The notes beneath the pieces were generated by a model. That model saw only the letters and a program-made list of their open reading frames with translations, ran no database searches and was not told the DNA's origin. The position numbers and the translations under genes were made by a program. From Byssothecium circinans (lineage: Eukaryota > Ascomycota > Dothideomycetes > Pleosporales > Massarinaceae), in assembly GCA_010015675.1 (NCBI GenBank), contig ML976982.1, positions 699,341 to 763,340 on the forward strand: a DNA stretch of 64,000 nucleotides, read 5' to 3'. This document shows, one piece after another, positions 1-64,000 of the stretch (within the stretch, counting starts at the first letter, position 1; every line of letters begins with the position of its first letter).

Positions 1-3000
1 GCCTCAGGCCTGTAAAACGTGACCGGAGACCTTGCTCCACTACATGACGATCAACTTCAGTCTTCTGTTCTCCCTTTCCTCGGATCTTCCTTATATATAC
101 TCAGTCCCCCGTTTTATCCTCTGTTGATGCGGCGCCGATAGGGGTCACATTCATGGTGTGGATCGTGGTATGGGGCCAGATTCCATTCGGTCATGCCTAA
201 GGGCTCAACCTCTGGACAGCGATGAGTATTCCGGAGTCGGGGTTGCCGCGCACCCCCAAGTACTCAAATACCATCGAACGAGCGCACTAAACGCACGTTG
301 CGGAACACATCCAACAAACTCATGCGGTCAGGTAGGACCGATCATCCGTCCTACTTCACACATGGAGGCCCGACGACACCTGAAGTGCTTGACGATCAGC
401 TGCCGATCTCAAGGCATGCCTCAAACGCTGCTTTGGTTCCTGGAGAGAGGCGCTGCTCTGAATGTTTACTGTTGAGTTTAGACGCCATACTTCCAGCTCT
501 ATTTTGTCACGACCCGATGAAAACCTCGCACGCGCCGCCAATGCGCCACCTCGCCCATAAAGACGTGCGCTCGCTGATCCTCCGAATCTACCGTCCAGCC
601 ATCGACAATATACCGCTGTAAGCTCCAACAGCTTCGAGACACCCTCACCACCGCGAATGCCCTTATAAGCTCTACGGAGGCTGCCTAAGGGAGAAAGCTT
701 GGAAAGACATGTTCGTGTGCATTTGAGAAGCTGTGTCTATGGAGACCTTTCTTTTGATTCCGGACTTATATATATCCCTGCGATTGTTCACACCGATACA
801 TCATATTATATATATGTGCTCACCAACACTGCGTACAACAAAACCTCGGCCATCCAAACGCATATGGGACTGACATGGATAACGCGTCGTAACATCGCTG
901 CGCATTTTCAGTCACATTCCTTCGCACTTATTTGGAGAAGAAGGGCGCGATTGACCATTATCATGACATTGGACTGTGTGTTGGACTCTCCCCTTTGCGC
1001 AGTACTGGAGAAGCAACGAGACGAAAGATGCTGCAGCTTTATGAGAGTTTTCTATATATGGCCCAGAAATGACCCAGGTCATATTGCGTGAGAGGCTTGC
1101 AACCCAACCCCCGCATGCCATATAAAGAGTCACCGGCGATTGCTAGGCCGGAAAGATCTACAATTCTATATATACCGCCGTTGATGATCAGGAGAACAAG
1201 AAAATCCGCTATAACTGGGAGACCCGGTGGCGCGTGCATGTGTTCCGAGAAGTTTCTGCGGAACACTGACGACATGCATGAGATCCTGGCTTGTGTGAAC
1301 GGCTGCACGAACGACCTCTGCCTGTTGGTTACGCAAGGATATTGTGGTGAGGCGGCAGTCAACTCTTCTTCTGAGCCATACCGCCTACGGTCGTTTTATA
1401 TATATATTCCCCTTTCCTCGATGAAGGCTTCCACTGTCGATGCCCAAATTCGCAGTGGCCCTTGACAACCCCGACATACGGGACCAGAATCGGAAACCGT
1501 ATCGCGTCACCATTCATGCGAGACTTGAAATCCCACCAAAGAGGCGACTTCATTACATGGGGAGGAGGAAGAGGGCGAGTGTTGAGGTACGGAATAACCG
1601 AGGAACCGGAAAAGAGCAAGGACGGTTTCCATTAGTGACGATCCCTGGAAGGTTCGACATGATTTTTAACATCAAAACTTCTCTTGGTGAAACCGCTTCC
1701 ACGCAAACATTCTATATATATATGTCTCATCTAAATCATTGAACCCAATCTCATCCATGCCGCCAAACGCATCAATTCATCGAACTACATCTGAATATCC
1801 GCTGTGACCGTATACAGTCAGTGCAAGACCGTCCATGGACCTTATCAGAGGACGAATACGACTTGCTCAAGGACCAATCCTAGACTGGGAGAGGAGTTCT
1901 TCCCGCTTCTTCACAAGGATAGGAATTTGGCAATGAAGTTCGAACTGAGCCGGCTTACCCCTGATACTGTAAGTATTAAGTTCCGAAGTATTGGATTTCC
2001 ATCTGGCGGATTCGTTCACTAACGAGGGTAGCAGATATATATAGTCCTTTCAGATCCCCTCATCTTCTTCACAAACTGGCACCTGACCCTTCCATGATGG
2101 GAAGAGGTGGGGTGAACACGATGACAAGAACAGAGGAAGATGGCAGTATGAGCACGCAGTTGCAGAAAGGAAAATTGGGTCTGGGGAAGGCAGATCGTCG
2201 ACCGAATCATTACCGAGCAACTCGCGACGACGAGATCGACTTGAATGGAAGGACGGCGATTGATCATATTTATATTTCTACAAGAACGGAACTATTCGGT
2301 TGTCACGAAGTCGCCTCCCGGAGAGATGCCCAACAGGCCACAGTGAGATTTTTGATCTCCGCGGTCCTGCAATGGCTCTTCCCCTGTGTGCTCGGCACGT
2401 GCATTATGCCCCATGGGAGGCTCATGCAGATAAAAGGCCTTCGGCCAAGTTTGCAGGATGTAAATCAATGCCAACCAACAAAGCAAGCGATGACTCTTCC
2501 CTCCTCATATATATCCGTACCTATATACTGCCCGCAAGGACAACAAACGACTGTACATCACGCGGGGTCTTTGTGGAGTTTTGTCAGAACTACTACATAC
2601 GGCTCAGGCTCCGCAGAAGCGTTTCCTTCACGAACAGCCGAAGGCTCTATCGAGCCAAGGGAGGTGCGCCTCCTGGGTCATGGCCCCCTCTCATCCGTCT
2701 GCCTTCACTAAGCCTCTACCCATCCAATTATATAAAGCAAATGCAACTGCTGAAGAAAGAGGCTTTGGCCCACGCACGAGGTCCAAAATGCGATTCGTGC
2801 CTTTGGACAGAGCCACAAAACATGCCATATGGCGAGCGAAGATCGAATTCCTCTAGTATGACGTGCAACGCCGAGACAGTAAGCTATCCCCACAGGCAAT
2901 TATGCATAACTATGCTAACTATGTAATTTTTAGAGCACCTGCACTCGCGCCCGCGCCGCCAGCAGCAAACCTTCGTCACACGGTACGGGCTGGCCGTCAC

Positions 3001-3604
3001 ATATATAAACGGCCCAGTGACCATATCATATAGCGTCCAACAGTAGAAGCTAGCCGGAAAATATATATGTCGCCTGAGGATCCGCTCACATCGCGGCAAG
3101 CAGACAGCCCAACCGTCGGTAGCTCTCTTTACGCATACGCCTTGAGGAAGCGCGCTGCGCGTCCATGAGTAGCGTCGGAGACGCGAGCTTTAGACGGACG
3201 AACATGGGGAATGAAGCAGTGTTGAGCGCATTCTACTATAAACCCAGTGGTTTTTTCTCCAAACATAATCTTCCAGAAATTAACATCCCCGCATCAACCT
3301 CCTATTATACAAACTCATGCTTACCGCTTCGAGAACGAATCCAATTTCTCCCCCAGAAGACTGCTCAGTCCGTGAAACCGCAAAACCACCATTCGCGTCT
3401 GCCAGCATGCCTGGTATGGTCCCCCCAGCCTACCAGAAACAGTGGACAAAGTTGTTACGCCATCAGCGTCCGACGTTTACTGAGGTACACTCTGCTAGGA
3501 CCCCGAAAGGTCTCGGGATATAGCTAGCAGAGCGATATTTGGGTATCGTTTAAGTAAGCGCCTTTCTCCATTTGTTGTACATACAGTGGCAATCTTCCAT
3601 TGGG
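1..3604. other. gene-poor region without a recognisable gene
   Basis: I find no open reading frame here with a recognisable domain or a splice-supported gene model. The longest frames (about 205 codons, roughly 2094-2926) overlap each other in different frames, lack family features and look like chance frames in DNA of balanced composition. The visible structure is a series of alternating TA tracts, listed separately. The 3' end of the acetyltransferase gene on the minus strand begins at 3605. A degraded element or a non-coding transcript cannot be excluded. Confidence 0.6.
92..3068. repeat. comb of alternating TA tracts
   Basis: Runs of strictly alternating T and A of 6 to 11 nt recur in DNA that is otherwise about half GC. 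They lie at 92-99, 767-775, 807-815, 1053-1059, 1167-1174, 1397-1407, 1713-1723, 2035-2043, 2507-2514, 2522-2527, 2729-2734, 3001-3007 and 3061-3068. Most are separated by roughly 100-330 bp. Flanking sequences do not visibly match, so these are not copies of one long repeat. They could be TATA-type promoter elements, nucleosome-phasing or unwinding sites, or slippage products. Function is unknown. Confidence 0.55.
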
Positions 3605-4444
3605 CTACTCTTCACTGGTTTCCCAGGGCCCCTCCACTGTCCTACCGTGTACGTGCCACATACCACCCTTCGGTCTCCACATTGCCGTAATAGTTGGTGG
3701 AAGTATCTCGTGCTGACACTTCCGCCACACATCGCTTGCGTCCATTCTCTCGGTGTCAAAATCGATTTTGGAGACTGCTCTGAAGTCGAAGCGCTCGTAG
3801 AGTTGTTTTCCCATGGCGGAGGCTTCCATCCAGCACTCAACACCGAGTTCATCGGCGCGTGTGGTGCCGACATTCATCAGCATGGAACCAACGCCATGGC
3901 GCCTATGGCTTGGTATAACAGCCATCCAGTTCAGTGCTGAGGTGTGTTAGACGCATTCTTTACCGGAATTGAACAGATAGAGGAGTCCCAGGTACTAACC
4001 AAGAAAGGCTTTTCGCATCCACCGAACCCTCGGAAGAGTCACTTGATGCAGTATGGCTTCGCAGAATTCTCGATATTCCCCCTCAGGCCACCAGGGCGCT
4101 TCGTGCTTGGCATGTCCATTCGCAAATGGGTTCGACGTAAAGATCTGCCATTGGCAACAGCCAACTGCTTCCCCAGATTCCTTTTCGACAACGTAGAACC
4201 AGTGACTGGATGGATCTGCAAGATGTTGGTCCCAGAACCGCTGCTTCGCCTCTTGGAATGATGTTGCTCGATCTGCAGGCGTATATCCCAAGACGGGGAA
4301 GACGATCTGGACGAAGGGATCGTAAGGTGAGTAATTCGCGGCCCAAATCACTTCCATAATAGCATCCATTTCCTCCTTCTCTTTGGCCTCTTTCAGCACA
4401 TATTTGGACGCCATCTTGTACGCCGGTTTCTCCACTGAACCCAT
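3605..4444 (-). CDS. GNAT-family N-acetyltransferase
   Basis: A GCN5-related acetyltransferase, expected to move an acetyl group from acetyl-CoA to an amine; the substrate is not predictable. There are two exons: 4444-4001 plus one base at 4000, then 3936-3605, with intron 3999-3937 (GTTAGT donor, CTAAC branch, CAG acceptor). Splicing restores the GNAT motif A region, where a segment ending MAVIPSH is followed by RRHGVGSMLM, the expected acetyl-CoA pyrophosphate loop (R/Q-x-x-G-x-G/A). The product is about 258 aa, a usual length, with no signal peptide. It is divergent from the UstYa-like gene across 476 bp, so the two may share a promoter. A role in peptide tailoring is only inference from that position. 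Confidence 0.85.
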
Positions 4445-4920
4445 GGCTCAAAATTTATTGAAAAAGGAGAGAAGAAAGCAACTTCCCCATTAGCGACGAC
4501 CGACCCCTCTCGAAGCAAGTTTCAGGATCCCCTCATCCAGAAGGTCTGTTGGAGATAAGTGTTCAGTACATTGTTTGGTCGGCCAAGCTCGAAAAGGAAG
4601 GCGCTGTTTGCAGATTAGCGGCGTCTCGGCGGCGAGTCTCGGTCACACCAGCGGCAAACACCACAGCCAACCTAGGAACCGTCCCTCACCTCTCGGTCAA
4701 TCAGAGCACGCGTCGCACATGTATCACATTTATTGTCACATTCGCCTGCGATAATGATTCCTTTTTGCACGGCTCATCCGCTAGGGAGCTCCGGCTACGT
4801 GGTCCGAAATCGGCCACGCCGCAATTCATCGGTGGCCCGAGCGCCGGTGAATGCGTATGAAGACAAACGACTAACGACGCGTGGCTGCAATATTAACGTG
4901 GGAATAGCAGAATAGATTTG
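4445..4920. promoter_or_regulatory. divergent intergenic region between acetyltransferase and UstYa-like gene
   Basis: A 476-bp gap separates the start codons of two divergent genes and must hold both promoters. It is moderately GC-rich around 4610-4680, with several CGG/GCC triplets of the type bound by zinc-cluster factors. I see no precise palindrome that could be assigned to a named regulator. Confidence 0.45.
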
Positions 4921-5937
4921 ATGGTAAGATCTATTCTGTTAGATGAAAAGGATCTGCTTTCGGACTCTAGCAACAGCGACATGGCTCCGGTTCACGACTA
5001 TCAACGTTTAAATGAGGAAGAGAGTGAGAATGTGGAAGAGAAAGGCCTGGGTGTAGATTGGAGCGATGGTTCTCAGATCATCCCGACCCATACGCGAAGT
5101 TTCATCATCTTCATGTCCTTTTTCCTGATCTCCATCTCGGCGAATGTGTTGCTGGTTCTCGATAACGCGCGGCTTAAAAACGAAGGTCGAGACTGGGGAA
5201 AAACGAAGTACAGTAAGTGAAAACATCCCGTCTGTGAGGTCATGGACTGATATTTCACAGGTAGAATCACTTTCGATACCCATATTCCCTTCCACTCTTT
5301 CACAGATTACTGGGGTCCAAACGTCAGTCGAGAAGAGTTGGATGCCGCCTGGGATGCTATAGATACGAACCCTATGGCGATCTCACTTCACGATGACTAT
5401 GCCAGAGATGTTGGGCTCGGACCATCCACACGCTTTCCTTGGGATACTGAGCGCAGCATTTACTACATCAAAGGCTTCCACGATATACACTGCTTGGTAT
5501 GCCTTGTTTGATAAGTTTAAGTCTGCAGCTGACGACTGTAACAGAAACTCATACGCAAAGCCATAGTCTCCAAACATTACGGAGAAAACCATACCTTCTC
5601 CCTCCACCACCTCTTCCATTGTCTGGATGGACTGCGACAGGACATCATGTGTACGGCTGACGACACGCCCATGCCAGCCGCAGTAGCTCACCACGTTGGA
5701 GATGGGCAAGTTCGCAGATGCCGAGACTGGAGCAAACTGACAGCATGGGCTACGCGTCCAGATCAGCATGCTTGTCACGAATTCGACGATTACCGTGAAG
5801 CTACAAATACGCTAGAGTTGTTTGCTCATTGCCCTGGAAATTCGCCATATCGGCCGGTCATGGAAGCCTACTTTGAGTATCATGGGCATAAGGACGCATA
5901 TGAAGGGAAGGCTAAGGGGCATGAGATCGTGTTTTGA
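4921..5937 (+). CDS. UstYa-like (DUF3328) peptide-modifying oxidase
   Basis: A member of the UstYa/DUF3328 family, whose studied members oxidise and cyclise ribosomal peptides in ustiloxin-type pathways and tailor some nonribosomal peptides. Three exons, 4921-5212, 5261-5496 and 5545-5937, with two 48-nt introns, encode about 306 aa. A cytosolic N-terminus rich in Asp/Glu is followed by one membrane segment (about residues 60-80, FIIFMSFFLISISANVLLVL) and a lumenal domain. The two family signature motifs HxxHC are present: HDIHC at the end of exon 2 and HLFHC in exon 3. Both are thought to bind the metal. The start is uncertain: ATG 4921 is followed by GTAAGA, and ATG 4981 would give a more typical N-terminus. 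The repeat precursor lies 0.7 kb downstream on the same strand. Confidence 0.88.
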
Positions 5938-6572
5938 TCCGATGGTGGATGCCGTATTCCTGGTTCAAGGGATGTTTGGTGCAAGGCGTGGAAGGCTATT
6001 CAATGTTACATGCAGTCTTTTGCAACCAAGGAAAGAGAATACCTCATTTCGAATAATATTCCCGACGGCCCCACCCAAGTTGAAAGGACGACTGCGGGTA
6101 ACACGCCGAGCGCCATAAAAACTCCTCAAAGAAACTTCTGCCAGCTACCATGGTACTTCAAGCTCCAACCGTTACATCCACGGCAAACTGAGCTGCCCCA
6201 ACATCATAGCTCAAGATCAGCCGGCGCCTCCCGTTCTGGCCGCGGCTTCCACAGATAGAGGCTCTTCCACCCCATAAGGAGTGGACCGACCTTCACCGCT
6301 ACTATCACATGTGTGCGAGTTCTTTGTCCTTGCGTCAGTTGTGTGGTTGTTGTGGAACCGAAGTGACCGCGAAGGAACGGTCCGCCTGAGACATATCCGC
6401 CTCATAGTCCATTTTAAGGTTTTGCTTGATGGAAAATGACTGTGGAGACAGGCCTTCCCGCTATAGGAGAGCTCCGTGTTCTTCTGTTCGATCGGGTACT
6501 TATTGAAGGCAGTGTTGTGTCTGTCAAATTTCAATTGAACCCTCTCTCATTGACTACTACTCCACGAATACA
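5938..6572. other. intergenic gap between UstYa-like gene and precursor
   Basis: This 635-bp stretch holds the 3' end of the UstYa-like transcript and the promoter and 5' leader of the precursor gene. Frames of 80-105 codons on both strands overlap one another and show no domain. I find no second UstYa homologue, tyrosinase or protease here. Confidence 0.5.
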
Positions 6573-6624
6573 GTGAGCCTCACAAACCCCACATTCGGAG
6601 TAATTCACTAACTTGAATGCGTAG
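6573..6624 (+). other. predicted 5'-leader intron of the precursor gene
   Basis: A 52-nt GTGAGC...TAG segment with a CACTAAC branch site at 6606-6612, twelve bases before the acceptor. If it is spliced, the upstream ATG at 6617 is removed and translation begins at ATG 6647, directly at a clean signal peptide. That is why 6647 was chosen as the start. Confidence 0.6.
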
Positions 6625-6646
6625 AAAATTTGGAAAACATTTCATC

Positions 6647-6874
6647 ATGCGATCGCTCAACTTCCTCCTCCTTGCGACCATCGCTATCGCAGCGCCCGCC
6701 ACCCCGGTCATCAAAGTTGACGCCATTCAACCCATCCAAGTCGACAGGCGCGCGACTCCAGAGGTCCTGAACACAATTGAGCCTATTCATGTGGATCGTC
6801 GTTCTGCCCCCGCGATTGATGCCGTCATTGAAGACCCGACACGTGTCGACAGACGGGATGCTCTAGACTTGTAA
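6647..6874 (+). CDS. secreted Kex2-repeat peptide precursor, candidate RiPP precursor
   Basis: A 75-aa precursor. Residues 1-16 form a signal peptide (MRSLNFLLLATIAIAA). Three imperfect tandem units follow, about residues 17-35, 36-52 and 53-70, each ending in VDRR, a dibasic Kex2-type site; a five-residue tail (DALDL) closes the protein. Units 1 and 2 share I-x-P-I-x-V-D before the RR, while unit 3 is divergent (IEDPTRVD). A signal peptide, short repeats and Kex2 sites next to a UstYa-like gene is the layout of dikaritin-type RiPP precursors. The repeats contain no Tyr, Phe or Trp, unlike the known ustiloxin, phomopsin and asperipin cores. The alternative is an unmodified Kex2-processed secreted repeat protein. 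No close family member is recognised. Confidence 0.75.
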   Translation: MRSLNFLLLATIAIAAPATPVIKVDAIQPIQVDRRATPEVLNTIEPIHVDRRSAPAIDAVIEDPTRVDRRDALDL

Positions 6875-6917
6875 CTTGAGTCGGGAAATCCGCACAACGT
6901 GTTCGACCGGACAGAAA

Positions 6918-6969
6918 GTGAGTCCCGCCCGCAGATTCCACGACTGCGTACTAACGGACCGAGTTCTAG
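6918..6969 (+). other. predicted 3'-UTR intron of the precursor gene
   Basis: A 52-nt segment with a consensus GTGAGT donor, a perfect TACTAAC branch site at 6949-6955 and a TAG acceptor. It starts 43 nt after the precursor stop codon. Three textbook splice signals in order strongly suggest that the locus is transcribed on the plus strand. Removing it does not extend the precursor frame. Confidence 0.6.
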
Positions 6970-8115
6970 TCACGACAACAGTAACTAGGAAGGCACTCTT
7001 CCGCACGCTTGCGGCCCGTCTGTTGTACTTCCATTCTCGATTGTCTGTCATTACCTATGCTGCAAACTTCTTTCTTTAGAATAATCAAGTTCTTCTCCCT
7101 AGCGGCAGTAGCTCCGGATGAATGAATGCAAACCGAATTCGCATTGCCGCAGTTTCCGATACACCTTCCATGATTGACGTCGTACACAAATGTTCCAGGC
7201 CCATCCTATGACCTACATGCGGATATCTAAAAAGGGAAGCGGATTGGTATGTTTCACAGCGGCACTACAGTTCCTTCAATCTCCCACAGCAACTTCTGTG
7301 ATACAATACACAAGCCACTGTGCTACATGAGGATCTTCACCGCTTACCGCGGCGATCTCAACATCCGAATCTTGGAAGCGTATTCGGACTAGTAAGTGAC
7401 GACGTTTGTCTCAGCTCGCGATGCAAAAAGGGCGGAAGGCGTTCACCATTCCGCTTCATTTCCCTTCGCTCAGCTGAGATGGACTGAGTGGCCAGTGTAT
7501 GACAACAAGTTGGAAGCGCAAGCGATCTATTTGAGTGACGTATTCCCCATGGTCGCACTGCCTCGGCTCGCCGTCAATGAAGGAATGGAACCTGTAACCT
7601 TATGATGCCTCCTTGCATTGGCTTCCGTTCATCTTTCCCCTCATGTGCCTCTTAACTTAACCGTACGTGCCACACGCACCACGTACACAAAACCCACCCA
7701 GAGGGTAGGGTCACAAGATGTGTAGGGAGGAGAGGCAAGCGATATCGCTTCCATCATTTTCTAACTCGTCTGCACGTGTCGACTCGATAGTATAGAAAAT
7801 ATAGGAAACACAAACAATTGACTGAATGTGAACACTTGCCGTACATCTGCGCTTGAAGGTCGCGCCGCGCATCTAATTTCTGCATCAAGTCCATCTAATC
7901 GTTTGTGACTGCCATACCTTCCTGTCGAACATACCACACCCATTCTTCCATCTTGCGACCTTTGATTTCGGTGCTGTCGCTCAAGCCCTTTTAGCCTATC
8001 CTTCATCCCGCTGTCCGTCCGTCTGTTCGTTCGTTCGTTCGTTCACACACGGGCCAGCGCCCGCGCAACTCGCTCGCACGTACCCAATCAGTCATACTAC
8101 TACAATGCTAATGCC
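6970..8115. other. intergenic region downstream of the precursor
   Basis: No gene is recognised in about 1.1 kb. Frames of up to 80 codons on both strands lack domains and splice support. The right end is the leader of the PTH11-like gene, pyrimidine-rich with a short GTTC microsatellite. Confidence 0.5.
8025..8044 (+). repeat. GTTC tetranucleotide microsatellite
   Basis: Five perfect GTTC units, preceded by degenerate GTCC/GTCT units, about 70 bp before the PTH11-like start codon. Confidence 0.85.
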
Positions 8116-9764
8116 ATGACAAGCACCGGAGCGACAAGTATCCACGAGCGCGTCCTTTCTTTACCTCTCAATCAGGTGCCACGACAACCGGGCTCAGAAA
8201 GCAATCTCGGACCGTTTCTAAACGTGGTGACCTGGATTCTGCTCATCACTGAGGCGTTGGCTGTGTTGACGCGGTTGGTGACTAAGAGGGCGCTTAAGAG
8301 GAGGATTGATGTTGATGATGCTTTTGTTGTTGCTGCTTTGGTTCGTCTTATCTTTTATTGGGTGAGATTGATGGGGTTGTGGGATGTGAGCTGACTACTC
8401 TTTGAAGCTGGCTAGTATAGGGTCTGGGATCGCGGTTACGGTCCAGACGGAAAATGGCCTTGGACGGGATATTGCAGTATTGACGGAAGCCCAGATTGCG
8501 ACTTATGAGAAGGTATGCATTTGACCCTCTATTCGTCATTCGACTCTCCACACCTATCCACTTCACCCTTTGGATCCATGGCGCGCTTCAATTTACCCCA
8601 GTATTTTTTCCTTTGCGAGTTATGCGCTGACGCTAGACAATGCAGGCCGAATATGCAAACAAACTCCTCTACATCGCGACCCTAGCTCTCGCCAAGCTAT
8701 CGATAATATCGCTCTTGATGATTCTCACCGCTTCCGATCTGCATAGGATACTTGGCATCGGGTTGACGGTTTTGATTGCTCTGTGGGGGATTGTGTCGGA
8801 GTTTGTTGCTGCATTTCAATGTGGGACGACGCAGCCGTGGCGGTTCATTGGAATGGAGACGAGGTGCCTTAGTATGGTAAGTTCTCTTGGGGTACTCTTT
8901 TGGGATGATGAAGACAGGACTGCAAATGGGTGTCAAGAAGTGGAAAAATGCTGACGACATGTGATAGTTGGCGTTCTGGCGCAGTGTTGGCGCCCTCAAC
9001 ATGGCGACAGATCTCTGCCTGATCATGTTCCCAGTGCACGTCATCTGCACTTTACAAATGAGTCTGGGAAAAAAGATTACGATTCTGGGATTCTTCGGTG
9101 CGCGGTCACTGTAAGTCGCTTTCCCATACTTCATGCGTTAAAACCTGACGAGTTCAGCGACATAATAGCCACCGCAATCCATATATCCTACGTTCCCGCT
9201 TTCGACTCTCCAAACCCCACCCGCGCTCTCTGGAAATGGACCCTCCTAGCTCAAATCATCGAATGCATTACAATCCTCACCTCCTGCGTCCCGTATCTCC
9301 GTCCACTCCTCGAATCGCTCCCCTCAGGTCTCTACGGCGCAGACGAACTGCGTCGGCGCGGAACACCGTCTGAGCTCGGATACTCTAGAAATCGAAGCAA
9401 AGACGACTCCTATAAACTCAGCTCCACGAAATCGTTCGTACATTCACCTGAAAAGCGCAGGAAAAGTAGTCATGGTGAAGGAGGGATAAGGAGGTTTCTG
9501 CCAATGCTGAGTGAGGATACGAGTCATATGAATTCGGCGAGTGGATTGCCTGGGGGCCTGAGACGTCCGGATGGGGAGACGGGGGTTGAGATCTCGGCGC
9601 ATAGGGATGAGGGGGATGTGGATGTGGGGAAGTGGGAGACGGATAGTACGGGGAGTCAGGCGAAGATTGTGAAGACTACGGTCGTGAGCGCGGAGTGGGA
9701 GGAGAGGGTGTGTAATAGGAGGTTTGAGGGGGGAGATGGGGATGGGATTGATGTTGTGAGGTGA
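8116..9764 (+). CDS. PTH11-like / rhodopsin-domain integral membrane protein
   Basis: A fungal seven-helix membrane protein of the large PTH11-like (SAT4/rhodopsin-domain) group; such proteins are mostly uncharacterised and some are surface-sensing receptors. Five exons: 8116-8340 (or 8361), 8408-8512, 8646-8876, 8968-9110 and 9158-9764, giving about 436 aa. Landmarks are helix 1 (about residues 33-53), the RIDVDDAF motif before helix 2, ENGLGRD, the AEYANKLLYI helix, an extracellular loop with FQCGTTQPW, and NMATDLCLIMFPV. The last helix is followed by a hydrophilic tail of about 150 aa rich in Ser, Lys, Arg and Glu, probably cytosolic. The first donor is ambiguous: GTTCGT at 8341 gives the usual family spacing, GTGAGA at 8362 is the better splice signal. 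Confidence 0.85.
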
Positions 9765-11355
9765 CAGTGATTTCACATTTGGAGGATAGGAGGTAAGTTT
9801 GTAGGTTGGATTTAGGGTATGATTACGCTGGCAGTAACACAATTATAACGTGCATTAATGTTAGCACGTACGTTTACATTGAGTATCTTCATCATTATGA
9901 GTTTTCTAAATTTATATCTTGCCTGTTGTCGCTTTTAGTCTTCCCAATCGTCTCCGAGGTTCAAAATCCCTTTGAACCGCTGGATCTCAGTTGTGCTTCA
10001 GCCATCTACGCCCCGTTGCTTCATCCACTTTCCACCGTTTGCTTGCACCATGTAGGCGCTCAAAATAAGCGCCTCTTACGGCGACATGAACGAGTTCGCG
10101 ATAACCAACTTACGCGCACCATAAGGTCTTGAATGGTGTGGAAGATCGCTAGTCTCTGGATGGTGATCCTGATTGGAAGGATGGCATTCATGGAGGTAGA
10201 TGAAACGCGTGGCCGCGATAATTAAATGCCGACAGCCCGCCTCATCACTTGCGAATTGACGAATGGGATTGCTTCGAATCTAGCTCATAAAGGGGGCGTT
10301 GTGTCTGATGATGTGTCAATGTGAAAGACGGTGTTGATTCACGTTGATGGCTTTTGGGAGGCTGGATTCCACGCGGCACGCTTTTCTTCATCCGGTCTAG
10401 CATCATCCTATTTGACAGCGTCTCACGGCGATCATTCCCACTCTTCCTCATTCCTCTCTTAACCACCTCCTTGTCCCGAGATTCTGTCCTCCGGTGTGCG
10501 ACAACCATATGCGGGGGCAGCTCAATTCTTCTAAGTGTATGACTATCTATATTGCCGCGGACGTTCAGTGTTAGCAATCTCCGCTTCACCCTAGCACAAG
10601 TTCAACAACCTCAGCTTCGTGCGACTTTTTAGCTTCAAGACCATGTTGGCCAGTCTCAACGGCTTCAAGCGTGTGCGAAGCCGGCCGTCCGCCTTTATCC
10701 CCGTTCCTTATGGCGAGCAGCATCGTACAGAAGCGTGATCCAGCTAGCTCCGCAATGCCAGCATATCAAGAATAGCTCATGTCACTCCAAACGACGTGCG
10801 AACTCTTCCGGCATATTGTTTGATTTGCAGTCTTCGACGCACAGAAGCGAGCAAGGGATATTCTCCGATGCATGCCACCGTAAAGTGCAGCTCTGAACCA
10901 GGCTAGCGGTACGACCATATCGGACGAACCAGCGCGGCTCCTCACGCTACTCCCTGGGTCTCAAGACGCAGTACGATATGTCAGTCTGTTACCTGTCGTC
11001 TGCAGATAGCCTATGTCTTTGCCCTCAATTGCGAAACGCCGGCTTTTATCTGGCCGTGGCAAAACGCGCTATCCGATTGATGCCGTTGGAACGTTGGCTC
11101 ACTGGCTTTTAAATTCGTTGTTGTCGGCGCACATGGTGGTAATCACGCCTACAAAGTAGCCAAATATTGCAGCGATTGACTTGCATTGTGCGTGTGCCGC
11201 CTCACGCCATAGGCTCGTGTCGTGTCCTTCCGAATCTGCCTGTGCATCATCGAGGGGCAAACTCATCGCCAATTCCCTTCCTACGGGCCATCTTTTCTCT
11301 TAAAAGAACCATATATACGTATCTCTACGGCGAGAACTGGCTAGCATTCTCTAGT
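9765..11355. other. intergenic region before the amino-acid permease
   Basis: No gene is recognised in about 1.6 kb. Several 60-115-codon frames on both strands have no family features. A TATATA-containing stretch at about 11310-11320, 40 bp before the permease start codon, could serve as a core promoter. Confidence 0.5.
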
Positions 11356-13327
11356 ATGGAGAAAACTATCGATCTCCAGACTTTTGAGGATGAGTTCCGG
11401 CAGAGAGCCAAAAGCTCCGTTTCGGAGGCGAAGGGCGTCAATGATTTTGATCGCGACAGGTATGAGCTTGCGCGGGCGGGAAAAGAGCAGGTTCTGAAGG
11501 TTCGTGAATGATCAGTGGCTATAACATTCAAGATGCTAATACTGGCAGCGACGCTTCGGATTGGTTTCGATGACTGGTCTATCATGCGGTCTCATGTGCA
11601 CTTGGGAAAGTATATTAGTGTACGCTTCCCATATACTCGAGCAAACTCAGTCTAACCAGCCTCAAGAGTCTTCTCAATAGGCTTCGGAAAGTAAGTGCGG
11701 TCGCTACCTTCGTTTGAGACGCGGAAACTGATTGCAATTGAATAGTGGTGGTCCTGCAGGTTTGATATACGGGTTTCTTCTCGTCTGGCTCGGAAACATC
11801 TCCGTGTTCATGGTCATCGGCGAACTATCGAGCGCAATACCCACAGCTGGTGGGCAATACCATTGGGTCTCATTACTAGCACCACGCTCGAGCAAGAGGT
11901 TCTTCAGCTACATTACGGGTATCTTCATCCCATCACCTTCGGAGAACGAGATCCACACTAACATCTCGAACTAGGATGGCTCACGGTCGTCGGTTGGATT
12001 GCCGCGTTGACAGCCGTCTGTTTCTTTGTCGCCGATCTCACGTTGGGTCTTATCAGCCTGAACACCTCCCATTATACTCGGGAGCTATGGCACGGCACAC
12101 TCCTCCTATGGGGTACGTTGCTTCTTTCTGTGTTCATCAACATCTTTGTCAGCGGTGCGCTGCCTACCATTGAAGTTATCGTTTTGATCATCCACGTTCT
12201 GGGCTTCTTTGGCATCTTGATACCGCTGGTCTATTTGACGCCGTTCCATCATTCGGCGAAGGAGATCTTTACGACTTTCCACAACATGGGAGGATGGCAG
12301 AGTAAAGCTCTGGCCTTCTTTGTAGGTTTACAGGGCAATGCTCTGGCGTTCGTGGGCACGGATTCCGCTGTACATGTAAGTATCAAGGGTTGGCGAAAGT
12401 GCGCGGCGCTAACAAACTCTGTAGATGTCAGAGGAAGTCAAGAACGCCAGTACAGATGTTGCGCGCTCAATGCTTCTGAGTCTCGTAATCAATGGCTGTC
12501 TCGCTCTCGGCATGCTCTGCGCCGTGCTCTTCAGCGCTCCGGACATTGCCGAAATACTCGAGCAGGGCACGCCTATCCCAGCCTTTATGCACATCTTCGC
12601 CCACGCCACGGGCTCGAATGTCGGCGCCACAATCATGACGGCCATAATCATTGCGCTCGAATTCTGTAGCGCGATGGGTTGCTTGGCCGCTGCTTCGCGC
12701 ATGACTTGGTCTTTTGCACGAGATCGTGGTCTCCCATTTTCGCGAGCACTCAGTATGGTATGTTATGTTAATATTGGTTCGAGGTGATGGGAGCAAGAAA
12801 CTGATATAATATAGATCGATAAACGCACCACCATCCCCGTCGTCGCCATCATCATAGTAACAACCTGTTCGGCGCTCCTCGCCCTCATCAACATCGGCAA
12901 CAACGCCGCCTTCAACGGCACAATCTCCCTCGTCCTCGAAGGCTTCTACATCTCCTACCTCCTCGCCATCGGGCTCCTCCTCTGGCGCCGCCTCCGCGGA
13001 GACCTCGACACACCCAACTCTTCCCTCACAGCTTTTAGCTCGACGGCCCAACACGACGAGAGCCATGACCGTAGCTTGACGTGGGGTCCTTGGCGCATCA
13101 AGGGCGTTTGGGGAACGATTAATAATGTAGTCGCTTGTTGCTACCTCACGCTCATGGTGTTCTTCAGCTTCTGGCCTAATCAGTTTCATCTGGTGAATCC
13201 GGGCCAGATGAATTGGGCCGTGGTTGTTACGGGTGGTGTGGCTGTTTTTAGTCTGGGGTATTATCTTGTCTATGCGAAGAAGTCGTACACTGGACCGGTG
13301 GTGGAGGTGGATCCGCATGTGCTTTGA
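11356..13327 (+). CDS. amino-acid/choline/GABA permease (APC superfamily)
   Basis: A plasma-membrane permease of the fungal GABA/choline (AAT/ACT) group that imports amino acids or related amines with protons; the exact substrate is not readable. Seven exons: 11356-11499, 11549-11619, 11667-11690 (only 24 nt), 11746-11918, 11975-12375, 12425-12757 and 12815-13327. They join in frame to about 552 aa, the usual length, with about twelve hydrophobic segments. Family marks are RRFG before helix 1, NGGPAG, ELSSAIPTAGGQYHW, GTDSAVH followed by MSEEVKNAS, and SRMTWSFARDRGLPFS. The N-terminal 60 residues are hydrophilic and cytosolic. No cluster context is apparent. Confidence 0.93.
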
Positions 13328-15665
13328 GTGCGTTGCGGGTGGAATTGTTTCGGTTTCTGTGGGGTTGTAAAGGGCTGCATACGTTCGCTTTTTGTTTGTA
13401 TGGATAATTGGCCTAGATCTAGGATTGGGTTAGGAAAAGAGGAGGGCGGTATTTTGCTTTCGTTTTGGCTGGTTTCATGGCGTAGGGATGGGAGTGAAGT
13501 TCTTATGTACGCATGAATTAATGACTGGACTTGCTTATGGATACGAAGTTCTTTTATGTTTTGGTGCTAACGGTGAACGTGAACACGATTTATGCTACAT
13601 GAGATGTGATTACGTGCACTGGAAGTTTCGTTTGCGTACTGTATTCCAATATGGCTGAACTTTGGACAGTCATCCAACGCCTAGGCATTCACGGAAATGA
13701 TTTCTCTACAATCTAGCTTGTCATCATGGCGACCGCTTCATATTCTGCTAAAGTATAACATTCGAGTCTGCCTTAGCTTTACCTGGCTAATTCGTAAAGT
13801 GACTGATGGAGTAGATTGCGCAAGCCACTGGAACAGTGCTTGGTGTCGAATGCTGGTAACACCTCCAAGCCCAAGCTCACGTATGCATTGTCCTTGAAGA
13901 ACCCCAGCGTGATCTCATCGACGGCATGGACAGCAAGACTTTAGAGCCTGTGCAGAACCCAGTGGTCAAAAGCAAAGGCGTCCTCTGGCTCACTGCTGGC
14001 GGCCTCTCTTCTTGTGCGGCGTCTGCGTTTCGCCTAATTCGTGACCTCATTTGAATCCGGCGGCAAAGGGTATGAGAATCCGAAATCCAACATGATGGGA
14101 AGGGTCCACTACTCAAACATTCATTTGACTCTTTGGCGATGCGAGATCATGTGACCTTGTGTTTCAACATCCGGGCTGGCATCTCCACAACCGCTTGACC
14201 GATTTTCCCTTCTTTAGAATACTCTTAAAAGTCATCAAAGTCTTCGGAAAGTATTTTCGATTGCCTACATAGCCGGTGACTCCTTCCAGGACGCGCTTGC
14301 CAAACACAGCATTTAACCCGGGATTTCTGCAACTCTTCTGGACTTGAGAGCTTTTCTAGAAGAAAGGTACGCCGCGAATAGTAAAGCTGCCACCAAAACC
14401 GTTGGAAAGTGACTGGGTATGGACGTCATGAAGAGCGAAGTACGCGAAGACACGTGATTCATCAGATAAATCTCGCCCTGAGACGCCATTCCCAAGCCCG
14501 CAGTCATCAAAATAAACAAGTACTTCTCCACACTTCTCGCCTACGGGGGCCGTAGTCAATGTAGACACGGCTGGGCCCGCGAAATCAATCACAGCGCGCA
14601 AGCAAGCTGTAGCCTGCGGGAGCCTTTTACGCAAGGATGCGGCACCGCTCATCAAAGCGGTCCTGGATAATAAGGTTGCAGAAACGTAGGAGCTTGTCCG
14701 AATCAATTTGGATGCCAGTCAGCTGCGGTTTGCAGCGGAGTGGACTAGCTTGTGGCGGCCCAGTTGAGGCATTAGCTAGCGATATTTTAAAGGGTCAAGG
14801 TGACGATTTTGAGATCGTTCAGGCGCCCAGCTCAAAAAAATTTAGGGCGCTTCTGCAGTGAAAAGCCGTGTGCTGAACAGTAGGAAGTGTAGGGGCGACA
14901 TGAGTTTTATGCATGTGAGGTAACTGTGATGTAAATGGGAGTGAGGAGTTTTAGTCTGGGTTTCAAAGTCTGGGGCGGCGGCCGGGATTTGTATCTAGAT
15001 TGTATAGCGGAGGCTAGCATGGCGACCAGGCAAGAGATTGCGGACTAACTTAGGGCACAGATACCCTAAGGAAAGGAAATGTTACGTTCAACATATTGAG
15101 GTTAGTCCTATGGTTTGGCATCCTTTGTTGATCGGGTTCCACAATTCCAGAGAGCGCTTCAAATGTGATGTCATGCTTGACTGCGCTAGGTCACTTCTCA
15201 CTGAAACTAGTTACACATTGACTGAATGCTCTCGTAGCCCCAAAGATTACGGAGTTGGATTTTTTTTTTTTTTGGCTCCCTTCGATAGGCAGTACACAAG
15301 CATTGAATACTCCGGTGGTGCGCGTGCTGTAGGTGGTGTCAACACTGCTGAATCCATCGAGCACATGCTCCCTGTCCGAGGTATACACCTGTGCAGTGTT
15401 TTGTTGGTGGTCCTGCGCCCAACCTACGTTCAAGATCACCAATCAGCTCCCTCCGTAATTCTAGGCTACTGGGGAAGCTTTTGGAACCAAAGGTTCTGGG
15501 CCACTAATTTTCCATTTCTCGCCATGGTCCACAAACGGAGTGCTATCTAGGATGCAAAAAGCTTCCAACACTCCTAAAACCCTCTCATATACGAGCATAG
15601 GCTCCAAAAATCAAAGAGCAAGGCCTGTGCAAGCTGATTCCCCCCGGGTGACGCACTCCAAAACC
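13328..15665. other. 2.3-kb intergenic region, possible coding relics
   Basis: No intact gene is recognised. A short plus-strand frame at about 14513-14688 reads like protein (it includes KDAAPLIKAVLDNK), but it is bounded by stops and matches no family I can name, so it may be a relic exon. A 14-base T run lies at 15260-15273. The 170-codon frame at 15038-15550 has no domain and spans that T run, so I do not call it. Confidence 0.4.
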
Positions 15666-16258
15666 TCACACCACATGCCTGAGAAGCGCCTTGATGAATC
15701 CCTCCTTCTTGGCTCTATCACGGGGAAACATGTTCTGAGGCTTGAGGGTATAGTTTCTAAACTCCGCAAAGTTTTTGAACTTGATGAGAGGCGTACCAAG
15801 CTTCATGTGGTCGATGAGGTTAGTCAGATTGACCATGACCTTGGGGGATCCGAGAGCCTGGCCTCAGTGTCAGCCGTAAACCGCCCTGTGGTTTCACTGC
15901 GTGATATTTTGCTCAAGGAATGACTCACCTTCTTGCACTTGGTGATACTATTCGGAACCTCCTCGATGCCGACCTGCACGCACAGAGCCTGCCATCGAGC
16001 CAGCTTGTTCGTGTCTGTAGTCTGCAGGTCATTGAACTCCTCCTCGATGGCTTCCGGTCGGCGCCGCTTCTTCTCCTTCTTGCTCCAGCCTTGGTTGATC
16101 GCTAGGCGGCTGAACTGTTCCTCGAAGCCGATGCGGGGTGTGGGATTGTAGCCAGCGAAACCATGGAAGTAGCCACGGGGCGGAGATGGGGTGCGGGCAT
16201 GTGTGGACGATGTACTGGAGGCCGACCGGGACGACGTGCTGGCACTTGATGTCGACAT
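15666..16258 (-). CDS. uncharacterised small fungal-family protein
   Basis: Two exons, 16258-15929 and 15857-15666, separated by a 71-nt GTGAGT...CAG intron, encode 173 aa. The N-terminus is low-complexity Ser/Thr. Then follow GYFHGFAGYNPTPRIGFEEQ, FSRLAINQGW, a basic KKEKKRRRPEA stretch, KLARWQALCVQVGI, VPNSITKCKK and, after splicing, VNLTNLIDHM and YTLKPQNMFPRDRAKKEGF. This pattern (LA..QGW, WQ.LC...GI..VP.SI..CKK, VN..LID, FP...AK..GF) matches a widespread Pezizomycotina family known to me only as hypothetical proteins. No catalytic motif, signal peptide or membrane segment is seen; the basic patch could be a nuclear signal. Function is unknown. Confidence 0.75.
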
Positions 16259-17895
16259 TGCTCGGAAAAGCGAAGACGCGAGACGAATGCCGCCTCTGTC
16301 GCTGCGTCCGCGATTACGGGAGTTGGATGCGGCAGAGCCTTTGACGTCTGCTGCGTATCAGCTATTGCTCGGACTAGATCACGGGAAAGCGAGACGCACT
16401 GTGGTCAACCTTCATCTTGTCGGTGAATTACCTCGCGCAGAGCCTGCAACTGAGATTTGGACGTGAAGATGCAGCAGAAGAACTGGTAGTGATGTATGGT
16501 GGGGTCTTTATAGTAAGAAGCGCTAATCATGCAATCGGCGGTCCCTTGCACGTCGTTGCCCCGTGCTTCTATCGATTGTAGGCAAGCAGTCTGTTGAACA
16601 CTTTATCCTGATCGATAAGATCTTGCTTGATAACACCTCTTGCTAGTGATAGTAGGATTATACTCAGCATTAACTTTATAGACGTCCCGAGTGAATGAGA
16701 ACTATACTGGCATCAAATACATAACAATGCACGCATGGCTGGACGTGACTATCCGTACTTGGGATAAAATGTACTGAGCGGGATGAGGTATACGCGTAAA
16801 TGCTGCCTGTTCTGAGGGCAGAACTCAAACCAGATCGCAGGACTCAGTGCAAGGGAATTGAGGTTTTCTTTTTTTTCCGGCTGATAGCGAAAGTATTCAT
16901 CGCGCGAGAGATTATTTCAGCCTGCAATGCTCTCCCCATGACATTCACTGCGACTGCCAAATTCGGCTTAGCCGGGGCGCCAGTGCCAACATATCCATCA
17001 TAAAGACGGGGTAGTGATGCGAGTGCCGGAGGTCGTAGCATCGCCCCGTCTTTTGATGGAGTACCAATATTATCACCCAATCGTAAGAATGTTCATCACT
17101 GCCACTTAAATCGCTCAGTACACTCGTGGTAATCGATAAGGTAAGCCGGGACAATTTTCTGCGAAGGAGCGTATCCAACATAAGTCATGTATCAATACTT
17201 CCACGTTATATCTCTTCTATGACATAACCGCGTCTATTAATATCACTGCAGCTATAATAGTTTCAATTATCTAAACTATGCCGTTCCTTGGCCTCCTAGA
17301 CGAGAAGTCGCGCGCACGAGATTTTATACCCTCGTTAATGGAGCTTATGCACGAAGGCAAAGTTGCAGGAACAGGTAGGCTTTGCGGTCGAAGTTGAGAC
17401 CTATCTGGCTAATTAGAGGGAGGATGCGTTGCTGTGATACTGTCTTGAGGATGGGAAGATTGAAGAGCCTTTTATGGCTATGAGTTTCATGAGCGAAGCT
17501 ACTAGAGCGTATAAAGATGATACGCAAAACATGTCAATGTAATATGGGGTTTTCAAGGATCACTTGCTTTGTGGGAAAGAAGAATATTATGGCACCAAGC
17601 TGACATGGCATGTTATTTTTGTGAGAGGCTAGATACTATCTATCAATGGCATAGGTCTCCTTCCTCCTCTGGAGATTCATATACGGGATTGGAAAGACAA
17701 CCGGGAACTGATCACTAGTTGTGGAAGGCATTGATCGACTTGGAAAAGAGAAGAGAGAAGTGGCTGGTATTAAGGGCTGGGTCCTGGGCCGAGGTCGAGA
17801 TGTTGGAGCGCTTGTTGCCCTCATGGCGTACCGTAGGGGTTTTCCCAATCATAACTTCCATCAATAAGTTTCGGAACGTGACATCGCAGATAGCT
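16259..17895. other. AT-leaning intergenic region
   Basis: No gene is recognised in about 1.6 kb. A short plausible N-terminus starts at ATG 17278 (MPFLGLLDEK...), followed after about 33 codons by a GT...CTAAT...TAG segment. The frame closes soon after, so it is at most a fragment. The rest is AT-leaning DNA without repeats that I can see. Confidence 0.4.
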
Positions 17896-19299
17896 TTAAT
17901 CAAGCCTGCGTCGCTTCACCTTCCGTTGAGATGCTGATCGAACCAGCTTCCATTCATCCGTGCTCAGGCCAGCGGCCATTGCTTTCTGCGCGCTCTCGTA
18001 TGAGTTCTTGTACCTTCCGGTTTTCAAAACTGCACCCCTGCTAATCAGCAGCTCGACAATAACATTTTTACCCATGTCTATAGCATGCTCAATGGGTCTC
18101 TTGCCACTGCCGTCTTGATGGTTCACATCAGCGCCCACATCGAGGAGGGCCGACACCACAGGGGAACCGGAAGATAAGCATGCAAGCGTGAGAGATGTAT
18201 TCTCCACCTTGTGGTCTAGGGGAAGAGCCCCAGGTACGATGAGTGCCTTCACTAGCGCATCATTGGCAGATGCACAGGCAAGTGCAAATGTCCGAAACAC
18301 GACTCGAGGACCGTTGCCGGGAATTTTCATTTTCATGAAGTACTTGACGATATCCACGCTGCGTAGGACCACAGCCTTTTGCAGTCACGCAGAGTATTCG
18401 GCTTTGGTCGCTTTTCGGATCGCCGTAGCGCGAAAGGTAAGCAGTGTGTCGATCATGGAGATGTCATTTCGCTGCATCGTGTCATACAAAGCGTTCTTGA
18501 AAAAATCAATGCCATTGTAACAGCCAGGACTGTAGCGCTCCATGAACTCTTTGTGCATGTTCGGTGCGCTGTCCTTGATTTGTTGAAGGTATTCACCTTC
18601 AGCCTTCACGATCTCCACATGGCCTTCTTTTGCCGCAATGAAGAGGTGGTCGCCAAGAATGCTATTCCCCGGTTTTGTGATGCCTTCAAGTTTCCAGAGC
18701 GTAGCTTTGAACAGATTCGTGTTGCCGATGATGGCAGTAGCAGCGAGCTTGTCGCAATCGTCCAGTCCGGGAGTCATCATCGAGAGGTAATGACGCCCAA
18801 CCAAAATCTTGATGACACTAAAAGCCGACAAGTGTTCTGCAGTGGCTTTACATATCCGCTCTCTATATTCGTCCAGCCCGTGCTCCTTATTGGTCCCCAA
18901 TTCCTCGGCAAGCCAATCAAGGATAAGGTTAATTTTGGTTGGAATCAGAGGATGTACACCTTTGGTAGCTACTCTAGTGCATCGGCACAACAGCATCCAA
19001 ACAAGTTGATCAAAAAGAGGCTTGGGAGGAGTGTAAATCCAGCTGGTTCTAATATATCCGTCATAAATCGGTCGGCGGAGGAAGGCGCTGAGGGGCTGCC
19101 GCGCGACAATGTCGTGTTTAATTTCAGCGGCAAAGGTACGGCATGTCAAGCGCAACTTCCAGGCTGTGGTAATCCCAACTTCTGAAACTAGATTGTGCGT
19201 AATTTGCTGGAAAATCTCAATGGGCAGCGAAAGTAGTCGAGACTCAGAATTGGCCTCCGTAGCCATTGTAGGATCAGGCATGATGTTCTCCGCGTTCAA
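17896..19299 (-). pseudogene. F-box/ankyrin-repeat protein gene with one in-frame TGA
   Basis: One continuous minus-strand frame of 467 codons is broken only by a TGA at 18387-18385 (codon 305). Codons 21-60 form an F-box (SRLLSLPIEIFQQITHNLVS ... LRLTCRTF), the adaptor to SCF ubiquitin ligases. The rest resembles degenerate ankyrin repeats (HLFIAAKEGHVEIVKAEGEY; SALLDVGADVNHQDGSGKRP; ELLISRGAV). The protein ends in a basic RKVKRRRLD. Upstream and downstream of the stop the frame, composition and domain continue, so the break is recent, tolerated, or read through: the context is TGA CTG. A 30-nt GTGACT...CAG stretch would remove the stop in frame but is shorter than normal fungal introns and lacks a branch site. 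A truncated 304-aa F-box protein remains possible. Confidence 0.7.
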
Positions 19300-20450
19300 G
19301 GTCGAAAACTCGAGGTTTTAGACGTCGGGGCAGGTGTTCAGATAGTTTATTTGTGGAGTACCCGAGTCGAAGTTGCACAGTTGATCAGTCGTCAAGGGTT
19401 GTGAAAGTTTGGTATCGTGGTGGCGGAGGTGGGTGTTGTAGGGTAGGGCGACGTATTGGAAGAGAATAAATAGTTGAGCGCTCACAACCGTGTACATGCT
19501 AGCTCAGCACCTATCTTCTTGGCATTGAATGTGAAGGTCACGTGACCCAATCGTCAAGGGACTGAAACGCCCGCGCTCCCCCGACCTCCATTCCCCGTTC
19601 CAATTCATGTTAACTACTATTCACTCAATATACTCATATTTATACAATATTATGCCTTTTCTTTAATAAGGAGAAGAATAGGAGTGAAAATACTCAAATA
19701 TGCATATATGTCGCAAGGAGAGCCGGGAATTCGGACCATTCCGCACCGCTAACATGTAATTAATAGGTTCTAAGTAATGCCAAAGCCGCCTCTGGATATA
19801 GAAGAGAATGGGTTTTCGGGGAGAAGGAGCATGTGCTTGATTTGAAAAATGTCCTGTTTTAGAGACCACGAGCTGCAATCCCGCTGTATCATCAATAAAC
19901 CATGGAAGGTAACAAATTGGACCCTAATGATACCCATCCTGGCCAAGACATCCTCTGAAATATTCATCCCAGTCAAGGCTGCTGACTCCGCATCTCCTCA
20001 GACCTAGATTTTGCCAAAAATAATAATAATTGCCAATTCACTATTCACTGAAGGTTGACAAATATAGATATCAGGAAGATCCTGTGTGGAGCACAATCAT
20101 TCGGAGTATAGATGTCATTGCTTATACCGATCAATAATGAGGGGTCGAAATATAACTGTGCATATCAAATCATCCCCAAGTAACGGACCCTCATGATCTC
20201 TCACAGTCCCTCAAGTCGAGAAAGCCCATCTTAATGTACACGCACGTCTTGGTCGAACTCAGTACTATCTACCAAGCCTATTAACTAAGTCTCCATCTCT
20301 TGTTCCGCTGAAATCCCCCCCACGTCGGCTGCTCTTTACCCATATCCTCCATCTCCATAACCCACACAAATTCAAAGATCTCCTTACGCTTTACCTAGCG
20401 CAGCCTAAAATTCCTATAGTTCGCACTACGAAATGCTAGCAGGCTGACCC
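19300..20450. other. AT-rich intergenic region
   Basis: About 1.15 kb of mostly AT-rich DNA from 19600 onward, with many stops in all frames and no recognisable gene. The first 200 bp contain the promoter of the F-box/ankyrin gene. Confidence 0.5.
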
Positions 20451-20910
20451 TCATCCATTACCAAGTTTAGCAGCCACAGCAATCAGTTTCTCGACCCTGT
20501 TGTCCTGGATACTATCAGCACGGGCGCCGCAGTCGAGAACCATGGCTAATACATCTAATTTGCCGTAACAGATAATGTAGGGGAGAGGGAGCTCGAGGTT
20601 AGTTACCCATAGGTTGATTAGGATTATGATCACCGGGTGAGAGCAGTAATTTGATGATCTCGGCGTTGCCTCTACTTAGGTACTGCAAGCTTTCCGCGAA
20701 GGTTTTCCATCCTATACGCGGACGGCTGTCGGCCACCTTCCTGTCCGTGAAGTTGTGGACTGTATCGACTTGGTTCAGTGCCGTCCCACTTGATATTCTT
20801 GCCATATATCACATACTTGGAGAAGAGCAGGGCATCGAGGGAGCCGAGATCTTGTTGTATATGTACATTGCAAGATGTATAGCTGGAGATATCATCGCTA
20901 GGTATTACTC
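20451..20910 (-). pseudogene. ankyrin-repeat gene relic
   Basis: Fragments of ankyrin-like sequence lie in different minus-strand frames. About 20910-20810 carries HIQQDLGSLDALLFSKYV, about 20680-20605 carries RGNAEIIKLLLSPG, and about 20590-20451 carries YIICYGKLDVLAMVLDCGARA. Each resembles part of an ankyrin helix pair or loop, but frameshifts and stops separate them and I see no splice signals that would join them. It is best explained as a decayed copy of an ankyrin gene; it shares no obvious identity with the F-box/ankyrin gene 1.5 kb away beyond the fold. Confidence 0.45.
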
Positions 20911-21166
20911 CTTCAGACTCGAAATAACGGTCATGGTGTATAGTATCTTTCGTCTCGGAGACCTGAGTCTGGTCTTGGCAAGTGCTTACAAAGCTGGAAG
21001 GCGCGAAAAGACTGATGGGATGGATGGACGAAACACCTTCATATATGCACGGAATGCTTACTACGAGATGACTGCTCATCTAATCCGTGAATGAACAGTT
21101 ATATACCAATCGAACACTGCGTACTCTTCCCACCATCGCTATATAAGCCACATACATCCCCTCCAT

Positions 21167-23400
21167 CTAATCCGGAGTCTTACCATCACTCCAACTCGGC
21201 CGAACCCCCGCACAAACATCTACATAGGCATTCCACCTCGTCATTCCCTTATTTCCCTTATCCCCTCCTCCATCACGCTTCGCCTCCACCTGCGCCTGCG
21301 CCCATTCATCCGCCACACCCTCCGACGTCCAAAACATAGTCCAATACCCATCCGGCAGATTCCACATACCAACACTACGTTCAAAATACCACTTATTCAC
21401 TGGATTATTCTTCCTGCTCCGCCATACCACACCTTTGGGGAAGGCGGATCGTGTCAAGGCGCCCCATACGATATCTGCGACGCCGCCGGAGCCTTGCGAG
21501 GAGGTGAGTACGGCGAATTTGTCGAGGTAGGGGATCCATAAGGGGGAGTCGGGTGGGAGAGGCGTGGTAAGGTAGGAGGGTGTTTCCCAAGTACAGATAG
21601 CGCCTCCTTCGTAGTCGCCGGCGATGATGACGCCGGCGATGCGGCCTCTGATACGGTCGAGATAGTGGCGAGCATCTAGCTTTCGACGGAAGGAGTCTTC
21701 AATTAAATCTACAAGGCGCGGGAAGTTGATACGCGGATCGTTCTCAAGCTCGATGCTTGGGTCTGATGGGGATGGTGGTCGCCAGCCCCCTGTGGGACGT
21801 GGATCGGGGATCATAGTGACGGGGATACCTTTCTTGAGAAATGTCGCAGGGCTCGGTGCTGTAGATGCGAGATGGCGAGTAACTAGTGGAGCGGGAAGTG
21901 ACGATGAAGTCATTGGCTTGTCCGTGAGAAGGTTGTGGATGAGAGGGTTCTTTGATCTTCGGGTTCGCACTCCTGTTGACGTCGTTTCGATAAAAGCGGC
22001 TTGCGACGATATTGCTGCCTCGTCTGGCGTGATGATCAGCGCGGAGGAAGATGGTGGGAGGAGTCTGAGGGCTCGATGCACCACCTCGAGATTCTTGACA
22101 TGCCGCCATGGGACTACTTCGCTAGGCTTCTTCATTGTAAACGCAGTTTGCAGCTCTTGTTTAACGTCATTGAATTCTGCTTCCAGATTAATGAAGACGT
22201 GTGCCCCATCTGCACGGTCTGCGGATGGTATGCCTCCAAGTGGATCTAATATGATGACACGGTCCAAAACTGGTCTCCCGGATCTCGCAAGTTCTTTGTT
22301 GTAGAGTGCATCATTCAGGTCTTGAGGCTGTTCTCCAAGGCTCTGGGAAGTGAGACCCGCGAATTCGCGCGTGAGTGCGAGAAGCACATCGTCCGCATGT
22401 ACGCGGACCTTCTTCAATTGGTCGTCGTACGCAAATGGTGGTATTACCGGTATAATGCCATCCTCGATCGGAGGGAAGAGGAGATGGTTGTTCTTCACTT
22501 CGACTTCGCCTCGAACATGCACAGTGCTGGGAATTTCGGTGTTGATGTTGGAGTAACACAGCGCATGATCAACACTAAAGGCTCCGGGCTCGTTAAACTC
22601 CTCCAATGCATCTGTTACTCGTGCAATCTGCTCTCGAACGGAAGCCTCCCACGCGGGATCCACCTCGTTACCACCATCCGGCTGCACATGTTCGTCGCAG
22701 TCCACTACAACGGCAATATTCAACCCTAGCTTTGCCATCTGACTCAGGGTCAGCGCAATGCCCCCTAATGTCGTGTCGTCGAGCGCCTGGGGCTGCCTCA
22801 GCTTGACCAAGGCCAGATGCAACGGCTCCATATCTTTCTCTCGAGGCGCCTTCTCCGGCAGCTCTTGTTGTGTCCATACAGGGTTGTTCTGTACAGCCTT
22901 TGTGGGCTCGTACAGGTTCCCCAAATTGACGCCCGTCTGGGTTAACCTCCACTCATTGTGATGTGCCCTATCCACCTCTTCCTTTGGAAACTCTTCCGCT
23001 CTTGTTGTATCTGCACGTTCCGGCTTCGGCTTTGGCTTCGGCGTGTCGAAATGTTTAAGGAAATTGCGCGCATCACGCTTCCCAGGCGATTCTTTGAGCA
23101 GGCGGGTCAATTGATCGCGTTCGGCGCGCTGGCGTTCCTTCGCGACGCTCTTTCTGCCCTGGCGGCCCGATTCAGTTCCGGATGCTGTCGTCGTCGAAAA
23201 GCTCGATATCGATTGAGGAGAGTATAAGCTGTAGATGCTACCGGGTCTGGGAACCATCTATTCGAGAAGCTAGTCAGCGGCCGTGACGTAAAAGTACAGA
23301 TTGAGCTCCCATGTGAATGAGTCAAGCAGACGTCAACAATACTCACACATTTCCCGGCCCTCCCCAAGCCCCTCAACTGGGCTTTGCAGCAGCTGAGCAT
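21167..23400 (-). CDS. arg2: mitochondrial amino-acid N-acetyltransferase (N-acetylglutamate synthase)
   Basis: This enzyme makes N-acetylglutamate from acetyl-CoA and glutamate, the first step of arginine biosynthesis, in the mitochondrial matrix. Exon 1, 23400-23347 (18 codons), joins through an 89-nt intron (23346-23258) to exon 2, 23257-21167, giving 714 aa, the usual fungal length. The N-terminus ([18 protein letters not shown]) is basic and fits a mitochondrial presequence, which supports the two-exon start. The N-terminal part is the degenerate amino-acid-kinase-like domain ([31 protein letters not shown]). The C-terminal part is the acetyltransferase domain ([48 protein letters not shown]). 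Fungal orthologues are called arg2. It is divergent from the dehydrogenase gene to its right. Confidence 0.95.
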
Positions 23401-23724
23401 ACTTCATCCTATGCCAATCGGGTCATCGAAGAAGCATCGGATCGGTAACGGAAGAACAAAAGGCGGGGGGAAGCTTGAAGGGCGCATGGCGTTCGTGGAG
23501 GTGGAGCTCCAAAATTTGGCGGCTATGTGCCTTATCGATAGACGTCACGCCGGCATCGGCTCCACAAGCTTAACTCCGGCGCCTGACAGCGTGACGTATC
23601 TGCGGGGTGAGAATGACATCTATTAGTAATATTCAATAACATATTTGCAGGTAATATTGTACAACCGCGCAAAAACTTCTTCAAATATCAAGCACATCCA
23701 GAATCTGCACACCAAATAATAATT
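23401..23724. promoter_or_regulatory. divergent promoter of arg2 and the dehydrogenase gene
   Basis: A 324-bp gap between divergent start codons. The part next to arg2 is GC-rich and the part next to the dehydrogenase is AT-rich. TGACGTA/ACGTCA-like words occur (for example TGACGTAT near 23591 and GACGTCAC near 23541). These resemble bZIP sites, but no functional assignment is possible from sequence. Confidence 0.4.
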
Positions 23725-24755
23725 ATGACGCCACAACTCGCATGGATTGGCCTCGGCAACATGGGAAGGGCAAGTATAACCGACCTCACACACATTCACC
23801 GCCTCCACTGCTGACTCGTATATAGGGCATGTGCAAAAACCTAGTCGAGAAAGGAAATCTTGATAAGCCATTGATTCTCTACAACCGCACCAAGAAGCGT
23901 TCCGACGACCTCTCGGCTCAAATCGGAACAGACAAGACCAAGGTCGTTGAGAGCATCAGCGAGGCAGTTCAAAATGCGGATATTGTCTTTATGTGTTTGG
24001 GCGACGACGCGGCTGTCAAAGCTGCCATCAATACAATTCTCGAGCAGGATGTAAAGGGAAAGTTGGTTGTGGACTGCTCAACCGTTCACCCAGATACTAC
24101 CAATGTGCTGGAAAAGCGAATCACAGCGAAAGGCGGCGAATTTGTCGCTATGCCAGGTAACTCCTCCATCCCGGTCATCAACATGATATGCTAACTCATA
24201 TATCCAGTCTTCGGTGCCCCCGCAATGGCCGACTCAGGCTCCCTAATCTGCGTCTGCGCCGGCGCCTCCCCCTCCGTCCAAAAAGTCCTCCCCTACACCA
24301 AAGGCGTCCTGGGCCGCGCAACAATCGACTACTCCTCACAGCCTTCCGGAAACGCCAGCCTCCTAAAAGTAATCGGCAATACCTTTATCCTCAACATGAA
24401 CGAGGTCCTCTCCGAAGGCCACGTGCTAGCTGAGAAAACTGGTCTCGGACCCGCAAACCTGCACTCTTTCATCGAGGCCTTGTTTCCGGGGCCCTATACG
24501 GCATATTCGAACCGCATGATGGCGGGTGATTATTATCAGAGAGAGGAGCCGCTGTTTCATGTCGATTTAGCAAGGAAGGATGCGAGGCATGCGCTGGATT
24601 TAGCACAGAGGAATGGGTGCAGTGTCCCTGCGCTGCAGGTCGCGGAGAGGCATTTGGTCAAGGTCAAAGAGCATTGTGGGGACCGGGGGGATATTCCGGG
24701 GATATATGGGGCGGTGAGGCAGGAGAGTGGGTTGAGATTTGAGAATAAGGACTGA
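23725..24755 (+). CDS. 3-hydroxyisobutyrate dehydrogenase-like beta-hydroxyacid dehydrogenase
   Basis: An NAD(P)-dependent beta-hydroxyacid dehydrogenase of the 6-phosphogluconate-dehydrogenase superfamily. Three exons: 23725-23769, 23826-24156 and 24208-24755, encoding 307 aa. The first intron (23770-23825) uses a GC donor (AGG|GCAAGT), without which the Rossmann motif IGLGNMGRGMCKN is not formed. Other family marks are LYNRTKKR, VFMCLGDDAAV, VDCSTVHPD, APAMADSG and the catalytic lysine in SGNASLLKVIGN, with Asn four residues later. There is no clear mitochondrial presequence, so a cytosolic enzyme acting on another hydroxyacid is as likely as valine catabolism. Confidence 0.9.
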
Positions 24756-24990
24756 AGCGTCATCATATCAAAGAAGGAGCAATCATCGCCACTAGTACTG
24801 AGGAAGCGTCATCATACGTTAGGTACAAAAGGGACGAGAGAGAATGAGAAGGACTAATTCCTACAACAGTTAACCCACAACTCATGCCTTCAGGAAGGAA
24901 ACAAAGAACAAGTTGGATATTTTCCCCGATGACAGAATGCCAGATCGAAACCAAGTATTCCCTATTCCCTCCTCTCTCTCAGCTCCATCA

Positions 24991-25524
24991 TCAGTAATAA
25001 TCCGAATCCGAATCACACGACATTTGATCCTGCTCCTGCTGATCCAAAGCCCTACCGCACGCCTCATCCGCAACCTCATTTTCACTCCTCGGAATCCACA
25101 CATACGTCACCTCCCCCTCCTCCTTCAACCTATCATCCAACCTCGAAGCCATCTCAATCAAATCCCTATTCGCCACCTCATCACCCCTCGCATTCCTCCA
25201 CCCGTTCTCCGTCCACTTATATATCCAATCCGTCATGCATCCTACAGCATACCTGGAGTCCGATTTGATGGTAACGTCAAGGTACGGATTACCGTCCAGC
25301 TCGTCGTACTTTTTGAGCGCGAGTTCGAGGGCTAGAATGATGGCGGTGATTTCGGCACGTTGACTTGTGGGCAGGGTGTTGTAGGTGCCTGTGGGGAGGT
25401 TGCGCGTCCAGGTTGTATAGCTGCCGGAGCGGTGCTTGAGGGAGCAGGCTGCGGCGCCGATGGCGTCGGAGTAGCCGTTTCTGCGGCAGCCGCCGTCGAC
25501 TTGGAAGACCATTACGTAGACCAT
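24991..25524 (-). CDS. stand-alone RNase H domain protein
   Basis: A single-exon 177-aa protein that is almost entirely an RNase H1-type domain, expected to cut the RNA strand of RNA-DNA hybrids. The four catalytic acids are visible in order: Asp in FQVDGGCRRNG, Glu in QRAEITAIILALE, Asp in IKSDSRYAVG and Asp in NEVADEACGRAL. No hybrid-binding N-terminal domain is present, and no reverse transcriptase or integrase lies nearby, so it is more likely a host gene than a retroelement fragment. The C-terminal tail is acidic. It converges on the dehydrogenase gene with 235 bp between stop codons. Confidence 0.88.
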   Translation of the reverse strand: MVYVMVFQVDGGCRRNGYSDAIGAAACSLKHRSGSYTTWTRNLPTGTYNTLPTSQRAEITAIILALELALKKYDELDGNPYLDVTIKSDSRYAVGCMTDWIYKWTENGWRNARGDEVANRDLIEMASRLDDRLKEEGEVTYVWIPRSENEVADEACGRALDQQEQDQMSCDSDSDYY

Positions 25525-27526
25525 AGTGATGTGGATGGGCTGTGATGGTGTTGGCGGCTTGATATGGGAAGGAGTGAAGTCGCCATGGGTGACGGAATTA
25601 TGTGATACTTACTATGGTAAGAATGAAGCCTAAAGCTGTTAAGGTTAAACGGCGTTCGGTCTCTCGAAAGAAGGACTCGCAGCTCCAGTCGACAAAACGA
25701 CGTAGAACTGCTCAAATGCACAAGAACGCGATTCCGACACGTGACTAGGTGAATCCGGGGACCCCGCTTCGGACGCGTCTCTCGAAGCGACTGATCGACA
25801 AGGGGAGGATCGGCAAAGCACAGGGGATTGGGGCACTGCTCTGACCCCACGATATGTTTCAAGCGTGCTTGAGATGATCAGAGCAGCGGAGGAGTGGACA
25901 AGCGATGGATATGAGGAGGGATGAGGAGAACTGGGAGAGAGGGGATGGATGAGTTGTGCGACAAACTTGCTTCAGCTGGTTTGCCCAGGAGGGGGCTAGT
26001 ACGCGGGTAGTCTAGCCCATGTTAGCAAGTCAATGCGCCTGGCCTGGGCCACCAAACATCATCAAAGAGACTGGTAATTGCCTGCCGTAGAAGACAGGAG
26101 ACTTCCTTTAGCAGGAGATTTGCGTAGCTGCTATCTCTCGAGGTGCAGCTATTATGAATCACAATCGAAAAGTTAAATATTGGAAATATAACTGTTGCCG
26201 TTGAGTACTCATCTGTCCTCGACCGGGACCATTCTCTGAAGCGCACCAAGTACAACACCTCTACCACAACAAAACATGCAATCAAACAAAACAAATCGAA
26301 AAGGGAAAAACAAATCTCCCACTTTCTCTCTCTATTCCTAGCACCAATCCTACAAAACCCCGCCTTCCACGCCCGCCTCTTGACCTGGCCAAAAAAACAA
26401 AACCCACTACCGGTACGAAGCCCCCGTGCTCGGGCGCAAGAACCTCACACAGAGCTGTTGATGCTCGAAGCTCCCACATCAGTCTCGTATTCGATGTCTC
26501 GAAGTTGCTCATCACGGCGTTGAGCAATCTGCGATGGGCCGGCAGAGGTGGCATTGTTCGTGCGTGGTCTGGGAACCGTAGCCCTGCGACTGGGTTGGGA
26601 CCTGTTGGGCCTGGCGGTCAGGGGAATCGGACCGGAAGCTGCCTGGGCGGCTTGACTTTATTGTTGAAACACATGGCTTGATTTGGAGTGATGGACGCAG
26701 AGTGTACGCAGTGTTGATTTGTGGGTGAGAGGGTTTCCAAAGAGAGAAGGTTGGCTGGGAGTCGTTGCTTTGTGTAGGTGGTGATTTGGTGATGGAATCT
26801 GGCTCAGCCGGATGTGTACGTAGGGTAGCTTGCCGGAGAGTGTTCTCTATTGTGTCAGTGCCTATAGGCCTTTTCATAATAATTATTTTTGCTTACCTGG
26901 AGTCTTGTAGTTGTTGATTACTGGTTGGAGCAGGTGCTGTGGAAGTTTAACGGTGCAGGAGAACTTTTATTGCATTAATATATGCCGTATGGTGCAGTTC
27001 TCTGTGAAGTGTGCAGGACAGTGAATGGTATGGTGACATCGGTTGGTGTAATCATGGCAGGCATTATGATTGACGGGTTGATAGAAGGGCTTGTGTGAAG
27101 CAGGTGTGAATTCCAGATATCAAATGGTTGCATCACTTGTACTAAAGCCCACCGTTTCTCTTTCTAAGAAGTACATCAATTCAATGAGGTAGATTTCAAT
27201 ACGGGTAACGATACCAAACTGAATAGCATAAATAGGCCTTTGCCTTGTTTGGTATATAAGCAACTTTGGAATCATTGCAATTAATTGGATAGGTTATGAA
27301 GCTATTGTTTGAGACCGCTAGTTGTTGATAGATCTTTGCAAGATCAGATACATATCAAATTCAGTCAAAGGCTAACACGAACTTGTTACTAATAAAACAA
27401 GGAAACAGAGATAAAGCCCAACATACAATCCATAGTCCACTGTCCGTAGAGCTCATACAATCTTGCACACTCCCCGCTCCTCTCCCCAGAATGGAAAGCC
27501 TTCATAAAATTCCAGTGCATACCGCA
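25525..27526. other. 2-kb region with no firm gene
   Basis: No domain-bearing gene is seen. One minus-strand frame with an intron-like segment (26512-26960) is listed separately as hypothetical. From about 26880 to 27480 the DNA is AT-rich with no frames of interest. Confidence 0.45.
26512..26960 (-). CDS. hypothetical protein fragment, unresolved model
   Basis: A minus-strand frame ending at 26512 reads as low-complexity Pro/Ser/Gln/Thr-rich sequence. A 50-nt segment, 26896-26847, has a GTAAGC donor, a CTGAC branch and a TAG acceptor; splicing it joins the frame to an upstream exon without a stop. No ATG begins the upstream exon, so the 5' end is missing from this model. The disordered composition resembles the two lipidated-type proteins at 27.5-29.7 kb, but I find no shared motif. 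It may be a real gene with a further 5' exon, or chance. Confidence 0.25.
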
Positions 27527-28114
27527 CTATAATCCAGGCACGTTACCTCCTCGACTCGTAACACCAGTGCCACGTCCTGGAATAGGTTGTTGCGGAGCCG
27601 AACCAGTGCTCGAAACAGAAGAGCGGTCCTTCTTGGAAGAACCCCGTTTCTTCGGTTTCGGGGTCGGAGACTGAGGATTAGCGGATGATGAAGCCTCACC
27701 TTGAGGTTTTTGGGCAGTTGGAGTAGAGCTCCTGATGGGATCTCCAAGATCGAGCTGTATCTCCCGGATCGACTGGCTGCGTGCAAAAGACTGAATCGAG
27801 GAATCGATATTGGTAGAACCACCTGATGAACGTGGTGGATTGAAGTTTTCCAACTCTGCTCGGTGTCGCTGCTGCTGATGAGGCGGAGCTTCGCGACCTT
27901 GGCGTGAGGGTCGCGAGTTCGAAGGGCCAGCGACCGTTGGAGGTTGGTTTCTAGAAGTACTTTGGCGCTTCACACTCTTGGGAAGCCCAGACTTTCTTTC
28001 CTGGGGAGTCCGAAGTGGGTGACCTTGACTGACGACTTGGTTGGCAACCTCTTGTGCTCTTAACGCTATGTCCATGTCCGCATTTTTCGTCGTGCAGCAT
28101 GACAGGCGGCCCAT
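27527..28114 (-). CDS. disordered protein with MGRLSCC N-terminus, paralogue 1
   Basis: A 195-aa protein predicted to be almost wholly disordered, rich in Ser, Pro, Gln and Arg. The frame extends upstream to 28246, but I chose ATG 28114 because it places MGRLSCC at the N-terminus, as in the neighbouring paralogue (MGLLGSCC). A Gly at position 2 followed by two Cys suggests N-myristoylation plus palmitoylation and membrane anchoring; the Ser-6 usual for myristoylation is absent here (Cys-6). Blocks shared in order with the paralogue are KRQST, TVAGPSN.R, a QLDLG segment and GEAS. No enzyme or binding domain is recognised. Short arginine/lysine clusters (KPKKRGSSKK) precede the C-terminus. Confidence 0.6.
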   Translation of the reverse strand: MGRLSCCTTKNADMDIALRAQEVANQVVSQGHPLRTPQERKSGLPKSVKRQSTSRNQPPTVAGPSNSRPSRQGREAPPHQQQRHRAELENFNPPRSSGGSTNIDSSIQSFARSQSIREIQLDLGDPIRSSTPTAQKPQGEASSSANPQSPTPKPKKRGSSKKDRSSVSSTGSAPQQPIPGRGTGVTSRGGNVPGL

Positions 28115-29149
28115 CGTGAATCCGTCGCCTGAGTTGTAGATATAATTGGGGTGGTATGTCTTTCTGGTTGGATGCTCTGGAGCTCCTGTGCGGCGTGTAG
28201 TGGTGCTCTTGTTTCTGGGTCCGGCCGTGTTAGGCATACATCGCACTTTTAAGAAGAAATTTGCTTACGAGTACGATCCTGCAAACCAGTTACGTTTTGA
28301 CGCCATATCAAGCGCTGAAAGTTCCTGTATGGCGTATAAAATCAAGTATCTCTATCGACCTTAGTAAAGGAAAATTGACCTTTCTTATATTCCTATATCC
28401 TATCCCCAGCTTTTAAGTGTGACAGGTGAGGCATCACCGTCCAAATTCACTGCCATGGGCTTCCAAAGATAATTCCCACTAGCAAATGCACCCTCTTCCA
28501 TAGTTATAAAAGTATTCAAGTGGTCATTTTTTCGGTCCTAAAACATGGAAAACGGCAGTGAAGAGTATGCCGGTCGATCAGTCACTGAATACCCCTTGAA
28601 GTCTTCACCTTCACATCCTGAATGCTCTTATGGGCTTCAAACAAAGGATTTCAGACGCCGGTTTTAAAGTAAAGAGTTTATAAACAAATCAACACCTATC
28701 CCTAATAATGGAGGCATACAAGCTATTTAATCCTGAGTAAGTATCCCTTATATCTCTAAGCATATTTATATAGAATAGCTCCCTTTAGACTTGCGAAGTA
28801 TACAGCGATGACCTCACTTCGATAGGACAGGATCCTTCAAATTATAGACTTCGCACTACTTATCCATTCACACGAAATGGAGACTCTGGAATACACGTGA
28901 AGCATTGTATTAATATGCCGTGCTCAAGGAGTTCGGATTAGAACACCAAGTACAGATGATCAAACCTGCTAAAAGACAACTATTGACAATGGCAAGTCTT
29001 TATTTTAACACGAAATAACATCCACATCGTTTTCAGTCGTTGATTTGAGAGAACTATAATACACAAAACAGCCTGCAGCCCATACTCGCTCTGATAGAAT
29101 ACACCAGAAACAGCTCCATTGAGATTCACTTCATCTCACAACCAATCCA
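28115..29149. other. AT-rich spacer between the two MG..CC paralogues
   Basis: About 1 kb, strongly AT-rich from 28370 onward with frequent stops. It holds the promoter of paralogue 1. No repeat copies or genes are seen. Confidence 0.5.
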
Positions 29150-29680
29150 TCACTTCTTGAATCCGCCTGTGATAATCTTCCCCTGTCGCTTCTCACTTGC
29201 TTCTCCCGAGGTATTGCGCCGTGCCTGGATATTTGAAATGCCGCCGGAAGGCACAGAACTTAAGTTTATTGGCTTCCGTGCATCCTTAGGTGGTGGAGAT
29301 TGGAGATATGGAGTCGATTTTCCAAAATCAAGCTGTTCTAATTGAGCGGCTGGTTTGGTTGGGGCTGGAGCTTTGGTGTTTGAGGAGCTAGCTCCAGATG
29401 CTCGATCAGATGATCGTAGGTTAGATGGTCCGGCTACTGTCGAAGGAGTGGATCGGCGTTTGGGCTTGGTCGACCTGGCGGACTTGGGGGATTGCACTGA
29501 TGCTCGTGTCGGTAGCGGAGTGGGTTCTCCTCCCGTACGTTGGCGTGAAGTTGCAGATGCATGTACGGAGGCGTTTTCACCTTGTCGTTGGCGCCTTGCG
29601 TTGGCACTTTGGGTAGAGACTGGCCGTGATGGAGGGGCGTTGTTGTCGTTGTCGCCGCAGCAAGAGCCCAAGAGGCCCAT
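29150..29680 (-). CDS. disordered protein with MGLLGSCC N-terminus, paralogue 2
   Basis: A 176-aa disordered protein, paralogous to the gene at 27527-28114. ATG 29680 is preferred to the in-frame ATG 29692 because it exposes MGLLGSCC, where Gly-2 and Ser-6 fit the myristoylation consensus and the Cys pair could be palmitoylated. Shared blocks in the same order are KRRST, TVAGPSNLR, LEQLDFG and SGEAS. The protein ends in a basic GKIITGGFKK. No known domain is found. A role as a peripheral membrane scaffold or signalling protein is only inference from the anchor motif. Confidence 0.62.
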   Translation of the reverse strand: MGLLGSCCGDNDNNAPPSRPVSTQSANARRQRQGENASVHASATSRQRTGGEPTPLPTRASVQSPKSARSTKPKRRSTPSTVAGPSNLRSSDRASGASSSNTKAPAPTKPAAQLEQLDFGKSTPYLQSPPPKDARKPINLSSVPSGGISNIQARRNTSGEASEKRQGKIITGGFKK

Positions 29681-30507
29681 ATTGGAAAGCAAATGGCAAA
29701 CGTGATAAGAAAATTGCGTAGATACATTAAAATCGTTGTGCTGTAGCTGTTTTCTGTAATGATGCTGCAGCGGTTCAGTCAGAATCGCCTAAATGCGTTC
29801 TCTACCGAAAGGTTTCCTTATGTGAGATTCCGCAAGCCAGTTGCGTTACTGTGATGAGAGATAGAAAAAATAGTATGAGGTTTGGCGCAGTATCGTTGTG
29901 TTATGAGGCTTGGATATAGGGGAATAATCAGAGGCTTCTTGTACAGTATTGCTTCATCCTGAACTGTTCGTAGTCGAACCGTGGAACTTCACTGCGCCAT
30001 TCCATGACAAGAAAGATCTCTTTTTACGGTCACAACATTTTCTCATTCTCTGAGCAACAAAATGATAAAATAGGCTTGCTAGAAGTGAAGATCCTGGTGA
30101 AGGTGAGCTTTTAAGTTCACGCGAGTCGCATACCATGACATGCCTTCGGTGCAATCTTCAAACAAGGACTTCGGAAACCAACGGATTCCAACTGTGGGAT
30201 ATAGTAGACTGATTTATAGGTCACAATCATGTTCCTTGTCTGCATAATTGATGGGCTTGTCACGGGAGGCCGTGATATCGCCCTTCGGATGAGGTCAGCC
30301 TGCCATTGTTGCACACTCCGGTGTCTCAATAGTACCACGTTCACAATTTCAACTCGAAGTTCTACTGCATTTATAATATTTCCAACACTCCTGTTCAAGA
30401 CAATACCGTTGGTATGAACTTGTTTGTAGTTTGAGTTGAAGAACTGTACAGTGTTATTGGTGAAGTGGTGCTACTTGCATTCTTAAAACGCGTGCGCACC
30501 TCACCAT
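29681..30507. other. AT-rich intergenic region
   Basis: About 830 bp holding the promoter of paralogue 2 and the 3' flank of the oxidoreductase fusion gene. No gene, repeat or structured element is recognised. Confidence 0.5.
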
Positions 30508-33500
30508 TCATTGCCTAGCTCCCGTTCCTTCACAGTGCCCCACATGCCCCAGCACTCTCGGAAAAACATCCACAAAACTATCCTTCCCCATCCAAGTATC
30601 CAAATGTCCATACCCCGGCACCACAACCCTCTCATAGTCCTCCGTTCCAAAGCGATGCCTCAGCAAATCATAGCTTTCGCTCGTGCTCCAAGGATCAAAC
30701 ACCACATTCGCACCACCGCTGAGAAACTGTATCTTCAGGCCCGTGAGCCTGTCTAAGTTGCCTGGTTCTTCGACGAGGTCTTCGAACTTTGGAAGGTTAC
30801 TGCGTGAATGGTGAGGCGGCGTTGAACCCATCTGTGTGAGGTGGGAGAGGAAGTTCATGTGTATGCCGCCAAAGAAAGTGGATAGGTGTCTATGGGTGGC
30901 GTGGTTGAGCTTTGAGTGTGTCCAGAGGCGGCCGAAGACTAGACTTCCACGGTGGCAGACTGTGGAATTGCATAGTTCGCCGCGGGTGCCGACGGGGTAG
31001 AGGCGTAGGAGTTGGTCAACAAGGCGCTGGAAGAGGGAGGATGTGGGTGAGGAGTCGGTTGGGAACCATGGGCCCGCGAATGCCTGTCGTGAAGCATTAG
31101 TTGGGAACTGTGAGTTTTCGAAACTCTGTACGCACCTTGTATACGACCTGGAGCGCTTGTGTACGAGACTTGATCTTATTGATCTCTCCGAACCGCAGAT
31201 GCGTGAAAACTTGACTGCAAGTCATCCCACAGATCCACTTGCTCTCCACAGTCCCTGTCAATAGCGCCATGCCCGTCGCTATACTTCCCAGGCAATGACA
31301 CACAACGTAGAATTGTCTATTGCGTTCTTCTTGTCGTACGAATTCCATGGCAGCCTTGACATCGAATCGTGCGTCGTATGCGGTGTATCCCTTTCGAGCC
31401 TCTTGCGACACCCCGAAGCGAAGCGTTGGGACGTAGCACTTGTAACCCAAGCCTGTGAAGTAGTCAATGGTGTTGGTTTGTATGGTCGGGAGTGAGAATA
31501 TCTGGTCGTCCACAGAGGCACCTGGAATGAACAAAATCGGCATCTCGTGAGTTGGTGTATCAGGAGCGGGCTCCCAGACTTTCATCACCGTTCGGACACT
31601 GTCATCAGCCAACAGCTCAACAGTCTTTGAGGGCGGCGTCTTCTGGAAGTAGCCTGAGGTGGATCTGTCTGGGTATGAAAGGGGCCGTAGAGGGCTGAAA
31701 AAATAAGCCGCCGTCTTCTTCGCGAAGAATTTGACAAAGCGAAGCGGTGCAGATATCTTCCTATGAAGGCTCTGGGTGGCAGCTGTGGGGCCAAAGCTTT
31801 GGATCTCATCAACGAAATTGCGCCACGAGATCTGCAATATTCCTCGTCCCACTAAAGATCCATCAGTATGGGTGATAGTAGTATAAAGCGTCGTGGTCGC
31901 CTTCCAGGTCCGTACAGCAGAGAAAGCCATAGTCGAATCCACATTCTTGAACCCATGTAACAAATACTCATCGCCTTCCGCGCTGAGAAGCTTGAGTTGG
32001 TAGACCAAGTTTGTACCATCTGACACTTGCTCGTCCGTGGTAAAGAATCGGACCTGGCCGTAGAGCACCATCAACGGCGTCTGAGAGAGCGCGCCGCATG
32101 AGAACGTGCCTGTGGCGAAGGAAGCCCTATCAGAGAGTGATATGAGGTCGTCAATGCTGAAAGTGTCCACAGTGATGTATAGACTGGCTGCACTGGAAGC
32201 GCCTTTGGCTGTATTACGAGCAACTTCAAAGTCAGTGATGTCGTCACCTACATAAATATGACCATCCATGACTTCACTGAAGCGTACGCCGGTACCATCG
32301 GCCATCTTTGCGTATGGAAGCTCTGGATCCACCGGCAGGGCATATGAGATTTTGGGTTGGTCGAAAAGGTCCAGCTTTCCATTCTTCGTCTCATCTGCAG
32401 CCAACTGCCTCTCATGGAGAAGAAGATCGCAAATTCGTTCAGCGAGCGCGGTAATAGTTGCAAAGGGATTCACTCCTGTTAAGAGACGTTAGCCATCATA
32501 ATTGTATATAGAGTTGAACGTGCTCACCAAGCGCTGTGGGAATGACAGATGCATCAACACAAACAAGACCATCATGTGTTTCAGGTCCATCGCCAGTGAA
32601 GACACGGCCCATATGATTTACAGCGCCATGTTTCCCTGTCCCATCGTAGCTCATTACGGCACCGCCAAGAGGATGAACAGTGATTTGTTCCTTGTCGCGA
32701 TCTGACCTGGGTAAGCATACACTATAATGTCAACCCCCATTAACTAGCCACTCACCAGCGTAGAATGGCGCATCAATTAGCGTCCCGCCAATTTTTCCGC
32801 TCGCTGTCGCTAGTGCATCTCGGATCTTTGTCACACGCTCTGTGGTCCCAACTCCGACAAACTGCAAATATGGCTTATCGCCGGTTAGTGACAGTATAGC
32901 CTCATTGCTGTCGTAAGACATGACCAGGTACGTCTGTGTCCGGTTTACACTCCCGCCTTTAGCATAAGGCCCGAAAACCCTACTCTTAGTCCTCGAAAGA
33001 AAGTGACGCAACGCATTGTACTGCCCAGGCGGTGGGAAGACCTTCCCAGGCATGGCTTCAAACAAGCCTTGAAGGAGCGGTGCTAGTGCCGCCGGAATAG
33101 CGCCCTCTTCAATCACGTACCCATCTAATACATTTGGTGAGGTCTTCGGATTGCGGGCATCAATCACACCGGTGATTGTCGGGCCTGGTGGGTTCTTCGG
33201 GTTTGGTGTCTCAGTGCCTATACCGTTGATGATCTCGTCGGTATTGTAGGCGAAGTTGAGGATGTCGCCATTCCCGGACAACTTTTGACCAAGCATTTGT
33301 GAGGCTTTGAGGCCGCGCTTCTGCGATCGAAGGAGAATGGACGTGGTACCAAGAGCACCCGCACCAAGGAAGCAGAACTCTTTCTAAATCGACGTCAGTT
33401 CTCGTGGTGGGGAGGACGGCAAGGTTTTACGGCAACTCACAGCACGAACCCACATAAGGTTGCTGAGCTGCTCTTCTTCGAAAGCGGCCCTTCCCTCACC

Positions 33501-34613
33501 ATGCCAGGCGAACGAGATGATGTAGCCTTCTCCCTTCTCGGACTTTTGCACGTATCTGACTTCACACTCGCAGAAGATCTCGGCACCCCAATTCCACGCA
33601 TCTGCAAGATAGGTCACGAGGACAGTGTTCTTTGATCCATCATTAACGCCGGTGCAGTCTTGCCCTGACCCAGTGGAAGCTTTCATTTGAATCCCGGCGC
33701 TGTTCAACCCATCGTGAAAGAAGGTTGTTTGTGGAACGCGGTAAAAATTCTTCTCTTGCCCAAGAGCCTTCGCCTGCTTTTCCAGGGCTTGAAGCTTCTT
33801 CAAAGGCGGATAGTTGTCTGGATAAGTCTGAGGCGTGAGCATCTCAGCGGCTCGTTCATAGTCTGCGAGCAGTTCAGTATATGATTTCTTGAATTTCGAG
33901 AAGGTTATACTTGCATTGATCAAGTGACCCGGGATCCTTTCGAATCTCTTCCGGCCACGCTTTGAGCGCAAGAGTCCGCTTGTCAGGCGGAAGGAAAACA
34001 TTTGCGTTCAATAACGACGTTCCTCCGAGGCCTTTGAACAGTCAGCAAGTTAGGATCGACAAGAAAGACAAAGATGGGACCAAACCATTTCCTACAAAGA
34101 CATTTTGGCCCTCTCCAAGCACGAGATGGTACAGTCCCGTCCGTTTTCCAATCTCCAGATCCTTCAATTTTGCCCCTCTTCCAGCATTCCCAGAAGTATG
34201 AAGTTCGTGCGCTGCGTCTTTGAGACAGCTAGGATACTCGCCAGCTAAACATCACGATCAGCCCTATAATTGTAGCCAGGTAACCCAAATATGGGGTAAC
34301 GCGTGCACATACGCCACTTCTCCTTTCCCAACTCTAGTACCGCAACCTTCTTGCCCGCCCGAGCCATCTGACTTGCTGCAACACCCGCGCCATAGCCTGA
34401 TCCCACGACTACGATGTCGTACTCAGGGCGCATGGTGGGAACAGGCCTACTCAAACGCGGGAATTTTCGCGGTCTGTTTGGTGCGTCGGGGAGGCATGAA
34501 TACTTTGAGGCCGGTATCTTGAGTCCGCCCACTCTGTCGGTCCATTCCCGGTATTCATGCGACGTGTCTGTACCCCCATTCGTTTCTGCGGTGGGTGTCG
34601 ATATCTGCGCCAT
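30508..34613 (-). CDS. GMC/cholesterol-oxidase-type FAD oxidoreductase fused to an alpha/beta hydrolase
   Basis: Eight exons: 34613-34313, 34244-34086, 34031-33915, 33862-33441, 33383-32756, 32701-32528, 32475-31136 and 31083-30508. They join in frame to 1238 aa. The third intron (33914-33863) uses a GC donor and is needed to keep frame. The N-terminal half is a cholesterol-oxidase-like GMC domain: FAD motif GSGYGAG at 71-77, WPGEYPS, GLGGTSLLNANVF and active-site HPLGG with His552. A beta-rich middle region follows, then an alpha/beta hydrolase. There the nucleophile elbow reads VVCHCLGS, placing Cys995 where Ser is usual, with a late His1207 in GYGHLD. The likely substrates are sterol-like or other hydrophobic alcohols, but none can be named. 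No signal peptide is seen. It is divergent from the amylase gene. Confidence 0.9.
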
Positions 34614-35200
34614 AGTGACTGATGAGGCCGTTCTCCGAAGGGAATGCCCTCCATTTTAAAGTGTAGGAAATATCCGTGAGGCTCTGGGCTGCCTGATTGC
34701 CCAGAAGCTAGCGTAAGTCGAGCTGAAACGCATTCAAGGCTGAGCTGAGTGATATGTGCCGTTTTGGCAAATGAGGGCTGCGATTTGGATGTGACAGCTC
34801 GTGATCACGACGCCCCCATCACGTCAGCTGCGCCATTGGAGGAGCCATACGAGTTCGTTACCGTACTTCACTCCGCGCCGGCCCAGGTCAGTCGTCAGCC
34901 TGGTTACGCGTCGAGAGAATAGGACGGTCAGAAGTGAGAAAGTGTGGACGCCAGGTTTTTGACCAATGTGAGACGGGAGGATGCGGGAAGGGCGAATGCG
35001 GGAGCTATGCTCGATTGAGTCTAGCGCTATCCGAGCCTTCACCCGAAGTGCTATCTCATGTTGACTACCATCTCAACGCACGAGACACAATTCTATCTCC
35101 CTGTGGAAGATTTCACACCACCACCGTCCTAAGGTTCTCTCCAGTCTACAACTTCGACTACTTCAGCAAAAAACACGTACAAAGACAGCATTACTTACTC
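34614..35200. promoter_or_regulatory. divergent region between the oxidoreductase fusion and the GH13 amylase
   Basis: A 587-bp divergent intergenic region. A GTG-initiated frame runs into the amylase from 34934, but its upstream part has no family features, so I treat it as leader. Candidate regulator sites are not distinct enough to name. Confidence 0.4.
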
Positions 35201-36871
35201 ATGTGCGACAATCCCACGATCTTCCAATCTTTCGAGTGGAACCTCCCCGCAGACCGCCAACACTACAAGCGTTTGCTTAATGCTCTCCCAACTCTATATT
35301 CCCTCGGAATAACGGCATTATGGCTTCCACCTGCCTGTAAAGCCGGCAACTCCGACGGCAACGGCTATGACGTATACGACCTCTACGACTTGGGAGAGTT
35401 TGAGCAACGCGGCTCTCGATCAACGAAATGGGGTTCCAAAGAGGACCTTATGCTTCTCACCTCAAAAGCAAAAGAGCTTAATTTGGACTTGATCTTCGAT
35501 GCGGTGTTAAATCATCGATGTGGTGGCGATGCGAAGGAGACGGTGACGGCGGTGGAAGTCGACCAAAACCATCGAATGAAAGAATTGTGTGAGCCTAAAG
35601 CTATCGAAGTGTGGCTACAGTATCATTTTCCCGGAAGAGAAAGTAAATATAGTGATATGAAGTACAATTGGCGCATGTTCAATGCGAGCGATTGGGACGA
35701 CGGATCGCAAAAACATGCAATTTGGCGCATCACAGACGATGGGAAATGTTGGGCAGACGACGTCTCGAATGAATGGGGTAACGGTGACTATCTCATGTTC
35801 AACAACCTCGATTACACCAATCACGAACTCAGAGAGGACGTCAAGAATTGGGGCGTTTGGGTAACGAAGGAGCTGAACCTTGCGGGGTTCAGATTAGATG
35901 CCATGCAGCACTTCTCGCAGCGTTTCTCGACCGAGTGGATAACGCATGTGAGAGAGGAAATAGGGCGGGATATCTTAATGGTTGGCGAATATTGGAATGG
36001 AAACGTGGACATCCTTGCCGATTTTTTAAGACGATCTCCCGAGGACCTGCACCTTTATGATGCGCCTCTGCTCTACAATTTTGGTCGACTTTCCTGGTCG
36101 AAGAGACCAGACCTAAGAAGAGTATTCGACCGGACACTTGTCAAGTTGCGGCCAGAGAATGCAGTGACATTAGTCATGAATCACGACACACAGTAAGCGC
36201 TACGCTCCACCCTTTTGTACGGTATGCCTAACATATCTAGAAAAGGACAAGTCATGGATACTCCCATCCATCCTGAATTCACCTCTCTCGCTTACTCCCT
36301 CATCTTGCTACGGCAACATGGTTACCCATGCGTTTTCTACGGCGATTGGTATGGCACATCCGAGCCGCACCCTTCGCCTCCAACATGTAACGGAAAGCTC
36401 GCAGACCTAGTCCTAGCGCGCAAGCTCTACGCGTACGGCGAGCAGCGAGACTACTTTGGCGACGCAAATTGTATCGGATGGATTCGGCAAGGTTTGATCC
36501 GGGATGGTGAAAAGAGCCAACGTTCTGGTATGGCTGTTGTGATGAGCTGGGTTGGGCAAGACCATGGAAAGCCGCATCAAGAGCCTAACTCCGTGAGAAG
36601 ACCGAGCTGGATTAGACGGCTGTCTGGTCTGACGGGGAGGTTCGGCGTTGCACCCAAGCACCCGTGCCGATTTCATAAGAAAATGAATATCGGGGCACAC
36701 CACGCCGGCGAAGTGTGGACCGACCTTCTGAAAGGTTCATCGGAGAGGGTGGATATCGGATATGACGGTTATGGTGTGTTCCCGTGCGAGAGAAATAGCG
36801 TCGCCGTATACGTTTCGGCAAATGCCGTTGGGAGGTCCCAGTTTCCAGTCTCCTTCATTGCGTCGATATAG
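35201..36871 (+). CDS. intracellular alpha-amylase, GH13 subfamily 5 type
   Basis: A glycoside hydrolase cutting alpha-1,4 glucans, of the bacterial-liquefying type that in fungi is cytosolic and is linked in some species to cell-wall alpha-glucan synthesis (AMY1/AmyD type). Exons 35201-36192 and 36241-36871 encode 540 aa. The start MCDNPTIFQSFEWNLPADRQ and the absence of a signal peptide fit a cytosolic enzyme. Catalytic residues are visible: nucleophile Asp233 in GFRLDAMQHF, acid Glu263 in VGEYWNG and Asp329 in NHDTQ. Spacing matches bacterial liquefying amylases closely. Region I reads DAVLNHR. The intron falls inside the codon after the third catalytic Asp motif. Confidence 0.93.
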
Positions 36872-37429
36872 GAAGAATCCATCATCGGTACTTACCATAG
36901 GTAGGTACCGACATGAACATCTCAACACCCTGCGTCCTTGACGCGAATTAATGGACATTGTTAATAGTTCAAATGTTACCCATGCGAGTATCTCGTCCAC
37001 GGATCCATCGATGTATCAGGTATGATCATGTGATCTTGGTCATGTGATTTGCATTTTACAACACTGAAGTGCTTCCTGCCCGCGCAAATGGTAAAGCGAA
37101 GGCCGTTGTTATAGTGTATATAGGAGCAGGTATACTTACAGTACAGAGCGGCAATGTACGTATGTATTGCATCCAACTCCAACTCTGATGGACCTTGATA
37201 AATCACCGCATATCGACTCGTCAAGACACCAAGGAAGGGGATCGAACAGATGGACGAACTTTACAAAAATGTTTCCAAGACTTCCTTACCGCGAGAGTCT
37301 CCTACGTGGACCTACATGTAGGTATATAACTTTGACCAGTCCTTGCTGGATCTGGTTAGGACGAAATTTGTCGCTTTCCCGCACGGAAGCTTATCTCCCG
37401 TCTACAGCAACACCTCACCCCGTCGACAA
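36872..37429. promoter_or_regulatory. intergenic region between amylase and Zn2Cys6 gene
   Basis: About 560 bp with the 3' end of the amylase and the promoter of the zinc-cluster gene. TATATA-like words occur at about 37114 and 37322. No gene is seen. Confidence 0.4.
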
Positions 37430-39725
37430 ATGGATCGCGACACGAGGCCACGACAGCGCCGAAGAGTTCGTGTCGTCCCTGAAGGAGCGCGAGTTCGCGC
37501 CTCCCGGGCATGTACGAGCTGCCGGCGGTTGAAGGAGAAATGCGACGGCAATCAGCCTTGCGCACGATGTCGCCGGACGAAGCGCACTTGTGAATTTACC
37601 ACCGCCGAGGCCCATCCTCCTCCTGCAAAAGCAGAAGACTTCGAAAGAGTGCGGCTCCTGGAACAGTTGGCAGTTCATTTCCTGGGTCCAGTATCGCTTG
37701 ACACGAGCAGCCTTCGCCATATAATCGATCGCATCGGCAAGAAACCAGGAGATAACAGCAATGACTTTGAACTCAGCATAGAGAACGAACTTAACGATCT
37801 CACGTTAGAGGAAGAGCATGACGCGGTCAAACTAATATCGCCAAGCACAGCCCACTACTCGGGCGACTTTTCCCATTGGAGGTTTTCGCAACGCGTCCGA
37901 CGACTGGTTGATGAACATCTGGATGGTATCCACCCATCAAACGAGTCCGTCGACAAAGCAAGGGAGATGCAGGTTCTCGAGTATTGGCGCGCCACTCAGC
38001 TTCAATCCACAGGCTCCCATGTCCTCAACACACTGGATTATCTCCCAACTCGCCGAGTTGCAAACAACTACTTTCAATACTACTTCCAGTACGCGCAGAC
38101 TAATACCTTTTTCGTCGATCCTATCTGGTTACGTACTAAGCTCGACATACTATACACGCAGCCAACCCACTTGAACACCGCCGACTCCCCATGGGTGTGC
38201 ACTGTGCTTATGGTTCTAGCCACTGGTTTTCAATTTGCGCATATGGCTGAGGGGTCGTTTACTGCCCCTTTACTCTACGCAACTTCCGAAGAAGATCAGC
38301 TTCAGAATCGGGATGCCAGTCGAGTTTTCTATCGGATGTCAACGATGCTTGTTCCGGATATAATCACCAGTGCATCTATGGAGAGCGTGCAAGCATGCTT
38401 ACTACTCGCGCACTACACTCTTCCTCTCGATACGCATGGGCTCGCTTACACCTACCTTGGCTTAGCCATGAAGTTGGCGATTCAGAACGGCATGCATTGC
38501 AAATATGCCGGAGGCGATCTAGACCAATGGACAATCGAGATGCGGAATAGACTTTGGTGGTCAACTTACTCCCTAGAAAGGTAATTAAATTGAGTACGGG
38601 ATGGTACACTTTGATTTGCTAACAATTGGTGAACAGGAGAATAAGTGTATTGCATGGCCGCCCAACCTCGATCGTACCCAGTGAAATGGATGCCGACTTG
38701 CCACAAGATATTGATATTCTTCAATCGATCGAGTATCCCTTCAGTTTCCAAAATGCTCTGACTCTCATTCACATGACCAACGATCTCAGCGATGTATCGC
38801 AAGCCATGTCAGTGTCACCCAACTAAACGTTTGGCTTTCGCGCTGACAATACACAAGCACGAAGCTCACACGGTGTCCCAAATCTTTACAGTCAACCCAC
38901 TTCAGGAATGTCTTGGACAAACACGAGAAGTTCTATGTGTCGTGGAAAGCAGCACTGGAAACTGTTGGTGATCCTTTGCACTCATTACCATCGCCTCGAG
39001 CACGGGTGCATCTAAAACTCTACTTCAACATCTTCGAAATCTTCATTGGACGACCGTTCATGTTCACCAACACAAAACAATCGCACCTAGCGCACTCAAA
39101 TTCACAAGATCAATTCCCGTCTTCGCAAAGGGCTAGTACCAGAGCATTGCTTGTCGATACGGCTATAAAAGCCGCGCATCAAGCGATTGAGCTTCTCCAC
39201 AACCTCAATCAGAGTACTGGACTTGCGCGAGCAAGCTATATCGAGTTCAGTGCATGTCGTGCAGCGCTACTCATCCTATTGGCACAGAGCCTAAACGAGC
39301 AATCAGCACAACTGAACACGACAATAGCTCTTGGAATGGGGCTCATTCGGTTGATGGTCTCCGGGAATATACAGTCGGCTAAAGCAGAAGTGTCGGTGAT
39401 TGAGGCGCTCGAAGAAGCTATTTGCCGCCTTCACGCGCGCCGAAAATCACACGATCATAACGGATTAGTTTCGGTTCAGTTGGACCATAGTCAAGAGCAG
39501 AACAACTACGTACAGTTCGAAGACTGGACTTCACTATGGGACGACCTTGGTAGGGGGATGACCCAGAATTTTCCTGGAGACGACTTCGCCATCTCGCTGC
39601 AACTGTCGGCGCTCCCCGAGTCGACTGCTTGGTCTCAGGGCAACAACGCTGCAGGAATTACCGATGCATACAGTTTCTCGAGTTTTCCTGATATTGAAAA
39701 TGCAACATTTTCAAGCTTTTCCTAG
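37430..39725 (+). CDS. Zn2Cys6 transcription factor with fungal-specific regulatory domain
   Basis: A nuclear DNA-binding regulator. Exons 37430-38580, 38637-38807 and 38858-39725 encode 729 aa. The N-terminus is basic (RPRQRRRVRVV) and is followed by a complete zinc cluster with Cys28, 31, 38, 44, 47 and 54 (C-x2-C-x6-C-x5-C-x2-C-x6-C), binding CGG-type half sites. Residues about 210-500 form the fungal-specific transcription-factor middle-homology domain (TNTFFVDPIWL, LLLAHYTLP, LAMKLAIQNGMH, RNRLWWSTYSLER, ISVLHGRPTSI). The C-terminus is acidic and aromatic-rich, a possible activation region. It lies next to the GH13 amylase, but it is not recognisable as AmyR; targets are unknown. Confidence 0.93.
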
Positions 39726-40476
39726 ACTGTAGGCGTGCGAAAACGACTTCATACTGCGTTTGGACTACAAAATTTAGCATCTAGCTAAGTATCTCTTATC
39801 AACCAAGAATCAAGTTCTTCACGGTTTGGACTAGATCGAACCGCTTCTTCTCTTTCGACTCGCCGTTCTGTTCAGCGATTATCGCATTCAATCTGTCTTC
39901 TTCCTTAATCTTGAACCACAACTATCCGCCGGAATCCGCTGTATGACTGTTCAAAGGCAGTGCAGTGTCTAATTTTCTATCAGAAGCCAACCTTTCCGCG
40001 AGAGGTTGCGCCCGGTGGTTGAAACACAGGTCGAACGTCGCCACTATCCGTTCTTTAAAGCACTTCCTTATCGGATACAATCCTCCCTCCACCTTCGTCA
40101 TATTCACTAATCTGATATCTTTATCGGCCGATCAAGAGATAGGCTCGACGACGCAGTGGTTGAAGTCGCGTGCATCTGGATTTCTGACCATTGATCAAGC
40201 ATTAAAACCCCGCTTTTTGGTTATATCTAAATCTAACTGGAGACTTTGTGGTGATAGTCATACACATCTTATCCCCGGGCGCAATGACACCGGCCCGGTG
40301 CCTGCCAAGAAGTATGTGTACCTGGCCCCACATCCATTCGGGCCGAGATCAGTGGCGGATCACGTGGGATCTGCCTAAAGTAGGACGCATTGTCTATTTA
40401 TTGATCTTGGTATACGTGCATCATCACTACAACTTTATCACGCACCAAAGCATACGCATCGAAGCCACCGTTAGCC
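39726..40476. other. intergenic region
   Basis: About 750 bp between co-oriented genes. A 137-codon plus-strand frame has no domain. No further structure is seen. Confidence 0.45.
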
Positions 40477-41264
40477 ATGTCTGCCTCCAAGAACGTTGTT
40501 TTCGACGTTGTCGGCACCCTCGTCTCATACGATCATCTCTTCGAAGCCCTGGAAACCCGTTTCGGCGACCGCTTGCGCGAACACGGCATCCAGCCAAAGC
40601 TTTTAGGATGCGCTTGGCTAGAAACTGCGGAGCGTGAATACACGTATCTCAGTCTATCAGGTCGCTATGTGGCCTTCTACAAGGTTTTCGAAGCTATCTT
40701 CTACCGTATGCTCATGTACGCGGGCATCAAAGAACCGCGCAAGTTTGCATCACCAGAAGACACCGAATGGCTTGTCAACGAATGGCGTAAGCTCGAACTA
40801 CGTCCTGGTGCTGCCGAATGTGTGCAGAAGCTGCGAGACGCTGGATTCACGGTGTGGTGCTTCACTGCAGGCGACATCGAGCGAGTAGGAGGCTACTTCA
40901 AAAGCGCTGGGGTCGACTTGCCCGCTGCGAACCTCCTATCTTGCGACTCTTCAGGCGTCGCGAAGCCAGATCCGAATGCATATAAACCAGTGCTTGAAAA
41001 ATTGGCTGCGGAGTCGAACTCAACGCCTTGGTTTGCTGCTGCGCACATGTGGGACGTTTCTACGGCGAGAACAGTTGGGTACGTCACCTTAACATCACGA
41101 TTGGAGTAACACTGGCTAAAGAAAGTACAACCTACAGGTTTAAGGGCGCATACACAACCGTTTTAGAAGCCGAGCCGCTGCACGACATTTTTGGGGACAT
41201 GGAAGTTGTCGCAGATAGTTTGGCTGGGTTGGCTGATGGCATCATCGCTGCCGAAAGCAAGTGA
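40477..41264 (+). CDS. HAD-superfamily haloacid dehalogenase-like hydrolase (type II)
   Basis: A haloacid-dehalogenase-fold hydrolase. Exons 40477-41078 and 41138-41264 join to 242 aa, the usual length for L-2-haloacid dehalogenase-like proteins. Motif I is FDVVGTLV with nucleophile Asp10, motif II is the Thr in WCFTAGD, motif III is the Lys in GVAKPDPNAY, and motif IV is AAHMWDVSTAR. The helical cap lies between motifs I and II. Real substrates in fungi are often phosphorylated or halogenated small acids and are not predictable here. The protein ends in a plain ESK, with no peroxisomal signal. Confidence 0.9.
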
Positions 41265-41532
41265 TCGGGAAATGTGGAGTATTCGCTATCGGACCCAACG
41301 ATACCAGTCACCGGGTCGGGGTTGGACGAGCGGGGTACTCGGTAACATAGAACCCTGGACATGGGATGGACAAGTATCCGAGTGTGTTTAAATTCGAACA
41401 TCTCACGATGCATGAATACGGTACAAGAACAGTTCGTTGTACAGAAGAAGACATTGAAGCACATCGTGTACCGAGGTTTTCCGTTTACTTCTTCTCGGAT
41501 TCTCTTCTCATCGTTTCTGATCCTTGCCCATC

Positions 41533-42480
41533 ATGTCTCCCTCTTCACTCCCACCACCAGGCAAATCGACGTTCCCATTCTGGCGGTCAAACCTCCACGC
41601 CCTCGACGACCACCGAAGTACACCAGAACTCCCATCAAGAACCGACATCGTTATCATTGGCGCCGGCTATGCAGGTGCATCGACCGCATACCACATCCTC
41701 CAACTTTGCAAACAAAAACCTCTTCCCGTTCCCTCAATCACTATCCTCGAAGCACGGCAAGTGTGTTCCGGGGCGACTGGCCGGAACGGCGGTCACCTAA
41801 AACCTGATCCATATAGCAGGCCATCCGCTGTAGCAGCCACCCATGGCATCGAGGCTGCACGAGAGCTATCAGAGTTTGAAGCAAGCCATGTGCCGGCTGT
41901 GAAGAAGCTAGTTGAAGAAGAGAATATAGACTGCGATTTTGTGCTTACCAGACGTGTGGATGCATTTTTAGCGGATAGCATTTATGCAGCGATGAAAGGC
42001 GGTGTGGATCTTTTGCGTGAGAATAAAGTATCTGTCATGGATGATGTATTCTTCGCGTCTAGTGCACAGGCGGAACAAGTATACCTCCTAACTTAAAACC
42101 ATGCGGGTCACATACTGACAGGGTTTCGCCGAGGAAATGAAGTGTGCGATTTCAGTACCGCTGTTCCCAGCTGGGCTGGTCTCGGAGTATGATTCTGGGT
42201 CTTATAAAATGGTGGTTGTAACGGAGTTACGGGGGGATGTGAAGTTGCTGGATATGTTGGAGGAGGTAAGGGGGAATTTCATCAGCTTGCGCAAGGGGTT
42301 GTGATCCAAACAAGTTTCTAACGGAACCGTTAGAATTGGGTTCGGAAGTTGTTGGACCCCACGGCTGCTGCAGGTCTTATAACGGAGGAGCAGAGAGATG
42401 CGGCTAAAGCGAGGCAGCAGGAGGCGATCCACTTGGCTTTCACGACTGAGAGTCCCAACGCTGCAGCGTTTCGTGGATAA
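41533..42480 (+). CDS. truncated or chimeric FAD-dependent oxidoreductase (DAO family)
   Basis: Exons 41533-42078, 42122-42265 and 42334-42480 join in frame to 278 aa with good splice signals (GTATAC/CTGACAG and GTAAGG/TTCTAAC/TAG). Residues 1-180 match the N-terminal half of fungal D-amino-acid-oxidase-type enzymes: dinucleotide motif IVIIGAGYAGASTAYH and the GATGRNGGHL loop. The rest of the FAD and substrate domain, normally another 250 or so residues, is absent. Residues 183-278 (GFAEEMKC, MVVVTELRGDVKLLDMLEE, ITEEQRDAAKARQQEAIHLA) are a different sequence that I cannot assign. It may be a gene fusion after a deletion, or a pseudogene. Enzyme activity is doubtful. Confidence 0.6.
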
Positions 42481-42574
42481 GTTGGTATCTAACGTTACCC
42501 TCGTCATTACTCTACAACGCTCGTTTAGCTCAATTTCGCGCACAATAAGCATGGACTTTCAAGCCCCTATACCG

Positions 42575-43363
42575 CTACCATCCACCATGCCTCACTTCGC
42601 GATTAAACCACGCGTCCAGTAGGGTTTCAGCAAAGTATTGGTTTTCGTAGAGACGCTTGAGAGCGAGATAGAGGCCGTCCGACCCTGAAATATGCAGGGC
42701 CGACTTGCAGTAATCCCAATGTTCAGGCATCCAACCTGCGCTTTCCCAGTCAATGATGGCGGCAACGTGACCGTTCTGTACGAGGACATTATGGAAGCCC
42801 AGGTCTCCGTGGCTGAAGACGATTGCGTGATCTGCCTTGTGCAAGGCATGGTACATGTCGCGATTGCATAGCGGAATCCCTGGTATAAGTTGGTCGAGCT
42901 GCCAATCGTTGAATTCCTTCTCCGATTTGAAGGGTCCCCCTTTGATAGGTCCCATTGACCTCTGATCCACAGCGGGACCTCCTGTTACCGACGCGATCAT
43001 ATTGTCCGGGCGAGCTGGTATCTACCGCATTTGACGAATGTAATTACTCAGCTCAGAGAGAATTGTATCCTTCGCTTCCGGAGAGAGCTTTGGCCATGCA
43101 TTTTTCAGCATTTCCCCTTCGATAAAGTCCATTAGAATGTATCCCATACCATCCTTCTCATAACAATTCAGAACCTTTGGTACTGGGATATCCGTGTGTT
43201 CCCGTATGAACTTCATATTCTCAGCTTCCATCAAGTCAAGGTCATGGTCAAGTTTTGCCACAACCGAGCCGACGCGGATGACTTTGCGAGAAGAGAGGGA
43301 TGATGCAAGTACGTCGGCGTGTTCTATTTCGTCGTCCGTCAGGACAAGTGCGTTAACGTCCAT
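42575..43363 (-). pseudogene. aminoglycoside-phosphotransferase-like kinase with one in-frame TAG
   Basis: A small APH/choline-kinase-type phosphotransferase frame of about 262 codons is interrupted only by a TAG at 43024-43022 (codon 114). Before the stop lie the N-lobe elements (SRKVIRVGSVVAKLD, YILMDFIEGEML). After it, in the same frame, lie the catalytic loop HGDLGFHN (Asp near codon 187) and the metal-binding IIDWESAGW. No intron with good signals removes the stop in frame. The 44-nt GTAGAT...ACAG candidate would shift the frame. One C-to-T change of CAG would explain the stop. It overlaps no neighbour and converges on the truncated oxidoreductase with 94 bp between stop codons. Confidence 0.7.
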
Positions 43364-43972
43364 TTCCCCTGCCTGCTCTAAGGGATAGCAGGAGAGCGAC
43401 TAAAAAATTCGTGAGCACTACAAAGCATAACTGCAGAGTAAACCTATATGCTAAAGCAGCGCTAAGCTACGCTCTTAGGTGTCTTCAACTGCTTAAGGGT
43501 GGCCCGCCTCAGGAAAATAGCTAGTGTTGTATTATCTAGCGTCGTGACAGAGGACGGGAAGGCGTACGTAGAGCGGTCACCCCCGTTACTCGTTTAGCTT
43601 GAGATTGAATTGACGTGCTAACCGGCTGGATATTGAAGAGCAATGCTGGCTGATGGTAGATGTAGTTGGGGTGCTCGCTTCTGTCAAAATAATTTGTGCG
43701 TCAGGATATTAGCCGACCCTAGTGTCTATAGGTCATGCGGAAATTATAAAGTTCGTAATGGGATTTTCCGCGCGGGACGTCGGGATTTTATGAAAGGCCC
43801 TTCTGGCTGCAGTGTTTCGCTTATTATTTTGCAGAACTTCTCCAGCGCTTCGGTGTCGCGCAGGTACGGAAATGTACGCACATATAATTATACAATTCAT
43901 TCCGTACGAGCTGCAGGATGAGAATCCGCATCCTCCCGCCAAATCACCAATAAGCCAACGAAACTGCATCGA
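43364..43972. other. intergenic region between APH-like gene and secreted amylase
   Basis: About 600 bp, partly AT-rich, with no gene seen. The 65-92-codon frames on both strands overlap and have no domain. Confidence 0.45.
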
Positions 43973-45921
43973 CTACCTCCATTCACTTAACACACTCGCA
44001 CTCGCCTGACAAGACGGAACAGTGTACAAGCGATTCGGATCCGCCTCCCACGCCACACTTCCCGAGCTAGACACCTTGAGAAACTTATACTGCACAGAAG
44101 ACCCCGCAGGCAAGCTCAGCGTGACAATCCAAATCGGGTTGCTAGCAGTATACGAGGATGCCGACAATGCCGGTGCACTCCCGGGATCCCAGCTCCCCAA
44201 CTGCGCCGTATTCCCCGCAATCCTAATCGTATCCCCGGGCACCGTCACAACCTTTTCCGTAAACGTCACGCTCACAGACGAGGGACATCCCGGCGCCGCT
44301 GTTGTAGTCGGAGCTGTACTGGTACTTGTTAGTTGCGCAGTGGTGGTAATCAATGTGGTAGTAGGAGCACTCGAATCGGAAAGAAGGACGACAGGTTCGC
44401 CGTTAGAAACAGTGACACAAAGTTGGCCGCCGGAATCGGAAGTTACTGTTCCGCTGCCGAAGACGTTCATCCATCGGCCGTTCGCTCTCTGCGCGTTGAA
44501 ACAGTGTTGTTGCGAGTTCCCGCTTCCGGCATTGGTAGTCAACACGACGAGGTTACCGCCTGCGCGGCTGAACGCGTAAGCGGTGGAGGAGACGTAGAGA
44601 TGCACTTGGTCGTTTCCAGCGAGGCCGCCGGCGGATTTACGCGCCCCAATGAGTTTTGTAAGCGCTTTGTAGAGGTCGCTGTTTGTGTTGAAGTTGCTGC
44701 GCCAGAGATCCTCGCGGTTTGCGGGGTCGTTGCCGCCGGCGTAGGCTTGCTCGGTGCCATAGTAGATGATGGGGATTCCGCGAGAGAGGATCACATAGGC
44801 TAAGGCATTTTTAAAGAGGGATTGATCGTTCTTTTGGTTAAGCCAGCGTGTGTTATCATGGTTATCGAGGAAAGTGCCCAACTGTTCAATTCAAAGTCAG
44901 TGTAGGTCTTACATGAAGTCCGTACGTTGGCCTTCTTACCGCGCTCGGGTCGGGCAACTTGGAGCTAACTGCGTTGTGCATGTCGACAAGATCCTGCGAT
45001 GAACCTTTCTGTTGGAAGAATCGATTCATCGGGTAGTAGATTGCATAGTCGAGTAGACCGGGTAGGGCTTTGGAGTAGCCGGCAAGGTAGTCTGGATTTC
45101 CGTCAAAAACCTCGCCGATGCAGTACACGCCCGCGGCGGCAGAGAAACCAGCCCAGAAGTCCTTCTCAACATGTCTGACTGTGTCGATACGCAGACCATC
45201 AAAGGAATACTCCATCACGAGCCACTTGATCCAGTTTTGGAACAGTGTTCGTATGGCGGGGGACTGGGTGTTGATATCAGGCAGGCCGGCAAGGCGGCAA
45301 TTCTCGACGCTGTTCTGATCGTTATAGTTGATGTCGCAGTTGCTGTGGTAGGATGAAGCTTGATTGAGAGGCTCGGGGCGATTGTCGCTTATGGCCGCGT
45401 TACCCATATGGTTTGCTACAACGTCGGCCATAACGAACATTCCCTAGACATAGATCAGATGATGTTCAAGTGAAGAGAATTGTTGGCCAGCGTACCTTTG
45501 AGTGTGCCGTGCTGACGAGACGCTTGAGGTCTGCCGCAGTGCCATAGTTCGAATTGATCGAGTACAGGTCTTGCGCCCAGTATCCATGGTATCCCCCAGC
45601 ACTGTCTGATGTTACGTTGTCAGAGCGATATGTCTAAAATAGGAACAAAAAGCACTCACTCGCAATTACAGGGGTAATCCAAATTGCATCGAACCCCATA
45701 CCCCGAATGTAGTCAAGCTTTGACTCAAGCCCATTGAAAGTACCACCACAGTAGTTCCCAAGGTTATTGCATGCGCCCCCTCCCGTGTCACCGCTGGAAC
45801 GAGCAACACGGTCGGTCAAGGCGAAGTAGATAGTCCGCGACTTCCAGGCATTGGCATCTGCGGCCGAGACGATGGCAGTTGCTTGGAGAAGGAAAGTTAT
45901 CAAAGAATGGAAAAGCTGCAT
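43973..45921 (-). CDS. secreted alpha-amylase (GH13_1) with C-terminal CBM20 starch-binding domain
   Basis: An extracellular starch-cutting enzyme of the Taka-amylase type. Exons 45921-45660, 45605-45496, 45443-44940 and 44881-43973 encode 594 aa. A signal peptide ([20 protein letters not shown]) is followed by the barrel. Catalytic residues are Asp211 in [10 protein letters not shown], Glu235 in CIGEVFDG and Asp301 in FLDNHDNTR, near the positions in Taka-amylase. Region I is DVVANH. A Thr/Ser-rich linker (about residues 460-490) leads to a CBM20 domain ([37 protein letters not shown]) that ends VLSEWR. This is the second alpha-amylase in the window, of a different subfamily from the cytosolic one at 35.2 kb. 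Confidence 0.96.
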
Positions 45922-47374
45922 CTTGAACTGACGAGCTAGGCCGGAAAGATGTGCAAGAAGCTGTGCTGCAACTCCCTAGTGCAAAGATTCACCGGGTCTC
46001 AAGCTCTTTAAGAACTCTACGATGCAAACGGATCGGAAGTCGACATCACGATCCCCGCAATGCCCCCAAGTATCACCAGACGCCCAAGACAAGACGACAA
46101 CTCACTACGAATCGAAACAAAAGCTCGCTCGGGCCGACCTGTAGCCATTCACAGGCCGTTCACAAGCCATTCACAGGCCGTTCACAAGCCATTCACAAGC
46201 CCATCGTCCTCCCAACGTCGTCATCCGGACCGAGAAGAGATCAATAGAATCACAGGACGGCTGCTAAGGTTAGCTGCTTCTCGCGGCGTAATATTAATCA
46301 CAGCGGTAGGAAATTCCATAAGAGGAAGTTGGTGATGTGTCTGGTGGTACTGTAGACCGGGAGTATGGTCGCTAAGCGAGAGACCTAACCAGGATACGTC
46401 TTTAAATGTACGGTGATCTTTGGGCGTGGTAAGAACCCCGCATTCGACTCTTTAGGTAAAGGACCACGCGTTGTTTCCCCCTTGGATGAATTCTGCAGAG
46501 CATTGCTATTCTTCTATATTGGGATCTTGCTATGGCGGGAGCCCAAATCCTATCATCCCCGCATGCGGCATGATGACCGGAGACGTGGTGGACGACGTGA
46601 ATTTTGAGTGGTGGATAAACGTCCGCGTTTTATATAGCTTGTTTTGGCTGGCTGTGAGAAAGAGGGGTGGTCACTCGCCAGCGATATTCAGAGTACTAGC
46701 GTAAGTGGGGCTAAGCGCTCCGCGTGAATCAAATAGATGTGAATTTTGGTGCGTAATGAAAAAGAGCGTATTCACTAAAGAATTGTAGCTGCTATATATG
46801 GTTAGTCAACTGAATTTAAAGAGAATGGGTGGCGCGCATTGGGGCCACGTAGCTTACCTATTCCATGTACGCTTGCTATTCGTTCTGCGAAACGCCATTG
46901 CGAATCAAAATCTCCGCAGGTAGGCGTGGATAGAAGATCATGGCTGTTTGGGAAAAAGGTGTAATGCCCTACAATTCCCGTAGCGTCGCACTCTCACTCA
47001 AATCTAACCCAAACAGGACGGAGAAGAGTGAAGACCATGGCTACACCCAATAGCCGGGGATTAGTCCACCGTCAGACAATATATGAGAAACCAATTTGTA
47101 CGAAACATTTCCATGTGTATCGCGTGGCAATGGGACATACACTATAGGCCACAGGAACATGACGGAAGCCGTTAAAGGGATCTGACAAGGTGAAAAGAAC
47201 ACAGAGTGTATATGTATAACAAGGGGGTTGCAACAGTTGCAAACGCCAAAACCCAAAGAATCCAAAGAAAAAGGAAGGTGTTTGCAAGACTGTGGAAAAG
47301 CCCCGCGGTATTTTGTGCGTTTTTAGACTCTTGTGCTCAAGAGTTCGACAGAGAAAGTGGGACATTTCCCATCT
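45922..47374. other. intergenic region with a short tandem repeat
   Basis: About 1.45 kb. It holds the promoter of the secreted amylase on its left and no recognised gene. A tandem 11-bp repeat is listed separately. TATATA-like words occur near 46632, 46792 and 47080. Confidence 0.45.
46144..46198 (+). repeat. five tandem 11-bp units (GCCRTTCACAR)
   Basis: Five contiguous 11-bp units, GCCATTCACAG, GCCGTTCACAA, GCCATTCACAG, GCCGTTCACAA and GCCATTCACAA. The first four also read as two copies of a 22-bp unit, which suggests an 11-bp unit that doubled and then duplicated. They lie about 220 bp upstream of the secreted amylase start codon on its minus strand, so they sit in its likely promoter. 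Confidence 0.9.
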
Positions 47375-48121
47375 TCAGGTGATCCCTCTCCGCAGCCCGT
47401 AGCCCTTCGGTACATTTGCTCCGCAATGAGTCGACTGGGTCGGTTTCTCCACTTCAACCCTATACCAATTGGCTTTCCCTCTACCTTTTTTTCCACGCTG
47501 TTCTTTCCTCCAAATGAAGTCTTCTTCCCTGAAGCCCGGCATGAGAAAGTCGATTTCTTCAAGACCCGGAATCTCGGTCAAATCCTTCAATCGTGTGAAG
47601 GTTTCATCTGCATTCAGGAGCCCTCTTTTCCCAGATAGCGCAAAGTGATCGAATGTGACCTTCATTCGCACATGTTGGCAATCTTTGAACGTTCGGACAA
47701 GCATGCGCAAGCACTCTTTGAAGATGTTGTTACCGAGTTCAGACCTGCGGTCCCATTCGCCAAGCTCCTCGATGGTACAACGTACTTCACACCTTCGCAG
47801 ATTCTTTGCGATACCGGGTGGAATCTCTTCGGTATTGGGCCACGTCGTGCCGTGGTAGTTCCAAGTATAGAATTTGGTTGTGTCGCGATCTTGCATAGTC
47901 CGGCCGAGACAGCAACGGAACCGTGACAAGACGTAATAGTCATAGATAGTCACGAACTCTTCGTGGATCTGCTCGCATACTTTGGGTAATGTATGTTCTT
48001 CGAATGGTGTTTTGAGTTTCTCTAGAACGACTTCGGTGTAGATGCGGTTCCTGATGGATAGCGGGAGGCCGAGAAAAGAGGCCTTCTTCAGAGCTGCTGG
48101 TGCAAATAGCGAGACTGGCAT
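47375..48121 (-). CDS. uncharacterised fungal protein with F-box-like N-terminus
   Basis: A single-exon protein of 248 aa. Residues about 14-35 (SFLGLPLSIRNRIYTEVVLE) resemble the first helices of an F-box-type motif common in fungal proteins, where it would link targets to ubiquitin ligases. The rest has a pattern typical of the same hypothetical families: a conserved Cys-containing helix (LPKVCEQIHEEF) and a mixed segment ending in a charged tail with KEQRGKKGRGK. No enzyme motif, signal peptide or membrane segment is seen. The F-box assignment is tentative. Confidence 0.65.
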   Translation of the reverse strand: MPVSLFAPAALKKASFLGLPLSIRNRIYTEVVLEKLKTPFEEHTLPKVCEQIHEEFVTIYDYYVLSRFRCCLGRTMQDRDTTKFYTWNYHGTTWPNTEEIPPGIAKNLRRCEVRCTIEELGEWDRRSELGNNIFKECLRMLVRTFKDCQHVRMKVTFDHFALSGKRGLLNADETFTRLKDLTEIPGLEEIDFLMPGFREEDFIWRKEQRGKKGRGKANWYRVEVEKPTQSTHCGANVPKGYGLRRGIT

Positions 48122-48557
48122 TATGGTGGAGGACGAGTCTTAGGTATGGTTGATGACGGGCGAGCTTCAAGGAGTTATGTTCATGGCTGTGGGGGCTGCT
48201 GATGCTGCACAGCCTCAGGCGTTCTGACCAGCGCGCCTTGTTTCTTGCGGACTCCGGCGACAATGATGCCACCATTGTGGCAATTTGATGAAACAAATCG
48301 GATTCTGATGAAGTGGGCGAGTGCTGAATGGGAAATGTGACGAAGTGAGGGAGCCGAAAGGGGTAAATGAGGCACGTGCGGCGCCTCCCGAGTGTTCCGC
48401 AAGAAAACGCTAACCACATTTGTCAGGGCTGAGCACGAAACTTCGGTCTCAAAGACACCAGCTGGTGCCGTCTTGGCTGCCCCTATTGAATCTCACCCTT
48501 TCACTTCACATATTTTGCGATTTCTCCGAGCGAGAGTATACATGGGCGCAACTACCG
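48122..48557. promoter_or_regulatory. divergent region with a possible 5'-leader intron of the LCCL gene
   Basis: The gap between divergent start codons. A segment at 48363-48426 has a GTAAAT donor, a GCTAAC branch near the 3' end and a TCAG acceptor, and may be a leader intron of the LCCL gene. The LCCL frame stays open upstream of its first ATG to about 48420, just at that acceptor, so a coding upstream exon is not excluded. Confidence 0.4.
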
Positions 48558-50393
48558 ATGCCATTTCACGACTGTTACGCAGAGGCGAACGGAGCAGGAC
48601 GCGATGCAGTAGCTGGGGCTGAAGAAGAGGGTGCTTGGCTGCTGCCTGGTCAAGAGTTGGATTTTGAAGACAATTCAGAAGCCCAGAGATCTCGAACGGG
48701 AACAAGAGGTGGAATATTGGGAAAGTTTCAAGGGCCAAACCCGCTTCAGCCTCAAACCATCCGACCATTCTATCCAACTCTACAAGAGGCACCGCCAAAA
48801 CTTCTGGACCGTATCCTGCCCGGAAAGAAACTCCAACTCCAGTTCTTCGGCGCGATACTATTTCTTTGGCTTGTCATATTCGTTAGCTTCCTCCTGAGTT
48901 CGCAACTCCCGATCCGCGATGGCGCTAATAAACACGTGCTTAACCTGGATTGCACCGACAGCCTCTGGAGATTTAAGAATGGATGTGGCGTTAATGGTAT
49001 TGAATGTCGACCATTTCAAAATACGTCCTTTGCTTTTCGATGCCCAGCCAACTGTGCCAGCGTGCAAGTTTTGAACCCACGCGCCGTTGGACCCATTGAT
49101 GTAATTTACCGGCCTCTAGTCATCGGAGACAGCGTGTATCGCGGTGATAGTTTCCTGTGCGCTTCTGCCATCCATGCCGGTGTCATCAGCAATAGTGACG
49201 GAGGCTGCGGCCGTGTCGCGCTCAACGGCGAGAAGCAGGCGTACGAAAGCGTTAAGAAAAATGGCATCGAGTCCATCGCTTTCGACTCATATTTCCCGCT
49301 GTCATTCTCGTTGTTTCCCGACCAGAACCTTCGCTGCTCGTCCGATCCTCGCCAACCATTGCTCATCGTCACAATATTGGCCACAGCAGCTCTTTCAATC
49401 CTTTCCACATCTCCGGGTATCTTCTTTCCCACCTTCACGCTCATCTTTGCTCTTGTGAGCTTCGCGTCCGACCCACCATCTGCATCGTACAGAAACATCA
49501 GCGTGCTTCCAGACCACATATCAATGTTCGCAAAGAGACTACTCCCAGCTTCCTTCTGCGCGGTGGTACTGTACCGCGCAATCATCAAACGGACACTATC
49601 CGGAATCACAGCTCAGGTCGAGAAGACAGTCTTCTGGCTAGGTGGTTTTTTCTTCGGAGCACTGTCGAATTATACCTTTGATTGGATACCCATTCAACGT
49701 CTCACAGCGCATGATCTCGAACAGCAGCCTGGTGCAAAGGTTGCTCTGGCTGGAATCCTCATCGTTCTCGCCTTTATTGTTGTTGGGCAGGTGTACTTCT
49801 TCTGGCTTGAGGGACGCCTGCCTAGATACCTGGCTTTATACGGACTGTTCCTCTTCGGCATTCTCGTCTGTCTAGGGATTCCAGCCGTATCGCTACGCAT
49901 TCACCACTACATCATCGCGCTGCTTCTGCTACCCGGCACGACCTTGCAGACGCGGCCATCTCTTTTTTATCAGGGGATACTTCTTGGCCTCTTCGTGAAC
50001 GGTATCGCACGCTGGGACTTCGATTCCATTCTACAAACATCCGACGCTCTCCGCGAAGACGGGAAATTCGACTCTGCCGTACCGCACATCCTCGAGCCCG
50101 CAATATCACGTGTAGGAGATGCTCTCGTAGCTGTCTTCTCCTGGGCAGCGCCGCCGGCTGGAATGGATGGTATCAGCGTGCTCGTCAACGACGTGGAGAG
50201 GAGTCGCAAATTCTTTCACGACGGAGTTGACAAGAACGTGAATTCCTTCGAGCTGCTTCGGCCGGTCGGGATGCAGCTGACTGAGTACCTTCGGTTTGCT
50301 TTTGTGAGGGGTGGGCAAACGTTGGATTACACAAATGCGGGGACGCTTTTTGATAATGGGACGTGGATCATGAAGCAAGAAGTTCCGAGCTAG
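48558..50393 (+). CDS. LCCL-domain multi-spanning membrane protein
   Basis: A fungal LCCL-domain protein of about 611 aa with no intron after the ATG at 48558. An N-terminal cytosolic region of about 90 aa is followed by one membrane helix (FFGAILFLWLVIFVSFLLSS) and then an extracytosolic LCCL domain. That domain shows the expected cysteines and the motif YRGDSFLCASAIHAGVISN followed by GGCGRV. Six to eight further membrane segments follow (for example LLIVTILATAALSILS, VALAGILIVLAFIVVGQVYF, YLALYGLFLFGILVCLGIP). The C-terminal 110 residues are hydrophilic. Function is unknown; family members are conserved in filamentous fungi and probably sit in the plasma or secretory membrane. The start could lie in an upstream exon. 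Confidence 0.85.
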   Translation: MPFHDCYAEANGAGRDAVAGAEEEGAWLLPGQELDFEDNSEAQRSRTGTRGGILGKFQGPNPLQPQTIRPFYPTLQEAPPKLLDRILPGKKLQLQFFGAILFLWLVIFVSFLLSSQLPIRDGANKHVLNLDCTDSLWRFKNGCGVNGIECRPFQNTSFAFRCPANCASVQVLNPRAVGPIDVIYRPLVIGDSVYRGDSFLCASAIHAGVISNSDGGCGRVALNGEKQAYESVKKNGIESIAFDSYFPLSFSLFPDQNLRCSSDPRQPLLIVTILATAALSILSTSPGIFFPTFTLIFALVSFASDPPSASYRNISVLPDHISMFAKRLLPASFCAVVLYRAIIKRTLSGITAQVEKTVFWLGGFFFGALSNYTFDWIPIQRLTAHDLEQQPGAKVALAGILIVLAFIVVGQVYFFWLEGRLPRYLALYGLFLFGILVCLGIPAVSLRIHHYIIALLLLPGTTLQTRPSLFYQGILLGLFVNGIARWDFDSILQTSDALREDGKFDSAVPHILEPAISRVGDALVAVFSWAAPPAGMDGISVLVNDVERSRKFFHDGVDKNVNSFELLRPVGMQLTEYLRFAFVRGGQTLDYTNAGTLFDNGTWIMKQEVPS

Positions 50394-51813
50394 ACGATAA
50401 GATTATAGTGACGGAGTGATTTGGTAGATCAAAGTAGATACATGCGATATTATGATCCAAAGGCTCTCAATGGCAATATCTTCAGCCAAGAATCCATCCG
50501 TGACCGCACTACGTGTCACTTAGTGTTACTTCTTGTGCGGTTGGGTAGACGTGTTACAGAGAGTGGTTGGAAGGCGAGTATGCGATCGTGTCACAAGGGC
50601 TGGGTAGGGTAGATATTGAAAAGTCGTCGTCATGATGCTAGTTGCAGCCCGGTTTCTCAAGGATGTTTCCAACAAAATCAGCCCTCCGGTTCCTGGGTAT
50701 TCGGTGCTTCTGCCCGGATCTAACGGATCTACTGTACTTGCGTCCACTTCAGCACAGTCCGAAAGGGGATAAAAACAAACGGGTTCATTCAGGCTCACTG
50801 CACAATCTCTTGCACAGCCCGCTTCGTGGACGTCGTGGACTCCCAAAAAAGAATAGTTCACTATTCCGGTCTTTGTCCCTCCTTATGAGCTTCAATGATT
50901 GACTGTTTATTCTTTCTGCGCGACTGTTTTTCGTCCAGACGTGACGTCAGTTCCTTTCGTAGTTCAATGTGGAATCCGCAGCATCCGAGCCAAGTGGGTC
51001 CGTGACGAAAGAAAACGAAAATACGAGGTCTAGCCCAAATTAGGACTGAAGTGCCAGGGGGAAATTAAATCGAATCTTAGATTATTAGATGTACTGTATC
51101 GATGCGTTGCCGTGTGTGATAGGGTAAACTACCTTCAATGTTGGAACCTTGGAGGACCTAGCACGGGCACCGTGTAGGTTCGCTCGGACCAGGGAAGGTA
51201 AGAGTTGCAACGACCAGTTTAGAAACACGACAATAATTACATCTTCGGGTTCGTTTGTAGTGTTACCGTTCTACAATGGGTTCATTAATGATCAAAACGG
51301 ACCGAAACATAGGAAATGACGTTGGTAGCGGAATGCTTCGCTATCGCAATGCAGCAGGACACCGTATCGGCGTATCCCTGGCGTCGAGAACATGCGCGCT
51401 CAGAACATATCATCTCGAATCTCGACATGGGTTCTGGGCATACGCTCCACAAGCCCTTTGGAGGCTGGAAAGCAAGCCAGGAAAACAGTCTTAGCCGTAA
51501 TGTGCACTGTGAACCCTGGTCTCCCTTTCCGAGCATGCTCGTCCGCCCAGTCCCAGATGCTTGGGATGCGCTTTTAGGTTCATGGAGAAACGCCGACGGC
51601 GTGGTGTGTCCGCAGGGAGCCGAGCTGAGCTGGGTCGACCTGTCGGCCGACCCTCCGTTCGATGAACGGACGGACAGATAGCTGTGCTATGACCGCATCG
51701 CAAGGCTGTGTTGGAAAGCATAAAAGAAAACACCATGACCCCGTCTCCTTTTGTTGCTCAAATTCATTCTCCTTGACATTGTTTCGGCTATCTAGTGGTT
51801 CTTTCAGCACACT
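50394..51813. other. intergenic region upstream of the PDR transporter
   Basis: About 1.4 kb, likely the long promoter of the ABC transporter plus the 3' flank of the LCCL gene. A 121-codon plus-strand frame (51316-51681) has no recognisable domain. A perfect inverted repeat at 51654-51670 is listed separately. Confidence 0.45.
51654..51670. promoter_or_regulatory. perfect 7-bp inverted repeat, candidate zinc-cluster site
   Basis: TCCGTTC-GAT-GAACGGA, a perfect palindrome with 7-bp arms and a 3-bp centre, lies 144 bp before the transporter start codon. It contains CCG-N9-CGG, an everted pair of the half sites bound by Zn2Cys6 dimers. The yeast PDR element TCCGCGGA has the same outer bases without the spacer. 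Use as an operator is inference. Confidence 0.45.
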
Positions 51814-54800
51814 ATGCCACATTCACGCCAAAACGGCGATGGCGTTATCCGGACGGCTTCGGGGAGGGAAACGTATGCTCCAGATGGGCATTACAGTGAG
51901 CAGGAAAGAGCTGAGTCTCGTGATACTGAAGCCACACCAAGATCCTCTAGCGATTCTTCGAACGCCAGATTCGCACCAATGAAGGCACCGAATGAATTCA
52001 ACGAGAAGGCCGAGCTTGCACCGAAACTCACACGAAGAAGAACTGAGGTTGAGATTCCTGATGAGGACCGACAAGAGCTACAGCAGCTTTACTCTGCACT
52101 ATCACGCCGACAATCGACACTCGCCTCACCCGACGACCCCCGAGTCGATCCGTCGAACCCGGATTTTGACTTGCCAAAGTTCTTGAAGATGTTTGGAAAT
52201 CAGCTTGAGAATGAGGGCATGTAAGTGTGATCTCTGAGCAAGCCTTGGAGCAATACTGACTTATTATCTAGTCCGATGCGGAAAGTCGGTCTTGTCTATA
52301 GGAACCTAAATGTATATGGATCGGGCGCGGCACTTCAGCTGCAGAAGACGGTTGCGGACTTCCTACTAGCACCACTCCGCATGGGCGAGTGGTTCAGTTT
52401 CGGCAAAAAATATCGCAAGCACATTCTTCGCAATTTCGATGGCGTCATCCGCAGCGGTGAGATGCTTATCGTCCTGGGGCGGCCGGGTTCCGGATGCAGT
52501 ACGCTACTCAAGACCATGTGCGGCGAGCTTCACGGGCTGGAGACAAGCGACGAATCGGTTGTGCATTACAACGGTATTCCTCAAAAGCAAATGATGAAGG
52601 AATTCAAGGGTGAAGCCATCTACAACCAAGAAGTGAGTATCGCAAGTCACTGCTTCTGGCCCAAACACTAATCTCTGTGCAGGTAGACAAGCATTTCCCG
52701 CACCTAACAGTAGGCCAAACTCTCGAGTTTGCAGCAGCTACGCGAACTCCATCGCATCGTATCCAAGGAATGTCCCGAGAAGAGTTCTTCAAATTCATCG
52801 CCAAAGTTATCATGGCGGTTGTGGGCCTCAGCCATACTTACAACACCAAAGTGGGAAACGACTTCATTCGCGGAGTCTCTGGAGGTGAGAGGAAGAGGGT
52901 ATCTATCGCCGAGATGATGGTGGCTGGTGCTCCGTTCGCCGCCTGGGATAATAGTACCAGAGGTCTGGATTCTGGTAAGCCTCTCCTTCGCGGTAGCGAA
53001 ATCTCGGGAAATCAGCCTGCAACAATACTCCATAAAACCCAACCACGGGTGATACAGTCCCTTATGGGCACCCTGAATTGCTAAGCTTTAGTGGTGGCGC
53101 GAGTTTATCTTTCTGCGAGAGGCATCGCCAGCTGAACCCGCATAACGCATTTTACTAACCTATCTCCAGCAACTGCTTTCAAATTCGTCCAGTCGTTGAG
53201 GGTCGCCTCCGACTTCGGTGGTAGTGCCTCCGCGGTGGCCATCTATCAAGCTAGCCAGAGCATATACGATATCTTCGACAAAGCTACAGTTCTCTACGAA
53301 GGGCGTCAAATTTACTTCGGTCCAGCGGATTCTGCGCGAGACTTCTTCGAGCGACAAGGCTGGCTATGCCCTCCACGACAGACAACCGGCGACTTCCTCA
53401 CAAGTATCACAAACCCTGGAGAGCGACAGGCTCGAAAAGGTATGGAGAGCAAGGTTCCACGAACACCGGAAGACTTTGAACGCTACTGGAGGGAATCACC
53501 CGAGTACAAACAACTCCAGGATGAAATCTATGAGTACGAACAGAATCATCCTGTGGAGAGTGAGAGTGAGGCTCTTGCACAGCTCCGCCAGCAGAAGAAC
53601 TTCGTTCAGGCGAAGCGCGTCCGTCCTCAGTCACCCTTCATCATCAGTGTCCCTATGCAAATCCGATTAAACACGATGAGGGCGTACCAGCGCATCCGAG
53701 GTGACATTGTAGCCACTGCTACCCAATTCTGCCTCAATATCGTCATGGCCCTCATCGTCGGTTCCATCTTCTTCGGCAATCCTGACGCTACAGCTGGCTT
53801 CTTTGCCAAAGGCTCCGTTCTTTTTCTCGCTATGCTATTCAACGCCCTTAGCGCTCTTGGCGAGATTAACAGTCTATATGCACAACGATCCATCGTCGAG
53901 AAGCATGCCAGCTACGCTTTCTATCATCCATTCACCGAGGCAATGGCGGGTATCGTATCTGACGTGCCAGTCAAATTTGTGCAGGCGGTTGGTTTCAACA
54001 TCATTCTCTACTTCATGTCGGGACTTCGCCGGGAGCCGGGCCAATTCTTCCTATACTTTCTCATCACCTACATCTCTACGTTTGTGAGTCAACTCCTAAG
54101 CACAAAGTTTGCTAAGTGCTTTTTCTAGCTCTAAGACATTGGGTTTTCCGGTCTGGGAGTTAACACGAAGTGCACTGACGCCCCTCGAGATGAGCACTGC
54201 TAACTTTATACCCCCTACTAGGTAATGTCGGCAGTTTTCAGGACTATGGCAGCTTTGACCAAAACGGTCTCACAGGCTATGGCTCTTTCTGGAGTACTGG
54301 TCTTAGCTCTGGTCATCTAGTAGGTGAATCTTTGCCGTGAGTCAACTCTCACTAACAGATCTCCAGTACCGGCTTCGTCGTCGCAGTTCCCAACATGCAT
54401 CCGTGGTTCAGCTGGATCCGTTGGATCAACCCGGTCTTCTACGTTTTCGAAATTCTTATTGCCAACGAGTTCCACGGACGCGAATTCACCTGTTCAGCAA
54501 TCATTCCCGACTATACACCATTGCAAGGTGGTTCCTGGATCTGCAATATCGTTGGAGCGATTCCCGGCCGGCGCACAGTGAGTGGAGATGACTTTATTGC
54601 GACCAGCTACGGATACTCGTACTCTCATGTATGGCGCAACTTCGGTATTCTCCTAGCCTTCCTCTTCTTCTTCATGGCCATCTACTTTGTCGCCATCGAG
54701 CTCAACTCATCAACATCGAGCGCGGCTGAGGTCCTGGTCTTTCAACGCGGCCATGTCCCTGCGTATCTTCAGAAGAATAGCAAGGGTGCCAATTCTGACG

Positions 54801-57073
54801 AGGAGTCGACTGATGTTGCTAATGCGAATCACTCTGCAGACGATGAAGAAGTAGCAGCTGTACCGCCCCAGAAAGATATTTTCACTTGGCGCGATGTAAC
54901 TTACGATGTACCTGTAAAGGAAGGTACTCGAAGGTTACTGGATCACGTCACTGGGTTCGTCAAGCCCGGTACACTTACAGCTCTTATGGGCGTTTCAGGT
55001 GCGGGAAAGACGACTTTGCTCGATGTACTAGCTCAGAGAGTGTCCACCGGTGTTGTGACTGGGGATATGTTTGTCAACGGAAAGCCTCTGGATCCGAGTT
55101 TCCAACGTTCTACGGGATACGTTCAACAACAAGGCAAGTGATGATTCTATATGAAGATCCAAGAGCCTGTCTGACCATACACAGATCTCCATCTTGAAAC
55201 TGCGACGGTGCGGGAAAGCCTTCGGTTCAGCGCCATGCTGCGTCAGCCGAAGTCAGTCAGCAAGGAAGAAAAGTACGACTACGTCGAACAGGTCATCAAA
55301 ATGTTAAACATGGGCGACTTTGCAAATGCAGTCGTCGGTGTTCCAGGCGAAGGTCTCAACGTTGAACAGCGCAAGCTCCTAACCATAGGTGTCGAGCTCG
55401 CAGCCAAGCCGAAGTTACTGCTCTTCCTCGATGAACCGACTAGTGGCCTCGACAGTCAGGTAAGCACTTTCATGCCCATGATGCCTTGCTGTCGCTAAAT
55501 GTTTGTAGAGTTCCTGGGCTATCTGCGCGTTCCTACGGAAGCTTGCCGATTCCGGGCAGGCTGTTTTATGTACCATACACCAACCGTCCGCCATCCTGTT
55601 CCAGGAGTTCGATCGCTTGCTCTTCCTTGCCAAGGGAGGACGCACGGTCTACTTTGGGGACGTTGGGCAGAATTCTCGCAAGCTTCTAGACTACTTTGAG
55701 AGCAGCGGTGCTCGCAAATGCCACGACGAGGAAAATCCAGCCGAATATATGCTCGAGATCGTCAACAACGGCAAGAACAACCGTGGTGAAGACTGGCACG
55801 ACGTCTGGAAGAGGAGCAGCCTCAGGGATGCTGTCGACCAGGAGATTGATCACATCCATCAGCAGAAGCAGCATGAGAAGGTCGCGGGATCGGACGAACA
55901 GAGTGGAGAGTTCGCGGTACCATTCGTCTCACAACTCGGCGAAGTCACCTACCGCGTCTTCCAGCAGTACTGGCGCATGCCCAGCTACATCTTTGCGAAG
56001 TTCGGGCTCGCTCTTTGTGCTGGGCTTTTTATCGGTTTCACATTCTATGAGGCCAACACGTCTCAATCCGGCATGCAGAACGTAATGTTCGCCGCGTTCA
56101 TGATCACCACGATATTCACATCGATTGTGCAGCAGGTCAGTACTATCTCCTTCTTTTTATTGAATAAAAACTTACCTTCAGCAGATTCAACCACTCTTCG
56201 TTACCCAGCGTGCCCTTTATGAAGTCCGTGAACGTCCCAGCAAAGCATACTCATGGAAAGCGTTCATGCTGGCCAATATTGTCGTCGAGATCCCCTACCA
56301 AATCATTACCGGCATCATCATCTGGGCATGTTTCTACTACCCCGTCGTAGGCGCGGGCCAAAGCTCCATCCGACAAGCGCTCGTCATGCTATTTAGTGTG
56401 CAGCTTCTCATCTACGCCTCGGCATTCGCACAGATGACTATCGCAGCACTCCCCGATGCACAAACGGCCTCTGCCTTCGTCACGCTGCTTTCTTTCATGA
56501 GCATCTTGTTCTGCGGTGTGTTGCAGTCTCCCTCTGCACTATCTGGGTTCTGGATTTTTGTAAGTCTACCCTTTCTCCGGCCCCACGACTCAATGCTGAC
56601 CTATACAGATGTACCGTGTCTCCCCCTTCACATACTGGATCGGCGGCATAGTCGGAACCCTCCTCCACGACCGCCCCGTCATCTGTTCTCCAGCAGAAGT
56701 CTCGCGCTTCCAGCCCCCAGCCGGCCAAACCTGCGGCCAATACCTCTCAGACTTTATGCAGGCGGCTCCCGGTGTCTTGCAGAACCCCAACGCAACCGAC
56801 GAGTGCAATTACTGTGGCTTTCGCAACTCGGACCAGTTCCTGGCCGGCTCGGAAATTTATTACAGTGAGAGGTGGAGGAATTTCGGGATCATGTGGGCAT
56901 TTATAGGGTTCAATATTGCGATGGCTGTGCTGAGTTATTGGGCGTTTAGGGTTGCGAAGTTTGGAGGGAAGGGTAAGGGTGCTGGGAAGGGGAAGGGGAA
57001 GAAGGCGGGAGATGTTGCGGAGATAGCGGCGAGAGAGGGGGGTGTGCAGCCGAATAGAGATGGGCAGGTGTAG
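51814..57073 (+). CDS. full-size PDR-type ABC transporter (ABCG)
   Basis: A plasma-membrane drug or metabolite exporter with the (NBD-TMD)2 order. Ten exons: 51814-52220, 52272-52632, 52683-52974, 53170-54083, 54222-54319, 54367-55133, 55185-55459, 55509-56135, 56185-56559 and 56609-57073, giving 1526 aa. NBD1 shows the PDR-typical degenerate Walker [10 protein letters not shown] (about residue 205), signature [10 protein letters not shown] (about 321) and altered Walker [16 protein letters not shown]2 has canonical Walker [10 protein letters not shown] (about 898), the degenerate signature [12 protein letters not shown] and Walker [16 protein letters not shown]. So the asymmetry of ATP sites usual in PDR pumps is kept. 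The intron after 55133 has a GC donor. The 195-nt intron at 52975-53169 is long for this window. The C-terminus is a Gly/Lys repeat tail. Confidence 0.96.
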
Positions 57074-57988
57074 GGGTGGGAGTGATAATTCCTGTTTTGT
57101 TTTGTTATAGACAGCGGTGGGAAGGTATGTGCTTTTAGCGGTGGCCTTGGCGGTCTTTTGGTACTTGTAGAATGTTATGAGTAGATCAATGTTTAATAGA
57201 GCATTACGGTTTTCCTGTATCCATTGTCTCTAGGCCGTTTTCTTTATTTTATTTTGAAGTTCTGGAAAGAAGTGTAGTTTTGGAGGGAGGGGTGAGTAGG
57301 CTATGCAAAAGTGAAAGGTCCGATAAGGAAACAGGGATAACTTCACCAGTACCTTCTTGGATAAAAGAAGAAGAAAGCAGTCAGATGCAGGGTGTAAATA
57401 TTCCTCTTGTAGTTACATACATACGCAGTAATCCAAGACCAAGACAGATACGGTAATTTGGTCACGTGATTTATGGATGCACGGTTCTATCCTGGCGGAG
57501 ATCAGCGCTCCGTCTCTCCATTACACCCAAACTCCACTCAAATCATCAGCAGGCCGGCGCTGCCGCGATACCTTGCCATGACACCGTCATCGCCCCTCTG
57601 AAATAACAATAATGGCACCGTATCCCACCGTGGTAGTACGAAGGTCGCCTCCATGCCATGCCACGCACGCCTCTCACGGGAAGTGGCAACATTCCCTTGC
57701 CTCTTTCCAATCTACTGGTCTAGATCGTCCGCCTTCGATCGCACCTCACTAGCGCCATCTTTGTGGCGAAACCCAACCTAAGAACCATCGATCCTCCTCT
57801 TTTCTGCCCGTCAATACAAAGGTTAGCCATCAGCTCGATTACTCCTACGCCGGGCCACCTATTTACCACCAGTTCATGCGCACCTTCGAGTCGGCATGGT
57901 TCTGCCCCAGCTGGGTAGCATGAACAGACACGCCTTTCGACGGTGCACACCTCGATAAATCACCCGGCGGGCCATTCCATCTTTCGCC
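57074..57988. other. intergenic region
   Basis: About 900 bp with the transporter 3' flank and the promoter of the histidine kinase. No gene or repeat is seen. Pyrimidine-rich stretches occur around 57650-57830. Confidence 0.45.
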
Positions 57989-60900
57989 ATGAACACTCAG
58001 ACGCGATCAACGAGGCCGATGGCTGAGGGGCGTCGCCAACGCGAGGTCGCTGTGCGCTACGGCGCCTTGTTTCACGACATCCCGCGCCTTGGTCACGTGC
58101 CGGGGTCAACAGGCTCCTTCGTTGTACCCAGCAATCATGTACCCCAACCGTCCAAAGACGCTGCGCTTACTGCATTTGCTCAGTCGGCTTGCATGCGTGT
58201 AGGTGTCAAGCGCGGAATGGGTGAGTCATGCTCCGACCATTACTGAACCATGCATTGACTGTGTACTCTTCATTCAGTGTCGTTGCTTGATGGTTCTCGA
58301 CAATACATACTCGCGGAAGCTACACCAGACCTTCTTCTCCGCTCGAACCGAAGCGACATTGCTCACGAGCAACTATGGTTGGGTGCTGTCAGCTTCCCGC
58401 GGGCCTGGGGCGTATACGATTCTCTGTTGAACAACGATGATGAAGTCGCCGAATTATCAAAAAGGGAACTCCCAATCGTCACCATCAACGACTTCACCGA
58501 GAACGCAAATTACGCCACGCGGCCATTTGTGACCGGAGCTCCTTATCTTCGCTTCTATGCTGGAGTTCCTCTGGTGAGCACCAGAGGCGCCATAATAGGC
58601 ACATTATCTGTATTGGACAACAAACCCCACGCCAACCTTGCCGAGCAGGACATACTACATTTAAAGGATATTGCCGACACCATAGTAGAGTATCTTGATT
58701 TGTGTATGGTCAGAGAGCAGAATCAACGTGGCGAAAAGCTAATGCGAGGCCTTCTGTCTTTCGCAGCCGGGGGTTCTATTGCGCGACCCTACGAAAATGA
58801 GAGTCAAAGACAGCTTTCAGCAGCCGGCACAGAATTGCCAGAGCTACCATCCGAATCGGAACCAGCGCTGGCTAAACCAAGAAAGCTATCGCAGGGCAGC
58901 CGTGGCTCCCCCGCATCCGATCGCCAAAACCCAGTCGGATCTCTTCAGGAAAGCATATTGCCTGCAAATGCGCGCTCTCTATTTGCTCGAGCCGCCAGCG
59001 CCATGCTCACCTCCAGCGATCTGGACGGCGTGATCATTCTTGATGCTTCAGTTGTTGGGCTAGGCGACCATCAGCGCGAAACTGTGACGTCTGAGGACAT
59101 CTCGGACGGCTCATCCAGTTACAGAACGTCATCCAACGAAGAGGAAGGCCGCTCTTTTCCAGAATATGGGCAGCCGTCTCGTCGGCGCACCCGAAAGAAC
59201 TGCCAAATCCTCGGCTTTGCGACTCCTGGGCGATCTGATTTCGAAGGTGATGACGCAGAGCGTACACATCATGCTTTCTCCGAGAAGGACTTCGCGCGCA
59301 TGTTCCGTACCTATCCTCGTGGGAAGGTGATTGACATTGCCGCGGACGGGGAAGTCCTCTCTACAGACGAATCCGACGCGAGCCAGCGCGGACCACTTTC
59401 GAGCGGAGCAGCATCCGGACATCCAGCAAAGATGAGACAAGATGCTAGTAGAAAGGTGCAGAACACCAAAGCTCTTAGAGCCATACTTCCTGAAGCTCGA
59501 AGCGTCGCTTTCGTGCCTCTCTGGGACTATGAAAGATCTAGATGGTTCGCGGGCTGTCTGTGTTGGAGCAATCGTCCGGACCGAAAGCTGTCTTACCGGG
59601 TAGACCTTGCCTACTTTAAAGTTTTTGGAAACTCGATAATGGCAGACCTCTCACGCCTAGATGCGATTGCTGAGGTGCAGGCAAAGTCTTCCTTCATCCA
59701 GAACGTCTCTCATGAGCTGCGATCACCCCTGCACGGTATCTTGGGAACCTTGGAGTTCCTCAAGGATACTGCGCTAGACACATTCCAGGTGTCGATGATC
59801 AATTCGCTAGGTGCCTGTGGCCAAACCCTACTCGATACGGTCAATCATGTTTTGGACTATGCACGAATCACTGAGATCCAGAAGCAGAAGTCAACGAAGA
59901 GGCTTACAAGCACAAAAGCGATCCACATATCATCAAAGCCGCGGAAGAGAAGAAGAAGGGACCATCACGAATCTCTGCATCCGGCGGTCGATCTCCAGCA
60001 TTTGACAGAAGAAACAGTTGAGGCTGTTTTAGTGGGTCAGTCGCCCACTGTTGTACGGGTGAGCGATTGGGATGATCTCAGCTCAGAGGCAGATGCAACC
60101 GTTTCAGCCACCTCGTTATCAAAGCGTACCGAACGATATGTCATCCTTGACATTGCGAGCGAAGACGATTGGAGCTACAGCCTGCCCCCAGGTGCCTGGC
60201 GAAGAGTCGTCATGAACTTGTTAAGCAACGCATTGAAGTATACCGAGGCGGGTTATATTCATGTATCACTTCGTACTACCCCGGATGAAGACAACACATA
60301 TGGACGTACTATTCATCTGGCCGTCAAAGATTCGGGTCAGGGGATGAGTCAACAATTCCTCGCAAATCGGGCATTTCAACCCTTCCAACAAGAGAACTCC
60401 CACTCTTCTGGCACCGGCTTAGGTCTCAGCATTATTCGACACATCGTCGATTCTTTCGAAGGGAAGATCAGCGTCACAAGTGATCAAGTGTCAGGAACAG
60501 AAATCCGCGTTAGGCTTTCATTGGCAAAGTCAGGGAGGTCTTCTATCGATGATCCTCTGCGTGCGCAGTACTTGGCTACTCTACCACAGCTCAAAGGCCA
60601 ACGTATATGCATATTGCATCGCCAGCTCAACACCGATGAGGAAACTACTGACACCCCTGCAAGTCGAGGAGCCCTCAAGCGCTTCACCGCCGCTCTGACA
60701 TACACCCTTACCGAGCAACTCAAGATGGAGGTTATACAGAGCGAAGTATGGGAGGGTAACGATGCTAGCCTTGTCATCTGTCCGGAGCCGTCCTTCGAGT
60801 ACCTAGCCTCGATACGTAACACGCGTACTGTTGACAAACGAGTACCAGTCACCGTTTTCGTCGCCATGGATGTGCTTGAAGCTGCTACTCTCCGCACTGA

Positions 60901-61981
60901 TGTTCGTGTTACGAGCAGAGAGTCCGTAGTGGAGATCATGATGCAGCCGTGCGGCCCATACAAGTTGGCACACATCCTGGATCACTGCCTTGATCGCTTC
61001 TCGTCGCCAGAAGAAAACATGTACAAACCCGGATACTCGATTCCATCCCCTCTTCCATCGCTTCCACGACCTAACACTCAACGGGCTGGGATCGGAGACT
61101 TCCCTGAAAAGAAAAATGAGCCAGCTTCATCAATTCGGTTGCCTGCTTTTTCCATTAACACCGTTTCGTCTACTCCCGCAGTCGCAAGTTTGGCCTCGAC
61201 TGATCTCATGTATTCGACGGAGACGGAAACGACGTCGGCATCGGTCACGCCGTCGAAGCCCCCTCCTCCTGCGATCGACAGTCCATCCGGCTCGAGCAGC
61301 AGTGCAGAGACTGAGAAACTCAGCGCTACTGAAATCGCCTCAACGATAACGCTAGATTCTATAAGACATCTATCGCAAGTGAATGAAGTGAAACATGCCG
61401 AATCCAGTATTTCTCTACTTCCGATACAGAGTTGTGTACACCCTTCTCGTGCCCTCATCACCGACGACAACCCTATCAACCGAAAGGTATGTCCATCCAG
61501 TTTTAACATTGATAAACGACTAACATGTCCTAGCTTCTCTGCGCTTTCGTGAAGAAGAAGAGGATGGCATACAAAGAAGCCGAGAATGGTGCGGAAGCTG
61601 TCGAAGCATACAAAGACTCTTCATCTTCCCGTTTCGATGTCATTTTTATGGGTGAGTCGCGAGATGCAACTCCATTTCCTTGTGATTCCATCCTAATTGC
61701 CCTGCTTTATAGATGTTTCCATGCCGGTCATGGATGGTATGGCTGCAACACGCGCGATCCGCGAATACGAACAGAAAAATAACCTGCCTCGCTGCTACAT
61801 TATCGCGCTGACCGGCCTCGCGTCTGCCAGCGCTCGGCTAGAAGCATGGAGCTCAGGCGTGGATCATTACATGACGAAACCGGTCAATTTCAGGAGACTG
61901 GAGGAGGTGTTGAAAGATGAGCTGGAGAGGAGAGATAAAGAAGCAAAGAGGAGGAGAAGTGAGATACATATTTCTAAGTGA
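57989..61981 (+). CDS. hybrid sensor histidine kinase (GAF-HisKA-HATPase-REC)
   Basis: A fungal hybrid histidine kinase that senses a signal and starts a His-Asp phosphorelay to an HPt protein. Exons 57989-58220, 58278-61486, 61534-61651 and 61713-61981 encode 1275 aa. An N-terminal GAF-type sensor (about residues 75-215; SLLDGSRQYILAEAT, RFYAGVPLVSTRGAIIGTLSVLD) is followed by a Ser/Pro-rich linker. The H-box is FIQNVSHELRSPLHGILGTLE with His556, then come N-box MNLLSNALKYT, G1 VKDSGQGMS, F-box FQPFQQ and G2 GTGLGLSI. After about 350 residues of low-complexity linker comes a receiver: TDDNPINRK, phospho-acceptor Asp1187 in MDVSMPVMDG and Lys1242 in MTKPV. The Asp1187 codon is split by the last intron. 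No membrane segment is seen, so it is likely cytosolic. The exact fungal class was not determined. Confidence 0.94.
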
Positions 61982-62265
61982 AACTACTCGTTGCGGTAGT
62001 CGTTGTGTCGATACGTTGCCTCAAGAGAAAAGTACGAAGTGTTATGCAGCAGTTTAGATCGAGCGGAAAAACTTGAGGAGTGACATACGCGAAGACAACA
62101 GGCGGGAGCAACAATGCGACGAATGGTTATCTATCGTGGCAGCGCCTACATACCTAATACCCCGCAATGATTGCCAGGATTGTCTAGTTTCTCCGTAGCG
62201 TCGAGCACACCTCGGTAGACTGCTACCGAGATGGATAACTCGAGGAAACATGAGTTTTGGACTTC

Positions 62266-64000
62266 ATGACCAGTCACCACTCCTCTAATTCTAGCAAGAT
62301 GAAAAGATGCTGTCGAATTGTTCACGCTTTGCTATTCGGCGAACTCCACTCTGTCTTGGTCACTGCTGCTACTAACCCGTGGGACTCCTACATCTACAGC
62401 CCAACATCCCGTTACGTCGACCCGGTCTCCATACACTCGACTTTCGGAAACATTACAACCACCACTCATGAGAACAGTACCACAAAGTACATCCTATCGC
62501 CAGGCAGTCGCCTAAGTCTCGACTTTGGCATCGAAGTGGGAGGATGGATTAGTTTCGCCGCCTCTACCTCCAATACCAATTCCAATACAACCAGCCCACA
62601 CCTCTCCCTCGCTTTCACCGAATCCCCCTCCTTCGTCGGTCCAATATCAGATGACACCGGCGCCACGCCAGCCCAAAACCATGATCTTGCCCTCAACGTC
62701 AGCCTTCCATCGGGAAACCACATATATAATCTACCCCGCGAAAGATTCCGCGGTGGATTTCGCTTTCTTACGATAAACGCGCTTCAAGCCATCTCTATAT
62801 CGAACATAACGTGCGAAATCGGCTTTGCTCCAGAAACCGAAAACCTGAGGAATTACTCCGGCTACTTTTACACTCCCAACGACGATTTACTAGTCCGTAC
62901 ATGGTACGCCGGCGCGTACACGGTACAAACCAACATCGCGCCGCAAAACACGGGACGATTCCTCCCGCAAGTTGCCACGGGCTGGGTATACAATTCGAGC
63001 CTCGGTGTCGCGGCGCCGATCCTCCTCGATGGCGCAAAGCGCGACCGCGCGGTCTGGCCCGGAGACCTAGGGATACAAGGCACGACGGCCTTCCTCGCGT
63101 TCGGCGGCGACGGGTTGAAAGCCTTCGAGAACGCTCTGGAGACTGTGTTTTACTACCAGAACGCATCGACGGGGCGGTTCCCATTTGCCGGGCCGAGCAC
63201 GGGGAGTTTCCGCAATGGGGCGATGAGTGATACGTATCACGCGTGGAGTCTGATTTCTATTTTCAACTATGCGGTTTTCACGGGGGATGCGGAGTGGGTG
63301 GGGAGGCACTGGGCGAACGTTACGAGAGGAGTGCAGTTTGTGTTGGATGGGATTGATGCTGAAAGCGGATTGCATGAACAGAAACAACCGAACGATTGGG
63401 CGAGGCAAGGTGGAGGGGGGTGGAACAGTGCGTTGAATGCCTTGGATTATCACGCCTTGAAATCGCTCGCGGGGCTTGCGAGGAGCTTTACTGATGACGA
63501 GAGCGTGCATGTGCTGGCGCAAGAATGGGACAACAGAGCCGAGAGGATGAAGAAAGCATTCAATGAGATTCTCTGGGTGGAGGGGCAGAACTTATACCGT
63601 GACAACCAGTCCACCACCACGCTTTTCCCCCAAGACGGTAACGCGCTCGCGCTCTTGTACAACCTAACCACCTCCCCAGCCCAGGCCGAAGCGCTCAGCA
63701 ACTCTCTAACGCGCTTCTGGACTCCTCTCGGCCCCGTCACGCCTGAACTTCCCGACACCATATCGCCATTCATATCCTCGATAGAAGTCCTGGCGCATTT
63801 TTCCACCGCCCACCCCGCGGCGCCTGAGCGAGCTATGAATCTCACCCGAACGCTTTGGGGGTATTTACTCGATTCGCCGCTTATGACGGGCTCGACTCTC
63901 GCCGAGGGGATCAGCGCAAACGGCAGTTTGTATTATCGCGGGAATGCGGGGTACAAGAACGATGCTCGATATACTAGTTTGAGCCATGGATGGAGCACTG
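62266..64000 (+). CDS. GH78-like alpha-L-rhamnosidase / six-hairpin glycosidase, 5' part
   Basis: A secreted-type glycosidase open from ATG 62266 (or ATG 62299, in frame) to the window end without an intron or stop, at least 567 codons; the 3' end is outside. An N-terminal beta domain (NPWDSYIYSPTSRYVDPVSI, FRGGFRFLTIN) leads into an (alpha/alpha)6 barrel: LDGAKRDRAVWPGDLGIQG, NDWARQGGGGWNSALNALDY, LFPQDGNALALLYN and, at the edge, SHGWSTG. These match fungal GH78 alpha-L-rhamnosidase-like proteins, with the Asp/Glu of RDR.VW.GDLG in the active-site region. The N-terminus is a weak signal peptide, so the start, or an upstream exon, is uncertain. Several NxS/T glycosylation sites are present, fitting secretion. 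Confidence 0.88.
   Translation, partial: MTSHHSSNSSKMKRCCRIVHALLFGELHSVLVTAATNPWDSYIYSPTSRYVDPVSIHSTFGNITTTTHENSTTKYILSPGSRLSLDFGIEVGGWISFAASTSNTNSNTTSPHLSLAFTESPSFVGPISDDTGATPAQNHDLALNVSLPSGNHIYNLPRERFRGGFRFLTINALQAISISNITCEIGFAPETENLRNYSGYFYTPNDDLLVRTWYAGAYTVQTNIAPQNTGRFLPQVATGWVYNSSLGVAAPILLDGAKRDRAVWPGDLGIQGTTAFLAFGGDGLKAFENALETVFYYQNASTGRFPFAGPSTGSFRNGAMSDTYHAWSLISIFNYAVFTGDAEWVGRHWANVTRGVQFVLDGIDAESGLHEQKQPNDWARQGGGGWNSALNALDYHALKSLAGLARSFTDDESVHVLAQEWDNRAERMKKAFNEILWVEGQNLYRDNQSTTTLFPQDGNALALLYNLTTSPAQAEALSNSLTRFWTPLGPVTPELPDTISPFISSIEVLAHFSTAHPAAPERAMNLTRTLWGYLLDSPLMTGSTLAEGISANGSLYYRGNAGYKNDARYTSLSHGWST

Follow-up and report, generated by a model that had tools for sequence, protein, structure and literature searches.

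In the survey of Umemura 2020, 7878 Kex2-processed repeat proteins (KEPs) were recorded in 1345 of 1461 strains (PMC7329392), a KEP being defined by an ER signal recognised by SignalP, at least three tandem repeats of at least eight amino acids between Kex2 sites, and a repeat score above 0.6. The neighbourhood counts given in that survey place DUF3328 genes within 15 genes of 1758 of the 7878 KEPs (22%), and these counts are highest at the immediately adjacent gene; Tyr-containing repeats make up 65.6% of those beside DUF3328 genes and 38.2% elsewhere, and 2560 of the 7878 KEPs are listed as lacking homologues (PMC7329392). The same source describes the asperipin-2a pathway as possessing a single DUF3328 protein, and the known ring chemistry as requiring Tyr, the aromatic ring of which is used in the ether bonds of asperipin (PMC7329392). 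For phomopsin, as summarised in PMC10880069, gene inactivations strongly suggested that the PhomYc, PhomYd and PhomYe proteins form the dehydro-Ile, dehydro-Asp and dehydro-Pro residues of this compound.

The term dikaritin has been drawn with different boundaries. In the description by Ding, it comprises a tyrosinase, multiple DUF3328 proteins, a methyltransferase, a transporter or peptidase, and a precursor with a leader and a repeated core, while that of Montalban-Lopez 2021, as cited in the same text, lets the class be defined by an enzyme, a DUF3328 protein with two HxxHC motifs, whose substrate is a ribosomal precursor (PMC12048977). The precursors of dikaritins carry on average five repeats according to PMC10512285. 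The account in PMC12048977 also places UstYa proteins in polyketide and nonribosomal clusters, and describes in lichens of the Parmeliaceae a Clan R2 in which GNAT genes flank the only UstY gene and in which neither a tyrosinase nor a repeat precursor was recognised.

The window considered here is a stretch of 64,000 nucleotides on contig C6 (positions 699341-763340) of a 48.4-Mb genome assembly consisting of 109 contigs. Its forward strand contains a gene for a UstYa-family (PF11807/DUF3328) oxidase (4981..5937, +) that is followed, 709 bases beyond its stop codon and on the same strand, by an ORF for a predicted secreted precursor of 75 amino acids with three VDRR-ended units (6647..6874, +, stop codon included), precisely as a sequence-only reading of this DNA had described the second gene.

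The UstYa gene is composed of three exons (4981-5212, 5261-5496 and 5545-5937) separated by two introns (5213-5260 and 5497-5544). Four splicing combinations read through, and the chosen one aligns without gaps to homologous proteins at both junctions. Translation could also begin at position 4921, as the sequence-only reading had it, which would yield a protein of 306 amino acids; the homologues used for the alignment of the start and the junctions (16 of 78, giving 17 rows) begin, however, at or near residue 21 of this longer form, so that a start at 4981 is the likelier one and the protein probably comprises 286 amino acids. The remainder of the earlier description of this enzyme holds. The Pfam profile PF11807 matches it with 98 bits (E 9.7e-28; cut-off 25), a single hydrophobic membrane segment lies near residues 40-60 of the 286-residue form, and two HxxHC motifs are present (HDIHC at residue 151, HLFHC at residue 178), whose two His residues and Cys are invariant across all 17 rows. 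With a profile score above the cut-off, both motifs and an N-terminal membrane anchor, the protein has the features of the UstYa family.

The precursor ORF begins with a signal-like N-terminus, as judged by a hydropathy rule, and an in-frame ATG upstream at 6617 would extend it to 85 amino acids. Its VDRR sequences, the predicted Kex2 sites, end at residues 35, 52 and 70 and are encoded at 6740..6751 (GTCGACAGGCGC), 6791..6802 (GTGGATCGTCGT) and 6845..6856 (GTCGACAGACGG), all on the forward strand. The units ending in them are similar but diverged and not identical, and the first is bounded upstream by the signal peptide and not by a Kex2 site; a stretch of the form I-x-P-I-x-V-D is common to the first two. 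Tyr, Trp, Phe and Cys are all absent from the secreted part, Phe occurring only within the signal peptide. Two of the predicted peptides, ATPEVLNTIEPIHVD and SAPAIDAVIEDPTRVD, have computed [M+H]+ values of 1647.8588 and 1668.8439, respectively, in unmodified form.

Could this short ORF simply be non-coding? A first-order Markov simulation of 223.6 Mb, set to the composition of the window, produced only three ORFs carrying three or more identical xx[KR]R sites, all of them lacking a signal-like start; the real window contains one ORF with both features. The window and 20 other UstYa loci of the genome together hold 112 ORFs with a signal-like start, of which six contain at least three dibasic-delimited segments; the similarity of the segments to each other ranks the precursor third of these six (mean z 5.07). 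Two obvious KEPs score higher (12.8 and 6.4), and the remaining three score far lower, at 0.3 or less. Furthermore, all four codons of the second VDRR copy deviate from those used in the first and third, and the first and third copies have the Val and Asp codons in common and differ in both Arg codons, the residues being identical throughout; the retention of VDRR under such synonymous change argues for selection on the peptide. We conclude from the simulated rate, the similarity of the repeats and the preserved VDRR residues that the precursor ORF is a real gene and not a chance product. The ORF is short and has no homologue in the collections searched, but in view of the above a non-coding nature is improbable. 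Still further from likely, to the point of being negligible, is the idea that the ORF encodes an alpha-type mating pheromone. A signal-like start and Kex2-delimited units would suit such a peptide, but the PYG[L/M]P[I/V]G motif, which the alpha pheromones of Pleosporales are reported to carry (PMC6339444), is absent from the precursor, on which ground this identity is rejected; moreover, all but three of the pheromone KEPs are given as lacking DUF3328 neighbours (PMC7329392).

The locus resembles the KEP plus DUF3328 loci described in PMC7329392 by the signal-like start of the precursor, its three dibasic-ended units and the UstYa gene as the next recognised gene; it differs from them in that there are only three units, that these have diverged, and that none contains Tyr. 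With 65.6% of the DUF3328-linked repeats containing Tyr in that survey, Tyr-free ones must be a sizeable minority. The asperipin-2a locus likewise combines one UstYa-family gene with a KEP, but its ethers are described as using the Tyr ring, which the window precursor cannot offer, and no reductase was found among the 20 window ORFs that were put to Pfam. PhomYc, PhomYd and PhomYe are thought to act on Ile, Asp and Pro, all of which occur in the I-x-P-I-x-V-D stretch; the phomopsin system differs by its five DUF3328 genes, its tyrosinase and its Tyr-containing core. The lichen Clan R2, as outlined in PMC12048977, is comparable in layout only, through a single UstY gene with adjoining GNAT and the lack of a tyrosinase or known dikaritin accessory genes; it has two conserved flanking GNAT genes and no recognised repeat precursor, whereas the window has one GNAT gene and a visible precursor.

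When the two descriptions of dikaritins are laid over the locus, that of Ding finds neither a tyrosinase nor multiple DUF3328 genes, since none of the 30 matches to the tyrosinase profile PF00264 in the genome, and only one match to PF11807, fall on contig C6; a leader with repeated core motifs is provided by the precursor, albeit with diverged repeats. In the sense of Montalban-Lopez, a DUF3328 protein with two HxxHC motifs is present, and its action on the precursor is what we infer. The sequence-only reading, which had proposed a dikaritin-like RiPP locus on the basis of this gene pair, was thus right about the pair and about the lack of a tyrosinase and a second UstYa gene, here extended to the entire contig, and no methyltransferase was detected among the 20 ORFs put to Pfam; the analogy to dikaritins itself is weak, given a precursor without Tyr, Trp, Phe or Cys and a contig without tyrosinase. 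Its remark that such a locus would be unusually small agrees with the missing tyrosinase and the lone UstYa gene, but a small locus with a single UstYa-family gene is already known in asperipin-2a.

A true dikaritin with a macrocycle closed by a Tyr side-chain ether, of the ustiloxin, phomopsin or asperipin type, would be consistent with a KEP-like precursor whose neighbouring UstYa protein carries two HxxHC motifs. The ring chemistry of all three has Tyr in the core, and since the secreted part of the window precursor has none, such a macrocycle is impossible for it and is excluded; the repeats are, in addition, not near-identical, and the tyrosinase and further UstYa genes are missing from the contig as set out above. 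This explanation could be rescued only by another, unseen precursor, and we regard it as highly improbable.

Within the window, the Pfam matches among the 20 ORFs are of general kinds, namely acetyltransferases, an amino-acid permease, RNase H, amylases, a regulator, an ABC transporter, a histidine kinase and a few others, and nothing among them points to a wider cluster. Of the transporters, the permease (11962-13327) lies about 5 kb downstream and the ABC transporter (53136-54128) about 46 kb away, and neither displays any sign of membership with the UstYa-precursor pair. The 9 kb upstream of the window (L031) contain no signal-like ORF with at least two dibasic sites. Promoter motifs common to the genes were sought in 4440-6680, where only short repeats turned up (seven direct families and four inverted pairs) that look like chance. 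Farther along the window, a Zn2Cys6 regulator is flanked by two alpha-amylase matches, the second of which carries a CBM20 starch-binding domain according to Pfam; these three features (34805-36196, +; 37322-38584, +; 43973-44890, -) are possibly a starch-use cluster.

One neighbour merits closer consideration. A GNAT acetyltransferase gene (3605..4444, -; PF13508 38.6 bits, PF00583 35.2 bits) is divergently oriented to the UstYa gene, their start codons lying 536 bases apart, and encodes about 258 amino acids in the best of three splice models, with an intron at about 3999-3937; the sequence-only reading had made no mention of it. It may belong to the locus and is treated here as a possible partner; the protein has no visible signal peptide, so that an action on a peptide within the secretory pathway is not obvious. 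In the genome, a GNAT match occurs within 3 kb at two of the 39 UstYa places, against an expected 0.22 (manual merging of the genome matches had given 39 places for UstYa, 46 for GNAT and 18 for tyrosinase). As the window pair prompted the question, the single remaining place is weak by numbers alone; it deserves attention through its likeness to the window on both sides. In this second divergent pair (L032; G000:C9:1343600-1353500; UstYa at about 4340-4760, -; GNAT at about 5551-6305, +), the UstYa match is the best-scoring paralogue of the window protein in the exon compared, and the GNAT protein is 28-35% identical to that of the window. No KEP was found in the 9.9 kb of this locus, although one split by an intron could be missed. 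Two contigs, C1 and C59, carry GNAT genes that are about as similar to the window GNAT as the one on C9, yet no UstYa match lies close to them.

Genome-wide, PF11807 gave 56 exon matches that correspond to 39 places. Clear KEPs with near-identical repeats were found at three of the 20 other UstYa loci scanned (L014, L022 and L025; the scan left aside rows of arginine runs or low complexity and also L009, which duplicates the window match), and the pairing of KEPs with UstYa genes is therefore a habit of this genome. At L014 (G000:C9:1174100-1184000), the ORF 7672-8256 (+) encodes many near-identical VPDADTSYERFQDDV repeats with Tyr and Phe about 1.6 kb downstream of the UstYa match on the same strand; this is a far more typical dikaritin-like locus than that in the window. 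The KEP at L022 (G000:C37:251800-261700; ORF 6050-6589, +) has nine GWKIS repeats and is divergent to its UstYa match; with Trp and no Tyr, it represents another Tyr-free UstYa-linked precursor. That at L025 (G000:C1:596000-605900; about 2310-2585, -) carries KYYAYDF-type repeats with Tyr and has UstYa matches nearby; an exon farther upstream seems to encode its signal peptide, for which reason the broad dibasic scan missed it.

How closely the window enzyme is related to the UstYa proteins of these KEP loci was judged from one exon (17 segments from 16 of 21 loci, L022 lying outside this set). The best scores came from L032, with 61 bits, and L021, with 53 bits, two loci at which no KEP was found, whereas L025 (28 bits) scored lowest and L014 (34 bits) third lowest; L022 was middling (38.9 bits) in a separate earlier comparison.

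The two genes of the pair contrast sharply in their distribution. The UstYa protein has 78 relatives at E values up to 1e-3, the named pleosporalean ones being 53-82% identical and the closest coming from Massarina and Periconia, and its orthogroup is present across many pleosporalean genera. A tree of 35 proteins, which included 34 of the 78 homologues (those with a species name, without metagenome rows lacking one and without several partial rows), groups them, one odd row aside, much like the taxonomy of Pleosporales, and the orthogroup is apparently vertically inherited. By this single gene tree, the genome is probably that of a pleosporalean fungus close to Massarina. Scans of prokaryote and virus contig collections with the UstYa alignment gave no match, as expected; a second alignment comprised 41 of the 78 homologues. 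Two named proteins among the relatives (P0024 and P0066) are questionable: a 'Curvularia kusanoi' protein that the tree places among those of Didymella, Boeremia and Ascochyta, and one from a 'Quercus suber' record; both records are likely mislabelled or contaminated. The precursor, on the other hand, has no homologue at E values up to 10 among 5.8 billion proteins, in which two queries, the second with its own repeat block written twice so as to admit longer relatives, returned 2 and 165 candidates; in its own genome only the precursor itself and one chance-level match (E 3.9) were found. A precursor without relatives can be accounted for by short genes that escape annotation and by cores that change fast.

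The locus is best grouped with the KEP plus UstYa loci, as one whose core lacks Tyr, which has a single UstYa gene and for which a GNAT protein is a possible partner, and we infer that the pair makes a modified peptide. Speaking for the pair are the identity and motifs of the enzyme, the reality of the precursor gene, the KEPs at other UstYa loci, and the calculation that, for 37 UstYa loci in the genome, a randomly placed KEP has a chance of only about 0.25% of lying 1 kb or less from any of them, so that their proximity is unlikely to be due to chance. Speaking against it are the orphan status of the precursor beside a widespread enzyme, the dedicated substrate of which should be as widely kept, though cores evolve fast; the lack of Tyr, in spite of its enrichment in DUF3328-linked repeats; and the nearness of the enzyme to those of L032 and L021, where no KEP was found, and its distance from those of L025 and L014. 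That the UstYa protein modifies the VDRR precursor peptide in a very small RiPP-like locus is, taking all of this together, a proposition to which we give an even chance.

The principal competitor holds that the UstYa and GNAT genes are an old, vertically inherited two-gene module for another substrate, which could be a small metabolite or else the peptide product of some distant gene, and that the VDRR precursor is an independent bystander KEP giving rise to linear secreted peptides. Its main argument is the contrast between the widespread enzyme and the orphan precursor, and it accounts well for a UstYa tree that resembles the species grouping known for Pleosporales, for the C9 pair, which is related to the window on both sides and at which no KEP was found, for a GNAT protein that would act in the cytosol, and for the UstYa proteins reported from polyketide and nonribosomal clusters (PMC12048977). 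It has to accept the low chance rate of the adjacency, however, and the enrichment of UstYa genes next to KEPs recorded for fungi (PMC7329392), and the module on which it builds depends on two of 39 places, one of which prompted the question, with GNAT genes on C1 and C59 that are about as similar as the C9 one but stand apart from any UstYa match. We consider this explanation a serious one that falls somewhat short of an even chance. A bolder proposal would reconcile the module with the precursor: the UstYa-GNAT module, widely kept in Pleosporales, would form the centre of a RiPP pathway separate from dikaritins and would oxidise Tyr-free, Kex2-released peptides on aliphatic residues, the fast-evolving VDRR precursor being of a kind that went unrecognised in Clan R2. 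We rate this as unlikely.

If the UstYa protein does modify the VDRR precursor, the latter would enter the secretory pathway, where Kex2 would cut after RR and a Kex1-like trimming would leave peptides of 15-18 residues ending in VD. The lumenal domain of the UstYa protein could meet these peptides there and oxidise aliphatic residues of the I-x-P-I-x-V-D stretch by desaturation or hydroxylation, as proposed for PhomYc, PhomYd and PhomYe, and the modified product would be secreted. The presence of Ile, Pro and Asp in this stretch, together with the phomopsin precedent, makes aliphatic oxidation a natural hypothesis, and by this analogy it seems likelier that Ile, Pro, Val or Asp would be desaturated or hydroxylated than that a Tyr ether would form. 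Should the pair indeed work together, it would be a minimal system of one oxidase and a 75-residue precursor without tyrosine, in which the aliphatic chemistry of UstYa proteins could be reconstituted and studied without a tyrosinase step; since the UstYa orthogroup occurs in many pleosporalean genera, the same question can be asked in many species.

Elsewhere in the genome, tyrosinase matches lie 1.1, 3.3 and 8.9 kb from UstYa matches (C26:436370, C28:399085 and C34:434483, respectively), where 0.29 would be expected within 10 kb, and these regions are likely fuller dikaritin-type clusters. In the contig pairs C89/C94 and C103/C104, a UstYa or tyrosinase match recurs with an unchanged score on both members, and these are perhaps duplicated or haplotype contigs.
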